From assembly GCF_019649055.1 (NCBI RefSeq), contig NW_026570234.1, positions 806,001-870,000 on the forward strand: a stretch of 64,000 bases of DNA, written 5' to 3'. Both the position numbers and the translations under genes were made by a program. The notes beneath the pieces were generated by a model. The model had not been told where the DNA came from. It worked only from the letters and a program-made list of their open reading frames with translations, and ran no database searches. Source of the DNA: Paramacrobiotus metropolitanus. Lineage: Eukaryota > Tardigrada > Eutardigrada > Parachela > Macrobiotidae. The stretch's first letter is position 1. Each line of letters begins with the position of its first letter. Shown piece after piece: positions 1 through 64,000 of the stretch.

Positions 1-855
1 TATATGCTGCGCCACTTTTTTAGCCTGTATAAAACGAATGCTCGGGAAGACGCAAATACGTATATAAACCAAAGCGAGGGGAATAAGATCTTACGCCAAT
101 ACAGAAGGACTGTTCGGTCCGCTACCAGCTGGATCCATGTCGTGAAACAATTTCAAAGCACGGAAACGAGAAATAACGAGACTGACGCTCCCAAATCAAT
201 AACTGCTTTTTCGAAGTAACCAGGTTATAAAATATTAATAAAACATGCAGTCCACAAATTCACTAAATATGAAAGGAAAACGAGAGTTATTAGACAATAG
301 ATATGCAATTTTTAAATTTTACAGAACTTCGCAAAACTGTTTTAGGCCGCTGCCAGAGTGTAAATCGACGTCACTGCAGAACTCATCCACAGATATGAAC
401 TGGTCCCCGTGAGCGGTTGCTGACATGGGAAAACACAAACGTCTTTGCATTTCGCAACACTTTTGAATTTTCTGATCAGTCTGACGTGCTGGTTGTGAGA
501 GATTTGAGGCGCTCTGACGGCTGTTTTTTTGTTTTGCTCTTTTGGAAAGTTTGAATTTATGTAGGCCTGTTGGCTGTAGCACGTTCCTTTAAATTTTGAC
601 GCTTTATCATTTAGGGTATTCGTCTAAGCAATAGCGTTATTGTGCATATTGTGGGTTACTTTGCTTGTTGCGGGTTCTGCTTGATGTTGACTGTATACCT
701 TGACGCGTTAAAATTATCTTTCTATATCAACTGGATTTCATTTACAATTCGTGCCTGGATGACCATACATCTTGCTGAAACCCCGATGATTCCACCATTC
801 ATGCAGCCAATGCAATCCTTTTTGTGTCCCAGGCGTCAGCACAACAGACCGTGTC
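1..855. other. Window start, no supported gene
   Basis: Short open frames occur on both strands (4-219 +, 319-582 -, 642-926 +) but none resembles a known family or joins to good splice sites. An AATAAA-like stretch near 237-243 could be the 3' end of a gene lying to the left of the window, but nothing coding was found to support this. The last part is presumably the promoter and 5' UTR of the SLC25A42-like gene that starts at 856. Confidence 0.4.
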
Positions 856-2490
856 ATGTCCACCAAAACGAAGAACCAAGGACCGACGCAGGTTCTTCCA
901 CAAGACGCATCGCTGACTGCTCTTAACGAGAATTTAGCGAAGCCCGTAAGAAGACTTGCTTAGGCTTGCATCAGAACTGCATGGTAGCATCATGCACCAC
1001 TTAACGTATTGCATCCATTGCAGCCGCCGCTGGACAACTCCACTCGCATCTGGACATCCCTCATTGCGGGCGCTACGGCGGGGGCGCTCGCCAAAACCAG
1101 TATTGCTCCGTTGGACAGAACGAAAATCAATTTTCAGAGTAATAGTTTGTCATGATTAATTTCCGTGTCTTCGGTCTAACGACAGTGTAGATTGCATGTT
1201 ATAGTTCCTTAACAGTTGGAAATGGTTTACAATTGGTTTAATTTGCGATTTGCAGCATCAGCGAGTCGGTTTTCTATGAAAGAAGGGGCCAGATATTTAA
1301 AAGAGCGCTTCAAGCATGAAGGCTTCCTCAGTCTGTGGAGAGGCAATTCAGCAACCATGGTTCGTGTTATCCCCTATGCCGCTATCCAGTTTGCTTCGCA
1401 TGAGCAGTGGAAGCATGTGCTCAAGGTGGATGATATTAGGTAGGTAAATGGCATTATGTTATTACTTCAGTTGTTAATACATTTCTTCGTTGACTTGTCG
1501 TGAAAACGGGAAACAATACGCAGTTTTCTTGTATGGCATATTAAATTGGATTTGTGTAATTGCAACATTTAATATTTGTACAGTGGCTTACTTTGCTTTG
1601 AATTTGAACTTGCTACTGGTAGCGAAACGAGTAAACATGTTTCATCGGGCTTCGAGTATACCTCGTACAAGGTTTAAGTACGTATCACAGACGCAAAAGA
1701 AACTTTTGGAACGCTTTTCCAGATAGACTGTGGGTTGCACTGATTTTAAACAGTAAATAGTAAATTCCTCCGCAATTTAAACAGAATACACACATACCGT
1801 TTACATACTTTCGGATACAACAGTGATGACAAAAGAGCTACCCTCAAGGAAATGCTGTCTGACTGAATTCACTTGGAAGTGTTATTTTTTTATTGCAGAA
1901 TATATTCTCCCGGAAAACGTTTCGTAGCCGGATCCTTAGCCGGAGTAACGGCCTCCTCCTTGACGTATCCCCTTGATTTAGCCCGTGCCCGTATGGCGGT
2001 AACGGAGAAAGCCCGTTACGCTACCATCTTCTCCGTCTTCAAAAATTTGCTCAAAGAAGAAGGCTGGATAGCACTTTATCGGGGATTTACTCCCACACTT
2101 TTGGGTGTTATACCATACGCCGGTGCCAGTTTCTTTACGTTTGAGACGCTCAAACGCAAGCATCAGGAGCGTTACGAGCGTCCGGCAGCGGCTTACGAAA
2201 AGATGCTATTTGGGGCGTGCGCAGGCGCAGTGGGGCAGACCTCCTCGTATCCCTTTGATATTGTGCGCAGGCGCATGCAGACTGCCGTCGATCGGCAATT
2301 CCCCAAGTTGGGAACGTTTGAAGCGCTGGTGAAGATCGCACGGGAAGAAGGCATCAAGAATGGGCTTTTTAAAGGCTTAACTCTAAACTGGGTGAAGGGG
2401 CCGATTGCGGTGGGTGTTAGTTTTACTAGTTTTGATTTATTTCAGTCGTTGCTCCGACGACTGCATCGTGAAAGAAGTGTGGCGCGGTGA
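856..2490 (+). CDS. SLC25A42: Mitochondrial carrier, SLC25A42-like (CoA/ADP transporter)
   Basis: Four exons join in phase: 856-945, 1024-1138, 1256-1439 and 1899-2490, giving 326 residues, close to the usual length of about 318. All three mitochondrial carrier repeats are present with their PxDxxK/R signatures: PLDRTK (repeat 1), PLDLAR (repeat 2) and PFDIVR (repeat 3). The stretches [15 protein letters not shown] and [10 protein letters not shown] match the SLC25A42 subfamily, which in vertebrates exchanges coenzyme A and adenine nucleotides across the inner mitochondrial membrane. The start is the ATG in the first exon, just ahead of a GTAAGA donor. Other carriers (SLC25A16, Graves disease carrier-like) are the nearest alternatives. 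The gene is convergent with the P2X gene to its right, with under 300 bp between the stop codons. Substrate is inferred from the family only. Confidence 0.93.
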
Positions 2491-2775
2491 GTGGATTGTT
2501 TGTGTCTAACTTATTGTGATTTATGTAAAATTTTGTTCTTTGTGATTAACGCATGTTTCAAACACAGAAATTTTATTGGTTTGTGATGTTGACCGCAATC
2601 ATTAAAAGAAAGGCGTATAAATTACAGATAATCTTTGAGGAAGTTGGTTCCGGTATGTTTGCCAGTATGTTTAAATACAGTAGTTTTTTTCGTCATATAA
2701 GATTAACTAAGACAAGATTCTTTGGATAGGCAGAGATCACAAGCAAGGAAAACATCAGGGGGTGTATTAAAACTT

Positions 2776-5700
2776 CTAAAGACTTGTTTCAAGCACCTTT
2801 TGCTCATGTTTCGGGGATAGTTTTTCTAATTCACCAGGTTCGTGGTTGGGTAGGTGACCATCCTCAGTTAACTCATCATCTGAGGAAGCTAGCGCGGTGT
2901 CCGCAATATCTGGGTAAGCTTCCTTTAGTAAATCCTGCAAAATTGTGTGTATTTAGGCTGCACACAAACGGCATTGCGTAAACGTTTTGGGAATTTATTT
3001 ACAGTAAATCGTTTCCTAACTGGGACTGATGCTAATTTTTATTTCTGTCAACTTTTTTCGATTTTACTCATTTTAGGAATAGTACTTAAATATGCTGCAC
3101 TTACGTCTGGATTCAAGCCAGCTTGTGGTGGTATACGTCCTGCATCACGAATGCGGTCAATCTTCTTTTCCCGTAATGTCTTCATTTTTTTCCGCATGAA
3201 AAATAGTGTTACAAAATCACATACGATTGTCGTCTAAAACAGAAAAAGTTTCAATAATATTGCTCGCATCCGCAGTTGGAAATGGTTTTATACACTGCCT
3301 GTAGTCATAAATATTGTACAGGTATAATTGTGCTGACCGTGAGATGGGTGCTTTTGCGACTGACCGAGTACGTATGATGGACTTCTTTGTGAATAATTAT
3401 TCACTTACCAGTCCAAGTAAGCCCACAGCGGAACCGACATTTAAGGCAAATGTTTCAGCATCGAATTTCCCAGCTTCGCTGTATACCATGAATACAAATC
3501 GTATTCCGTAAAACTTGTATAAACTCCTTTTGCGTGTCCCATCCTGGGGGTCATTCCAGTAGTCGGCATTGCGAAAACTCCAACCTTTGGCAATTTTCTC
3601 ATCTTTGGAATCCATTCTTCGGAATTCGTACTGGGGTTTACAGTGTTGCACATCCCGATCAAGATTGCATTCCCATTTGATAATAAATGCAATTATTCCG
3701 CCCTGCAGTACGTACTCAACCGGTTAATCCCGTACGTAATTATTTACTTTATATTTACTTACTAATAACATAAATAGATCATACCTACTTTCAATAGCTT
3801 TCAAAATCTATGGCTACAGAGGATAGCATTAGTTACAGGTACTGTACATACTTGTACCTAACTGGTAAGTTTTGGTAGACAAACTCTCTTTTTATTGTTT
3901 TGGTTATCAGCTAGAGCGTAATTTTAAGTTCTTATCACAACCTGAAAACCGCTTTGATACAATCAGTTTTGGTGCAATGCATGTGGATAAGTGTAAGGAT
4001 TTTTGCCTTTGTATTGTTGACTTACCGTGCTTGCAACGTCTACAAAATTTGCGCCGGCTTTTTCCACAATATATTGCACGCCAAAAATCGGACAGTACGG
4101 ATCGTTTTTCTCGTGGTACCGGCACGAAGCCAAGTCTTCTTTGCTATGGCTTTCTAAAATGTTTCTGCGGCGAACGTCGGCTTTAGGAAACACAACATAA
4201 TTTTTGACAAGAATGGTGAAATTGGCCACTTCCATGAACATGGGTGGACTAAAAGACAACAAACACAAAGTGTCAATGTATTAAAAAATTTAATACTGTA
4301 TTTTTCTGTAGCGCTATTATATTCCTTTATCATATTATGCATAACTTTCCAGGTATGTATATTCTGTGAAGTAGTGGCGGTACAGTACCATATGCGAATG
4401 CCGAAATCGGTTATTACTATATATAAGGCAGATACAGAAATATCTGCCAACATAACGCGGCAATTGTCAAATGAACGTTACCTACTCCGGTGCTTTGTCC
4501 TGTTCAGCTGGACACCACCCCTCGATTTCGCACGTTCCCGTTCCCTGAATGCATCGTCCAGTTCGAAATCCGTTTCCTAGGAGCAGCGGCTCCCCGGCAG
4601 GACAATGCGAATCAGCTGAACAGCGGGCACTCTTTAAATAAATATCCTATGAGTGAAAACATGCAGCTCTGATGGTGAGTTACTCTCTGCAATTAAGCGA
4701 TATAAATGTCTGATATCGAAATCGAAGATTTGGAGTGCAGCCGGTAAGTAGTCATTTCATAGTATCTGCCTTTCCGTTAATGATATTTGAGTACCTTTCA
4801 TCAAGATACTGTACACAATTTAATTTTTTTAACTCCGAAAATCAGATCAGGCCATCAGGGGCTGGTGGCAATGATAATATTGGCAGATCACAGAGGATAT
4901 ATATACCGACATAAATAGTGTGTTGTGGAAGCGGGAGTCGGATAATGGAAGACACAGTTATGCAAAATCAGATCGCAATTTTATTGTGCAATTTATGGCG
5001 CCGATTCTAGTTTTGCAATTCAGTTGCCCATACCTCTGGACAGCGTCCATTCCGCTGATTAGGCGTCTGGATAACGTTTGTTGCAATGAACAAGGCGTTA
5101 TTTTCCTATCGACCACATCATATTTCAATTAAGACAATTACCGGTGTGATTTAGACCAGTTATGCAGTTATGTACAGCTATTACTGTGATATAATCTTTA
5201 TCCGACACTTGAAAACTTTTAAACCGCTGGAAGGCTTCTAACCTTCAAGCGGTTACATTTACACTAAAAAAATGTCTAGGTGTCTAAAGAAACGAGATGG
5301 TTTAAATATCTGCAAGAATTATTCGAAGTGGAAACAAAGAAGATTTGCACACTTACCACCGCCGGTATCACAAGATCTGCAAAGCATCATAACGAATGTC
5401 GTCAGTATTCGGTATTTAATTATCTGGACTTCTACGGAAAACCGACTTTATGTGTTCGAATACGTAGAAGTTTGAGAAAAAAAATCTGAGCTTTGTAAAT
5501 TCGCTCGCACTCGCATTACAGAAATTCTTCATTATGATTCTGCGGCAGGCATCGCAGATCTGTATACCGGCGCGCTCTAAGCGGAAAAGCACCCGTGTTG
5601 CCGGCATCTTTCAAGTTGAGTTACCCGTACTATTGTACTGGTCGAAATCATGAACAATACTCTCCAAAATATACCGGGTTAGCAAAGCCGGATACAGGAA

Positions 5701-6371
5701 ATAAATATGGAATGGTACTTTTTGAAGATGCTTGGGTACTCAGGATAGAAATGTGTGGACGGTCGTATAACGCTCTATCGTATAATATGCATGAACACTA
5801 TTGATTACCGGCTGCATCCCATATCTTGTTGGATGCACTTTGCCGCGGAGTGTTTGTTTTGATCATTCCTTTCACCTTGGCCACCGTATTGTGCTCGCCT
5901 TTTTCACTCGCTTGATAGCCCTTATTTATAATGAAAATGCTCCTGTAAAACATAATTGTAATTTACGCCTGAAAAACACTGATTACCGGTTCTTATATAC
6001 ATATGTTCTCCTTCGGTTGGAATAACTGTAGTAGTAGTAAACTGTTATGAACAAATGGAATTCTCGCCGACAGTTACCCAATGATATATCCAAGCACCGC
6101 CAACTGCAGACCTCTGTTAATCAGTCCAAGTTTAAGATCGTAAACCTTGACAACTTTTGGTGTTTCGTACCTATAACATTAAAAACCGCGGTAAGGAGGT
6201 TAACTTAATGCATGCATTATAGCGCGTCCATATAATATTATTTATATTAAAGCACACGCGAAATACAGACAATAGCACCAAGTTTCAGCTTTCTACTTAC
6301 TCCATAAAAAAATCCCGACATTCTTTTTTCGCTTTTCGCTTGATAAAAGAAAGGCAAGTATTTTTATCCAT
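2776..6371 (-). CDS. P2X ATP-gated cation channel, paralog A
   Basis: Ten exons join in phase on the minus strand: 6301-6371, 6078-6170, 5809-5942, 5357-5376 (a 20-nt microexon), 5034-5105, 4486-4646, 4026-4248, 3409-3702, 3105-3233 and 2776-2934. They give 451 residues. P2X subunits form trimeric plasma-membrane channels opened by extracellular ATP. Seen here: the N-terminal YETPK motif with the Thr-x-Lys phosphosite, TM1, KVKG (two ATP-contacting lysines), ten ectodomain cysteines, NFTILVKN, the FYGIRF strand with its lysine, then GKFD and TM2 (GSAVGLLGL plus TTIVCDFV). The usual Asn-Phe-Arg binding motif reads Ser-Phe-Arg. The C-terminal tail is short and charged. The ATG at 6371 opens MDKNTC. 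A second, diverged copy lies directly upstream at 7747-11747. Confidence 0.95.
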
Positions 6372-7746
6372 ATCTGGCTTCCCAGAATCGACTAAACTGA
6401 TTACGAATTTCATATAGAGAGCACAACTTGCAAGAATTGGTTTAGTTTTAATCTTTTACAGTGCTCATAATAATCTAACCTTAATGAACTGCACTGCATC
6501 ACAATAAGCGCTGAATTTTACGGCTAGATGTTTGTTTAATGCCGCGAGATCGACCCCTCGTAGGCTCATACATAACAAGACGTGTGACCGAAATCAACAT
6601 TTGATTGAGATTTTCACCTAGATCTGTGAATTTACCGCAAAAGACACTTTCGTGCACCGTGCAGAACCGGTATGCTGCCTTCCTAAAAATACCAAAAGCG
6701 GATTTCCTCTAGGCGGAAATTGAAAGGCCGGCAGCTTCATAAGCTGCAAAAAAACGCTAAATCATAGAAGTTTCTTTATAAAAACCTTGTTAATAGCATC
6801 GCAGTTCACACAATTAACGTAATTATGATACACTGACTATCTAGTCGCTTATGCATTTCATGGCTGATAATATATTGGAAAAGACATTTTAAAGTAACCG
6901 CAGTTGTAGCAATTATCGCGCATACATATTTTAACATTGTTCTGCACAAATGAAGACATAGGACATCACATTTTCCATATCGAGATTTTAAATCAGTTAT
7001 GGAGATTTTACTTCTTCGGGATTAGTAGCCGTAACACCCTTGAAGTGTATTTAGGTTAATTTATGCATGACCACTCCACCTTTTCCGGCAGTGGCAACTT
7101 GTTTTTCAGTTTCCCGACATGTAAGAGTAAACTTTGATACAAAAACCACCACAAACTTTGTACATGTCATCATAATTCATTTTTGTTTGATTTTACATGA
7201 GGTTATTTGCATCTCTAACTTGTTATGTTTAATATTATTTCCTTGACATCTTCAGTGTCTGTTGCAAAATCACATAATTGTTTATGCTCGAGCATACGGC
7301 ACAACGCATGGTGTGCCCCTGCCAGAAGAAATCTGGGGGAATAAAGTTGTCTTGTCTAGTCCTGTAATGGACAAATTTTTCTTGGAAATTTTGCTTAAAC
7401 GTCATTACAAATTATTGTTCCAAGCCTCTTCTTTCCAACAACCTTGCTTGCTAATCCAAGCGAAAACTTCACCCGTTTACACGTGACGGCATAAAAAGGC
7501 GTAAAATATTCTCATTCCTGCGTCTGCAGAGAAAACGAAATTCGAGACTGTACAGTGTAAATGTACTTTAATTTGTCATAAACCAAACAAGTGTAAGAAG
7601 AACGCTTCTTCATTTCTTTATAAGTGCAATGTACAATGCCGCAAGACATCGTAAAAAATTATGTCGAGCGGAACAACATCGTTTGGTTACAAAGAAATCG
7701 CTCATCGCGTAATTCATGTTATAACCACAGTATCTTTGGTAATCAT
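6372..7746. other. Spacer between the two P2X genes
   Basis: About 1.4 kb, AT-rich, no exon or family match found. It must hold the promoter of P2X paralog A and the 3' end of paralog B. The frame at 7262-7486 (+) has no support from splice sites or similarity. Confidence 0.5.
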
Positions 7747-10700
7747 TTAGACATTACTCGGTGTCGTCGTTGACTGTAAAATTTCTCTGGAGTTAATTCG
7801 TGGATCGTTTCGGCACTTCTTCAAGAGAAAGTCGACCGCGTCAGGAGTGATGGGAAAGATTTTCTCTGTGCGCATGCGTTCAACCTATATATTACACAAC
7901 GTATTATAATTTTCCAAGCGTCTCGTAACGGTTAATAATCGCTAAGTGCATTGTGCGCAGATGCTCCTTTTTTATCGGTTTGTCACAGCAGCATAACTTA
8001 AAAGTAAATAAATCGCATAGTAATAGGTACGGCGTAATAGATTTTCTCCTCACTGTACGACGATAGCCTAAATATCTTTGCCGGAGCATGCCTAAAAATT
8101 TTACTGTTGCTCGTGTAAAAATGCTGGGTACGAGGATAAATCGCACCGGTACTTACAGCCTGCGCGGTTCCGTTTTCCGGCAGTGGCAACTTGTTCTTTG
8201 TTGCCGCTCGATCCATTCTGATCTTTTCCACTTTACGTGACCGAAACAGGGGATTTTTGGACACATGCATCGTGATGAAATCGCACAATATCGTTGCCTA
8301 AAGCAAGTCCAATGAAAGGCACTTTCTTTGCTTATTTGGTTTGTTACAGTATAAAAGTACCGTAGATAAAAATTCTATAGATCATCTAGAAATGGGGATG
8401 ACAAAATGAATATCATACAATAATTTGTATTGTACAAAACCTTACCAGTTAACCAGGGCAATGTTATAGACTGTGCTGGCTGGTTTGTCTATTCGTTTTG
8501 TATACTTGTAGTTTTATGACAGGATTGACACTTTGAAGATAGTTGAAACAGCACTTGAACAACTACAACTGCATAGCTCAGAAATGCGACAAGGTAAACG
8601 TTTATAGATATAGGCTTATTTCAAAAACTTTAGCACCTTGCAGTACCAATAGTACCAATAGTAAGCGGTACTATTGCAGTACCAATAGTAAGCGTAATCT
8701 GACAGCAAGCCGTATAATTGCAGTATGCCAGTATGTGAAACTTACAATGCCGAACAGACCGACGGCCGATCCAACGTTCATGGCACAAGTGACAACATCA
8801 AATTTCCCTGCCCGCGCCTGCACTTTGTAATTGATGCGGATGCCGTAATATTTTTGCAGCATTCGGTATGGTTCACCACTAGGAGACGTCCAGTAGTGTG
8901 CGTGCCGGAAGCTCCACCCTTCAGCCACTTTTTCAGCAGAATCCATCCGTCGGAACTAATGCGTCATTCGGCAGTTATCGAAAAGGAACGCAAGCCGTGT
9001 AACAAAACATATAGACAAACCTGAACTATCTTGTCACAGCAAGTAAGAGTACCCCATATCATTAAAGAAAGTAATACCAGGAAGTAAGTTCAATTTCGTT
9101 CATGTGGCATATCTGACAATTTATCAGTCTTCCTCGGAATTAGATCTGTATTAGATTTATGCAGTGCAAATGATCCCGGAAATAAAAAAAAATTCATACC
9201 TCGTACTTTGGCAAGCAGTGTCGTTCATGGTAATCAAGGTTGCACTCCCAGTTAATGTGAAAGCCGAGAATGGCGCCCTTTGAAAGATGGTGGGCCTTAA
9301 TTCTTATTACAGGAAGACACGGTATATAGGGACTGTAAAAATTGTTTCTTTTCGTAGAAATTCAGCCGTAGTTTTTTAAACTATATTATTTCACTATAAT
9401 TATTGTATCTCGACTTTAATATAGTCTTACAAATTTGTTTCACGATGCGCCTGAAGAAACACCACAAACATAATTTATTGCTGACTTTTACCACAATTAC
9501 CGTTCTTGCTATTTCCGTGAAATTTTCCTGGGCCAATCGTACAATGTCTTTCAGCAAGAATACTGGACAATAAGGATCCGTATGCCGATCATAACGACAA
9601 TTTCGGAGATCGTCCTCTGATATACTTTCCAATATATTTCTTCTCTTGACGTCAACATCCGGAAATGACACATAATTTTTTACTAATATAGTAAATTTGC
9701 CTGCATCCAGAAACAAAGGGGGTCTGAAAAAGTCTCACGTTACAGTAGCAAAGTATATGGATACTATAGCATAAGACTTACATAACAAAACTGCATGACA
9801 CACTACTGTAGATCTAGACATGTTATCCATATTCACATGAATTACAGTAGTACAAATTTGTACAAGACTTCGAACCGCAATAGGAAAATGATAACAAAGT
9901 TACAAAGTAGCCAGTAGTTATTGTAATGTTATTTGCCGTCTTCGCAAGTTACTCTGGTGGTTTGTCTATTTCTGCTGGACACCATCCATCTATCTCGCAC
10001 GATAAATCCTCCACAATACATTTTCCTGTCAGGAAGCCATTAAAGGAAGTCGGAAGCTGGCTTGTGTTTTTGAGAAGTTGCATGCAGTCCGCGTCCGCTC
10101 TGCATCTGGTTGCTCGCATACGATTATTCCATTCGCTCTAAGAATAAACAATGAGTTTGTTATACTAGGGACCTATAAAAATAAAATTTTATGTTTAAAC
10201 CAAACTTTTTGCATTAACACACCTTGTCCGCACATCGGCCGGCCCTTTGCATTGCAGTTTCCACAATGTTGGTAGCCACAAAGGTAGCGTCATTTTCCTG
10301 TCGCAGTTACCATTTTAAGATTCAACAAAAAATTAAAAATATTCCAGTAAGAAACTTACCAATGCCGGTATCACCAAATCTAAAGAAACCAGGAAAAGAA
10401 AAATAAAGTCATATACTGTACTGCAATGTGACAGTCTATGACATTTAACTTAATTATGTTTTTAGCAGTACGCTGTGCAAGCTGCATTGCCATTTTAATG
10501 CAGACTAGAAGGAAATTTTTCATGCGGCACTGGCGTTGTATTTATTATTTGTACTAATTTTTGTGACAGACGTCTGGATTGAGAAGATCTTTTAGTCTTG
10601 GGAAAAATAAAATTGTTTTGTGGTATCTGACTGTTACACTGTCAGCCTAAACTTTTATTTACGGTAACATCCATTACGTTTGTGTGATCAATAATCAGCA

Positions 10701-11747
10701 TTTTGTAGTGCAACAGTCACGGCTTTATACTACTATATATAATGTTCCTCGGTTAATTCGTATATTTGTATGTTCCTGTTTTGTATACTATATCTACTTT
10801 ATGTTAATTTGAGAAAAGCTTTTTGGAATACATACTGTCTTATAAATAAAACAACAGTATGGGTTAGGTGTCGTACGAAAAACTTTACTACAACTACCGA
10901 AAATTTGGCCCGCGGTTTTTAATTGTTAACAATAAAGCACCTGTGGTATCCCAAACGTAGGCAATGTTTGATAAATTTTTCTTGATTAATCCTTTAACTT
11001 TGGCAACCGTTGTACTTTCTCCATTGTAAAAGGCTTGGTATCCCTTGGAGTATATAAATAAGTATCTGCATAGAAAGCTAGTGTATGATATATTGATGAT
11101 AATCATTTTCTTGTAGTTTGCTGTATAAAGTGTAAACGTTCTCAAAAAGTTATCTGCAATTGGGTTTATAAAAATTTTCTCAATAACATTTTAACTTAGA
11201 GCTGTACTCCACGAATACTGTCAAAAAACACTTACCCGATCATGGACACCAAAACACAGATCTGTAAAAATGAAAAATGGTTTAGTTTTTCTTGTGAACA
11301 AAGCGTACAGCTCACAAGTTGCTGCATTCTTATAATGCTTATTATGCGATACTATGACTAAACTTGATTGTGGGATTACCTGGTAAACTTATCCTACATT
11401 TAAGTACAGATACGATACAGTACGTGAACGGAATTTAAAATATAAATATATAAGTTACCTGTATGCTGCGGTTAATCAATCCAATTCGCAGATTGTACAG
11501 TTTGATCACTTTTAAAGTTTCATACCTGCCCAGACAAAATTTTTAGACCTACTGGTTTACAGAAATGTAACAATGCAATGTCGAGATGAAACGAATCATC
11601 TGTATCAGCTTGACTCAACCAGGTTGACTTCCAGATTTATAGAACTAACTCGAAGAAAAATTCATCTAGTTCCCGCATCATCCATTGTAGGAATCGACGA
11701 CAAGTACTTCGAGATACGAAGTTCGTCTTGGTGGAATTTACGTCCAT
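7747..11747 (-). CDS. P2X ATP-gated cation channel, paralog B
   Basis: Twelve exons join in phase: 11650-11747, 11459-11525, 11236-11261, 10941-11065, 10360-10379 (20-nt microexon), 10223-10297, 9953-10137, 9501-9723, 9200-9277, 8746-8955, 8157-8297 and 7747-7884. They give 461 residues. The protein shows the same P2X layout as paralog A: YETLK, TM1, AKVKG, ten ectodomain cysteines, KFTILVKN, SFR in place of NFR, the YYGIR strand, GKFD and TM2 (GSAVGLFGI, ATILCDFI). The 20-nt microexon and the 223-nt exon have the same length as in paralog A. Two introns are extra here: one splitting the 93-nt TM1 exon into 67 + 26, and one splitting the exon corresponding to A's 294-nt exon into 78 + 210. 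Just past TM2 the reading is LFRSRK, so the stabilising YxxxK motif of vertebrate P2X has Phe in place of Tyr. The initiator ATG at 11747 is followed by MDVNST, resembling paralog A. Confidence 0.95.
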
Positions 11748-14700
11748 GATAAATCATTATTCATCATCAGGTACTGTAATAATAAAGCCGGCTTGTCCAT
11801 ATATTGATAACTGGGTTTCCAAATGAAACATACATGTATACTAACATTTAATGCGCATCCTCCTACCATTTTTCGAATTAATTTCCTGCTCCTGTTCTTC
11901 CCTATCTGTCTTGCACTGACCAGTTAGGGATGGCAGCGACAATTACCAGCCTTATGCTCTACATCTCATGATCGAACTACTCGTACATTAGTTAGCAGTA
12001 GCTAGAAGTGAACAGTAAATGTGTATAATTTTGATCTCTAACGGAGAAAAAACCCATTATAAAAATCAAAGATATTGTACGTAAAACTTCAGTATCGTAC
12101 GAAGTATACTTCTATTGATATCTATCTAGTATTGTTCTCGCCTGTCGGCGTGCGCCGAGCAAGCCGTTTCTGCTGAATAGAATCAACTTGTTGATCATAC
12201 TATAGGCCAAAGTGGTATAACGAATTCGTTTCAACACCATGAAAGCTTACCGGTAGCCGAATTACAGGTCCTGACAGCAGCTCTGCTCATGACTTTTCTA
12301 TCCGATTACTGCAGAAGTATTGGCATATATATGCCTGCGAAAAATACAAAAGAAGTGTAAAATTTCACTCCTCCGGGTTACCGGTATTATTCAAATAGTA
12401 TAACATGAAAACAGTACGTACTCAAGACATTTCCAAGACGCACATTTTGTGTACCACAAACAATACTTTGTACTGACAGGCAGTAACAGACTAACAGTGT
12501 TAGTGTAAGCGCCAGCTGTTGCTGATGTTTATGTAAAATTCTGTAGTGCAGAGGTATTAGTGCCATTAATTATCCCAACAAAAAACTGGCAAAAATTAAA
12601 TACATTTTGCAGGAGTTTTGAGGTGGAAGGGAATTTGAATTCCACTCGCTTACCACCTATATGCACTATGCAGCTGCATTGCAGTGATATGACAAATTAA
12701 AAATAAAAAAGCCCGCATGTACACAACACTCTCTTCATCTTTACAATACTGAATACTCCAGCACTATCCCGTAAGAAAAAATGAATAATTAAAAGACGGT
12801 GTTCTTGATCGTTGAGATAAATGCAGTAATCGGCCAGCGGTCAACAAGCAGCCAGTGTGGTGACAGCATTGACACTTTCATATTCTAAAGATTACAGTAA
12901 CAACAGCATTGATTAAACCCAGCCGACTCATGGTCAGCAGCAATGGAAGTATTGTTAAATCATATTGTCATATTGGTGTAAACTGCCATAATGCAAACCT
13001 GCACGTTGCACATTTCAAAACGCTGCATTTCTCCTTCTATTAAGCGCCTCTTAGAGACAATGGAAGAGCAAATTCGATAATTGTACTGGTAAAAAAGCCC
13101 TCGGTTGACGAGTTATCAGATCTACAATTAAATGCAATTTCGAAATTATAGTATTTTATTGCTAAATTTAATTAGCTTCTGCATTACAAGCCGGTTGGGT
13201 GTCAACTTGAGCACTGCCTGCATATACTGTGTATACCAGTTTCAATGCGGTGACGGGCAAAGGTGACGCACATTTTATTACCACGATGCATCTAAAAGGC
13301 ACTGTAAGTCATACTGTATATACAGCATCTGTGATTCGACCAGCGATGTTGTGCTTTTTCGCAGCAGAGCAGACGTTGTAACCCAGTTGCAAACTTGCAA
13401 TGTATTCAAGGGCGAAAATTTCTTCATGATCAGCATCACAGATTTCGAAAAGTCAGGAGCACTATTCACTTTTGTGCAGCTTGATGTCACGTAAGATGTG
13501 TAATTAAACTGTTCGGCCACACAGCCGCATTAGCGTGTTTTGTTGCAGTTGCTATAATTTAAATATTATGTAATAAACGAGTAATTTTTCATGTCAACGT
13601 CCATTAATTATTTTTATATTAGTGAAATCATGTAGATCAGACATGTATAATTTTCGCTACAACAATGGGACAGCTTAAGGGCACGAAAATGCCATTACCA
13701 TATCTATCCGGCTGCGTTGATTCCATGGCCTACCGGTACACGCGTCGTTTGGGAATAAAACACTGTGAAAACTGTGATTCTGTATGCCGGGATCTCCTGA
13801 TATTAATTACGTCAAGTGGTGTTACCGATAACGCACTCTGTCCAGACGTTCCGAAACGCAAATGTGTTCCTAAGAGTATAACTACGGATAGCGGATGGCT
13901 TCATCAGATAACCTGTATTTTCTGTAAGATTATATATTTTTCTCTCTATATATACGTACACTGTATATATTCGTGACGTCTGCCGCTAGAATTCCCATAA
14001 TTAATATTGGCTGTTTGATTGTTTCATACGAGAGTTATGTCAAGTAAAAGCCACTCAAAAACAATTATAATAAATTATTTTAGTTTAGGCTTGCAGAGGC
14101 ACTGGGATGGGAGTTTAATTAATGTAGAGTAAAGAAAGTTACTGGTATGACTGTTATTATCACCGATTTTCTATTAGAACCGTTGTACGGAATGTTCGTT
14201 TGATTGTAGAATTGCAGTTTGCATTAACTGTTTAAATCAAACTTTTCTGGTTGTGGATTCTGTGGATAGATTTACTGAGTAAGTTCCATAAGACAACAAA
14301 CATCTTTAATGTGACGCAATTGCGAAAAAAAAGTATGATGAAGTTTGCACGATGTTACATTTCTCTTTTATTCAAATCAATTTGTTTTTGTGCCGAATTT
14401 AATTATTTCCAACACTTGCAAGCATTTAGAATAACGTTGAAAGCATTGTTTTAATTATATACCTCGGATATTACTAATGTCCCATTTACAACAGCACTTA
14501 GAAATTATTATAGCCGCTACCCTCTGTGCGCATTAGAGCAGAACGCAGTGATTGTGAAAAAACAACTGACTGACCCTGATGTGATACGGTAGTGTCGCAC
14601 GCAGTAACGGTGAGCATGTAATTAAGTAATCTACCTTTACTAGATTCTACCGTTCACTTTTACTCGCGAAAGCTAACTGTCCATTTCCCTCCCATGTAGT

Positions 14701-15212
14701 CTGATGGCAGAGCATTTTTGCCACTCAATCCACAAGAAAATCATCTGGTTTTTAATATTATTTTTCCTGCAATAAGGTAATACGAAGGAAGTTAAAATTG
14801 CACACATAGTTCTTCAAGGAGCTTCCGGAGGTGTGCTAAAATTGTTAAAACTCACCCACTCAGTTCCGGTTTAACCGGCACAGAATCATCAGCTGGTGAT
14901 GACCCCGTTCTCTGGCCTGTTTTTGCAAGACGTTATAGGTTGAATATTACGCATCGTGACCATCGGTTGAGATTTTGTTATCGATGTCATAGCCATTCGC
15001 AAATATGTGTACGCAATGAAATTGTACTTTTTATTGTATGTACATATTATATATTCATTATAAGTCGTTATAAATCAGCGGCGCATCTAGAACGGCCGCG
15101 ACGGTTCCTTTTTATATGGCTTTCTTATTGGAATACATACAGCTATACCGGCGGAAAAAGTCGTACACCAATTTTCGTGATCGCAGCCACTGAAAGATAG
15201 CATAGGATTAAA
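11748..15212. other. Long spacer without recognisable genes
   Basis: About 3.5 kb, AT-rich. Open frames at 13665-13976 (+, starts with ATG, Cys-containing), 13278-13520 (-) and 14940-15200 (+) match nothing I recognise and have no convincing flanking splice sites. The left edge should hold the promoter of P2X paralog B and the right edge that of the SEA/EGF gene. No third P2X copy was found. Confidence 0.5.
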
Positions 15213-18200
15213 ATGTCAAAACATTGTTCAAACTTCAAATATAACCTGCCATGTGTGTTTTTAAGTAATACTCTAGTGTATATTATTAGACTATAATAAT
15301 AATTAATTTGTACGTTCGCTTACCTAAAACAAATGCAACTGTTTTTATTTGCAACTGATGTTGCAACTGTTTTTATTTGTGTAGTATACTCGCACCACTT
15401 TGTGCATGTAGTTTTAAAGTAGCATTCAAACCAGTGCAGTAAATTTAATATTTAAGTAAATTAATTAATTAATGCACTAGATTGGCGGCACTGGTAATGT
15501 TTCGGTTTTTTCAGTAACCTTCGCCGTGATATTAAACAGCGCACATGCTCAAATTCTTCCGCGCTCCACCTTTCACAATCTCAGTGGTCATCCGCCTACG
15601 TCCACAAGAGACCCATTTAACCGAACAGTAACCACACCATTGCCGGTAAGCACAACGGTCGCTGCTTCCGACACCAACAGTTCCTTAAAACAAAGCACAC
15701 AACACTTGCTGGAACAAGTGCTGGTGATGAGAGAGAACAGCATCAACCTGGGCAGCAGTCAACCGCATCCGCGCAACGCCTTCCTCTTGGACAGTTACTT
15801 GCTCAAATCCTCATCACCGAAATCACTTCCGCGTCCCGTGACCGGAGTATCCGCGCGGCAACTGCGCACTGATACGCCTTTCGATACGACAATGAACACC
15901 TGGCCGGTCACACTGCCGCTCCAAGCCAACACTCCTATTCCGGGTGCGCTTATGCTGACCACCGACGGCGGTAGTTCCGCCGCGTCGACCGCTTCCCAGT
16001 CTACAATCACCAAACGGCAAATTATGCCCACTGGACGGCCGAATTCTTTCTTCTTGGATGAGCCAGATGGTTGGTTATCGCGACTGGATGATATCGGGCC
16101 GGTGGCACCCGATTTTCAGCCGGTACCTTATGCTACGGATGGTCCGTTTACACCAGACGGCCCACCCATGTTCGACGGGCCGTTCCCAGCGGCCTCCACC
16201 AATCCGACATCGGAAGTGTATACACCGCTGAATTATACGACAACGGACGCCAGTAGCAGCGCTGCTTCCGATGCCATCCCGAGTCCGTTTCGGCCGTTCA
16301 CCGCGACGTCTCTACAACATCCGGTAAGCAAGTGCCATCCCTCCTAGTACTGTAGTCGATTTAATCGAATGCCGCTATGCTGGATATTTATAGAAAAACT
16401 AAAAAAAGCTAATAAAAATCCAACATGCAAAATAACAATATGCATTGCATACTTAGGTTAGATTATAAAAATTTAGATACTAACCTAATTAATTTTTCAT
16501 ACTTCTACCAAGGTCCAAGTGTATAATTTCTACATACTACATGTATATACGTGTATCGTTACAACACACACACACACATATGTAGTACTTATTTTTGATT
16601 ACTTATAGCCTACAGGCGAAAAGCTAAAATAATTCTATTTAATATTACTATTTCTTTGATTGTTTGTCAGATTACAACCATACCACCATTCGCATCTCCT
16701 TTACCGGTTCCAGCGGTTACTCGCAATCCTAACCTGCCAGCTAATACAAACGACTCCGCGGTTCGGCAGCAACGTCCCTTCCCTTCGGTGTTTCGCTCCG
16801 AACAACCCCGAAAACCGGACACCTCTCGAAATCGTCCGCCCGGCGATCCCGGTGATCAGCGTATGCGCGGCAGTGTATTGTCCGCACCCAATCCGTACAC
16901 CGGAGCGGTCGATGGCGACGACAGAATTAATCCACCCTTCCGGCGACCGCTGCCGCCGCCCAGCGCCGCAGCACCGGCCGTCCCTCCGTCGGCGTATCCG
17001 GGAGACCGCAATCTGAACGCTCCGCCAACCGAAGAGGGAATCAAACTGGAAACCTGTAGCATTGGGGATGATAGTACATGCAATCAGGAAGCGTATGAAG
17101 TGTGCCGAAAAGATGACGGTGTCAGTACCTGTGTGTGTCGCAGCGGCACAGCGCGCAAGCACGTTCGGGATCCTTGCCAAAGTAAGGTACATAAATAATT
17201 GTGCGTTGTGTTTTTGCATCAGTTTTTGCACTTTGTTTTTGTATAGCAAATAAACAAAGGTGAAACAGGAGGTTCATAATTGGTGAAATGCTTTTTAATA
17301 CGCCTATTTTATATGTAAAAACTAAAAAGTGTTTTTGCATAGTAGCACACATAACAATTTTTGGTTTTTTTCGAAACTTTTACCAGAAAATGTCATACTG
17401 TATTTGTCGTTTCGAGTTAAATTCATTGATTCTGTTACATGTGCGCTTTTGTGCAGGTGTGCTTAGCTATTATGTTTACATAAGGATGAACCGATTCTAT
17501 GATCGTCAGCTGACATTTGGTCCTCAATTTGCCGACAACAAATCTTATCCATACCTGACTCTTGCTCGGGAAGTAGCATTAGGGGTGAGTGCTTCTACAA
17601 CTTTGTAAAGAAAACAGTTTCAAGCGAACTTTCTTAATACATAAAAATATTCAAGTGATTAATCATATTATTTATTTCAGATCGATAGTCTGCTTAGCGA
17701 GACGGACCTCAACACGGCATTCGTGTCCAGCCGTTTGAATTCTTTCGCGCCCTTTTCCGATGACCTTTTGGCGAATTCCACAGTATTACTGTTGAAAAAC
17801 CGGGTCAATGTGGATGGCACTCAGTTGAGTCGACATCTGCAGGAAGTGATGCTAGAAGGCCTGCGCAAGAATGAACGACGTCTGGGTAAAAGCCGGCTAT
17901 TTGTCAGCAACTTTCTGAACGCGGTGCCCGGAGTGCAGGATATCGATGAATGCTTATCCACGGACCTGAATGACTGCAACGCCTCTGCAGTGTGCAGTAA
18001 TACTCCTGGATCGTATTCCTGCACGTGCAAACCCGGGTATGGCGATCGCTTTGCGGGAGATCCGGTACTGGCCGGACGCTCGTGTGAACCGTGCGAAGAA
18101 GCGTATTGCAATCAACACGGAGTGTGCTTGATGACCTCAACCGGGAAAACCTGTCAGTGCAATGGATGGTACATTGGAGCCACTTGCCAGACGGATGGAC

Positions 18201-19565
18201 AGGTGGTGGCGGTGGCATGTGGCTCGTCAGCGGTTGCGCTAATTCTTATTGCGGTGACTCTCATCTTTCTTCTCCGCTGGAGGTAAACAGATAATACTGA
18301 AAGGTCACTACTGCAAATTCAATTTCTACAGAGTACTTTTTTTATTGAAAAAAAACATAAAATTTGCGAAGTTGGCAAATGCAGGCTATGGTTTGCTGCA
18401 AAAAATCAACATGACTTATTTGTTTAGTATGTTCCTTCTTTATTGCAGTCGCACTTCCGGCAGTAAGCGTCATGGTCTTAATGCTGACCAGTTGTCCACG
18501 CTGGCACGGTCGGAGATTAGCGCCAATACCTTTACGTACTTTAAAGTCAATCCGGGTAGCGGAAGTGGATCTGTGTCACGCTCGAGATCCGGCGACGACA
18601 CGACAGCGGCACCGGACCACGATCGCTCCACGGTGTGTACTACGAAGATGGATAACAAGCTACGCATGGCTTACTTGGTGCATCCAAATTTAGTCACGCA
18701 GGTACAGGAAACGTGCCACTGATATGGATTTACTTACATAATTATAGGTAGCTTTGGAAGCATTTTTCAATTAGACGTTTTCGAATGCACATGTTTTCGA
18801 ATTGTCCTTCCCATTAGATCCTTCTTATTTGCATTAAAGCAACATTAAAGTTGAGCAGCAGCTACGGTATAACCGAGGTAACTTAATTTGAATAAGGTTT
18901 TAATTATTTAAAATATTTAAAATTAAATTAGTAATAAACGCTAACAATAATTATTTTAGCTACCGGCACACCACGGCCACTGTCGATGCGATGACGCTCG
19001 CGCACCCTGGCACTTTGATGGTGAACACGCACACACGTCGGGCCACCAGTTAACCGATAGCAACCCTTACGAGGTGCGTCCACCCGGTAAACTAGCTGCG
19101 TCCGCCTTGCACCACGAAACAGCCATTGGTCAAGACAAACAGGCCTGTGGCTCAGTTAATCCAGCAAGCGGAAATAATTTCCTAGTCAATCGTGTAAAAA
19201 ACGTCAACCAAGATGCGGACGCTGATGAGAAAAGCAACAGTAAGAGCGCCGCAGCAAAGTCGAACGTCTCGCATGCGCACTCACACTCTCATGCCCATCT
19301 GATGGAACGCCCGTCACAGACCGGCAGCGATGGTGCCAAGTCCAGCATAAACGTTTGCGATGCTGTGGCTGCTGTTGTCAACCGGAATGATCTCAAAAGT
19401 GCTGTGGAAGCCAGAGCTCAACAGCTGGACAAAGGTCACAAGCCCAGTGTAAATTTAAGGAAAGCCGCCGGGAACCCAGTTGTGCCGAATAAGCCGGATA
19501 TGCTTAATGGCTTTCCAGCGGCCGCGCATCCGGCAAAATTTAAAGCTGGGAAACCATTGCTCTGA
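15213..19565 (+). CDS. Mucin-like SEA/EGF single-pass receptor
   Basis: Seven exons join in phase: 15213-15264, 15515-16323, 16671-17181, 17457-17584, 17681-18282, 18449-18701 and 18960-19565. They give 986 residues. The first exon and the start of the second make a signal peptide (LPCVFLITFAVILNSAHA, cleavage likely after AHA). Residues 35-430 are Pro/Ser/Thr-rich and mucin-like. A short Cys-rich segment (TCSIGDDSTC...CVCRSG) is followed by a SEA-type region at about 460-580. Next come a calcium-binding EGF-like domain starting DIDEC (near residue 587) and a second EGF-like domain (CNQHGVC...CQCNGWYIGATC). One TM helix lies near 675-700, followed by a cytoplasmic tail of about 285 residues with a His-rich run (SHAHSHSHAH). 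The architecture resembles nematode MUP-4/MUA-3 and other SEA-EGF adhesion proteins. Function in cell-matrix or cuticle attachment is inference. SEA cleavage was not verified. Confidence 0.85.
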
Positions 19566-20276
19566 AGTCCGAACTGATTTGGATGAGAGTACTGTATAGC
19601 CGAATGCCAAAGTGATCACACAACAATGCACCCGACTTCGTTAATATCGATATCGGTTTATTAAACTTTTACCCCATATACATTAATGTGAGGGTTACAC
19701 AGACTTGCAATCAGTTTACCTTTGTATTCAACTATGCACGCGCATGCATGCACGTTGTTTGATGCGCTTGATAGTAAATATACTAGTATCTTCTTCGAAG
19801 TGACCGACTGAAAACTGAAGTTTTAAGCGTCTTCATGAAGAGTTAATTTTTTTGGTTTGTTTTGAGACAAGGAACCATTTGTACAAGGAACCACTCGTCC
19901 ACATTACGCGTATAGGTACAGGCTGGAGGTATAGTGTACAGATTCCTATTCCTCAGGATACAGGACAAAGTTGCTAGCTAGATACTCTACAGATATCATT
20001 ATTTATAATTATAGTATGCTAAAAGTATGAACTTCGGAGCTTTCCTTGTTTATCGCGGGCTCGGTTCTCCAGGAAATGACCTTTAATTGCAGTAAATATT
20101 TGTACAAAGCACGACTATGTATGTTTGAAATGCCATCATCCAGTCACTGCAGTTAGGCTTGACTTACAGTAGACTCTGGTTATGTTACGTAATCATTAGG
20201 AAAAATCTAGTTCTACCACTCAAAATTATTGACAAAATCCAACATAATAATTTAATCTGAATTAATCACAAAGTCC
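19566..20276. other. Convergent 3' spacer
   Basis: About 0.7 kb between the stop codons of the SEA/EGF gene (+) and the small membrane protein gene (-). No exon, repeat or RNA gene was recognised. No clear AATAAA was seen. Confidence 0.4.
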
Positions 20277-20953
20277 TTAGTGTTGCTTTAGTTTTTGGTA
20301 TCCTTCCCAGAAATGAGAGGCCTAAAAAACAACGATAGAGTTAGCTGTATCTTGCAATTATTGTATAGCCGCTACTATCAGCTATTTCAGTAACTACTAT
20401 AATTATAATATTGAAGTAATTGAACTACCGCTTGTTAATAGAGTGCACGCTGACACATACTGGATGCATACAGTTTTTTTTGCCGGATTTGATTGAATTG
20501 CGAGTATTTTCCGGATTACAACAAGCTGTCGCCGTATTTAGTCACTTTGGCAAACAATTATTCTACAAACTTAACCGATTTCCACGGGATAACCTTATAA
20601 GCATCGTACTTATGATCATGCAAAATTAATTGTAGCATAATGTAACTATGCCGGAAAATGCGGAACTTAATTTTTATTAAATGATATTATTTTGTATAAA
20701 ATCCGAACGTTTTACAATTATTAACTATTTGTCTACTTTGCAATCCTTAACATACCGTTATGTACGTCAAATAGCCTGCTGCCGCCACACCGGAACCTAA
20801 AGCCACCGCCTTTTGCCAAGGTCCCAAAATATCCTTCGCGTGCGGAAGTAAAGATGTATGGTCATTAGCATGGACTAAGCGGTTAGCTGCGACGCACACC
20901 CCACTCACAACCGCACATCCTGTCAAGAAATAAATCTTTTCATTAACTGGCAT
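20277..20953 (-). CDS. Small two-helix membrane protein, unknown
   Basis: Two exons join in phase: 20756-20953 and 20277-20321, with a GTATGT donor and a TTTTTTAG acceptor. They give 80 residues. The start is the first ATG, in MPVNEKIYFLTG. Two hydrophobic segments are seen: residues about 7-25 (IYFLTGCAVVSGVCVAAN) and 48-65 (KAVALGSGVAAAGYLTYI), ending in a charged tail (FWEGYQKLKQH). I do not recognise the family. The size and layout recall small mitochondrial or ER membrane proteins, but no targeting signal or motif decides this. Codon phase agreement across the intron supports it as a real gene. Confidence 0.65.
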
Positions 20954-22024
20954 TGTAGGTGTGTCCTTTTGCCGACAGGACAGGAGCCCGTTTACGATAG
21001 CAACAGTAAAATAAATTTACGCGGTTGCGTCGAGCAGCTTGGTGTGGAATGGCTTTACAAAAAAAATTTAAGAATCACACTGTGGTAGTCTGTACCGATA
21101 CAGTAAATTCTGTCCCTTATATGTATGTACTCGAGCGCGTTTACGGGCACAATATTAATATGTACTTTTTCGAAACCAGATGTAGACAGACGGTATGTTC
21201 TTATAACCACTATTATTCAGACGGTGTTTATCAATAATACCTCGTATGTGTATTAGCCAGTGCTATACGTTTTTGCGGTTAGAACGTAAAACTCGGACAT
21301 CAGCCTTGCAGTAATATTGCTTTTGGCGTGTTCGTATAGCGAATCCGTATTTTGCTGTCGTCTGGGTCAACTCCATTATGTATTGCCTCAAATTCTGCAA
21401 AGTTAATGAATCATTATGGATTTACAGAAGCTGTATACTCGTATATTGGCAGTGATATTAATTTTTTGGAAAAACTGGCAATTGCCAAATGTCTGAGTCA
21501 CTTATGACCTGAAGCTAAATGAGCTGATGCAACGTGGGTTAAAAATTACTTACAGATAAGCGAAAGCAAAGTGGGCGTGTATACGGTAATAGCTTTATAG
21601 TATTATTTAAATGTAAACTACACATTCCTTAATTTCCGTCTTTTGATAATTATACCATTTTTTTTGTTGCCTACAGGGTACAACATGGGAATTTGATTGT
21701 ATCTGCACACTTCTGTATTCAAACTTCACATTAGGAATTTGGTGACAGCTAAGATATAGCCTGCATCTCATGACCTTTCAACAAACTCTTGCTTTTAACC
21801 CAAGGCCGCTTATTGTAAATTTCAAGGACAAGTAGAAATTACAAGCCCAGCACGGATGAATAATGGCCGATGACTATTACAAAATAAGTAATTCCAAGGA
21901 TGTGTTGCTTTGCGGTAGCTCACAGACTTATAATAATATTAATGATGCCGTACGTATGTTTAGTAGTATCTGTAATTATTATGATACACTTGACATAAAT
22001 TAATCGAAACACGGACTGTCTACT

Positions 22025-22188
22025 TGTACAAGCTTGTCCGGTAATTTCTGTCGTAAAGGTACAGATAGCACATATTTAGCGCGAAGTTTGCGCTATAGCG
22101 ATTGCCACTACACTACGTTTGGCGTAACACGCAAATTTGTGTGTTTCGCTGTTTTGAACCGGCAGAAATTACCGGACAAGCTTGTACA
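22025..22188. repeat. 164-bp element with 26-bp perfect terminal inverted repeats
   Basis: The left arm (22025-22050) begins TGTACAAGCTTGTCCGGTAA and the right arm (22163-22188) is its exact reverse complement, separated by about 112 bp. The length and perfect ends suggest a short non-autonomous DNA element. No clear target-site duplication was seen, so the exact ends and the class are uncertain. It sits 56 bp from the MITE at 22245. Confidence 0.7.
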
Positions 22189-22244
22189 TACGGTACATAA
22201 CTTGCAATGAAGACTAACGTGATGATGACTAACGTGTTGAGTTA

Positions 22245-22502
22245 GGCGCCATCCATAAATTACGTCACGCAAGTAGGGGAGGGGGAGGTCCTGAAAGCGT
22301 TACTGTTTGTTACGAGGGGGGAGGGGGGCTTTAAAAATTTGTTACGATGATGACGTCAACATGCTATATCGATGGAGGGGTTCTCATTTTGTTACGTAAC
22401 GCTCAGGGGAGGGGATCTCAGTTTGTTAGCATTGGTGACACAGGGGGAGGGGGGTATCAAAATGTCCAATTTTTTTGCGTGACGTAATTTATGGATGGCG
22501 CC
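22245..22502 (+). mobile_element. MITE copy 1 (258 bp), TTA target site
   Basis: The terminal inverted repeats begin GGCGCCATCCATAAATTACG and the element is flanked by TTA on both sides. The interior has G-runs on this strand and no coding capacity. A copy that is nearly identical after reverse complementing lies at 48395-48654. A 3-bp TTA target duplication with TIRs beginning GGC fits PIF/Harbinger-type elements. That class is inference; no transposase is present in the window. Confidence 0.85.
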
Positions 22503-23389
22503 TTACATGAATTTTTACTTTGTATTGTACTCGTACTAGTACTTATTGTTAAGTAGCAGCTCAAATACTTCTACTGTTCTGGGTCCTGTTCTGGGTCCTG
22601 GCACAGATAATCAGTATTCATATAATTATAATCTGAACTGTAAAGTTAAAATGCCATCAGTATTGCATTCGTCTATGATATAGGCATATTTACATAATTA
22701 TGCCAGTTCAGCTGAACTTATAATGTTTTATTTCGCACCAATTTCTCGGTAAAGATCATATCTCGTTATCTAAAATTTAACTCACAATACTACAAATTAT
22801 TAAAGCCTGATCTCTGGAGAAGTCACATTTCGGCAAAGAACTGTGTAACTTTCTAAACTTTTTACTTTCGCGTTATTACTATGTAATTATTCGCACAAGT
22901 CAATTCACAATTTATACAATTACTGCCAGTCAGGATCAAGCACAGCCACTCAACACTATTTCGATTACTACCACAGTACATTTTGCGATATGGTATGTTG
23001 AGAAGGAAGATGTGTACTTTGCCTTCCAGTTAGCTGAACGGAAATGTTAATTTTTGTTAACTGATACTCATGCAGTCCTTTGTTCAATACGTGTTGATCA
23101 CCATTAAATGTAATTATGTACCACAGTACAGTATTCGTCTGTATACGTCTAGTGGTATGAAAATTACAGTACTCACGACTTGAAAAGTTATTCAAAATGT
23201 TCAATTATCACACCTTTTGATTACAAACAAAATGAAGTTGTATTTTTATGATACATAACACGCATAGTATTCCATTTTGCAAGGGGTTTACTGCTTCAGT
23301 TGCCGCATCAGTATTATACACTATACATTTGCGATAAACGTTGTCTAAGCAGGGCGCAATCCGAGGGAAACCGAGAAACGGCTGAAAAA

Positions 23390-23461
23390 GGCGCCGATGG
23401 GGGAATCGAACCCCGGCTACGTCGTTAGATCCGCGTAGGCAGTACCACTGCACCACGGCGC
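23390..23461 (-). tRNA. tRNA-like Pol III unit, possibly a tRNA pseudogene or SINE head
   Basis: On the minus strand the 72-nt segment has a plausible A box (TGGTGCAGTGG) and B box (GGTTCGATTCC). It also has a mostly paired acceptor stem (GCGCCG with CGGCGC), a 4-bp D stem, and a TTTTT terminator just downstream. The anticodon region is odd: the only good stem (CTACG/CGTAG) encloses a 12-nt loop instead of 7, and the variable region is almost absent. No anticodon can be assigned. It may be a degenerate tRNA or a tRNA-derived element. Confidence 0.4.
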
Positions 23462-24031
23462 AATACGTTGAAATCCTTTCAAAGACTTTATCGCTGTACG
23501 TGAGCCGCTTCTCCGCTCACAGTTGGAAACTTCGGACTAACAAGTAAAGAGCAATCCAACTCCATACGGCATTTTGATTAATCTTTGACCTTAAAACTAT
23601 TAATTGCTGTGGCAAGATTTAATCTACCGCGCTATAACAAGTCGTCACTGTTAATTTGTGTTTAGGCACTGCTTGCATGGAGGCCCTTTCCGCGCCTCCA
23701 TGCAAGCCATTGATGTCTTCGCTTGTTGTTTTAAAACATTTTATAAACAACATTCGTACATGCAGTGCAGATACATTTTCGGGATCTTATTTTTACGAAA
23801 TTTTAGTTTCCTTTCGCCTAATTTTAGCATTTAATTGACAGCTTCGTTGATCATTTGTCCTTATGAAGTCTGTAGTCATATCACTCATAAAGTATATGTT
23901 TTTCCCAAATGAGCCGCAGAGACATAAGAAATATATGTACTTTTGAACGGTTATATTATTCGATGAATTTCTGTTGTGAGGATTCTTGTGCGACTTAACC
24001 ATATGATAAAAATAACTCAAAATACCTTATC

Positions 24032-25821
24032 ATGGCAATGCTCTCTTTGTTTCACTATCCGGATAAAAGATGTCCACAGTCCTACTCGATTTACAGCCTT
24101 TTTGTTGTAATTTATTTGTTTTTTCCAGTAAAATCTTTTGTCGTAGCCCAAGGTAAGCAGCAGTTTGTACAGTATTTTTTTATTATTAAACGCAGCGCAA
24201 AGATACCTATGATGGTTATTATGCTACGATATTCAAATAACTGTGTAATATTTTTAACGATAGTTACTGTATTTTATTAACGTACATATATATGTATATA
24301 TATATATATATATATAGTGCGCATTTAATTTACACAAGTGCCGTTCAATTAATCAGTAACAGACTGTCTGGCGGAGAATGTCCGAACTGGAAACTTTACT
24401 CTATCCACGTCATTAACTTACACGGAAGGAGTGCCCGTTGGCGAAAATTGCGGTACGAGTAAATTGATCCATGATTTAAAACCTCTTTTTAATTCTCTTC
24501 TTCGTCAAGGTTTTCGACTCTTTCACATTTTCAGTTGGTCTGTGCGTTAATCGCACCGGCCCATATCCAGATGGCATGTTCTGGTATCCCGGCGCGATGC
24601 ATGAAGGATGCAGAGCGTACGTCAAATGTCAAAATGTAAATACCAGCTAATACAACGTGGAATATTGCATATCAGCCGATTTTTGCCGGTCTTGTGAACT
24701 AGAGCTAGATCTATGTATAAAATAATTAACAGTAAAGTTGTTAGCCCATTAGGACTTGCAATTTGTTAGTGCTAAATGCATAAGGACATCGTGAGAGTTA
24801 TGAAGTATGAAAGTAATTACTACGAGTACGAATAGAGCCACGGTACACTTGCCATAAAAAGAACGGTTATTTTCAGTGGGCTGCGGAAGTGTGGCTTTGT
24901 CCCGTTGGAGAAATCTTTGATGCGTAAGAAGCTGAATAATGGTGTAGCAATGCCACAGGTTATTTATTAGTCGCATTAAATATAAGCTTACATTTAAATT
25001 TTTACATTAAATCGTAAGTTTTGCAGCATTGTCGGCAGCTGCGCCGAACCGAGTGACGACAGGAGCGTCAGAAGACAGCAATGCGAGAGACCAGAGTCTG
25101 ACAGTTTAGCGTTTACGTCAGTTCTGGCAGAGGAATCAAGTACCCCCGAAGTGCGTAATTGCGACAATAAAACTTAACCGCACAAATTAAAATATTTACT
25201 GTGTGACGATTTCTAATATAGTTAGCAATAACATCGGAAGACCCTAGTAACCTTTCGGCGACAACCATAAGCTCCACCACAACCAACCACGAGCACAATA
25301 TAACCGACTTCTCCCACATTCTCGAACAAGTTAACGATCCACTTTCCCATGTTTACCCCGTTACCGAACCTATTACTACAACAACAGTTACGTCAACAAC
25401 AACGGAACGGGCAACGGAGAGTGTGCCGCGTCTGGGCACGGACGCAGCTGCAGCAAACCGGACACTCGTCAACAACGATACACAGAGCATTTCCTTCACA
25501 ACAGACGATGATGATGCTGCGGAAACTGATACCGCGTCGTCTGAGCCCGCGGAAATTGTGACGTCTACCGAGGATAACTCTGCGATTTCAACGGATAGCT
25601 TGCCGGAAACATCCACATTGGAATCACTTATTACTAGCACTGTCCAGAATTCTTATGTAGATTCTGATGCCGTGACCCTTGATGCCAAGTCTGGAGCAAC
25701 GGACGCATATACCAGGAAACAACAGCAAAAAGAAGAGATCAAATATCGTTTCTACAATTTCCCGGGTACTCTGCTGCGCATTCCAGTGCGGATTCGGGCT
25801 CGCGATAAGGAATCTGTTTAG
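24032..25821 (+). CDS. Secreted chitin-binding (CBM14) mucin-like protein
   Basis: Six exons join in phase: 24032-24152, 24363-24452, 24535-24635, 24877-24923, 25027-25150 and 25222-25821. They give 360 residues. The first exon encodes a signal peptide (SLFVVIYLFFPVKSFVVAQ). The mature protein has about eight cysteines within the next 120 residues. A peritrophin-A/CBM14-like core includes NRTGPYPDG, WYPGA, GCRAYVKCQN and WLCPVGEIFD. After the last Cys the C-terminal half is Ser/Thr/Asp-rich (TTTTVTSTTTE and similar runs), as in O-glycosylated mucins, with a short basic end. Such proteins bind chitin in cuticle or gut lining. The domain call rests on the pattern of cysteines and aromatic residues. 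The donor after exon 5 (GTGCGT) is weak, so that junction is the least certain. The start ATG follows no upstream in-frame coding. Confidence 0.8.
24285..24316. repeat. TA dinucleotide microsatellite
   Basis: An almost pure run of alternating T and A, interrupted once by a G. It lies in the first intron of the chitin-binding protein gene, shortly upstream of its second exon. Confidence 0.9.
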
Positions 25822-26448
25822 AATTGTTAACTTACACTGTCAAGATTTATCATACATGTATGATGACCTTCGAGAACCATACGAGTGCATTAAATGTTCA
25901 TATTTAACAGGAATTTGTTACTGTGCCACTGTGCATTAATATTACCTGAAGCAAAAGTTTCCGGGGTGATTAGTGCTAAACGAGAATATGTTGAACTACT
26001 AGTATGTTCCACTTCCTTTGAAAGGTGTGCCATGCGGGAATTATAGTAATATCGTTGTGTTTAAGAGTAAAATCGTTGGCAAACGTGGCAAAAATTTCAG
26101 ATTTTATACGTACAGTACATAGAAGTATTCATATTTCAAAATTTCGCGAAAGCCGTGCAAAGTTGCAAACAAACACCGACGCGGTTGTGTTATACCTGTA
26201 ACCTGGTATCTGTTGTCGTCCAACGGGCGGGCACCAGCAGGTTTGTGCGTAATGCGCCAATGCAGGTCCGTCGCGCGCCGTGAACTGTTCTCCTGGTTTT
26301 TTATGCACTGACCCTTGTGGATTTCGATTTATGCCCGTATTTTATTTACCTGAAAATCGAATTCTCCTTGCAATCCCTTTGTCTTCATAAATTTCGGATA
26401 TTCTTCGTTACCAGTTACTGTTTTCCTTATCGCCTTTTTATCGTTCAA
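25822..26448. other. Spacer before Maelstrom
   Basis: About 0.6 kb with no recognised gene. It holds the 3' UTR of the chitin-binding protein gene and the promoter and 5' UTR of the Maelstrom gene, both in the same direction. Confidence 0.4.
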
Positions 26449-28731
26449 ATGCCACCGAAGGCAAAACCAAACGGATACGCTTTGTTTGTCTTGGAGCAGA
26501 GTCGACTGAACCACATAGATCCCAGAGCTGGCTTCTCGAAATTCCAGGCGGAATGGAACGTGAGTGTTACCTACGAAACAGAAAGGCAATAATTTCAGTA
26601 ACATCTTTATTGTTGCTTTTCTCTAGGCTCTCGACAATTTTGGGAAGAACTACTACAAAGAAAAGGCGAAAGCACAGAAGGCCACCGCTTCAGCTAACAA
26701 GTATGAAGTTGATACCAGTTGAACAGTGCAAGTTGTAAGCTGCACAGTGTAGAGTTTACACTGTAAAGTGTAATTTAGTGTAAACGGTTACTAGTTTTGC
26801 CCTCGCCAGATTCTTGTAATGCTTTTATGATTCTTTTTTGCTCAAGGACCGAACATGTGCCTAAGAGAATTCTGTTTTCCGTTTTTCTCCAGAATGCTCT
26901 TATTTTTTGCAGCGCTGTGGATGGTGGAAATGTACAGGCGCCGCCGCCGCCACCAGTTTATGATCCGATTGCCAATATCGAAAATTTTCGCGCTAATAAT
27001 AAGCGCGCGTATCCCGATGATGGATACGATGATGATTTTGGCGATTATTACGACGACGAAGACATCTACGTGGAAAATGCACCCGCCATGGTTAAGAAAG
27101 TATTCCTGGTGGGCGACGACACTGGATTCACCACGGAAATGGTAGTCACAGCGGAACACGTGAACGTGGAGGAGGACAACGAACTGCTGGAAGTGCTAAC
27201 CAAAGACAGCGAACTCCTCCAGAATGTCCTCGAAGCATATCGTGATTTAAATGGTATTACCTGATTATTCGCATCTTTCAGTTGGGATTCATCATGATAT
27301 ATAATAATTAAAATGTATAATAATCGCTGGATTTGCACTGTTGTATTAAGTTCAAATAATAAGTTATCCTAATTGTTTATATTTACAATTTCCGAAAATT
27401 GTAATTGTCGTTGTTTCGTAAGTTTGATAGCGCTTGATCTTTTCTGTTCTTGTTTTTCTTTCTTGCTGGAGATTTTAATTGTGTGGTGAAATTCAACTTG
27501 TGCGTGCATTTTGCAGAAATTCGCAATTATCATGTGTTTGTCATGTCCTGCACGCCGGTGATTTTCGCGCAAGGCATAAAGAAAGGATCGAATCGACCAA
27601 TGAACCGGCCAGTGGAGATTGCCGTCAGTGCCTTCTCCATTCACAATGGTGTGGAAAAGGCGTTCTACCAAACATTTGTGTATCCTGGCATCATTCCCGA
27701 GATTGAAACGATTCACGCCAATGAATCAAGTTGGTTTCTCTAGAGTTTAGATTACTATTACCGGTGTACTTTTCGTGTGCGTTTAATTTATTTTGGCTTC
27801 CGTACTTGATTTTTATTGTAATCATCTCTGTAGAAAGGATCGTTTTGACGACTTGCCCCTTGCACTTGCAGGAGCAGAGTTTCATGGCATTCCACACAAT
27901 GAACAGCTTCTTGTGGATGACGATTGTTTTCAGTTTGACCAAAATGGATTTACATTGTCGCGCGACTATTACGAGATTAATCGTCAGGTGCTACGATTTA
28001 TGGGATACGATGGAAAAAATGAAGCACGCCTGCCTCCTTTACTGTGTTCTGGCAGCTACATCGGAATTACGGAAGCTTGTTTTCGTTGGTTGGCCGCGCA
28101 AGCCAGAAAGCAGGCAGTCGGGCGAAAATTACCAGGTGCGAGCGTTTTGGTATTTGTAGACTGTAGTAATTCGTTCTGTGATCTTCACGAATGTGACTAA
28201 TATTCGCATCCTTTTCCAGGTCTCCCGCAAGTTGCTTTCGGCAAGTTGGAAACGTTTATCCAGTTGGCACACCGTGCCCGTACAGCAAAAATGGAGATTA
28301 AAAAGGAAACTCCTTTATCTGCCCGGATTTAGAGAATTTTAAACCGGAAAGAGGCTTCCATCGGCATCTGTTGAAGTTGAGGTGTGCTGATATTATAATT
28401 TTTTTAAACATGTGATCGAAATTGCTATTGTGTAATCAGTGTAGATTTTCAGTTGCCCGTTTCACGCGAAATGTACTACAAACAAAATCTGCGCTTTGGG
28501 AGCGACTCAGGAAGCTTGGTAAGCGAGCCCGAAGCCGTATCTCGTGTCGTTTTGTTAGGAGTATGTTTAACCGTAATGCTGGGTGAGATGATGAAGTTTT
28601 TGGATTGTTGTTGCAGTTATCTGGCGCTATACAAGCTGCACGATGTTTATGGAATGCCGATAAAGGAACCATACGTGTATCTGGAAAAAGATGTAGTCGA
28701 GGAACAGAAAGCGCATTCGACTGCTTCATAA
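26449..28731 (+). CDS. MAEL: Maelstrom (piRNA pathway), with two frame breaks
   Basis: Exons: 26449-26559, 26627-26700, 26913-27253, 27517-27729, 27834-28135, 28220-28381, 28453-28518 and 28617-28731. The N-terminus is an HMG-box-like segment (MPPKAKPNGYALFVLE...NFGKNYYKEKAK), followed by an acidic Asp/Tyr-rich linker. The MAEL domain then has NRPVEIAVSAFSIHNGVE, FVYPGIIP and the metal-ligand region CPFHAKC...CALGA. Maelstrom acts in transposon silencing in germ cells. Two frame problems are seen. At 27729/27834 the best splice sites leave the phase one base short. In exon 6 the upstream frame hits TAG at 28330, while the conserved CPDLENF frame runs on, one base out, beside the A-run at 28300-28304. 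One extra base at each place would make the total length divisible by three (about 461 residues). Assembly indels or a pseudogene are both possible. An AATAAA lies at 29027-29032. Confidence 0.82.
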
Positions 28732-29198
28732 GTCCTACTTCTCTAGGCCTTTTCAGTCTTTTCATTAGTTTTTTTTCTGCCCTAGTCTTTCTTTGGCAGC
28801 AATATCGTTTGGTTGCTAATTACGTCTCCCCGGATTTTATAGAACCAAGGATTTTGTTTCCAACTTAGTTGGTTGTGCCACATTTGCATCAAATAGAAAT
28901 CTGAACCAGTTAACTTATTTTGACGGAGCAGTGTAGTTGTTGGTGAATGAGGGGCTTTGTTCCGAGTGTTTTTACGTTTCAATCAAATGCACGTACAGAA
29001 ACTTGATTTTACTGAGTGGATCAAAGAATAAATTCTTGAAAGAAGAAACAACCTGTCAATGAATTGCCCACACAAAGTTCGATCTAGAAAAGCTGCAATC
29101 GTACTAGAAAGCAGATAATTATTAATTTATTGTTAATACACAATCAACATTCACACCGCACCGACTGGCGAAAACGAAGTTAATCTGAAAACTTTTCT

Positions 29199-29885
29199 TC
29201 ATCTTTGCGCCGGAGTTCGGAAACTTGATGTACTTGCTCCGGTACGTGATGCACTCATCGTAATGGGCGTAATTGTCGTGCCAGCCAGTCCAGGCGTGCC
29301 AAACGTCCCCGGAAGACCAGCTGGACTGAAATCCGCGGTCGCACCAGCCGCAGCTGAATTCCGTAGCATATCCAGTTGGTCCACTCCTCTGGTCAGCAGA
29401 TTCCTCATAGAACTCAGTTCCATTTCCGTCAAATGGAACAGCTGAGCGTGCGCGTTGGAGCCCTGGATGTGCTTGGCCAAAGAGGCGCGTATTTTGGCCA
29501 AACGCAAATCCATAATATCTTTGATCAGACGACGAATCTCCAGACTGTTTGCCACATCGTCCACAAAGTACTCCAATGCAATCTGCGATAATTCCACATA
29601 ACACTCGGGCATTTCTGTAAACACTCCGGAGTTATACTCCTGTTCTTTCTTCTGCATAAGAAAATCCACGGACAACCAATCGGGAACTACCAGGCGACAC
29701 TCGCGACGTTTGCGAAAATACACGGCGACCCACAATGGAACTTCGATAGGAATCGACGGCTCAAAAGGACCGATATCCGCGCACAGCAGAGAAATTATAC
29801 CGTGGCGTTTCTGCGGTATGATGGTTACTCGTAGATCTTCTGCCAGGAATTCTAATTCGTTCGGATCAAACGGTCCTGTCGTCAT
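29199..29885 (-). CDS. GINS2: GINS complex subunit 2 (PSF2)
   Basis: An intronless frame of 228 residues. GINS2 is one of four subunits of the GINS complex, which joins CDC45 and MCM2-7 in the replicative helicase. Recognisable family segments are ELEFLAEDLRVTIIP near the N-terminus, GPFEPSIPIEVPLWVAVYF, CRLVVPDWL and the central helical part with EIRRLIKDIMDLRLAKIR. The first about 175 residues align with the usual 185-residue protein. The remaining C-terminal part is an Ala/Gly/Thr-rich extension (GLPGTFGTPGLAGTT), probably disordered. The ATG at 29885 gives MTTGPFDPNE, slightly longer than usual at the N-terminus. It is divergent from PRMT5 across about 730 bp and convergent with Maelstrom. 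Confidence 0.95.
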   Translation of the reverse strand: MTTGPFDPNELEFLAEDLRVTIIPQKRHGIISLLCADIGPFEPSIPIEVPLWVAVYFRKRRECRLVVPDWLSVDFLMQKKEQEYNSGVFTEMPECYVELSQIALEYFVDDVANSLEIRRLIKDIMDLRLAKIRASLAKHIQGSNAHAQLFHLTEMELSSMRNLLTRGVDQLDMLRNSAAAGATADFSPAGLPGTFGTPGLAGTTITPITMSASRTGASTSSFRTPAQR

Positions 29886-30615
29886 TGCGGATTAAATTCA
29901 AAAGTCATAAAGACTGAAATGCCTAAATGCTACCGACTGTATTAGGACTTCACTTAAGTGTGAACCAAACTGCAAACAGCTCCGCAGCACAGAAATTTGA
30001 TCTATCGGAGGGCCGTGGACGAACTAAATCGGGGTTTCGAAAAAGATTACGAACATCGCGTAACCACAGCCATTATTTTTCCAACTAAACTCTGATCTAA
30101 AAGTTCCAAACCGAAAATTCGTGAAAAATATGTCCTGCACCCAGAACTCATGGAACGTACAAATGGAAGGCGCGCATCTCCGCGTCACCGCGGAAGATAG
30201 TTGCGATTCGAGCCTATACAGAACGTAGCGCTGTCTCCTGGTGCGTTCGCCCCGAGATGCGCATAATATTGCCTTTAGAGTACGTAGTGCACGTTAAAAG
30301 GGGACTTTATCCGTACCCTCAGCCCGACCATTTTCGACAAAGCGTGTACGACCGCCGGGTTGCGGCGTAAGCCAAAACATAGCTTTGTGGTCGAGTGCTT
30401 ATTTTGTGTTACGTTTCCTGTTTTCACAGCGCAGATGTACGGTACATTGCGTCCTTTGTGTGCTAATTTTATCCCGTTTTACGTTTATATGTCATTCTTT
30501 AATTGTTACATAGCTTTTTTGATACTGTTTTTGATATATTTACTAGCAGTGGCTTAAAAGCTTGTGAAGGCTGTTTTACACGTAAAGTAGACTCACAATC
30601 AGCAGAGTTACACCA
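29886..30615. promoter_or_regulatory. Divergent promoter region, GINS2 / PRMT5
   Basis: 730 bp between two start codons pointing away from each other. No coding exon seen. No TATA box or specific factor site could be assigned with confidence. Confidence 0.5.
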
Positions 30616-33221
30616 ATGGAGCAATCAGCATGTGAATCCAGGTTAGCCATCGGCCTGGTTATCGATGCACCGGATGGGCTTTCAAAGGCTGATTTTAACT
30701 TGTCACAGAGAAAATTTCTGGATACTCTGTGTTGCTACAAATCTTTGGGACTGAGTTTCTGTATGGTACCGACAGTGAATGTGGAGCGGGAGAGAGAAAA
30801 GCCGCGCATGTGTGGTTCCATGCGCTATCTGCATTTGGCGCGGTTGCCAGCTTGTAGTTGCGGTCAGAATGGCGGATCGCATTTGCCGCTCAATATGGAG
30901 TGCGTGTATCCATCCGAAGACAGAGTAATGACGCCCGGAGATGCTGAATTATTGTCCACGGACCCTGATAATCGAGTTTGTGTGATGTTACCGTACCAAC
31001 CGGAAAAGGAGTTTCAGGTTAGTAACTGGACTTAACTGCGCCTGATGGGAGAATGGAATGTTGCGTGTCAGGCTATCAGATGTTTGAGTTTTTTCCTTTG
31101 CGATTATGTGTCCCTGCTGTGGTGCTGGAAAAATTGTTTGCCATTAGGTGACGGAAAACGCCGACATAGTTTGTAACTCGGAGAGAGGGAACGTTTGGGT
31201 GGAAGTGAATCTCGACGGCAGTGTGGAAAAGTCTAGTACGTGTTCTGGTTTACGCCATTTACCGGAGTCTGGAGCATTGAGTTGTTGTTGGATATTGTCG
31301 TATACTAATGATTTTGTTGTACTGATACACTTTTACGCTAGCGAACTACTGATACGTTTATCAAATTTATCAGCGTTAATAATTACTTAACTGTAGCGTT
31401 ATTACTGTTGTGGAAGATCGTACACAACGCTAACTTCGTTTATTTTGTATCTTGTGCAATGTAGCTGAGGAAGTTTGTCGGAACGAAAGAGTGCTCTCAC
31501 CGGAAGCTGCTCTTCGATATTTTCATCAGTTGATGATAAGCACCAGATATCACCCTAGAATATACGCTGCCCTGGCGTTGCCGCGTGATCTGTCAGCTTA
31601 CAACGAACGTCTGGATCACTGGGTCAGCGAGCCGGTAGACTGCGTTGTAGTGACCAGTGCGGCATTTGTTCCCGGCGAGAACGGACGGAATGTGCTGCAC
31701 ATGAAAGAATTGCATGACTTATTCCTGAAAAAACTTATCACCCTGAATCGCTGTGCGGTTTTATTGCGATTGCATCCTAATGAACTGAAGGAAAACCTGA
31801 TCAAGCGGTTTGTGGAAACTTTACGCGATCGTTATGCTTGCTGTGTGCCCACGCGCCGCTGTCGCCGTTCTGAGCGCTTGTATGGCACCATGCAACCATT
31901 GCACGATAATCTTTTGCCGGAGCAATACCACGGATTCGAAACTGATGTCAGAAAATACGAACTTTATGAGGCTGCTATTGGCGAAGCTATGAAGTTTTTA
32001 CGCACAAAGAGGTGGAGCGCAGACGTCAAAGCAGTTCCGCACGAGTTCGTGGTAGCGGTTCTAGGATGCGGAGGTGGCGCAATTGTCGACCGCGCCATTG
32101 CTGCAGCGGCCGCCCTTTCCGCAAAAGTAGGTTTTACGTATTACTGGATAACTACAGTACTATACAAATTAGGAAATAGCAAGCAAATGCAACTCCGGCG
32201 ATACGCATATTGTACATGTTTTTGGTCCTCTTAAGCAGGATTTTGAAGTTCCGGTAAAATATTGCTTTGATCGCGAGCTTCTTTGGACTTTGCAGGTACG
32301 GATATATGCCGTCGACAAAAACGTCAACGCAATTACACTTGCGACGGCGAAGAAAGGATGTTCGTGGAAAGACGTCGATGTGGTGATTGTGCAGAGTGAT
32401 ATGCGGTACTGGCGATGCCCGGAAAAGCTTGATATCATCGCTCATGAAATGCTCGGCTGCTTTGCTGACGATGAATGCTGTCCGGAATGTTTAGCCGTAC
32501 CGCAGAAGTTTCTGCAGCCGGATGGAATATCAATTCCATCGACATATTCCAGCTACCTTATGCCAATTTCCTCGACCCGACTGTACGGAGAAGTGCTTAA
32601 CAGCTCCAGCCGGCTGCTGGAGCATATGCAAGCATTTTACCCGAACCAGTTTGACTTTTTGGGATTTGCTTCGGAAGCTCGGGTTTTCTCGTTTCACCAC
32701 GGTCCGGACGCTTTAGGTGAGCCTATTAGCCTATTACTGTACCGGGCTTTATTTACTTCGAATAAATCGTTTTTAAGTTCATGTCGGATAGTATCCGCAT
32801 ATTCATTGTTCAATTAAAGCCCAATTCTCTTTTCTAAGAATTTGATACAATTGCAGTTGCGGGTTCACAAAGTTGTCGATTGGAGTATGTAGCGCTGACC
32901 GACGGTCTTCTGCACGGATTTGCCGGTAGCTTTGAAGCTGTGCTATTTCGAAACATCACTTTTTGCACTGGAATTGGGAGACGGACTCCAGGACTGCAGT
33001 CGTGGAATACCGTGTACTTTCCGCTGATTCAGCCGGTCTTTATCAACAAGAACGATCCCATTCATTTGGAGTTTAGCCGTCATGTAGGAACGGCAGCTGT
33101 ATGGTATGAATGGAAACTTGTGGAACCTAAATGTTCCAGAATTCATAATTTGAATGGAACGAGGCTCACCTTTCCGCTGACTGTGGCAAAAGCCACAGAA
33201 CCGAATTTGTGCGAATACTGA
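30616..33221 (+). CDS. PRMT5: Protein arginine methyltransferase 5
   Basis: Five exons join in phase: 30616-31017, 31148-31235, 31465-32126, 32296-32716 and 32857-33221. They give 645 residues (human about 637). PRMT5 makes symmetric dimethylarginine on histones, Sm proteins and, in germ cells, Piwi proteins, usually with MEP50. Seen here: the N-terminal TIM-barrel part, then PLHDNLLPEQYHGFE with the specificity Phe, and the SAM-binding strand LGCGGGAIVD. Next come SDMRYWRCPEKLDII, the double-glutamate loop HEMLGCFADDE, and the C-terminal beta-barrel with LLHGFAGSFEAVLF and VWYEWKLVEP. The SAM loop is unusual: GCGGG where other PRMT5 proteins have GxGRG. A polyadenylation hexamer AATAAA is at 33537-33542. 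Start chosen as the only in-frame ATG before the conserved region. Confidence 0.96.
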
Positions 33222-33642
33222 CGACTCGTGTGCACTACCCGGCACCTGGAGCGTTCCTTAAACCTGTGTCATTACAGTAATTGTTTTCTGTTTTCCTTCT
33301 GTTTTGCGGATGATCGTGTATTTTGGTTTTGCGAATGGATGTCTTTGTGGCCAGTTAGTGTCCGGTGTCTTGACACACTGACGACAGTTCTTTTCACTAG
33401 TTACTAGCTAGTGATTTTATACCATGTGTTTGAATTTCTTGAGTTTGAATTTTTGGGGTATGGAACGTTGTCACGTTATTGTTTCACTGGATAGAAGGTT
33501 TTTTGAGTTTTACCGCGAAGGCCATTGCCGTTGCTGAATAAATACAGGATAGTTTTCTATCACAATTATCCGACTTCAAAACATCACTCAGAAGCGAATT
33601 AGACTTTATTCCGTGCATCCGATAATAAATAATAATCACTCT
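33222..33642. other. Convergent 3' spacer, PRMT5 / MPPE1
   Basis: About 420 bp between converging stop codons. It holds the PRMT5 3' UTR with AATAAA at 33537-33542. No other element seen. Confidence 0.5.
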
Positions 33643-35571
33643 TTATTTTTTTAATTTTGAGCTTGCTTTAAAACGAAATGTTATGATGAGACCACCCAAA
33701 ACAATCAAAGAAATTAACAATCCATATAAAAAGAACACAGTGTGCTCGTTGGGTAAATGGCATCGGCCGACCTTCAGTTCCGATTTGCAGACCGAAACCT
33801 GCAATGTTTATTAAAATTAGATGCAAAAGTCACAGGCATTACAACAAAACGCACTGCGGGGAAAACAAACCATTAAAAAGGACGGATTTATTTTATTGCG
33901 CCAGTTGAATGACGCAACCGTCCATTCAGGAGCCGGCTCGCCGTCCTGCAGAAAATGCTCCTGGTAGCAGCCGTGGTGTGTGTGACCGCTAAATAGCGCG
34001 CGAGGAGACAATTTTTCCAACAACTAAACAAAAACCTCGAGTTCAAATTCCAAAGAACGTACAAGTACTAAAACACAGTTACACCAACCTCTTGGGAAGC
34101 TTCTCTGCTAAGGCAATCCCATTTTGGTCGGAACGAGATATTCTTTTCGGAAGACGGGGCCGCATCGTCTTGCGAGCATTCAGCGTCCGATTCACGATAC
34201 AAGGGAAAATGCTAAATCCAAAGCAATAAAAAATATGAAAAACGAAAATAACGATATCAAAAAATAATCGCTATGTATAGCTCGGCATATCAAAGCTAAA
34301 AAGTCAGTTTAAAAGAACGATCCATTTTTCGGGTAACTTTACATCAATTAGTGTATGTACCTGTAACACTACAGGCCGAACTTCTGCCTTATTCAGGGAT
34401 CGAGATAGATCGGACAGCAGTTTCTGAGCTTCTCTGCACATGGTACAACCATCGTTTTCAAATGCCATACTGTTTAGTATAACAAAATCCATTCCGCTGA
34501 GTGAATACCGATAAACGCTTTTTGGAACAAACCGTCTCTCAAATCTCGATCGGCCTTTATCCGAAATCCTATGTCAAACAAATTTCAGAGATGCGGCAGC
34601 AAGCTGCAACAGTGAAGTGACTGAACATCATCAGAACATGCTCACTTGTAGTGAAAGCCGATATCGTGATTTCCCGCCGCACATATTAAAGGAATATGAG
34701 ATGGAACGGAAAAAATTACGCGAAACCTTCGCAAATCTTCCTCAAACTGTTGCAGCGATGTAACATCAGCTTTGTCAAACAAATCACCTGCAATGTAGAT
34801 AAAAGATATTACTGTAACACTTTACGACAGAAACAATAGTACTCTGTATATGTTTCTATTATACAATGTTCAGGAAACTCAAGCTTCATTTCGAAATGAC
34901 GTAGTCGACAAAACGAATAAATGAAATAATAAATTTATATTTGACAGCAAAAAAATTTTGTTGAATAATGTTTATTAAAGCATAACGAGAGATCCCATAA
35001 AAAAGGGAAATTGCGAATTTGGTAACAATAATTTACAAAGATATACGCTCACAGTGATTACTAGTGCTGATTAATGGGTCCAAGTGTTCAAAGTTTTGAA
35101 AGGCACATTTTATTTTTTAATTGTTCAATCTCGTATGGAAAAAGTCACAAACCTAACCCAATATGAAAACCACAGCAGGTTGCAGCAAATACAGCGCTGT
35201 CTGGAACGATCGCCACATCTGCCACTCCCTGCAAAAACACCTCGGCTTAAAGATGGTACATCAGGCAAGCGTTTGCACGTCCTCGCTGATCACCTTCGGG
35301 CTTTATCGAGCCAGTGCGCCCACGGACCCAGAACATGGGTGTCCGCCAATATCATGGCGCGAAGTGGCGCTTCTTCTCCTCCTTGACCATCCAAGCATTG
35401 TAACGCTGGCCAGCTGCACCACCAGATGCTGGCAAAATAAATCAGATACTCGCAATAAAATACGCCAATGCAAAAAGTGCCAAGAGTAACATAAAATATA
35501 TGGTGGGAAGATAAAGATGAACGATGTAGATGATGCCTCCAGCCAGTGCGAAGCAACTGCCGTATCTTCAT
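33643..35571 (-). CDS. MPPE1: Metallophosphoesterase 1 (PGAP5), GPI-anchor remodelling
   Basis: Seven exons join in phase: 35294-35571, 35158-35228, 34646-34787, 34361-34568, 34089-34211, 33871-34023 and 33643-33798. They give 376 residues (human about 396). MPPE1 removes an ethanolamine-phosphate side chain from GPI anchors in the early secretory pathway, helping cargo leave the ER. All metal-binding motifs are visible: [23 protein letters not shown] and GHTHHGC. An N-terminal TM helix ([18 protein letters not shown]) and a C-terminal TM helix ([18 protein letters not shown]) are followed by the tail KLKK, a likely ER-retrieval signal. The start is taken at MKIRQ. An in-frame ATG 27 bp further upstream (35598) is possible. 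Divergent from ORC2. Confidence 0.95.
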
Positions 35572-37098
35572 TTTGACTGATTCATGGATGCAGGGCATGC
35601 AGCACAGAGAAACAAATACTTCGTCCTGAAAACTTTTCAGTCTACATTTTTTCAAAATACGAGGAACTTCTTACTCAAAATTAGAAAGAAAATAATTACT
35701 TACTATAATGCACTGAAATCTAACAGCTAAAATGCTAAACGGACCTAATACAAAATTTAAACCTCAAAAGTCAAAAGCAAAAAAAATCGCTTTTCAGATG
35801 TACCTGTAATGGACGGCCTAGCAGTGCGCTGGTTTAAAAGCGGAGCCTGGCTTTGCATACGCACTTATACTACTGGGTATTGCATATGAAAATTTTGCAG
35901 ACGACAACAAAGCATTTCTCTGTGCCAAAACCTCCAGAGTTCTTTGCACATTCATTTCAACTAAGTACGCACTGCGTGAGTGTTTTTATGTAGTTTTTTT
36001 ATTTCACATTACATAGGAGTTTAATTTATTAGGTTTTGATATTGCGAAATCATATTGCTGAATTATTTACTTATTTGTTCCGTGGACCTCAGGTTTGTGA
36101 TGATCAATTGCTAGGACGAGTCATAAAGAAAAGCTTTTACGGTTTACCCTAGAAAAACTGTTTAAATTAAGCGAAGCATATCATGTTTTGTGATCCTTCT
36201 TCGTTTAATCTAAATATAAACCAGTCAAATTAATTACAGTACCTTATAGCACTCAGTGCTTACTTATCGCATATTAATGCACGTAATGCAAGATTTCGCT
36301 GTAAACAGTAAACAGGTTGTCAATAATTGCAGTACTTTCAGTATATTCACAGTCAGTATCTACGGGTAGTGTAATTTGTTGTGATTTGTGAGCATAGGAA
36401 CATTTTCAGTTTACTACATAATATCATATCGTTTATACCAAAGCTTTTTTACATTTCTTTTTCGGGTTTTGCATTATACCTTTCCGTTTGTTTTCTTAAT
36501 TTTTTACAGTTTTACTGTTAACGGTTAACACCATGCACCATGCTGTGGTACTCCTATCTAATTACTAGTTAGTACTTTAATCAGGGGCGTCACAGGTTCG
36601 GCAAAAGGGGGGTGTCAAATTTTGACAGGGGGGCAAAATTTGACGGGGGGCAATCGGTTTTGAAAAACATACTCTGTCTGCTCTCTTCAATATTACTCTG
36701 TCTATTCTCTTCTAAATTTTGACGGGGGGCAATCGGTTTTGAAAAACAGGGGGAGTCAAACTCCGAAAAATTGCCGGTTGACACCCCCTCTATGACGCCC
36801 CTGGTACTTTTTACGAGCCGAAAGCATGTTAGCTACAGTTTTAAGAGGAAAGGAATACAAATAGAAACGTCAGCAAAACCCTACAAATTACGTACTTATA
36901 TAAAGCTTGTCCCCTTGTCCCTTTGGTTATGTTAGTAGAACTACTTTCAGCTAAGTATTTCGCAGTTACACCAGTATGTGTTTTTTATTGTTTTCCCCAT
37001 TTTTCTCTTTTGTATTGGTTTTCCCATTTGGACCTATAGAAGTAGTTGTTTATTTTTGCAGCTTCTGCTCGATTCAGTGGATATTACGGTATCTTACC
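35572..37098. other. Divergent spacer MPPE1 / ORC2
   Basis: About 1.5 kb, AT-rich, with no recognised exon. It contains the short inverted-repeat element at 36582-36803 and must hold both promoters. Confidence 0.5.
36582..36803. mobile_element. 222-bp MITE-like element with CAGGGGCGTCA ends
   Basis: The left end reads CAGGGGCGTCA and the right end is its reverse complement (TGACGCCCCTG). The inner parts of both ends also share a G-rich stretch followed by TGTCAA. A 33-bp segment (ATTTTGACGGGGGGCAATCG and on) is repeated inside. GTACTTT occurs in the flank on both sides, a possible target duplication, though on the left it is offset by three bases. It is non-coding. hAT-like or another class cannot be decided from this copy. 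Confidence 0.65.
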
Positions 37099-39718
37099 AT
37101 GGCCCGCAAACTTACCGGAAACGATGTAAGCATAGCGTGGTTTTTTAGCCGTTTATTCGAATGAAATAGGCATTAGCCTTTTGCGGTATTTAAATCGAGG
37201 AAATATTATCTTAACAAATAAAGAGTTGTTCACTCGAATTACACGCTGCTGCTGATAACGATGGTAAATACAAACAGCAATGGTGGGCCGGCTCTTTATC
37301 TTATTGCTGATGTACAGGTCTGCTAATAGGGTTTTTACGTGTATAAAGTCGTACGTCGTTTACATGCACTTGCTAAATGGTCTTAATTTCGCTACTCTAG
37401 ATTTTGGCACAAATGGAAGCAGAAAATGACAGCATGGATGACCTTTCAAGTGCCAGCGAAGACGATGAAAATGAACAGACCATGTCCGAGGAAGGATCAC
37501 AGGACACTGTCGTGATCACCGGAAATGTGGTACATACACCGGAACATTTTCAAAGCAAAAAGCGCGGACAGTCGCCTACGTTGGTTACATCCGCTGAGCA
37601 TAAAGACGTCGGTCTGGAAGAGTCTCTCATCAATGTTATGCCTTTCCATGAAGTTCGCAAGTCCTTGAAATTCGACGTACGGCTATGAACGAGTTTGCTC
37701 GATTTAAAATAGAAATATGGCATATCAGTTGGAGCGTGTAGCGTAGCTAGTCTCTGGAAGCAGAGTTTTATGAATTGCTGTTCTTTCGTTGATGTCGTAA
37801 TAATTGTGCCACATATTCCGAACGCAGCACGGACTACTGTATTTAAAATTTTCTTGCAGTGCAGTGCATTGAAATTTTCTGAAATTGATGTATTGCTTCA
37901 AGCTTGCACTTCCACATAGGTTTCTCCGCCCAGACAGAAGGACACCGAAACCGACACTACATCGGATGATACTCATGCTAAAAAATTCAAACGCGTCAAA
38001 AAGGATACGATCCAAGAGCCCGATTCAGATGAAGACGATGAGACTCCGAAAACGAATGCGTTTCAGCCGATGAAGCCGGCAGATGTTCGAGAAATTATGG
38101 ACACTGTTGTGGATCCCTGGATCGACAATAAGAAGTTGCTGAGGGAAAACTGTGAAAAGCAGTTTGCTACATGGCATTTTTTGCAGAGGTAAAACGCTCA
38201 TAATTTTTTTAAACTGATGCCATCCAAAAATATACTTTGATATGTTTTCATTATTTAAAAATTCACTTTTTTCGTAGATGTTAAATATTATAGCAGTTGC
38301 GCAGGTTGCTGCTTCGTCGAAATTATCGATGCTTTATTCAATTTACAAAGTGGTTTGGTAACAGTGTATGATTGTTTTTCTAGAAAAGGATTCAGTATTC
38401 TGCTACATGGAGTTGGATCCAAAAAATTGTTACTTGATTCGTTTCGTATGAAAGAATTATCCTCTGAACCGGTTATGGTGATCGATGGCTTCAAGCCCGA
38501 ATGCAACTTGAAAGCGGTGAGTTGAGCCGGCGTTTTCCTAAATCTGTCGTTATAGCGTCGTTTTTCGTTGTACAGCCAATAATTACACCTTTTTGCAGAT
38601 TTTCGAAGCATTTTATACGAAAATAATTGGTTCAAGCTGCCCGAAAATGCTCATGGATGTTGTGGGAGGGATGGTCCAGCACATCGAAGAAAGTTCGTCA
38701 CGACAATGACAATTTTCGTTTCAAAGTATGAAAGCTTATTGTTATGTGATTACAGAATATGAACATTTCAATATCCTTTTGCACAACATTGATGGGCCAT
38801 CTTTGAGAAATTCTTCATCACAGCAGGCGTTGAGAGCGTTAGCGGTCAGCCCCAAGATCCACTTTGTTGCCTCCATGGATCACCCAAACCTTCCACTGTG
38901 TGAGTTTTTATTGCTTTGATCACATTTTTTCCGTTGGCGTTGCAGTAATTGTGGTTCGCAATTTCAGTGTGGAGCCAGACTGATCTGGAAGTGTTCAATT
39001 GGCTGTTTTTTCACTGCAGTACATTTGCTAGTTACGATGAATTTCCGGTGCCCGACCTCGGCGGCACGAGTGCTGTACAGACTTCTTCTTTGGTACTGGA
39101 ATCTCTGCGCCATGTCTTCGAAAGTCTTACAGTAAATGCCAAGCGTATCTACCAAGAAATTGTCAAATATCAATTAAATCATGGGGACGAAAACGCATCC
39201 ACCGATCAAAGTGAGTTGCACCGTAAATGATAACTTGTACAGTTATCGGTACTTAAAACATTTTTTTTGCGTGACGGTGACTTATTGTTAATGGAAAGGC
39301 TACTTACTTATTGTATCTACGATCAGTGGTGTGTTTTATATGTGAATATTTCATTCTGGTCCTTTGCGGTTAAATATGTTGTAAAAGTTTCGCGGTTTCT
39401 AATGTCAGTTACTTGCGATTTGAAGGCTGTGAGAACACTTAATTCAGTTCCAGAATGATACATCTGCTTGCTGGTTTTTATGTTTTTATCTAAATTTGCT
39501 ATTTTGTTGTTGCAGATATTGGGATGCCTTACAATGAGCTGTATAAAATCTGTCGCGCGGAGTTTCTGGTGAGCCGTGAACCGATTTTAAGGAAACAGCT
39601 GATCGAATATTATGATCATCAAGTTTTAAGAAGCGAGCGTGGAGCGGATGGAAAGGAATACCTTACCATTCCTATAAGTAGGGATTCCCTCAAAGACTTC
39701 CTGGATAATTGTGAATAA
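37099..39718 (+). CDS. ORC2: Origin recognition complex subunit 2
   Basis: Eight exons join in phase: 37099-37125, 37401-37676, 37920-38188, 38384-38516, 38599-38692, 38756-38899, 38968-39210 and 39516-39718. They give 462 residues. ORC2 is a subunit of the six-protein complex that marks replication origins and loads MCM helicase. The N-terminal 170 residues are acidic and Ser-rich, probably disordered and phosphorylated (DLSSASEDDENEQ). The conserved part follows: FSILLHGVGSKKLLLDSF, VMVIDGFKPECNLKA, FNILLHNIDGPSLR, HFVASMDHPNLPL, FNWLFFHCSTF, and the winged-helix end with REPILRKQLIEYYDHQV and KEYLTIPI. The ATG at 37099 starts a 27-nt first exon ending in a GTAAGC donor. The N-terminal tail is shorter than in human (577 residues). 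Confidence 0.95.
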
Positions 39719-40483
39719 ACCGGCTGATGGTTGTGAAACTGTAATTATGTACTATCCTTGAACGAAGTTGGTCAAACCGCTCCAAGTAGAAGTTCTGTTT
39801 GACTTTAGTATTCGCGGTTTTATGCTTTATTTAAAGACTGCAGCGATAATTCACTGTAAGTACAAAGAATTATTGTGTGTCATAACTGTGCGGCTGATGT
39901 TAAGGCTTTGTGATAATTTTAAATTAACGGAAAAAACTGAACGGATCAGCTTGAGCGGTCTCAGTTTGAACTTTAGCAATGAAATTATAAGAGTAACTGT
40001 CAAGTGTTAACTAAGCAGGGAGTGAGTGAGTACGGACTTGCAGTTATTGTTATGATTACTCAATACAAACATACAATTGCACACTTCGCGGGAATCGTTA
40101 TTAACACGATACAGCTTCGTGTCGGATGACAATTTCGCCAAGAGTTGTTAAGGCTTCTCTTGCATGAGTAACGCGAAACATCGCTGCGGCTTCAGTTACT
40201 ACCGTACTTAATATCGTGAACCTTAAACAAAATATAAAATTTATGTTCGTATAATTCTGCTTTTTCTTATCACATTATGTGAGCGGATAACCGGGAAACA
40301 CCAAAAAATCATTTGGTTAAAACTTGATTACAGACAGAACAAATATAACCAGTGATTAGTATAACAAAAGCAATAAAATGGCTTTATAACTTGTACTGGT
40401 ATGGTATGCATAAAAAACTTCACACGTTGTTTATCACAGAAGATTGTCTTGGATTCAATAAAATTCTGCGGGGGACCATTCGA
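39719..40483. other. Convergent spacer ORC2 / FUT8
   Basis: About 0.76 kb without recognised genes. An AATAAA hexamer overlaps the ORC2 stop codon (39714-39719), probably by chance. The frames here look random. Confidence 0.4.
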
Positions 40484-43394
40484 TTATTCGGGAAACGAAA
40501 TATCGACTGGAAGAGGTACCGGAGCAATTTTATACGACGGAATCAGTCCAGTGTGACCGGTTCGCTCGTTGCGCGCTCGGGATAATCCATTCCACAGATT
40601 TTCAACTGCGATCAACCGGTCACCTTTTTCCATGTCCTCCATTTCATGAGCATTTCCTCTCTGATGGTTGTATAAAGCTTTAAAAGGTCTCTGGCCTGCA
40701 CCAGGCAGCCAATATTGGTCATCCAAAGAATCGAAATCCCCTGATTTGTCCTCTTTCACTTGCATTAAAGCGTAAGCCATCCGACAAACCTGCAATAATT
40801 AAATTTAATGACTATGCCGCTGGTTTATAAAGCGTTAATAATTGTACTTATATATATAATGCTTACATTAGACGACAAGGTGCATACGAGATGGTCACTG
40901 TGTGCAAGAAAGCTGATGTCGGAAATAATGCTCATAAGAGGCGTATCGTCGGGGTCCATTCCGTTTTGTTTGGAAAGGAATGCGTTATCGCTTCCGTAAA
41001 TTTCATATGAGTAATTGTACCTACCCGGATTACCATTATGATCAGTAGGTAACTAATAATGAAGTTGTGATATAGGTAAGTAAGCTCTCTCTAGTACATA
41101 CTTTGCTCGGATTTCCCTTATAACTGAAAGGTCGTCCGTTGCCACAAATATCCGCCGACGTTGACCGGTTGCATTTTCCGTGTTGAAATTCTTTCGATTA
41201 AAATAAGCCTCAACCTTTTCCATATATTGGAAAATGGCGAAGGCCTTTGTTTCAGTGAGAATCTTATCTGTTCTTCGAATGTGAATTCTGCGAACATTAA
41301 AAAAAGATTCAATATTTATTTAGCATTTCTATCTCGTACCCTTGATGCTCTTTTTAGTCACAAGCAAAATACGAGAAATTAGTTCCTACGAATAACGGTC
41401 TCATTTTAAGAAAGTCCATTTCGTATGAATACAATAAACCTAGCCGGATTATTAACTAGATGAATCGAAATTTGTATGTACGTAGTAAGTTAGTCAATGA
41501 ATACTGCTTGCGGATCTATAAAAAAACTTGCTAAAAAATATTTTATTTTTACCCGACGTAAGGACGTTGCAAGCGCATTAAAATGCCTTGATTGCTGAGT
41601 ATATCCGAGACATTCTGACGCAGCCGCCACAGATATTTCAGATTCTGTGCGATCCACCACAAACCAGGATCTCCATGAAAAAGAGGAATGTCTGCCGCTA
41701 AATATTTAGGATATCCAAATGGGAGCCAATCCGGTAATGCGTCGGGAGATAGTACTAACGGGTATTTCACGATGTCGAAACTATGCGACGACTGCACATT
41801 AGTGAAAACAGGAATTTGGTTGTCCTTCCACTCCGGCGATTTCGTGCAGTTTGTTACTGGTTCGAAGTACGCACCCCATCCCTTTTTCGAATAATTCCAT
41901 GGAGAAGAATATAATATCAGAGTTCTGTTGAGGGCTATCGCGGCAATCAGGCAACCCACGACATGGTGCATCTGACAGCCGAATCCGCACTTCTGGTTAA
42001 TGTCGCACAAGAGTTGTTTCCGGCTGGCGCAGTTAGCCGGGTGCTATATAACATATTGAACAGTAATTATAGACCATGTAGCGGCTGCACTATTTTGATA
42101 AATTGAATCTTATAAAACGGTTTAGCTGGACTGTTACTGGACATGTCTTTCGAAATTTGCACTTGCATTGTTTGTAGCCTCGCCGAAATATTTTACCTGG
42201 TGTTCGAAAAGTCTCTTTTGCGTACTTTTGGCATGGTGTTTCGCCAAAATCAGTGTCGCGCGATTAAAGGGATGTTGAAGTTCATTTGTCGACTTCAGCA
42301 GAAGGCTGTAAGCAAAGCTTTGAATTACCTTTACCACATAAACATACGTACAAACTTCCCAGGAACATTACGAAGTTTAGGTGCATTAATGCGGCGGGTT
42401 ACTGTTTACTCACTTTTTACTTTTTGTTACTGTACTTAATTATTTTACTGCACTGATATCACTTTATATAATTATCAGAGTCAGTTGTGGTACCGAACGT
42501 TAAGAAAATTATTATCCAACGTAACCAGTCCATCTACAGAACCTTAATATAATTATGTTAGAAGTAAATATAATTATGTTGGAAGTATGTACACAAAAAG
42601 AGAGCACATTGCCCACTTTGACGAACGAAGACGAAACCCTACCGTGATAAGAACTGATAAATTTGGAATAATTAATGCATACTTCTATATATATAAAGTA
42701 GTATTTGTGGCATACATGCTATTGTTCAGCAAAGAGGAATCTCGGTGCAGATACTGCGCTTTGCTTTCGGTGTCGGCAGACGATCTTGTCTTGACCAGAT
42801 GTTCGAGTTCAGAATTCAGGGTGAGATGGAGATCGGTGAATTGTTTTTTTACCGCCGGTATGGCGATCACAAGGGACGGATTGAGCGCAACGGATATTAT
42901 TTCAGATGCTTTTGACCTAAAAGTCAATACAAGTATGGCAAAAGTTATGTGACTTGATAGTCTAGAGTGCTTTGTTTATATCCACTAAATTAACGGAGAA
43001 TGTAAAATATTTAGCAGATTAAAAATGAAAATAAACTGTACAGTATATTCTTTGGAATTATTTGTCACGATTAGTATTATTATTTCTATATAATTATAAT
43101 TACAGTAACATTCTGTATGATAACTTATTAATCGTATGGTATCTACTATCTACACGTAATACATATGGTGTTCACAATTTTAACATACCGAACCTGTTGC
43201 TCTAGTTGATGCATTTGTAACTGCATTGTATTTAGAACCTTCTCTCTTAAATCGGCTTCCGCAGCTAATTTTTGGAGATAATCCTGATACCAGGTTCCAA
43301 CAATGAAGAAAGTAGCAATAATAACGTAGAAAGCAGCAACAATCCCTATAACAATTTTGGTTTTTCTGGGATCAGGGGGAATTATAGTATGCAT
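40484..43394 (-). CDS. FUT8: Alpha-1,6-fucosyltransferase (core fucosylation)
   Basis: Seven exons join in phase: 43189-43394, 42755-42916, 42197-42305, 41553-42043, 41102-41287, 40867-41020 and 40484-40789. They give 537 residues (human 575). FUT8 adds fucose to the innermost GlcNAc of N-glycans in the Golgi. The N-terminus is a signal anchor (KIVIGIVAAFYVIIATFFIV) followed by a coiled-coil stem. The catalytic part has CDINQKCGFGCQMHHVV, PWNYSKKGWGAYF, FHGDPGLWWIAQ and the GDP-fucose motif IHIRRTDK. Further on are FVATDD, FLAHSDHLVCTLSSN and a C-terminal SH3 domain (GDRLIAVENLWNG...GLIPSYK). The splice junctions in the poorly conserved stem (exons 2-3) are the least sure but keep phase. Confidence 0.95.
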
Positions 43395-44223
43395 GGTATT
43401 AGAAATATTTAATACTGGTGTCAGAAACTCCGAATAATACTATTTCCGGAACGGAAAGACGAATCAAAAGTATTACAGTAACGAGGTATTCGTTATGTTA
43501 TGTTAATACTGGTAGAACAAAAACCCGTGATATGCGATTTCATGAACTGGACAGTGAATTTTCACGTTTCAAAATGCAAGCGACGGGTACATACGTAGTA
43601 AAGCTTTTTACGCCGGTTTACTGTTGCGCGCATTTCGGCTTGTTGTTGAAGAAGAATCGGTTAAAACAGCTCTTCTTTGCCGGAGGCACATCCACCGGTA
43701 TCGGTATCATTAATGCACATTGTCTCGATGTCGGTTTGTTCATACGATCGTGCAGCTGGTAAAAGTAAAAAGTAAGTAGTAAGTTGTCGCAGTAGTACTG
43801 TACGTAGTTTGCCTATTCAGGTCTAATTTGCGGTTCAACAAATTTTCAACTGACAAAAACAAAATAGACGCACGGTGGCTAACGATGCATACCTGAACAT
43901 GTGTATAATGTACAAATACAACCACATTCCATTATTGCATAGTATATGTATATAGATATGTATATTATTGTATACTAGAGTAGTATACAAAATAAAAACG
44001 CGATGTTTGTATGTGAATTGTGATTAACTGTGAAAGTTTATTATTTAAGCGGTAAAAGTTACTTCAACTCATTAAAATCTTAAACTGGTCGTAAATATAC
44101 ACAAATATACAATCGCCGTTCATTTAAGTAATTAGCACCCTAATTATTTCACTGGAATTTTGTTTGCAAAGCGCCATTACACTTATGACAAAAAAGAACA
44201 ACATTAGCATGAGTAGCATCAAA
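43395..44223. other. Spacer upstream of FUT8
   Basis: About 0.8 kb with no recognised coding exon. It should contain the FUT8 promoter and the 3' UTR of the next minus-strand gene. Confidence 0.4.
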
Positions 44224-45383
44224 TCAGTCTTCGTGGTTTCCCTTATTTTGCTTTCTGGATCTTGGTCGTATGCGTTGCGATTGCCGGCGGAAATTGTGAG
44301 AGTTGTTCTGCCGGTTGGTGAGATCTTCAGAAACGGCCTTTCTCAATGATGGTATAATTGTAGTCGGTTGGGTAGCGAACGATACACGAGCTTTTGATCC
44401 TGCGCGTAAAACAATAACAACATTAATATTCAATCATCCGAGCAACTTTACCACAGAATGATGCCTTCAGTTAAAAGTCCAAATGCATGTGGTTCAAAAA
44501 AAAGAAAAACTGCAATGCAATTAATGCCCTTCCATCAAAATTTTATATTCTTATGCAAGCCACAAGGAAATATCGCAACATACCGTAATTAATGCTTTCC
44601 TGCGTTTCGGTTGGTGCTTCTGCTAAGTGATCGATCCGCTTCGTTTTTAAAATACCCTTCACAAATGCGGATTCGTGATCATCTTCTCTTGAAAGGTCAT
44701 AGTACTCTGCTCCATGGCGACGATGTGCGTTGTTTTGGGCGTAAAACCGCAAATAATCATAAGCAACAATACCGGCAGTTATTAAAAAGACCGCACCACA
44801 CACAGATGCCGGCAGTAATCTCAAAAAAGGCAAAATTCCATCCACAGATTGTTCTTTGTTTTGCCACATGTCAGCACACCGGACGTGGCATCCGCATCCC
44901 GCAGCAGACCGGACTGCTTCGATGAAGCCACAAACGGTATTGTTCGTCGAATAGGTTTTCGGTTGGACTGCGACGCCGGAGCTGTCTATTTCGGCAGCCG
45001 GCAGCACACTATCGAAAGCCTGCAATCATAATTATGATCGGGATAACATTCATGCAGGACTTTTTGTACCGTGTGAATAACTACAACTGAGAGACATATC
45101 GTTATTTCAGCGATGCATATCGTTAACGAGAACGTAAGTGATTTCCGAAACTAGCCCATAAGCTAATAAAGCCCTTCTGGCAGGTTGGTTTCCCACAAAT
45201 AATCATTCCGCTATCCTGTTCAGTAAGTAGCCAAAAATTTTGGCGGTAATATTTGTGGAGTCCAAGTTTTCGAAACGCAAAAATGCAACCGATAGAATTC
45301 CTTACTTTGAATACCGCCGTGCAAAAAAACATCGTCAAGAGTACGCAAGAGAAAACGTATGAAGCGTGCAACGAATGCATCAT
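44224..45383 (-). CDS. Small type I membrane protein, unknown
   Basis: Three exons join in phase: 45306-45383, 44584-45019 and 44224-44399. They give 229 residues. The first exon is a signal peptide (MMHSLHASYVFSCVLLTMFF, then CTAVFK). A short extracellular part of about 70 residues has a Cys cluster (VCGF...AGCGCHVRC). One TM helix follows (LLPASVCGAVFLITAGIVAY). The cytoplasmic tail of about 115 residues is polar, then basic at the end (RRQSQRIRPRSRKQNKGN). I do not recognise the family. A separate open segment just upstream (45450-45626) ends at a good GTGAGT donor and could be an alternative first exon. Confidence 0.6.
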
Positions 45384-45700
45384 ATTGATTCAGAAGTTGT
45401 ACTCTTCTTAATGAGTGTTTAATAAGAACATATCAATATTAAAATAACTCACGTCAGGATCTGAGAACGCAATTTCGTATGGTTCGCACATTTGAAGGTC
45501 ATGAAGCGTGGCATGCCGGAAAGTCAGGTCAATAAATATTTCATAGTCCTTTGCAAGTACAGTATCTGTACTTATTATTGTGCCAGTAAATACGGCGTAA
45601 AGTGTGGTAGATTTTGTTCTGTGCACGCGTGCAGCTACTTAGTAACAAAGAAAACAGCAATAATTTTTAGTATTATGTCGCTGTTTTTTGAATTATTCTC

Positions 45701-45776
45701 TTTCAAGCTAAAAGTTTGAATTAGTGGTAGGCTTGTTCTTTTTCAAGCTAAAAGTTTGAATTAGTGGTAGGCTTGT
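45701..45776. repeat. Two-copy tandem repeat, 40-bp period
   Basis: A 36-bp unit beginning TTTCAAGCTAAAAGTTTGAA occurs at 45701-45736 and again, identically, at 45741-45776. It is a local duplication in non-coding DNA. Confidence 0.85.
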
Positions 45777-46167
45777 AGCAGTGAGCCTGTGGATGAATAA
45801 ATCTAAGACAAACCATCTGTAAAATACATTACCTACGTAGACTCTTTTGTTAAGTTCATTATTATTTTGTTAATTACAAATTACAAAAGCAGAACTCCAA
45901 TCGGTTTTCATCTCTCAATAAAAAAACGAACTGGTCACTTCGAAGAACTGGCGGAAGCTCACGAAAAATCCTCTAGATATGCTTTAAACTTTAAAATACA
46001 CTATTATTATGCTCATAAAATTTTGTCTAAAGTGTAAATCATGCATTCATATTTCAACGTTTTATAGAAACAGGTAGTTTAAAATAAGTACTAGTTTTCT
46101 AGGCGCTGTGGACTTTCCGATCAAGAAAAAAATCGATTTTCATTTTGGTAAGAAGCCTTTGCTGATT

Positions 46168-46371
46168 TTATTTATAACCTTGCCCCAAAGCGGTAGCGCT
46201 AATCCACATTCCACAGAATGCAGCGGTCGGTTTAAGCGTCGCTCCATTAATGCGGTTCGGGTACGGTTCGGCTACATGCTCACCTTAAGCAAAAAAGTGA
46301 GTCAACCGGTTTCAACCGGCAGCCTGCTTACTACTTACCTGAGCAGCAAAATCCCGCGATCGAACCGACAT
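46168..46371 (-). CDS. Tiny membrane-type protein, tentative
   Basis: Two exons with a 60-bp intron: 46339-46371 (ATG, ending in a GTAAGT donor) and 46168-46278. They join in phase to 47 residues. The protein starts MSVRSRDFAAQ and contains a weakly hydrophobic stretch (PTAAFCGMWISATALGQ) before the stop. The family is not recognised. The size recalls small subunits of mitochondrial complexes, but there is no motif. It is divergent from UBE2G2 with about 160 bp between start codons, a typical shared-promoter arrangement. Such a short frame could be chance. The good splice donor is the main support. Confidence 0.4.
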
Positions 46372-46529
46372 CGCAGTCGATGACCGACGTTTACCAGATT
46401 TTCTAGAAACCAGAAACTGCTTATTCGTTGTATAAAATACTGCGGAAATATTTTTGCATTTCTGCCTCTACATAATTTATTTTCTGGAGTATTTCACCGA
46501 TTTTTAACTGTCTTTCTATAGTTATAAAG
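46372..46529. promoter_or_regulatory. Short divergent promoter, 46 kb gene / UBE2G2
   Basis: 158 bp between the start codons of the tentative small gene (-) and UBE2G2 (+). No specific factor site assigned. Confidence 0.35.
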
Positions 46530-47192
46530 ATGGCAGGCCCAGCGTTGAAACGTTTAATGGCCGAGTATAAACAGCTTTTATCCAATCCGCCAGAAGGTAA
46601 GAGCACTGTGACTGTGCTGCCTGCGCATCGCGTCCCGGAGAATATATAGGGAACTGCCGATGTCGATTACAACGAATTTGACAAGGGCACGGACAGCGAA
46701 TCCGTAGCTCATAATTTTTTAATTTATGCAATAACCTGATCGAATTGCGACTTTGTAGGAATTATGGCGGGACCCGTGAGCGATGATAACTATTTCGAGT
46801 GGGAAGCCCTGATTCCTGGACCCGAAGGGACGTGCTTCGAAGGGGGCATTTTTCCGACCCGACTGACATTTCCGTCCGACTACCCGCTGAATCCCCCCAA
46901 GATGGTCTTCACATGTGATATGTTTCATCCTAATATTTATCCAGATGGACGGGTATGTATCTCCATTCTCCATCCGCCCGGCGACGACCCGATGGGATAC
47001 GAGACCAGCGCTGAGCGATGGAGTCCTGTGCAGAGTATCGAGAAGATTTTGCTATCGGTTATGAGCATGTTGGCCGAACCCAATGACGAATCACCAGCCA
47101 ATGTCGATGCGGCCAAAATCTATCGGGAAAACCGCGAGGAATTCAAGCGAACGGCTCAGCGCTTGGCAAGGAAATCCCTGGGGATCGATTGA
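46530..47192 (+). CDS. UBE2G2: Ubiquitin-conjugating enzyme E2 G2
   Basis: Two exons, 46530-46596 and 46759-47192, give 166 residues (human 165). UBE2G2 builds Lys48 ubiquitin chains with gp78 and other ER ligases in ER-associated degradation. The sequence is strongly conserved: [13 protein letters not shown] at the N-terminus, then [17 protein letters not shown] with the catalytic Cys. The acidic-loop insertion typical of G2 and CDC34 enzymes follows ([18 protein letters not shown]), then the C-terminal helices ([19 protein letters not shown]). The ATG is at 46530 and the intron falls after codon 22. An AATAAA lies at 47506-47511. Confidence 0.97.
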
Positions 47193-48684
47193 AAGCGACT
47201 TTTCTTCTAAAGAACGATTTTGCTTAAAGAATTTGTCTGCCATCGTCATAGGTACAACTGTACTAGGTTTTTAATTGAAGTGTCGAAGTTTTTCGTAATC
47301 AGTGATTGTTTCACATCTTTCTGTTTTTGGTTTTCCGATATAGTGTGCTTTGTTTTGGGGCTACCGTTACCTTGATGCAGTGTCTAATTCTATGCAAACA
47401 CCTAATTTTTGTCAGCATGGTGCAGCATTTTCCTGTTATTTCGAGGTTTTTGCCGTTGCTGCATGGATTCAGTACTATCGCTTTTGCCAGATCTTTGCGC
47501 TTCTTAATAAATAATTTTTGCTTGCTTTGGATTCCTTATTTGTCATGTATGCCGTTGAGTCCAGACATTGTTAATTTGCTTTTAGACGACAGTTTTAGTG
47601 GTTGTCTGTCTGGGTACTGTGTTCGCTAGCATGGTATTACCGGTAGTTGCAAGTTATAACCGTAGCATACATCAGCACTACATTTCAAAATATTGTGCAA
47701 TATGCACTTTAATTGTACCTGCTTAAAATTTATTACTTATGAATTTTGTATCAGATATTGAACGAATAATAAGGTGTATTAGTACTTCGTATTTCTTATA
47801 AGTTCATACTTCATAACCCTCACATATGTCAGAAACGTTGCGTTTTATCCATCGCGCTGGTGGCCGAACACTAAATCCCTTTAATTCTAATCCAACAAGC
47901 AGCAGAAAACATTTGAGGATTAATCAATACCAAAATACGAAATGCGAACCGGATAACTCGTTACACAATTTACAAAACAGAGCGAAGCTAACATAAATTA
48001 TTTTGTTCAATTTTACAATACGCAAAAAAATTTATGAGCAGCAACGAAGTTAACAGTTAACACCTCTCTTCAAGGACATTCGTACGACTACAAAACAAAA
48101 ATACCATATGAACTAAACCAAAATTTGGCGGAAATCTTCAATTATTTTACACTTATGCTGATCACTTGTTGAATTCACCCTGCGGTTGACGGTAACCAGA
48201 ATAACTTAATTCCGATCCAGCGAACTTTTTAGACGTCAAAGCCCGCCGTGATTCTCCAGCTCGCTGCAAGGTAACATAACCGGCATGACGTGACATGTAG
48301 TGTTATCAATATATCTACATTGTACTGTATTTGTATTGTACACATACTGTATCACGGTGTCACACAAACATCGCGACGCAAAGTAACCATATTAGGCGCC
48401 ATCCATAAATTACGTCACGCAAAAAAATTGGACATTTTGATACCCCCCTCCCCCTGTGTCACCAATGCTAACAAACTGAGATCCCCTCCCCTGAGCGTTA
48501 CGTAACAAAATGAGAACCCCTCCATCGATATAGCATGTTGACGTCATCATCGTAACAAATTTTTAAAGCCCCCCTCCCCCCTCGTAACAAACAGTAACGC
48601 TTTCAGGACCTCCCCCCTCCCCCTACTTGCGTGACGTAATTTATGGATGGCGCCTTACTTATCGTTAAATAAGTACAGTACATA
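47193..48684. other. Spacer UBE2G2 / ANO10 with MITE
   Basis: About 1.5 kb between converging stops. It holds the UBE2G2 3' UTR (AATAAA at 47506-47511) and the second MITE copy at 48395-48654, which ends about 30 bp from the ANO10 stop. The frame at 47306-47629 (+) lies in the UTR and has no support. Confidence 0.5.
48395..48654 (-). mobile_element. MITE copy 2 (260 bp), inverted relative to copy 1
   Basis: The reverse complement of this segment matches 22245-22502 nearly base for base. The differences I can see are in G-run lengths near one end (2 bp in total). It too is flanked by TTA on both sides. The near identity implies recent transposition from one source, or exchange between copies. 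Confidence 0.85.
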
Positions 48685-51600
48685 CTACACTATGTTACTA
48701 TACTTTAAAAAATTTAGAATACGGCTTACTCGTTCTTTCAGTGCCGTCTTCATTTCATATTCGCTCCGGGCAATCTCCAGCTGCACCTCCCGTGGCACGG
48801 TAGGCAAAATCACAGACATTCCCAATTTGGCAAAAATCAGAATATGCTGCAACAAAAATGCTTACTTTGCGCAGGGTTAATACTACTGCTTAATTCTGTT
48901 GTGGGATACAGGAATTTTAAGCGAGAGAAACCTAATGACACCTGATGACATGAATGTTGCATTTACCTCAATGACGACAAAAATCAGGATCATCTGATCA
49001 TGACCGGTATGCTTGGCATAGTCGGTTACAATCGGGTTCAAATAGACCAGAGCGAGATTCGTGACCACCGCCGCGAATCCCATCAATTCAAACGCTAGCT
49101 GCCAGGGTCCGATGGAATTGCCCGGTCGTGCAAATGGCCGCTGCATAATGTTGCACAATTTGAATCCATCTCCGCGAATTTCAACCACGTTGTTTAACAA
49201 TGCGAACAATGGGGCAACCGGAAAAGCCGATGAGAACATGAACGCATAGCCGAACTACAAAATCACAATCCCTTTGGTTAATACAGCTGTTTAAGTATCA
49301 CAAAATTGACTGAACTATTGTTACACGTTTCGGCAATTGCTTAAGCTATATTCATATTACACCAGACAATAAGCAATTTAAATATATCGATTCAGCAACA
49401 CAAGAGGTTACGATCTACATCACATGGCAGAATAAATAATTCCAACCTGGAGGAAAAGTTCCAGATAATCATCGAAAGTACCCTAGAATAAGACAAGTGA
49501 AAGCAAAAGCACACAAGAATTCCAAGGCGTTATCAATTTCGCTGCTTCAAGTAACGATAACAAACCTTGTAAATTGGCTGATCATTTTCGATAATCGCCT
49601 GATCGCGAAAGACCGTAAAATTCGCATCCTCGTTTTCGCCACGAATTTCCCGTTTTTTGTTCTCTTTTCGCAATTCACGTTGCAGCTGCCACTTCTGATA
49701 GCGCACTTTCATGAAAGGGAAAATCGTTTCAGAAAACTGATCGATGATTTGATTGGTAATAAGCTGTGTCCCAAGATGACTGCGCAGTAGATCTAAATCT
49801 TGCAACCAAAACGCGATGAAGAACAAAGAGGAAAAGGAGTTCACGAAGTTGAATAACAGCAACTTCCATATCAAATGAAATTCATAGGATGTTTGCAGGC
49901 GGTGATTCTCTTTATCGGTTAACCATGTCGCGACATATCTGCATTCACAAAAATCACAGGCCACAACCTGTGGTAAATCTTCCCAACATTTGACAACAAA
50001 AGTAATTACACACATAAGCGCGCAACCTTTACATTGTCAAAAAGCTGCAAACATAAAAAAACGGTAATATAAGTAATTTACAAATTTACCTGTATGAACC
50101 CTTGAAAATATTGACGCACACTGTGTAGATCGCACTTGGTGCAAAACGTCCAAAGAACAGGAAGAATGTCGGACGTTTTATGTACTGATCATTCAAACTG
50201 GTTTGGGCATCCAAATAACTTCCCAACATGAACAGCGACAAGAAAAGGCACAGAACAACAATTGGTGTGGATATAAAAGCGATCCAAATATAACGTGTCA
50301 TCTCGGGATAAACGGGTTCAGGAAGACCGGTAACGGGATTTTTTCCCATTGAGCCTGTAAACCACACAAAAACAAGACAATCGCTAGGTAAAATTTTGCA
50401 TTTTTCCTTACAACGTCTTTGTACCTTTGAACTGTGAACGGGGAATTTCAAGTTGCTCATTGGTTTTAAACAGTACACCCCATTTGTAGCACAAGCGATT
50501 GCAAAAGCGCTTCCAGCGTTCAAAAAAGAAGGTTGCCCATAAAAGATTAAATATGGCGAACGCCGCAACGGTCGTCAATGTTGCCTGACTGAACAACTGA
50601 ATGGTAAACATCGTCAATCCCAATATCGTCGCCGGTATCAGCATTTCTGTGTAAAATCCCAAAAATGCAAAGTAGATGGCTATATGCTCGCCAAAGTAAT
50701 CGCGAACGGCATCTAAAAAAAAACCGAAAAAACGGCATCTAAAAAAAACCGAAATTATATCAAAAGCGAAAGTCCGAAAAAAATAATTTCCGACTTTAGA
50801 ATTTCGTACGGTTGTATCTAACACGAAACGTAACACCGGCACCACAATAAGCCATACTGAACATTAAATAAATGAAAAACCGGGGGAAATTTTAACTCAC
50901 CAAGCGGCTGCTTTCGAGACAATTTCTTCCCAACCCATCCGGCAAAAAGCCGCTTCCTTAGTTCTTTCTCGTGCAAAGGGAAGATCTTCAATATCACATC
51001 TTTTCTCTGCATTTTTGTAACTAAAAGCACACACTCCTTATTGTTAACGCAGAGCAAATACTGCTATTTTGTGCCTTGCTAAGCAAGGCACAAAATCAGA
51101 AAACTGTCTGGCCATTTTCTTACTGATACTCTGTCCTTCACTAAAGCGCAGTTTATCCGACTCAAAAAACTTCTCCATTTCTTCGGCTTTGGCGCGCAGC
51201 TCATTGATCTCGAAATTAACGAATCGGGCTTTTTCAGAATACGTAAATAAATTCCCAGGATCTTCATCTATAAAAGGCAAAATAAATAAAAAATTAAATT
51301 AATACACCTGAACCAAATCAACAATAACTAAAGCAATATAAAGTGGATATCGAAATGTGACAAATGCATAATAATGATATATCGTGACAATGCACACTGA
51401 CATTGTGAACGTCATGGAAATTATTCATGCACCTACCCTCAGGCACAAACGACGACAGGGATGCAATGCTGAATTCCTTCATAGTCCCATCTTTCGCATC
51501 GGGTTTCATCACTTCCAGCCACTCCGCGAGTTCCAGTACGCGGTACGTGGGAGCACAAATGTGCAGAAATGCATACTACAGTGTACATACACGATCATAA

Positions 51601-51957
51601 TTCCAATACTTACAGTAATCACTAATCAGGATAAAATAAAACGGCAGCACAGTCCTACAGATTACCTTGTTTGTGTCGACATCGCGCACTGCGCGCACTA
51701 ACAGCTCAGCTCCCTGATTCCTTTTAGGTGCACGAATTCGCCATATAATCCAGTTAACAAGATCTTCCGTACCTGAAAATATAACGTGCAGTAGTAAAAA
51801 GTACCGACAGATCCCGTGGACTGAAGATGGAAGCTGGAAGCACAACAAAATGTTTTATCACAATAGTGTGCATACAGCGACTGGACAGCTCGATGACACA
51901 ATGGGTTTCGAAAGGACCCTGTCCGCCAATTTCCTCTGGTTCTGGAGTACTTTCCAT
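48685..51957 (-). CDS. ANO10: Anoctamin-10-like TMEM16 protein
   Basis: Eleven exons: 51876-51957, 51666-51772, 51437-51575, 51092-51267, 50901-51006, 50425-50712, 50090-50354, 49566-49938, 49447-49482, 48967-49254 and 48685-48846. They join in phase to 673 residues (human 660). TMEM16 proteins are membrane scramblases or ion channels; ANO10 is mainly intracellular. Matches: VILKIFPLHEKE, VRDYFGEHIAIYFAFLGFYTE, PVTGLPEPVYP, KENHRLQTSYEFHLIWKLLL, LGTQLITNQI, TFDDYLELFLQFGYAFMFSS and IGPWQLAFELM. The junction between the 51092-51267 and 50901-51006 exons is uncertain; several weak donors lie around a palindrome at 51066-51096. The last exon could also end earlier at a GTAAGC donor. ANO8 is the closest alternative, but the alignment with ANO10 is better. 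Confidence 0.93.
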
Positions 51958-52654
51958 CGTGGTATACTATACCAAATCACAAGTAAACGTACCAAAAGCG
52001 CTGCATCTCACAGCGAAACCAAAATTATGAATTCAAATTATTATTCAATAGTTACTTATAATTCGAGGGATATCCCCAGTTTTCCTTTCCATATCAGAAA
52101 TTAATGCCAGACTGCAGCTAGCGTAGTGAGCCCTAAAGACACCCATATCGTACGGTTCACTACTGCGGGTGCTGTTAGCATTGCAAACTTTGTTGTACGT
52201 ACATACTGGTGTGGCTGCTGTTGTACGTACATACTGGTCAGTGCTGTGATGTCCGGTGGCCGGCGTATCCTGAAGACCTGAATGAACCCTACCGAAGGTA
52301 CTGTACTGTACGCTTTTTTACTTACCAGTCAGGTCCTGTCTGATTGGCCAGAGGTCCGCTGAAAACACCGCTTGTCTGCAGATCAGACGGAATGATGTTG
52401 TTGGCCGAACCGACAGTCCGACACAACAGGCGAAGTACCGTACGGTACGTAGGTATTTTAACCCATCAAAGTAAGAAACCAATGAATTTTTACTGGCGGA
52501 GCGCTCCGTAGTTTTGAATTGTGCACTAGTTGACCCTTCTCACTTTTCCATATTTACTGATACTCCCTTTGATCTCGAGCTGATTTTTTCTGACCTTTTG
52601 ATTTGCCGCTCTGCTTTACTTCGCTAAATTCGCCGTCAGCCGAATTCTTTGAAA
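51958..52654. promoter_or_regulatory. Divergent promoter region, ANO10 / acidic protein gene
   Basis: About 0.7 kb between divergent start codons. A 20-bp direct repeat (TGTTGTACGTACATACTGGT) occurs twice, at about 52191 and 52220. No coding exon seen. Confidence 0.4.
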
Positions 52655-53421
52655 ATGGCAGCTGTAGAAGCCATTCCGGAAATAAAGGATGTCGTGATTA
52701 GCAGCCTGATTGTAAAGGCCGAAAAGGACAAAACAACATATACCCCTGGAAAGTTGAACGATAATCCCCAGGATCAACCGCTTGTGGAGGATTCCGGTGT
52801 GGAAGCGGACGCGAAACAGGCAACCAGCGAAGATAAAGCCACGCAACAGGAAAAGAGCGCCAAGGGTGAGAAGGCTCAAAAGAAAAAGAAATCAGCTAAA
52901 GAATCTGATTCTTCCTCGGAGTCTGCTTCTGAAAAGGAAGAGACCAGTGGAGAAGCATCCAGTCCCAAGAGCAAGAAGACGAAAAAGGACGACGATTCCA
53001 GTACTTCCGGTTCTGAGGAAGAAGACGACGAGACGAGTGATTCGAGTTCCGATTCCGAAAAAGAGCAGGAAACCAAGATGATGGCTAAAAATTTGATGAA
53101 AGTTGGAGGACGCGATGCTGTTAAATTCGTTGCCGCTGTGCTCCAGGAAGTGCGAAAGCGAGAAATGCATAAAGATTCATCCTCAACGGGTAAGCAAACG
53201 GTGGTGTAACAGTAATTATTTAATTCATTCACTATTTCACAGTTTCGATAATATTTAATAAAAATACAGCATTAATTTTATACGAATTTTTTGAAGAGGC
53301 TGGACAGATCTAGAAATCCAGACTTTTACCAGTTATTTTATCACTCTGTTTTCCAGAATCCAGCTCCGATTCCAGCTCTGATTCCAGTGATTCCTCATCT
53401 GAGTCAGAATCCGATGATTAG
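52655..53421 (+). CDS. Acidic/basic Ser-rich disordered protein
   Basis: Two exons, 52655-53189 and 53357-53421, give 199 residues. Apart from short ends, the protein is low complexity: Lys/Glu/Ser blocks such as KKKKSAKESDSSSESASEKE, then ESSSDSSSDSSDSSSESE before the stop. One short region looks folded or conserved (MMAKNLMKVGGRDAVKFVAA, followed by VLQEVRKRE). Many SDSE-type sites fit casein kinase 2. The composition recalls nucleolar phosphoproteins of the NOLC1/treacle type, but I cannot place it in a family. The start is the ATG in MAAVEAIPEI. Whether it is a stress-related disordered protein, as known in tardigrades, is speculation. Confidence 0.75.
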
Positions 53422-54144
53422 AAGGCTGAATTGAATAGTGATTGTAAATTTGGCATACATAGTTTTTATCGGCAGGTGAATTTTTAATGCTTCCACGTTT
53501 GCATTTTGATCTACTTCTATGGTTTTAAGTTAAGCCTTTAAATTTTTGCCGCTCTCATTCCGGCTACGTTGTGACTTTGTCCGGTTTTAAATATCTATAC
53601 ACGTGCTTTGTTTTCAGCGCCTACGTTTGAAAAGTTTAGTATGACATTGTGACGTTGTGCAAAGAAAAGAATATATTGCGGTATAAAGTTAAACGTAATG
53701 TGCCCAGGGCGTATAGAAATACTAATACAACTGTAACGCGCTATTTTAATATCGTTATTGAAAAAATTTCTACATGAAAATATACGAGAAAAATCGACCT
53801 CATCTGTTTGCTTTACATAATTAGCATTAATTAGCTTTACATAATTAGGTATCAAAAAATCCAAATGTTTGAGACTTTAATTTATCCAACGAAAAGGAGA
53901 GAGGCGCAAAGAGACTGCTATATTCACTGATTGTATAAATATTAACAAGTAAATTCAAGCAGCCACACTACAAGTGAAACAAACTATAAATTTAATGATT
54001 CCAACTGTAACCAATAAGTCAACAACAAACCACGGTGCACATCATCATACAGTATTTGCCCATCTTGCGTAAAAAAGTTGGATGAACCAACTTCACTGCA
54101 TCAGCTGTGCTGGAGATCCAGAGTATTCAAGCCAAATGAGCGTA
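53422..54144. other. Convergent spacer before MED31
   Basis: About 0.7 kb, AT-rich, between converging stop codons. A direct repeat (TTAGCTTTACATAATTAG type) is seen near 53815-53850. No gene recognised. Confidence 0.4.
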
Positions 54145-54564
54145 TTACGTCTCCGAAGCTTTCGCTTGTTCCGTGGCATTCGTACCTTGGAGCATACTAT
54201 TCCTTTGCCGCGTATAATGCTGCCAAAAGAGTACCATCTGATCATCGATATACCTAGCACACTGTGGATTCGTCAGCTCTTTGCGGAAAGACTCGTGCTG
54301 GAGAAGATCGAGCATAAACAGGCAATTCGGATACTTTATGAAGGCTAAATATTCCGGTTTCTTCCAGTACTGCAGATAATTAAGGTAATTGATGAAACTT
54401 TTATCTCGAAGATATCCACGTTGAGCGAGAAAATTCAAATAATTTGGATTAGCCAGGCACTGGACAAATTCCAGCTCCGCTTGAAAGCGAGTTTTCTCTG
54501 AGTTTTCTGGAAGACTGGATCCAAGATTCAGCGAGTCTCCTACCGTAAGGCGAGAAAGCGACAT
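54145..54564 (-). CDS. MED31: Mediator complex subunit 31
   Basis: An intronless frame of 139 residues (human 131). MED31 (Soh1) is in the middle module of Mediator and binds MED7. The core is highly conserved: RFQAELEFVQCLANPNYLNF, AQRGYLRDKSFINYLNYLQY, WKKPEYLAFIKYPNCL, DLLQHESFRKEL and IDDQMVLFWQHYTRQR. The ATG at 54564 gives MSLSRLTVGDSLNLG ahead of the core. The C-terminal tail is short and polar. Confidence 0.97.
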   Translation of the reverse strand: MSLSRLTVGDSLNLGSSLPENSEKTRFQAELEFVQCLANPNYLNFLAQRGYLRDKSFINYLNYLQYWKKPEYLAFIKYPNCLFMLDLLQHESFRKELTNPQCARYIDDQMVLFWQHYTRQRNSMLQGTNATEQAKASET

Positions 54565-56063
54565 GTCGAGGCCGAGTGTTCTTTATTTATTATATGCTAA
54601 ACAAATGAAAAGTGTGCTACAATCAAGAGCGCGAGAACGTAGTAATAATTAATAAAAAAGAGCATAGAATAGAAGCTCTAGATCTGCAAGCACCAAGCTC
54701 ACTTCTTTTCAGCAAACTGCACCGAACGAATGAATGCAAGCGATGAAAATGAAAGAAAAACATTGACGTAGTCAGAGTGCGGTGCGCTTTGTGCAGCACG
54801 TGCGGTAGCGGATCACTAATATAGCAACACCGCTCCAAAAGCGTGTTTTCGATTAAACTTGATCTTTTTATCCGAAAAATCAATTTACAGGTAAGACAAG
54901 CATAGCAAAATTATCGATTTTTGTTCGCACTGTGAGACCGCAAAAATTCTGTATGTGACAGCTGATTGTAACGGACTACGATAGCCTTTAAACAATTTGG
55001 ATTTGTCCAATATAGTATGTACATATATGTACATTATAAATCACTAGGGGCTTTGCGTTGCAACTTGTATGTCACATAAGTTAGCACCCGTCTATATAAG
55101 TAAGACTTCCGGCCGTCGAAATTGGTTTGTGCGTATGGCTTAAAACGAGCTGGTGTGCGGCACGCGTGTAGATGTGACCAGCTCGCTCATAAACACATAA
55201 GTAGCCGACCTGACTGCCAGTCAATCCCCAAAACTTGCAGCACGCTTCTTTCGTTTGCCTCTCAACAGAACTTCCCAATCGATATATCAAAAGATAGAGA
55301 ATTAATTTTCAAACTTTTTGGTATATAGCAAGTGGAAATCTATGGCAAATCAAGAAAGTTATGGCTGTTTTGGTTTCTCGTAAACAAAGCATAGGCCCGT
55401 GTGAGGAGGCGTTGCTTGCATCCTATGCTAAGAGAACTCCGCCATAACTTCCCTATGATAGTGTATGTGAAAAAAAAAAACTCTATCTTTGATGATCGAT
55501 TGAAGTTCTGTTGAGAAATAAACGAAAGACGAGCGTTTGAAATTTCGAGATCCACTGGCAGTTCGATCAGTTTCGTGTATGTATGCATGCTAGGGGGTGG
55601 AGTTACATACATACGCGTAAGGCTCTTACGAGTATGCATTTTTGGCACCGCCCTCACCCAAGCGCAGATCTAATTTGCGCGGCAGCGAATCGCCGCATTG
55701 TGGGTTCGGCCATGGCGTAACTTCTATTGATGGGTCCTTAGTTGTGTAGCATACAAGTAGCAACGCAAAGCCCGGACTAAAAAATTATACAGATGTAACA
55801 GTTTATGTTGTACAGCAGCCCGACTTTTCTTGCGCTTGTATAGATTTTCTTTTATATAGTAATTTAATATTTTCTGTTTACCAGACGCTTTTCTACTTTT
55901 GGTTTCAATTTTGAACTCTGTTGTAGTGTCAAAGCACTGCACTCTGTACAATTAAAACGTTACCATTTACCGAACAATCTAAAAAGTTTGGCGGATAAAT
56001 GCGATAATACCAAAAAAGCCGACTGCTTTACCTTTTTCTCTCTTGGTGAATAGCTAAATCAAA
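54565..56063. other. Spacer MED31 / nuclear receptor with hairpin
   Basis: About 1.5 kb with no recognised exon. It contains the long imperfect inverted repeat at 55213-55562. It should also hold the promoters of MED31 (-) and the nuclear receptor (+). Confidence 0.5.
55213..55562. repeat. 350-bp imperfect inverted repeat (hairpin)
   Basis: The left arm (from 55213, ACTGCCAG) and the right arm (to 55562) are diverged reverse complements along most of their length. Matching blocks include CTCAACAGAACTT and CAATCGAT, the AAAGATAG region, AGTTATGGC and AGCATAGG. They enclose a loop of about 26 bp near 55396-55421. If transcribed it would fold into a long imperfect hairpin. It is non-coding. Confidence 0.65.
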
Positions 56064-58817
56064 ATGTTCCCGAACGACGATGGCGCAAAAGTTTTACCAA
56101 AATGTCGGATTTGCGGTGCGAAATCCACAGGGATTCATTATGGTGTGATCAGCTGCGAGGGGTGTAAGGTAAGGTGGTGCTATTGTATACCTACTCGTAG
56201 TTCAAATGGTAAGACAAGCATACTCCAAATAAGTGCTTTAAGTACTTATACTCGAAAATCGTAATTAACGTAATTATTATACATACAGAGTACATTACAT
56301 TTTATCCGTTAAATTTATCAAGATTTACCCATACTTTTGACTTAGATTTCTTACAAAACCATATTTTCTGCTTGTAATTTGTAAACGCATTGTACCAAGT
56401 GTATCTGCTAACGATAAATTATGCAGCTGGCGCGGGCCAAATTTTTGGATAACATCAAAGCTTCTGTAAAAGATTACAGTAACTTTTACGCCTTACAGAC
56501 TGTACGAGTCTTGTGGAAATTATACGGGGTTTATAAGTATGCCTCATATTTTGAGCAAGCAGCAGTATACCTCATATTTTGAGAAATGCATGTCCGGTCT
56601 GGTTCGAACGTTCGAACTTTACGCGACTTTCGTTTCCTTCTGTGCTTGTATTTTCATTAATTAAATTTGAGCGGTACTTATTGTGGCGTTACTGGCGTAT
56701 ACAGTACAAGGCTAAGTACAGTATTCCCCGAAACACTGCTATTCAATGCAACATTTTCTCCTAGGCATTTTTTAAACGAGAGTCTGTTAAAAGCACGAAA
56801 TATGTGTGCTATTTTGGAAATGCTTGTCCTGTTGGTTCGGTGGCGCGAGGAAGATGTCGAGCCTGTCGCTACAGGAAATGTTTGCAAGAAGGAATGGTCA
56901 ATTTCAACAGTCCTAATGCCATCGTCGGTACGTGGAAAATCGCATTGTTAGCGCGGCAGCGATTGTATAGCAAAAGTAAACTTACCTTAGCCACTGTAGC
57001 ACACACCTTTGCAAGATTGCATGTCTAATGCGAGTAATGTTGTTACATTGTGTGACAGGATCTGCAAAATGCACATCGAAGTTTTCCGGCAGAGAAAAAT
57101 CGCGAAACTGGAATTCAGCTACAACTGCTTTTGATTACGCTGTATCGAAGCCGAGTGCAGTTGTTAAAGGTTATTTTGTATACTGCATGAATGCATGAGC
57201 GCCTTTAAATTTCCGAACTTGGATTTAATTTTTTTAGATCTGCTTCCGCGAGTCGACATATTTCGTTTTATTCAATCGGACACAAGCGAAAAATCTGAAC
57301 AAAGGTCAGCCATTGCATATGACCGGTCACTTCTGTTCTGTAAAGACATCGGCCCAGAAAGCCTCCATAAAATACAACTTTACGATAAATTTCCTGGTTT
57401 CCGAATCAAAATCAACCTTGACGAGATACAAACAGCGCCATACCGCGCTGACTTTCAAGCCGATTTTCTGCACGGCTCCGAAGAGAGCCTGAACATCGAT
57501 ACCACCATCCGATCAGTAACCAATGCATTTTGTCGCTCTTATATGGATCAAATCGATCTTTGGACGGAGTACGCCCGGAGAACCTTGATTCTGTGCGAAG
57601 TTCCGGTAAATCTATATATACATAGACAGTCGATACTGCGGCAAAGCGAGTATTAACAGAATGGCTGGCGTATTTTAATATACCGTAATATTTCATATTA
57701 CGGTATATTAAAATAATTAAAAATGATGTTCCTGTGTATAGTGTGTACAGGGGGAACCATCGCAACTTTTTTATCGTATATATATAATTACTTTTCCTAA
57801 ACACCGTGGCATCTATATGATATATATCTTATATTCCACTTCATTATTCCTTTTTTCGCTACTTATTAGAATCAACCGGAAACTACCCTGCCCATGATGA
57901 TACATGCGCTGAAGCATGAGTTTCAGGGGGATGCAGTGCGTGCCGATGATTTCACCAAAAGCCTCCCCGGTTTCACGAAACTGAGCCATAAACACCGAAC
58001 GCAAATCGTCCTTGAACGCTCTTTTGATTTCTTTCTGGTAAAAAACTAAAACAGTTTACATTGTAATTCACTTATGCAGCTTGAAAAAGGTAAAAGCGGA
58101 CAGGTGTACTTTGATTTTACATTGTAAAAGTATACTATGGTTTGCTCATGATGAAATCTAAAGCTTTTGTCGGTGAACAAAATATACCACGCGCCACTTT
58201 GCATGTCAATAGCTTTTCTGACAGATTAACCATGCGGCGTACATGCAAAAAGAGGATTACTACTGGTGTGTGGGCCCACATGGATTCCATTTTAACAAAT
58301 ACTGGATGAAACAATTAGTCAATCAGGACTGGATCAATTTCATTGAATTAGCCGCATCTGAATTCAACAAACTGCACCTGACTATGACGGAACGCTACTT
58401 GTTTCTATCAGCAATTATTCTCCGTGCCGGTAAGGTGACCGTGCGCCATATAATTATTTTGTAGGAAAGCACAGGAGCGGATGGTAATTGACAGACGCAA
58501 TTGTAGGCACCATATCCGTTGAGAATAAACTGAAAATGTCCTTTATCCACGCTCATTACTTGGATGCCCTGCTTTCGTCAGTCCGCCGACGCCTGTCACC
58601 ATCTGACCTTAGCCAGCTATTTCCGCGTCTCCGGCAGGTAATGGGCCGGATTATCAGTGTGGCCAACATGGATAGCAGTTATTACCTCGCCTTGGATCTC
58701 AGCTCCATTCCCTTCGATCGCAATCGGGATATCCGGCAGTTTATGCTGGAGGATAACCCCGAGAATGTCTTTATTGCTCATTGGTTGAATTCGTCCATTG
58801 AGGAAATCGCAGATTAA
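56064..58817 (+). CDS. Nuclear hormone receptor
   Basis: Seven exons join in phase: 56064-56168, 56765-56927, 57059-57169, 57238-57605, 57870-58037, 58225-58429 and 58495-58817. They give 480 residues. The DNA-binding domain starts almost at the N-terminus: [20 protein letters not shown], the recognition helix CEGCKAFFKRES, then CYFGNAC and [17 protein letters not shown]. The ligand-binding domain shows the helix 3-5 signature ([20 protein letters not shown]) and later helices ([20 protein letters not shown]). The P-box EGCKA differs from the common EGCKG. No clear AF-2 activation helix is seen at the C-terminus (SSIEEIAD). The third exon reads as a Ser/Lys-rich hinge in the phase set by both neighbours. 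Another frame also looks helical, so this exon is the least sure. An AATAAA is at 59026-59031. I cannot assign an NR subfamily. Confidence 0.88.
57671..57715. repeat. Perfect 21-bp palindrome with 3-nt loop
   Basis: The arms 57671-57691 and 57695-57715 are exact reverse complements (TATTTTAATATACCGTAATA plus T). The palindrome lies in the fourth intron of the nuclear receptor gene. Confidence 0.85.
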
Positions 58818-59733
58818 CAAATACACAGCCATATACTGATATTGGCTTCATTGATCGCAATTTTTTGGAGATGACTTTCATCCAGTAAATTTATTTTTGC
58901 ACGCATTCGTGTACTGAAAGAGTATCTATTTTACTGTATTTTATTTTTGTATTTGTCAAAATTTTTAACAGATGTTTTTGTGGTGAGAACTCTATCAGAT
59001 GGAAATTTTCCTGACAGAAAAGTTTAATAAACGTTAACGGCAATGTATGATAATATTGCGGTCATTTACGTACGTATCACCATTTTAATTCAAGTACATT
59101 ATATCTACGTTTTACGTACCGTGAATACTGTAAAATAGCATCAAAATATACTGCTACAAATATATACGGTAATTGCACAGCAGCATTCCACCTTGTGTTT
59201 TGTTTTATGGACACTGGCGATACAAGGATTTTGACACCGGGATTGCACTCTATCACTGATGTTGAACAGTAAGAATAATATACCGTAATAACTATTGTGC
59301 CATACATAACCGGTTAACTAGCCGCTTTTATTGTTATTATCGCAAGCGTTGGTTTTGTTAGTCAAATGATGCATGTCATGCACATCAGTCAAACCAGACA
59401 CTCCGCTTTTCCACCTATTTTTATACCTTCCATTGCTATTTTCAGATAAAGCACATAGGTACACATAAAAATCAAATTTTACTTGTCGGGTCGTCTTCCT
59501 TGTGATGTGAAGATGATGTTTGGAAGATCAGCGAAGGAATTAAAATTGTTACGAAATCATTGGCGGTCGCATTATTTGAAGTTGCTGATTGCCTATTTTC
59601 TGATTGTAAAGTATGCCCCTCTACAGCAGTCCAGAAAATAAAATCCCGGGTGTTTGATTTTAAACAATATCGTTTTTCTTACATTTTGACGTGCTTCGAT
59701 AATAGAAAAGGATTCGGATACTGACCGGCAAAT
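58818..59733. other. Spacer after nuclear receptor
   Basis: About 0.9 kb. It holds the receptor 3' UTR with AATAAA at 59026-59031. The minus-strand frame at 59077-59307 has no support. Confidence 0.4.
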
Positions 59734-60631
59734 ATGGACAGGCATGCAAAACCACATTTGGACGAAGATGATGTTAACTGGGATACTTCTACCGGTATTT
59801 ACTATAAAGGTAAGCGAATGCTCAGATAAAACTCTTATAAAACGTATCATAATTATGGAGCTTTCTGTTGCATGATGAGAGACTATAACCAATAAGGAAA
59901 CACAAATTTAACTTAAAACAGTCTCCTCAGTTGCATATAGATATAATTTTGTACGTTCGTATAACGCCTTTGACGTTTCTCGAGCAGTGTTGTAAAACCC
60001 TACCCGTAATGGCGGTTTTAGACGGACCTAACCATAAGATATGATACTCTAGTCAAGGTATATAAGAGATAAATATCCTTTATACCGTGTACTCCTTTAT
60101 AGTAGTAAATTTTTATAGTAGATATAAATATAAAATAAAATATAAATAGTACTCCTTTATACCGTGCTCCAGTCTTTCGTCTTCCACATAAAATATTTCT
60201 GTGTTAATATGTCGCGGTAATGCCTAATTATGTAAAATTTAAACAGGAGTAAATTCAGATCATGTTGGAAATCACGATGTCATAAATTTAAACATTAAAA
60301 GGGTGTGGATTAACTATACTATCAAGTACCCAGTCTGTACCCCTGATGTACAGTACATAACATACGAAATTTATGCGCCTAATTGTCGTTTTATTCTTTA
60401 GCATCTGCAAGCCGCACACAGCTTTGCGCTGCTGTATTCTTCACCATCTGCATTACTCTGTGTTTGGGGGTTTCCTATTTTTATACGGCCAGATACGGGC
60501 AAAACCAGAGAAAGGAAGGATCAGATCCCCTGCTTTACTTGCTCACCATTAATGATAATTACAGCGCGATAAAAATGGAGCGCCTGTTTCCCGATAATCA
60601 GTACGCGTATAATATATCCCGTCTACCATAG
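59734..60631 (+). CDS. Small single-pass membrane protein, unknown
   Basis: Two exons, 59734-59809 and 60402-60631, join in phase to 101 residues. The N-terminal 30 residues are polar and acidic (MDRHAKPHLDEDDVNWDTST). One hydrophobic helix follows (LCAAVFFTICITLCLGVSYF). The C-terminal part is polar with aromatics (LLYLLTINDNYSAIKMERLF). There is no signal peptide, so it may be a signal-anchored or tail-type membrane protein. The family is not recognised. The donor (GTAAGC) and acceptor (TTCTTTAG) are both good. Confidence 0.55.
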
Positions 60632-61135
60632 CTACGTCCCTTATTAGGATATGATGATCGGCTTCAGAAATAACGATAAGAACGAAGAAACTGTTCTCGG
60701 TTAACCGGCTGTTCTGATCGCATTCACAATGATGATTCACAATTTCGTATTAACGTTTTCTCACAATTTTTTTGAGGACTTGTCAAAATTTTAATTTGCT
60801 CTTTTGGATACATATTTGTTTGTTTTCTGTGTTTTGCTTTTCATCAATTTTGATGTCCTCCAGACGCATACGTTTCAGATAAAGACAACTCAGCACCAGT
60901 AAATCGGGTTTCCATCCCTTCATAGACACCTGTTTTTGTGTTAGTAGCGTAACGAAGCCACACAACCAAAATAACACAGTAGTTAATGGAAAACCTTAAT
61001 TAAAGCATTCATATGCCGTCCAGGGCTCTCTTTATCGCAGTACTGTAGTTCCATATTTTGTTTAAGTAGTTCACCATGTTTTCTGTGGTCAGCTACAGCT
61101 ACCGTAATAAGCGGAAGAGTTAAAGAAAAAATGCA
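60632..61135. other. Convergent spacer before the glutamate receptor
   Basis: About 0.5 kb between converging stop codons of the 101-residue protein gene (+) and the glutamate receptor (-). No gene recognised. Confidence 0.4.
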
Positions 61136-64000
61136 TCACATTAAGTATTTTCCTTTACTGAGCGGCACCGAGGTTGACCGTGACAGATCGTAGTTATTTG
61201 GATTTTCCAGTGTTTCATGCGAAGGTCTCACCACCGGCTTTTTGGATGACCCGTGCAATCGCACCGCAAAACATAAAGCCCGGCTCATCTCCGTTCCGAT
61301 AGGGTCCTGTAAACAAGCAACCGCAAACTTTAACCACAGATTATGCCACACCGTCCAAAATTTTATAAAATCAAAGACAACTGAAAAACTAAAATCAAAC
61401 GAACAACACCAATATGATTGTGAGTAAACTTCTTACGCGATAATGCATCGATGTTTTTCTGGCTTTCCAAACGAACTCCAAGATGGCCACGGCAAATGAC
61501 AAAATAAGCCCAGCTATCAAAATGACAAACACGCCACCGACATTGGCTAATCCCAGTTCGCTGGCTTGATCCTGTGGTTTGGAGATGCTGTCACACGAGG
61601 ACGAATTGTTCTTCTTCCACCAGTTTTCTTTCAATTTATGCAGCACACTGTTTTCTTGCAGTTTTAATATTGCTTTGGAAATTTCGTCCCGGTATGGTGA
61701 GTCTAGCAAAAACAACGAAGCATAATCAATGCAACAAACTCTAATTCATCACAACATTACATAAATATCTGCTCACTTTGCGGTGTGGCAATACCAAATC
61801 CTTTGGAGTCCAGCAAATTGCCAATTTGCGTTAAATCACAGTCCTTGGACATTTCGTATTCCAGGGATGGTGATTCCATCAAATAGGCGTATTTATCGTT
61901 TTTCACTCTTGCCACACCAGCTGCGCCTTTCTTAACAAAGTTGGACGGATCGGCGCTCATGGCATCCCACATGCGCTTGTATACGGGAAGTTTTGAGTCT
62001 TTGAAAAAGTTATACGTCGCTCCACCGTGGTAGCAGCCATAACGGATGAGATTCTGCTTTGACAAATCATCCGCGCTCTCAATGGGCAACTTCATGCGTT
62101 CCACTGTTAGGAAAGCAGCCAAATTGGCTGTGTAGCTGCTAATCATAATCTGCAAAACATAGTTTATTATAAATCGTGCTGAATAACAGTAGTGGCAAAA
62201 TGGTAAGTAATAGACTGCATAAAAGCCCAAAGGTCATCCCTACAACGAAATATTGCGAAGTATACACAACCAGTATTCAGGAACAACATTATGGAACAAT
62301 AACAGCTACGATTAAAATACAGTTTGTAATATAAACAGTTAATGTGAATTCTCATATTTGCTCAAATAGGCAAAAAATGTGTAGACGCAGCGCCGGAATA
62401 CGGGTGAGTAAATAAGCAGCAAAATGGTTGGCACTAACCAGCGTAAAAAACCACCAACATCCGGCCGCTACTCTAGTAGAAACAGCCCTCGGAGCAATAT
62501 CGGATCCTTGCTGCATTAACGATCCGATGGTAAACCACAGTGAATTACATATGGTGAACTGATTCTCCACAACGTCTCCTTCCTCGTTGCACGGATGTGG
62601 ATTGTACCATTCGTAAGGCGAAAAGCGGGCTAACACGAAGATCGTCAAGGATACGATAACATATGCTGTCACCTGTCAACATCAATTGCCACTCATGCTA
62701 TAAGATAACAACAATATTCTGGATGCAATGCAAAAGTCCGCAGTGAGCACGTAGTATAGCTCATAATGCTAACATTACCAACATAAACCGATAAAATTAA
62801 TAAGCGTACATTAACGCATTGAACGACTGTGTCCTTCAAAATATTTGACTTTATTGGCAGCCTCGTTAACTTAAATATAATACTAGTAATGCTGTGTGTG
62901 AATAACGGTATGCTGAATAACACTAAACAATGTGATAAAGTGCACTACTCCGGTTTTTGTTTCTATCCGATTAACCATCATCCATCGAGTCAGGAACAAG
63001 AGAACGCATTTCATCGTTATAGCACAGTTGAAACAAGAAACATACTGTCCACATACACGAATTTAATTTATAAATGGCGTGTTTTTGAGCGGTGCAGAAT
63101 TACACCATTCAAAAACATTGTTGTACTGTTACTGTTAAGCAACATAAAATAATACGTATATGATTCAACATTTCGTACTTCGTATTTATCCGTGCCGACT
63201 CTCGTCTCGTGGTCACTTTTCCACATCACATACGGGTCTTCCCTTATGGTTATTGCTCTTAAAGTTTTATTCCTCATGGATGATGAGATCTGAGCATAAT
63301 GATCCGTATAATTCCATGTAATAACCGCACCATCGCGCGGATTCCAACGCCCTACCTAATTTCGAGAAGACAAACTGATTAACCAAAACCACATTCAGCA
63401 ACTACTCTGTAATTAGATATTTTTCAGCATTTCCAGTTTCAAAACTACACCTATTCCAATATCCAAGCCGCCTCCACATATTTATTAAATGGTAGCATTC
63501 AACAGAATGATGTGACATGGGAACCAAAATAACGTACTTCCTGGTAGCCTCTCGACAATAGTTGCACAATGTCCAGCTTAAAATCAGTGCGGCTGCGATT
63601 TTCGTTGAATTTGATCATTCCCGATAGCCCTTTGACTTGTGTCGCTGCCAGGGCATTCACGAAATCGCGACCACGGGACCAGGCCTGTTCGTTGTCGCAG
63701 TTAACGGGCACCGTGGCGAGATCAGCCACTTCCGGACGGGTTAAGGCTTTGGCCAATAGTAGCATGGAATCGTAGAACAGGGCTTGATCAGTCTATTGCG
63801 AAAGCCGGCAATTACGACAGCGAAAGGCATATTAACACATGACGTCAATAAAAAATATTGCAAAGCAGTACATAAGCTTGAGAAATTTTATTTTCGGTAA
63901 TTTATCTTTTATAATTAGGTGAGTAAAGCCGTAAAATTGCAGCACTTTGAAACTTACTGTTACAACCAAATTGCTGGGCACCGTGCCAACGGATCCCGGT
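61136..64000 (-). CDS. Kainate-type ionotropic glutamate receptor, 5' partial, S1 segment missing
   Basis: Exons on the minus strand: 63958-64000 (cut by the window edge), 63538-63792, 63179-63355, 62439-62672, 61777-62149, 61437-61702 and 61136-61306. All keep phase. Seen in order: the end of the amino-terminal domain ([20 protein letters not shown]) and the start of S1 ([16 protein letters not shown]). Then come M1 ([20 protein letters not shown]), the pore loop ([20 protein letters not shown]) with Gln at the Q/R site, and M3 ([16 protein letters not shown]). S2 follows ([28 protein letters not shown]), then M4 ([20 protein letters not shown]) and a tail of about 57 residues. These match GluK-type subunits. 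Between TDKYE and VTAYV the family normally has about 110 residues of S1, including the glutamate-binding Arg. No such exon exists in 62673-63178. Confidence 0.9.

Follow-up and report, generated by a model that had tools for sequence, protein, structure and literature searches.

Does an ionotropic glutamate receptor (iGluR) gene in which coding for the second part of the S1 ligand-binding segment seems to be missing encode a subunit that works without glutamate, or is it an ordinary gene that has lost an exon? This question is raised by the minus strand of positions 63999-61136 of the window (the whole stretch of 64,000 nucleotides analysed here), which carries the 3' part of a kainate-type iGluR gene in seven exons (Table 1). 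The gene continues beyond position 64000, so that most of its amino-terminal domain lies outside the window.

Table 1. Exons of the kainate-type receptor gene and the interval between exons 3 and 4 (positions within the window).
Feature	Positions	Strand	Content
Exon 1 (as seen)	63958..63999	-	Late amino-terminal domain (…NLVVT); extends past the window edge, with the 5' part of the gene beyond it
Exon 2	63538..63792	-	Amino-terminal domain (TDQALFYD…GYQE); Pfam PF01094, E 9.4e-11
Exon 3	63179..63355	-	End of amino-terminal domain and first part of S1 (VGRWN…TDKYE)
Interval, reads as one intron	62673..63178	-	506 bp; expected site of the second part of S1 (GluK2 461-567)
Exon 4	62439..62672	-	Rest of M1, pore loop with LMQQG, to WWFFTL before M3
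Exon 5	61777..62149	-	M3 (SYTANLAAF) and S2 lobe with equivalents of A689, T690 and E738
Exon 6	61437..61702	-	End of S2 and M4 (M4 by eye); PF00060 match extends into this exon
Exon 7	61136..61306	-	C-terminal tail, stop codon TGA

The joined exons read through 505 codons to a single terminal stop, with neither internal stop codons nor frameshifts, and the exons flanking the gap are indeed as intact as the preliminary description had reported. All six introns are of the GT-AG type; the intron that separates exons 5 and 6 is in phase 1 and the other five are in phase 0. The exon 1 donor reads ACA/GTAAGT, and the junction between exons 1 and 2 (VVT/TDQAL) resembles its GluK2 counterpart, FMT/TDAAL. 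The exon 3 donor, GAA/GTACGAAA, directly follows TDKYE, and exon 4 begins with VTAYV, preceded by TTGACAG. The coordinates, junction residues and phases previously given for the gap (62673-63178, 506 bp, phase 0 on both sides) were reproduced exactly, as were the conserved splice sites and the possibility of an in-frame direct splice from TDKYE to VTAYV: the gap is bounded by GT and AG and its removal keeps the frame. At 506 bp it exceeds the other five introns (74-289 bp) in length. Its acceptor is the poorest in pyrimidines (7 of 17 positions versus 9-13 in the others), which hints at most weakly at an assembly fault or a young deletion. If this intron were retained, translation would proceed for 36 residues beyond TDKYE and then meet a stop codon ending at 63068.

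Several comparisons place the gene among the kainate-type receptors. The best PDB match of exons 2-3 was a GluK3 chain (7vm2_A, E 1.9e-20), and the matches of exons 4-5 were led by a chain named 'Glutamate receptor' (E 3.1e-81) and by GluK2 (E 3.3e-81). Among the best 60 of 336 PDB matches for exons 4-5, in which NMDA chains were absent, GluK2 reached 275 bits, versus at most 234 bits for any AMPA chain, so that the sequence is nearer to GluK than to AMPA subunits. Over the same M1-S2 block, GluK2 itself scores 296 bits with GluK5 and up to 253 bits with AMPA subunits (best 60 matches). Since 275 bits falls among these values, the M1-S2 block of the present gene is, as judged from these scores, conserved within the range of working receptors. 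Exon 4 is identical to GluK2 at 51 of 78 positions (65%), exon 5 at 70 of 123 aligned positions (57%) and the S2 lobe at 53 of 105. The channel pore is well represented (Pfam Lig_chan PF00060, E 4.8e-48, profile positions 9-146 of 146, including the M3 motif SYTANLAAF), and so is the end of the amino-terminal domain (ANF_receptor PF01094, profile positions 273-350 of 353, with the remainder outside the window). The joined protein matched only these two Pfam families, and no S1 domain family. In S2, the equivalents of A689, T690 and E738, the S2 glutamate contacts of GluK2, are kept in the aligned segments GATYNFF and LMESPSLE. The pore loop (62505-62519, minus strand) reads LMQQG, i.e., a genomic glutamine as in the aligned GluK2 chains, at the Q/R editing site. 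A pattern search for relatives with exons 4 and 5 gave 3 matches in viral_contigs and 15 in genome_contigs, of which none was confirmed.

The extent of the missing part was delimited by alignment with GluK2, using a sequence that matches PDB chain 9c5y_A over 140 of 140 residues. TDKYE at the end of exon 3 aligns with NDRFE (residues 456-460) and VTAYV at the start of exon 4 with LLAYL (568-572), VT falling on L568-L569. The stretch without coding therefore corresponds to GluK2 461-567, that is, 107 residues or about 321 bp between two phase-0 introns; the absence reported in the preliminary description stands, its estimate of about 110 residues becoming 107 by this alignment. The claim that the missing part comprises the arginine that binds the glutamate carboxylate and the pre-M1 linker also holds, R523 lying within GluK2 461-567. 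Together with R523, the stretch contains Y488, P516 and A518 (residue identities checked at these numbers), the S1 glutamate contacts of GluK2; no coding for a complete S1 with these four residues was found in the searched window. Besides the linker, the most hydrophobic 21-residue window of M1 loses six residues: the best 21-residue hydropathy at M1 drops from 2.09 to 1.30 in a direct splice of exon 3 to exon 4, and the joined product retains a 17-residue hydrophobic run with a mean hydropathy of 2.04.

Neither strand of the 64 kb yielded coding for the second half of S1. Tblastn with short words and the 109-residue stretch alone as query gave best E values over the 64 kb of 1.8 (GluK2) and 0.30 (GluA2), neither of them in the gap, and with longer queries reaching into exon 4 only exon 4 itself appeared below E 0.2. 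A phmmer --max search of the 3226 stop-free frames of at least 12 codons was likewise negative in the gap, its best E values being 5.6 for GluK2 and 0.77 for GluA2, the latter far away at 988-1152. When the gap was aligned in a frameshift-tolerant manner, the scores were 27 (minus strand) and 29 (plus strand) for GluK2 and 25 and 27 for GluA2, versus 27.2 ± 4.3 (maximum 41) for the GluK2 query on 100 dinucleotide shuffles of the minus-strand gap. The power of this alignment was gauged on exon 5 (57% identical to GluK2), of which 12 copies were decayed at random at each level. The scores averaged 120 (minimum 74) at 20% decay, 60 (minimum 41) at 30%, 36 (minimum 26) at 40% and 27 at 50%, to be compared with the null maximum of 41; the method thus detects decay up to about 30%, is weak at 40% and blind at 50%, and its model does not include several tiny exons. 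Pfam found no family in four frames of the gap (a 109-codon frame on the plus strand and three on the minus strand). The earlier statement that the 506-bp gap holds no S1 exon was borne out by all four kinds of search. A hidden or decayed exon in the gap was accordingly rejected on the tblastn, phmmer --max and frameshift-tolerant results, and an inverted exon on the negative searches of both strands.

The composition of the gap agrees with this picture. Its G+C content is 0.350, versus 0.325-0.356 for the other five introns and 0.44-0.57 for the exons, and even its richest 327-nt stretch reaches only 0.367, so that by composition the gap reads as intron throughout. The 109-codon stop-free frame, at 62823-63152 on the plus strand, is antisense to the gene and lies within the gap; when the mononucleotides of the gap were shuffled 1000 times, a run at least as long appeared in any of the six frames in 9 cases. 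This frame, picked out after the fact, is probably due to chance.

We looked around the gap for signs of how a segment might have disappeared. Repeat collapse and a transposon scar were both rejected by repeat and similarity scans: positions 61100-64000 contain no inverted repeats of at least 16 nt and a single weak direct repeat, located outside the gap; no tandem repeats were found in 62400-63400; and the best similarity of the gap to the rest of the window had an E value of 0.32. The window contains no N characters. A Pfam scan of 10 neighbouring segments, a partial check of the window, recovered a family in 8 of them, with nearly continuous profiles. No mark of an assembly fault was therefore seen in these respects (no N, no repeat at the gap, the checked neighbouring genes nearly continuous).

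The neighbourhood includes an anoctamin (TMEM16) gene with several exons on the minus strand (48886-50863; PF04547, profile positions 1-316 and 336-450 of 460) and a Med31 mediator subunit in one open frame (54145-54582, minus strand; PF05669, E 4.9e-40, profile positions 1-94 of 95). On the plus strand, a nuclear receptor spans 56058-58817, with a C4 zinc finger exon at 56765-57028 (PF00105, profile positions 25-69 of 70, E 2.6e-11); by eye, a first finger lies at 56058 and ligand-domain-like exons extend to 58817, the last frame matching no Pfam family at E 0.01. Exons of a P2X ATP-gated channel occupy 3400-4280 on the minus strand (PF00864, E 7.9e-34 and 7.9e-22, profile positions 163-336 of 361). 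According to an excerpt of PMC2633282, a tardigrade P2X receptor has been described and the family is absent from Drosophila and C. elegans. The genes seen (kainate receptor, nuclear receptor zinc finger, P2X) suggest animal DNA; the P2X gene speaks against a gene set like that of a fly or nematode and, as a guess, would suit a tardigrade. Rfam and tRNA scans of the window gave no matches.

How, then, did the second half of S1 come to be absent? The explanation that we favour, and regard as likely, is that this is an ordinary kainate-type gene whose S1 second-half exon or exons have been lost recently. Such a loss may have occurred in either of two ways, which we consider about equally likely: the assembly, or the haplotype that was assembled, would omit the exon, or a young genomic deletion would have broken this copy of the gene. 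We favour a recent loss because the S2 glutamate contacts and the similarity of S2 to GluK2 have been kept; had S1 disappeared long ago, one would hardly expect the S2 half of the pocket to persist. The full gene would hence probably have had an ordinary S1 and bound glutamate until recently. The intact, constrained rest of the gene points in the same direction, toward a fault or a young deletion. Against it, the GT-AG pair at the two gap ends and the kept frame are what a real lost exon would leave.

The age of the loss can also be approached through the absence of further lesions, as the missing exon is the only one seen and the 505 codons show neither stops nor frameshifts. For a neutral sequence at 2% divergence, the chance of finding no stop or frameshift in 505 codons would be 0.02-0.03, assuming that indels are a tenth of substitutions, so that any loss of function is probably recent; for stops alone the chance of none is 0.22-0.32, which supports recency only weakly. 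The lack of internal stops and frameshifts suggests that any pseudogene of this gene is young. An old pseudogene or long-established non-functional relic would account for the loss of an essential stretch, but, with the reading frame unbroken, all six GT-AG pairs in place and the S2 ligand contacts kept, we hold it to be extremely unlikely.

Coding for the missing part might instead have escaped recognition or lie elsewhere, being strongly diverged, split into tiny exons within the gap, located outside the window or trans-spliced. The length of the gap, greater than that of any other intron here, would suit such an exon, the searches span 64 kb, and the frameshift-tolerant alignment loses its power at 40-50% decay. 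However, exons 4 and 5 are so similar to GluK2 that divergence of this one part of S1 to the point of invisibility would be odd, and the window-wide searches on both strands were negative, with an intron-like G+C content all along the gap; we therefore think this explanation unlikely. Less credible, and in our view very unlikely, is a maintained subunit lacking the second part of S1 and working without glutamate binding, for example as a heteromer partner or a dominant-negative brake. The phase-0 junction of exons 3 and 4, the intact state of the other exons seen, of SYTANLAAF and of the pore loop, and the hydrophobic run left in the joined product speak for such a subunit. Yet the S2 glutamate contacts persist, for which it would have little reason, and both M1 and the pre-M1 linker are cut; moreover, no iGluR of such a build turned up in the titles or abstract openings among the matches listed, a thin test. 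The excerpt of PMC6307864 makes no mention of receptors without S1. The chances are just as slim for its more specific form, a kainate-family subunit under selection that has lost much of lobe D1, gates or blocks heteromers and uses S2 only as a mechanical linker. Of the three options raised in the preliminary description, a real receptor unable to bind glutamate in the usual way is thus spoken against by the kept S2 contacts and the shortened M1, and the other two, a pseudogene and an assembly deletion, are not separated by these data.

A protein spliced from TDKYE to VTAYV would miss a large share of lobe D1 as well as some of M1. We would not expect it to function as a channel gated by glutamate; at most, it might be retained in the endoplasmic reticulum or spoil a heteromer. 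Point mutations with impaired ligand binding are enough to lower the surface expression of GluK2 and GluK3 homomers, and GluK2 mutants that reach the surface with the help of GluK5 do not function either (excerpt of PMC6420462). By analogy, a subunit deprived of much of D1 and with a shortened M1 should fare worse than those point mutants.

If the exon were truly absent from a maintained gene, it would encode an iGluR subunit that has no glutamate pocket and that would test the extent to which the channel requires the clamshell. Under recent loss, which we prefer, the locus is probably an ordinary receptor gene in incomplete form, and its likely practical use is as a marker of an assembly or allele defect, the product of which should not be annotated as a full receptor. 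It shares with GluK1, GluK2 and GluK3 (GRIK) the domain order, M3, the LMQQG pore loop and the S2 contacts A689, T690 and E738, and in the PDB it matches best to GluK chains and to others labelled just 'Glutamate receptor'; it differs from them in that the counterpart of residues 461-567 is without coding. The chemosensory IRs belong to the same channel superfamily and have ligand-binding domains without one or more of the glutamate contacts, according to an excerpt of PMC2924276. However, in those receptors the contact residues are altered within a diverged pocket of the S1-S2 domain, whereas the present gene retains the S2 contacts and its S1 is partly absent instead of diverged. A further parallel is the skipping of exon 9 in GRIK4, by which splicing removes 54 residues of the amino-terminal domain (excerpt of PMC8257547). 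In both cases one exon is lost in frame from a kainate subunit transcript, but in GRIK4 this happens by splicing and affects the amino-terminal domain, whereas in the present gene the exon itself is absent and the ligand-binding domain is affected.
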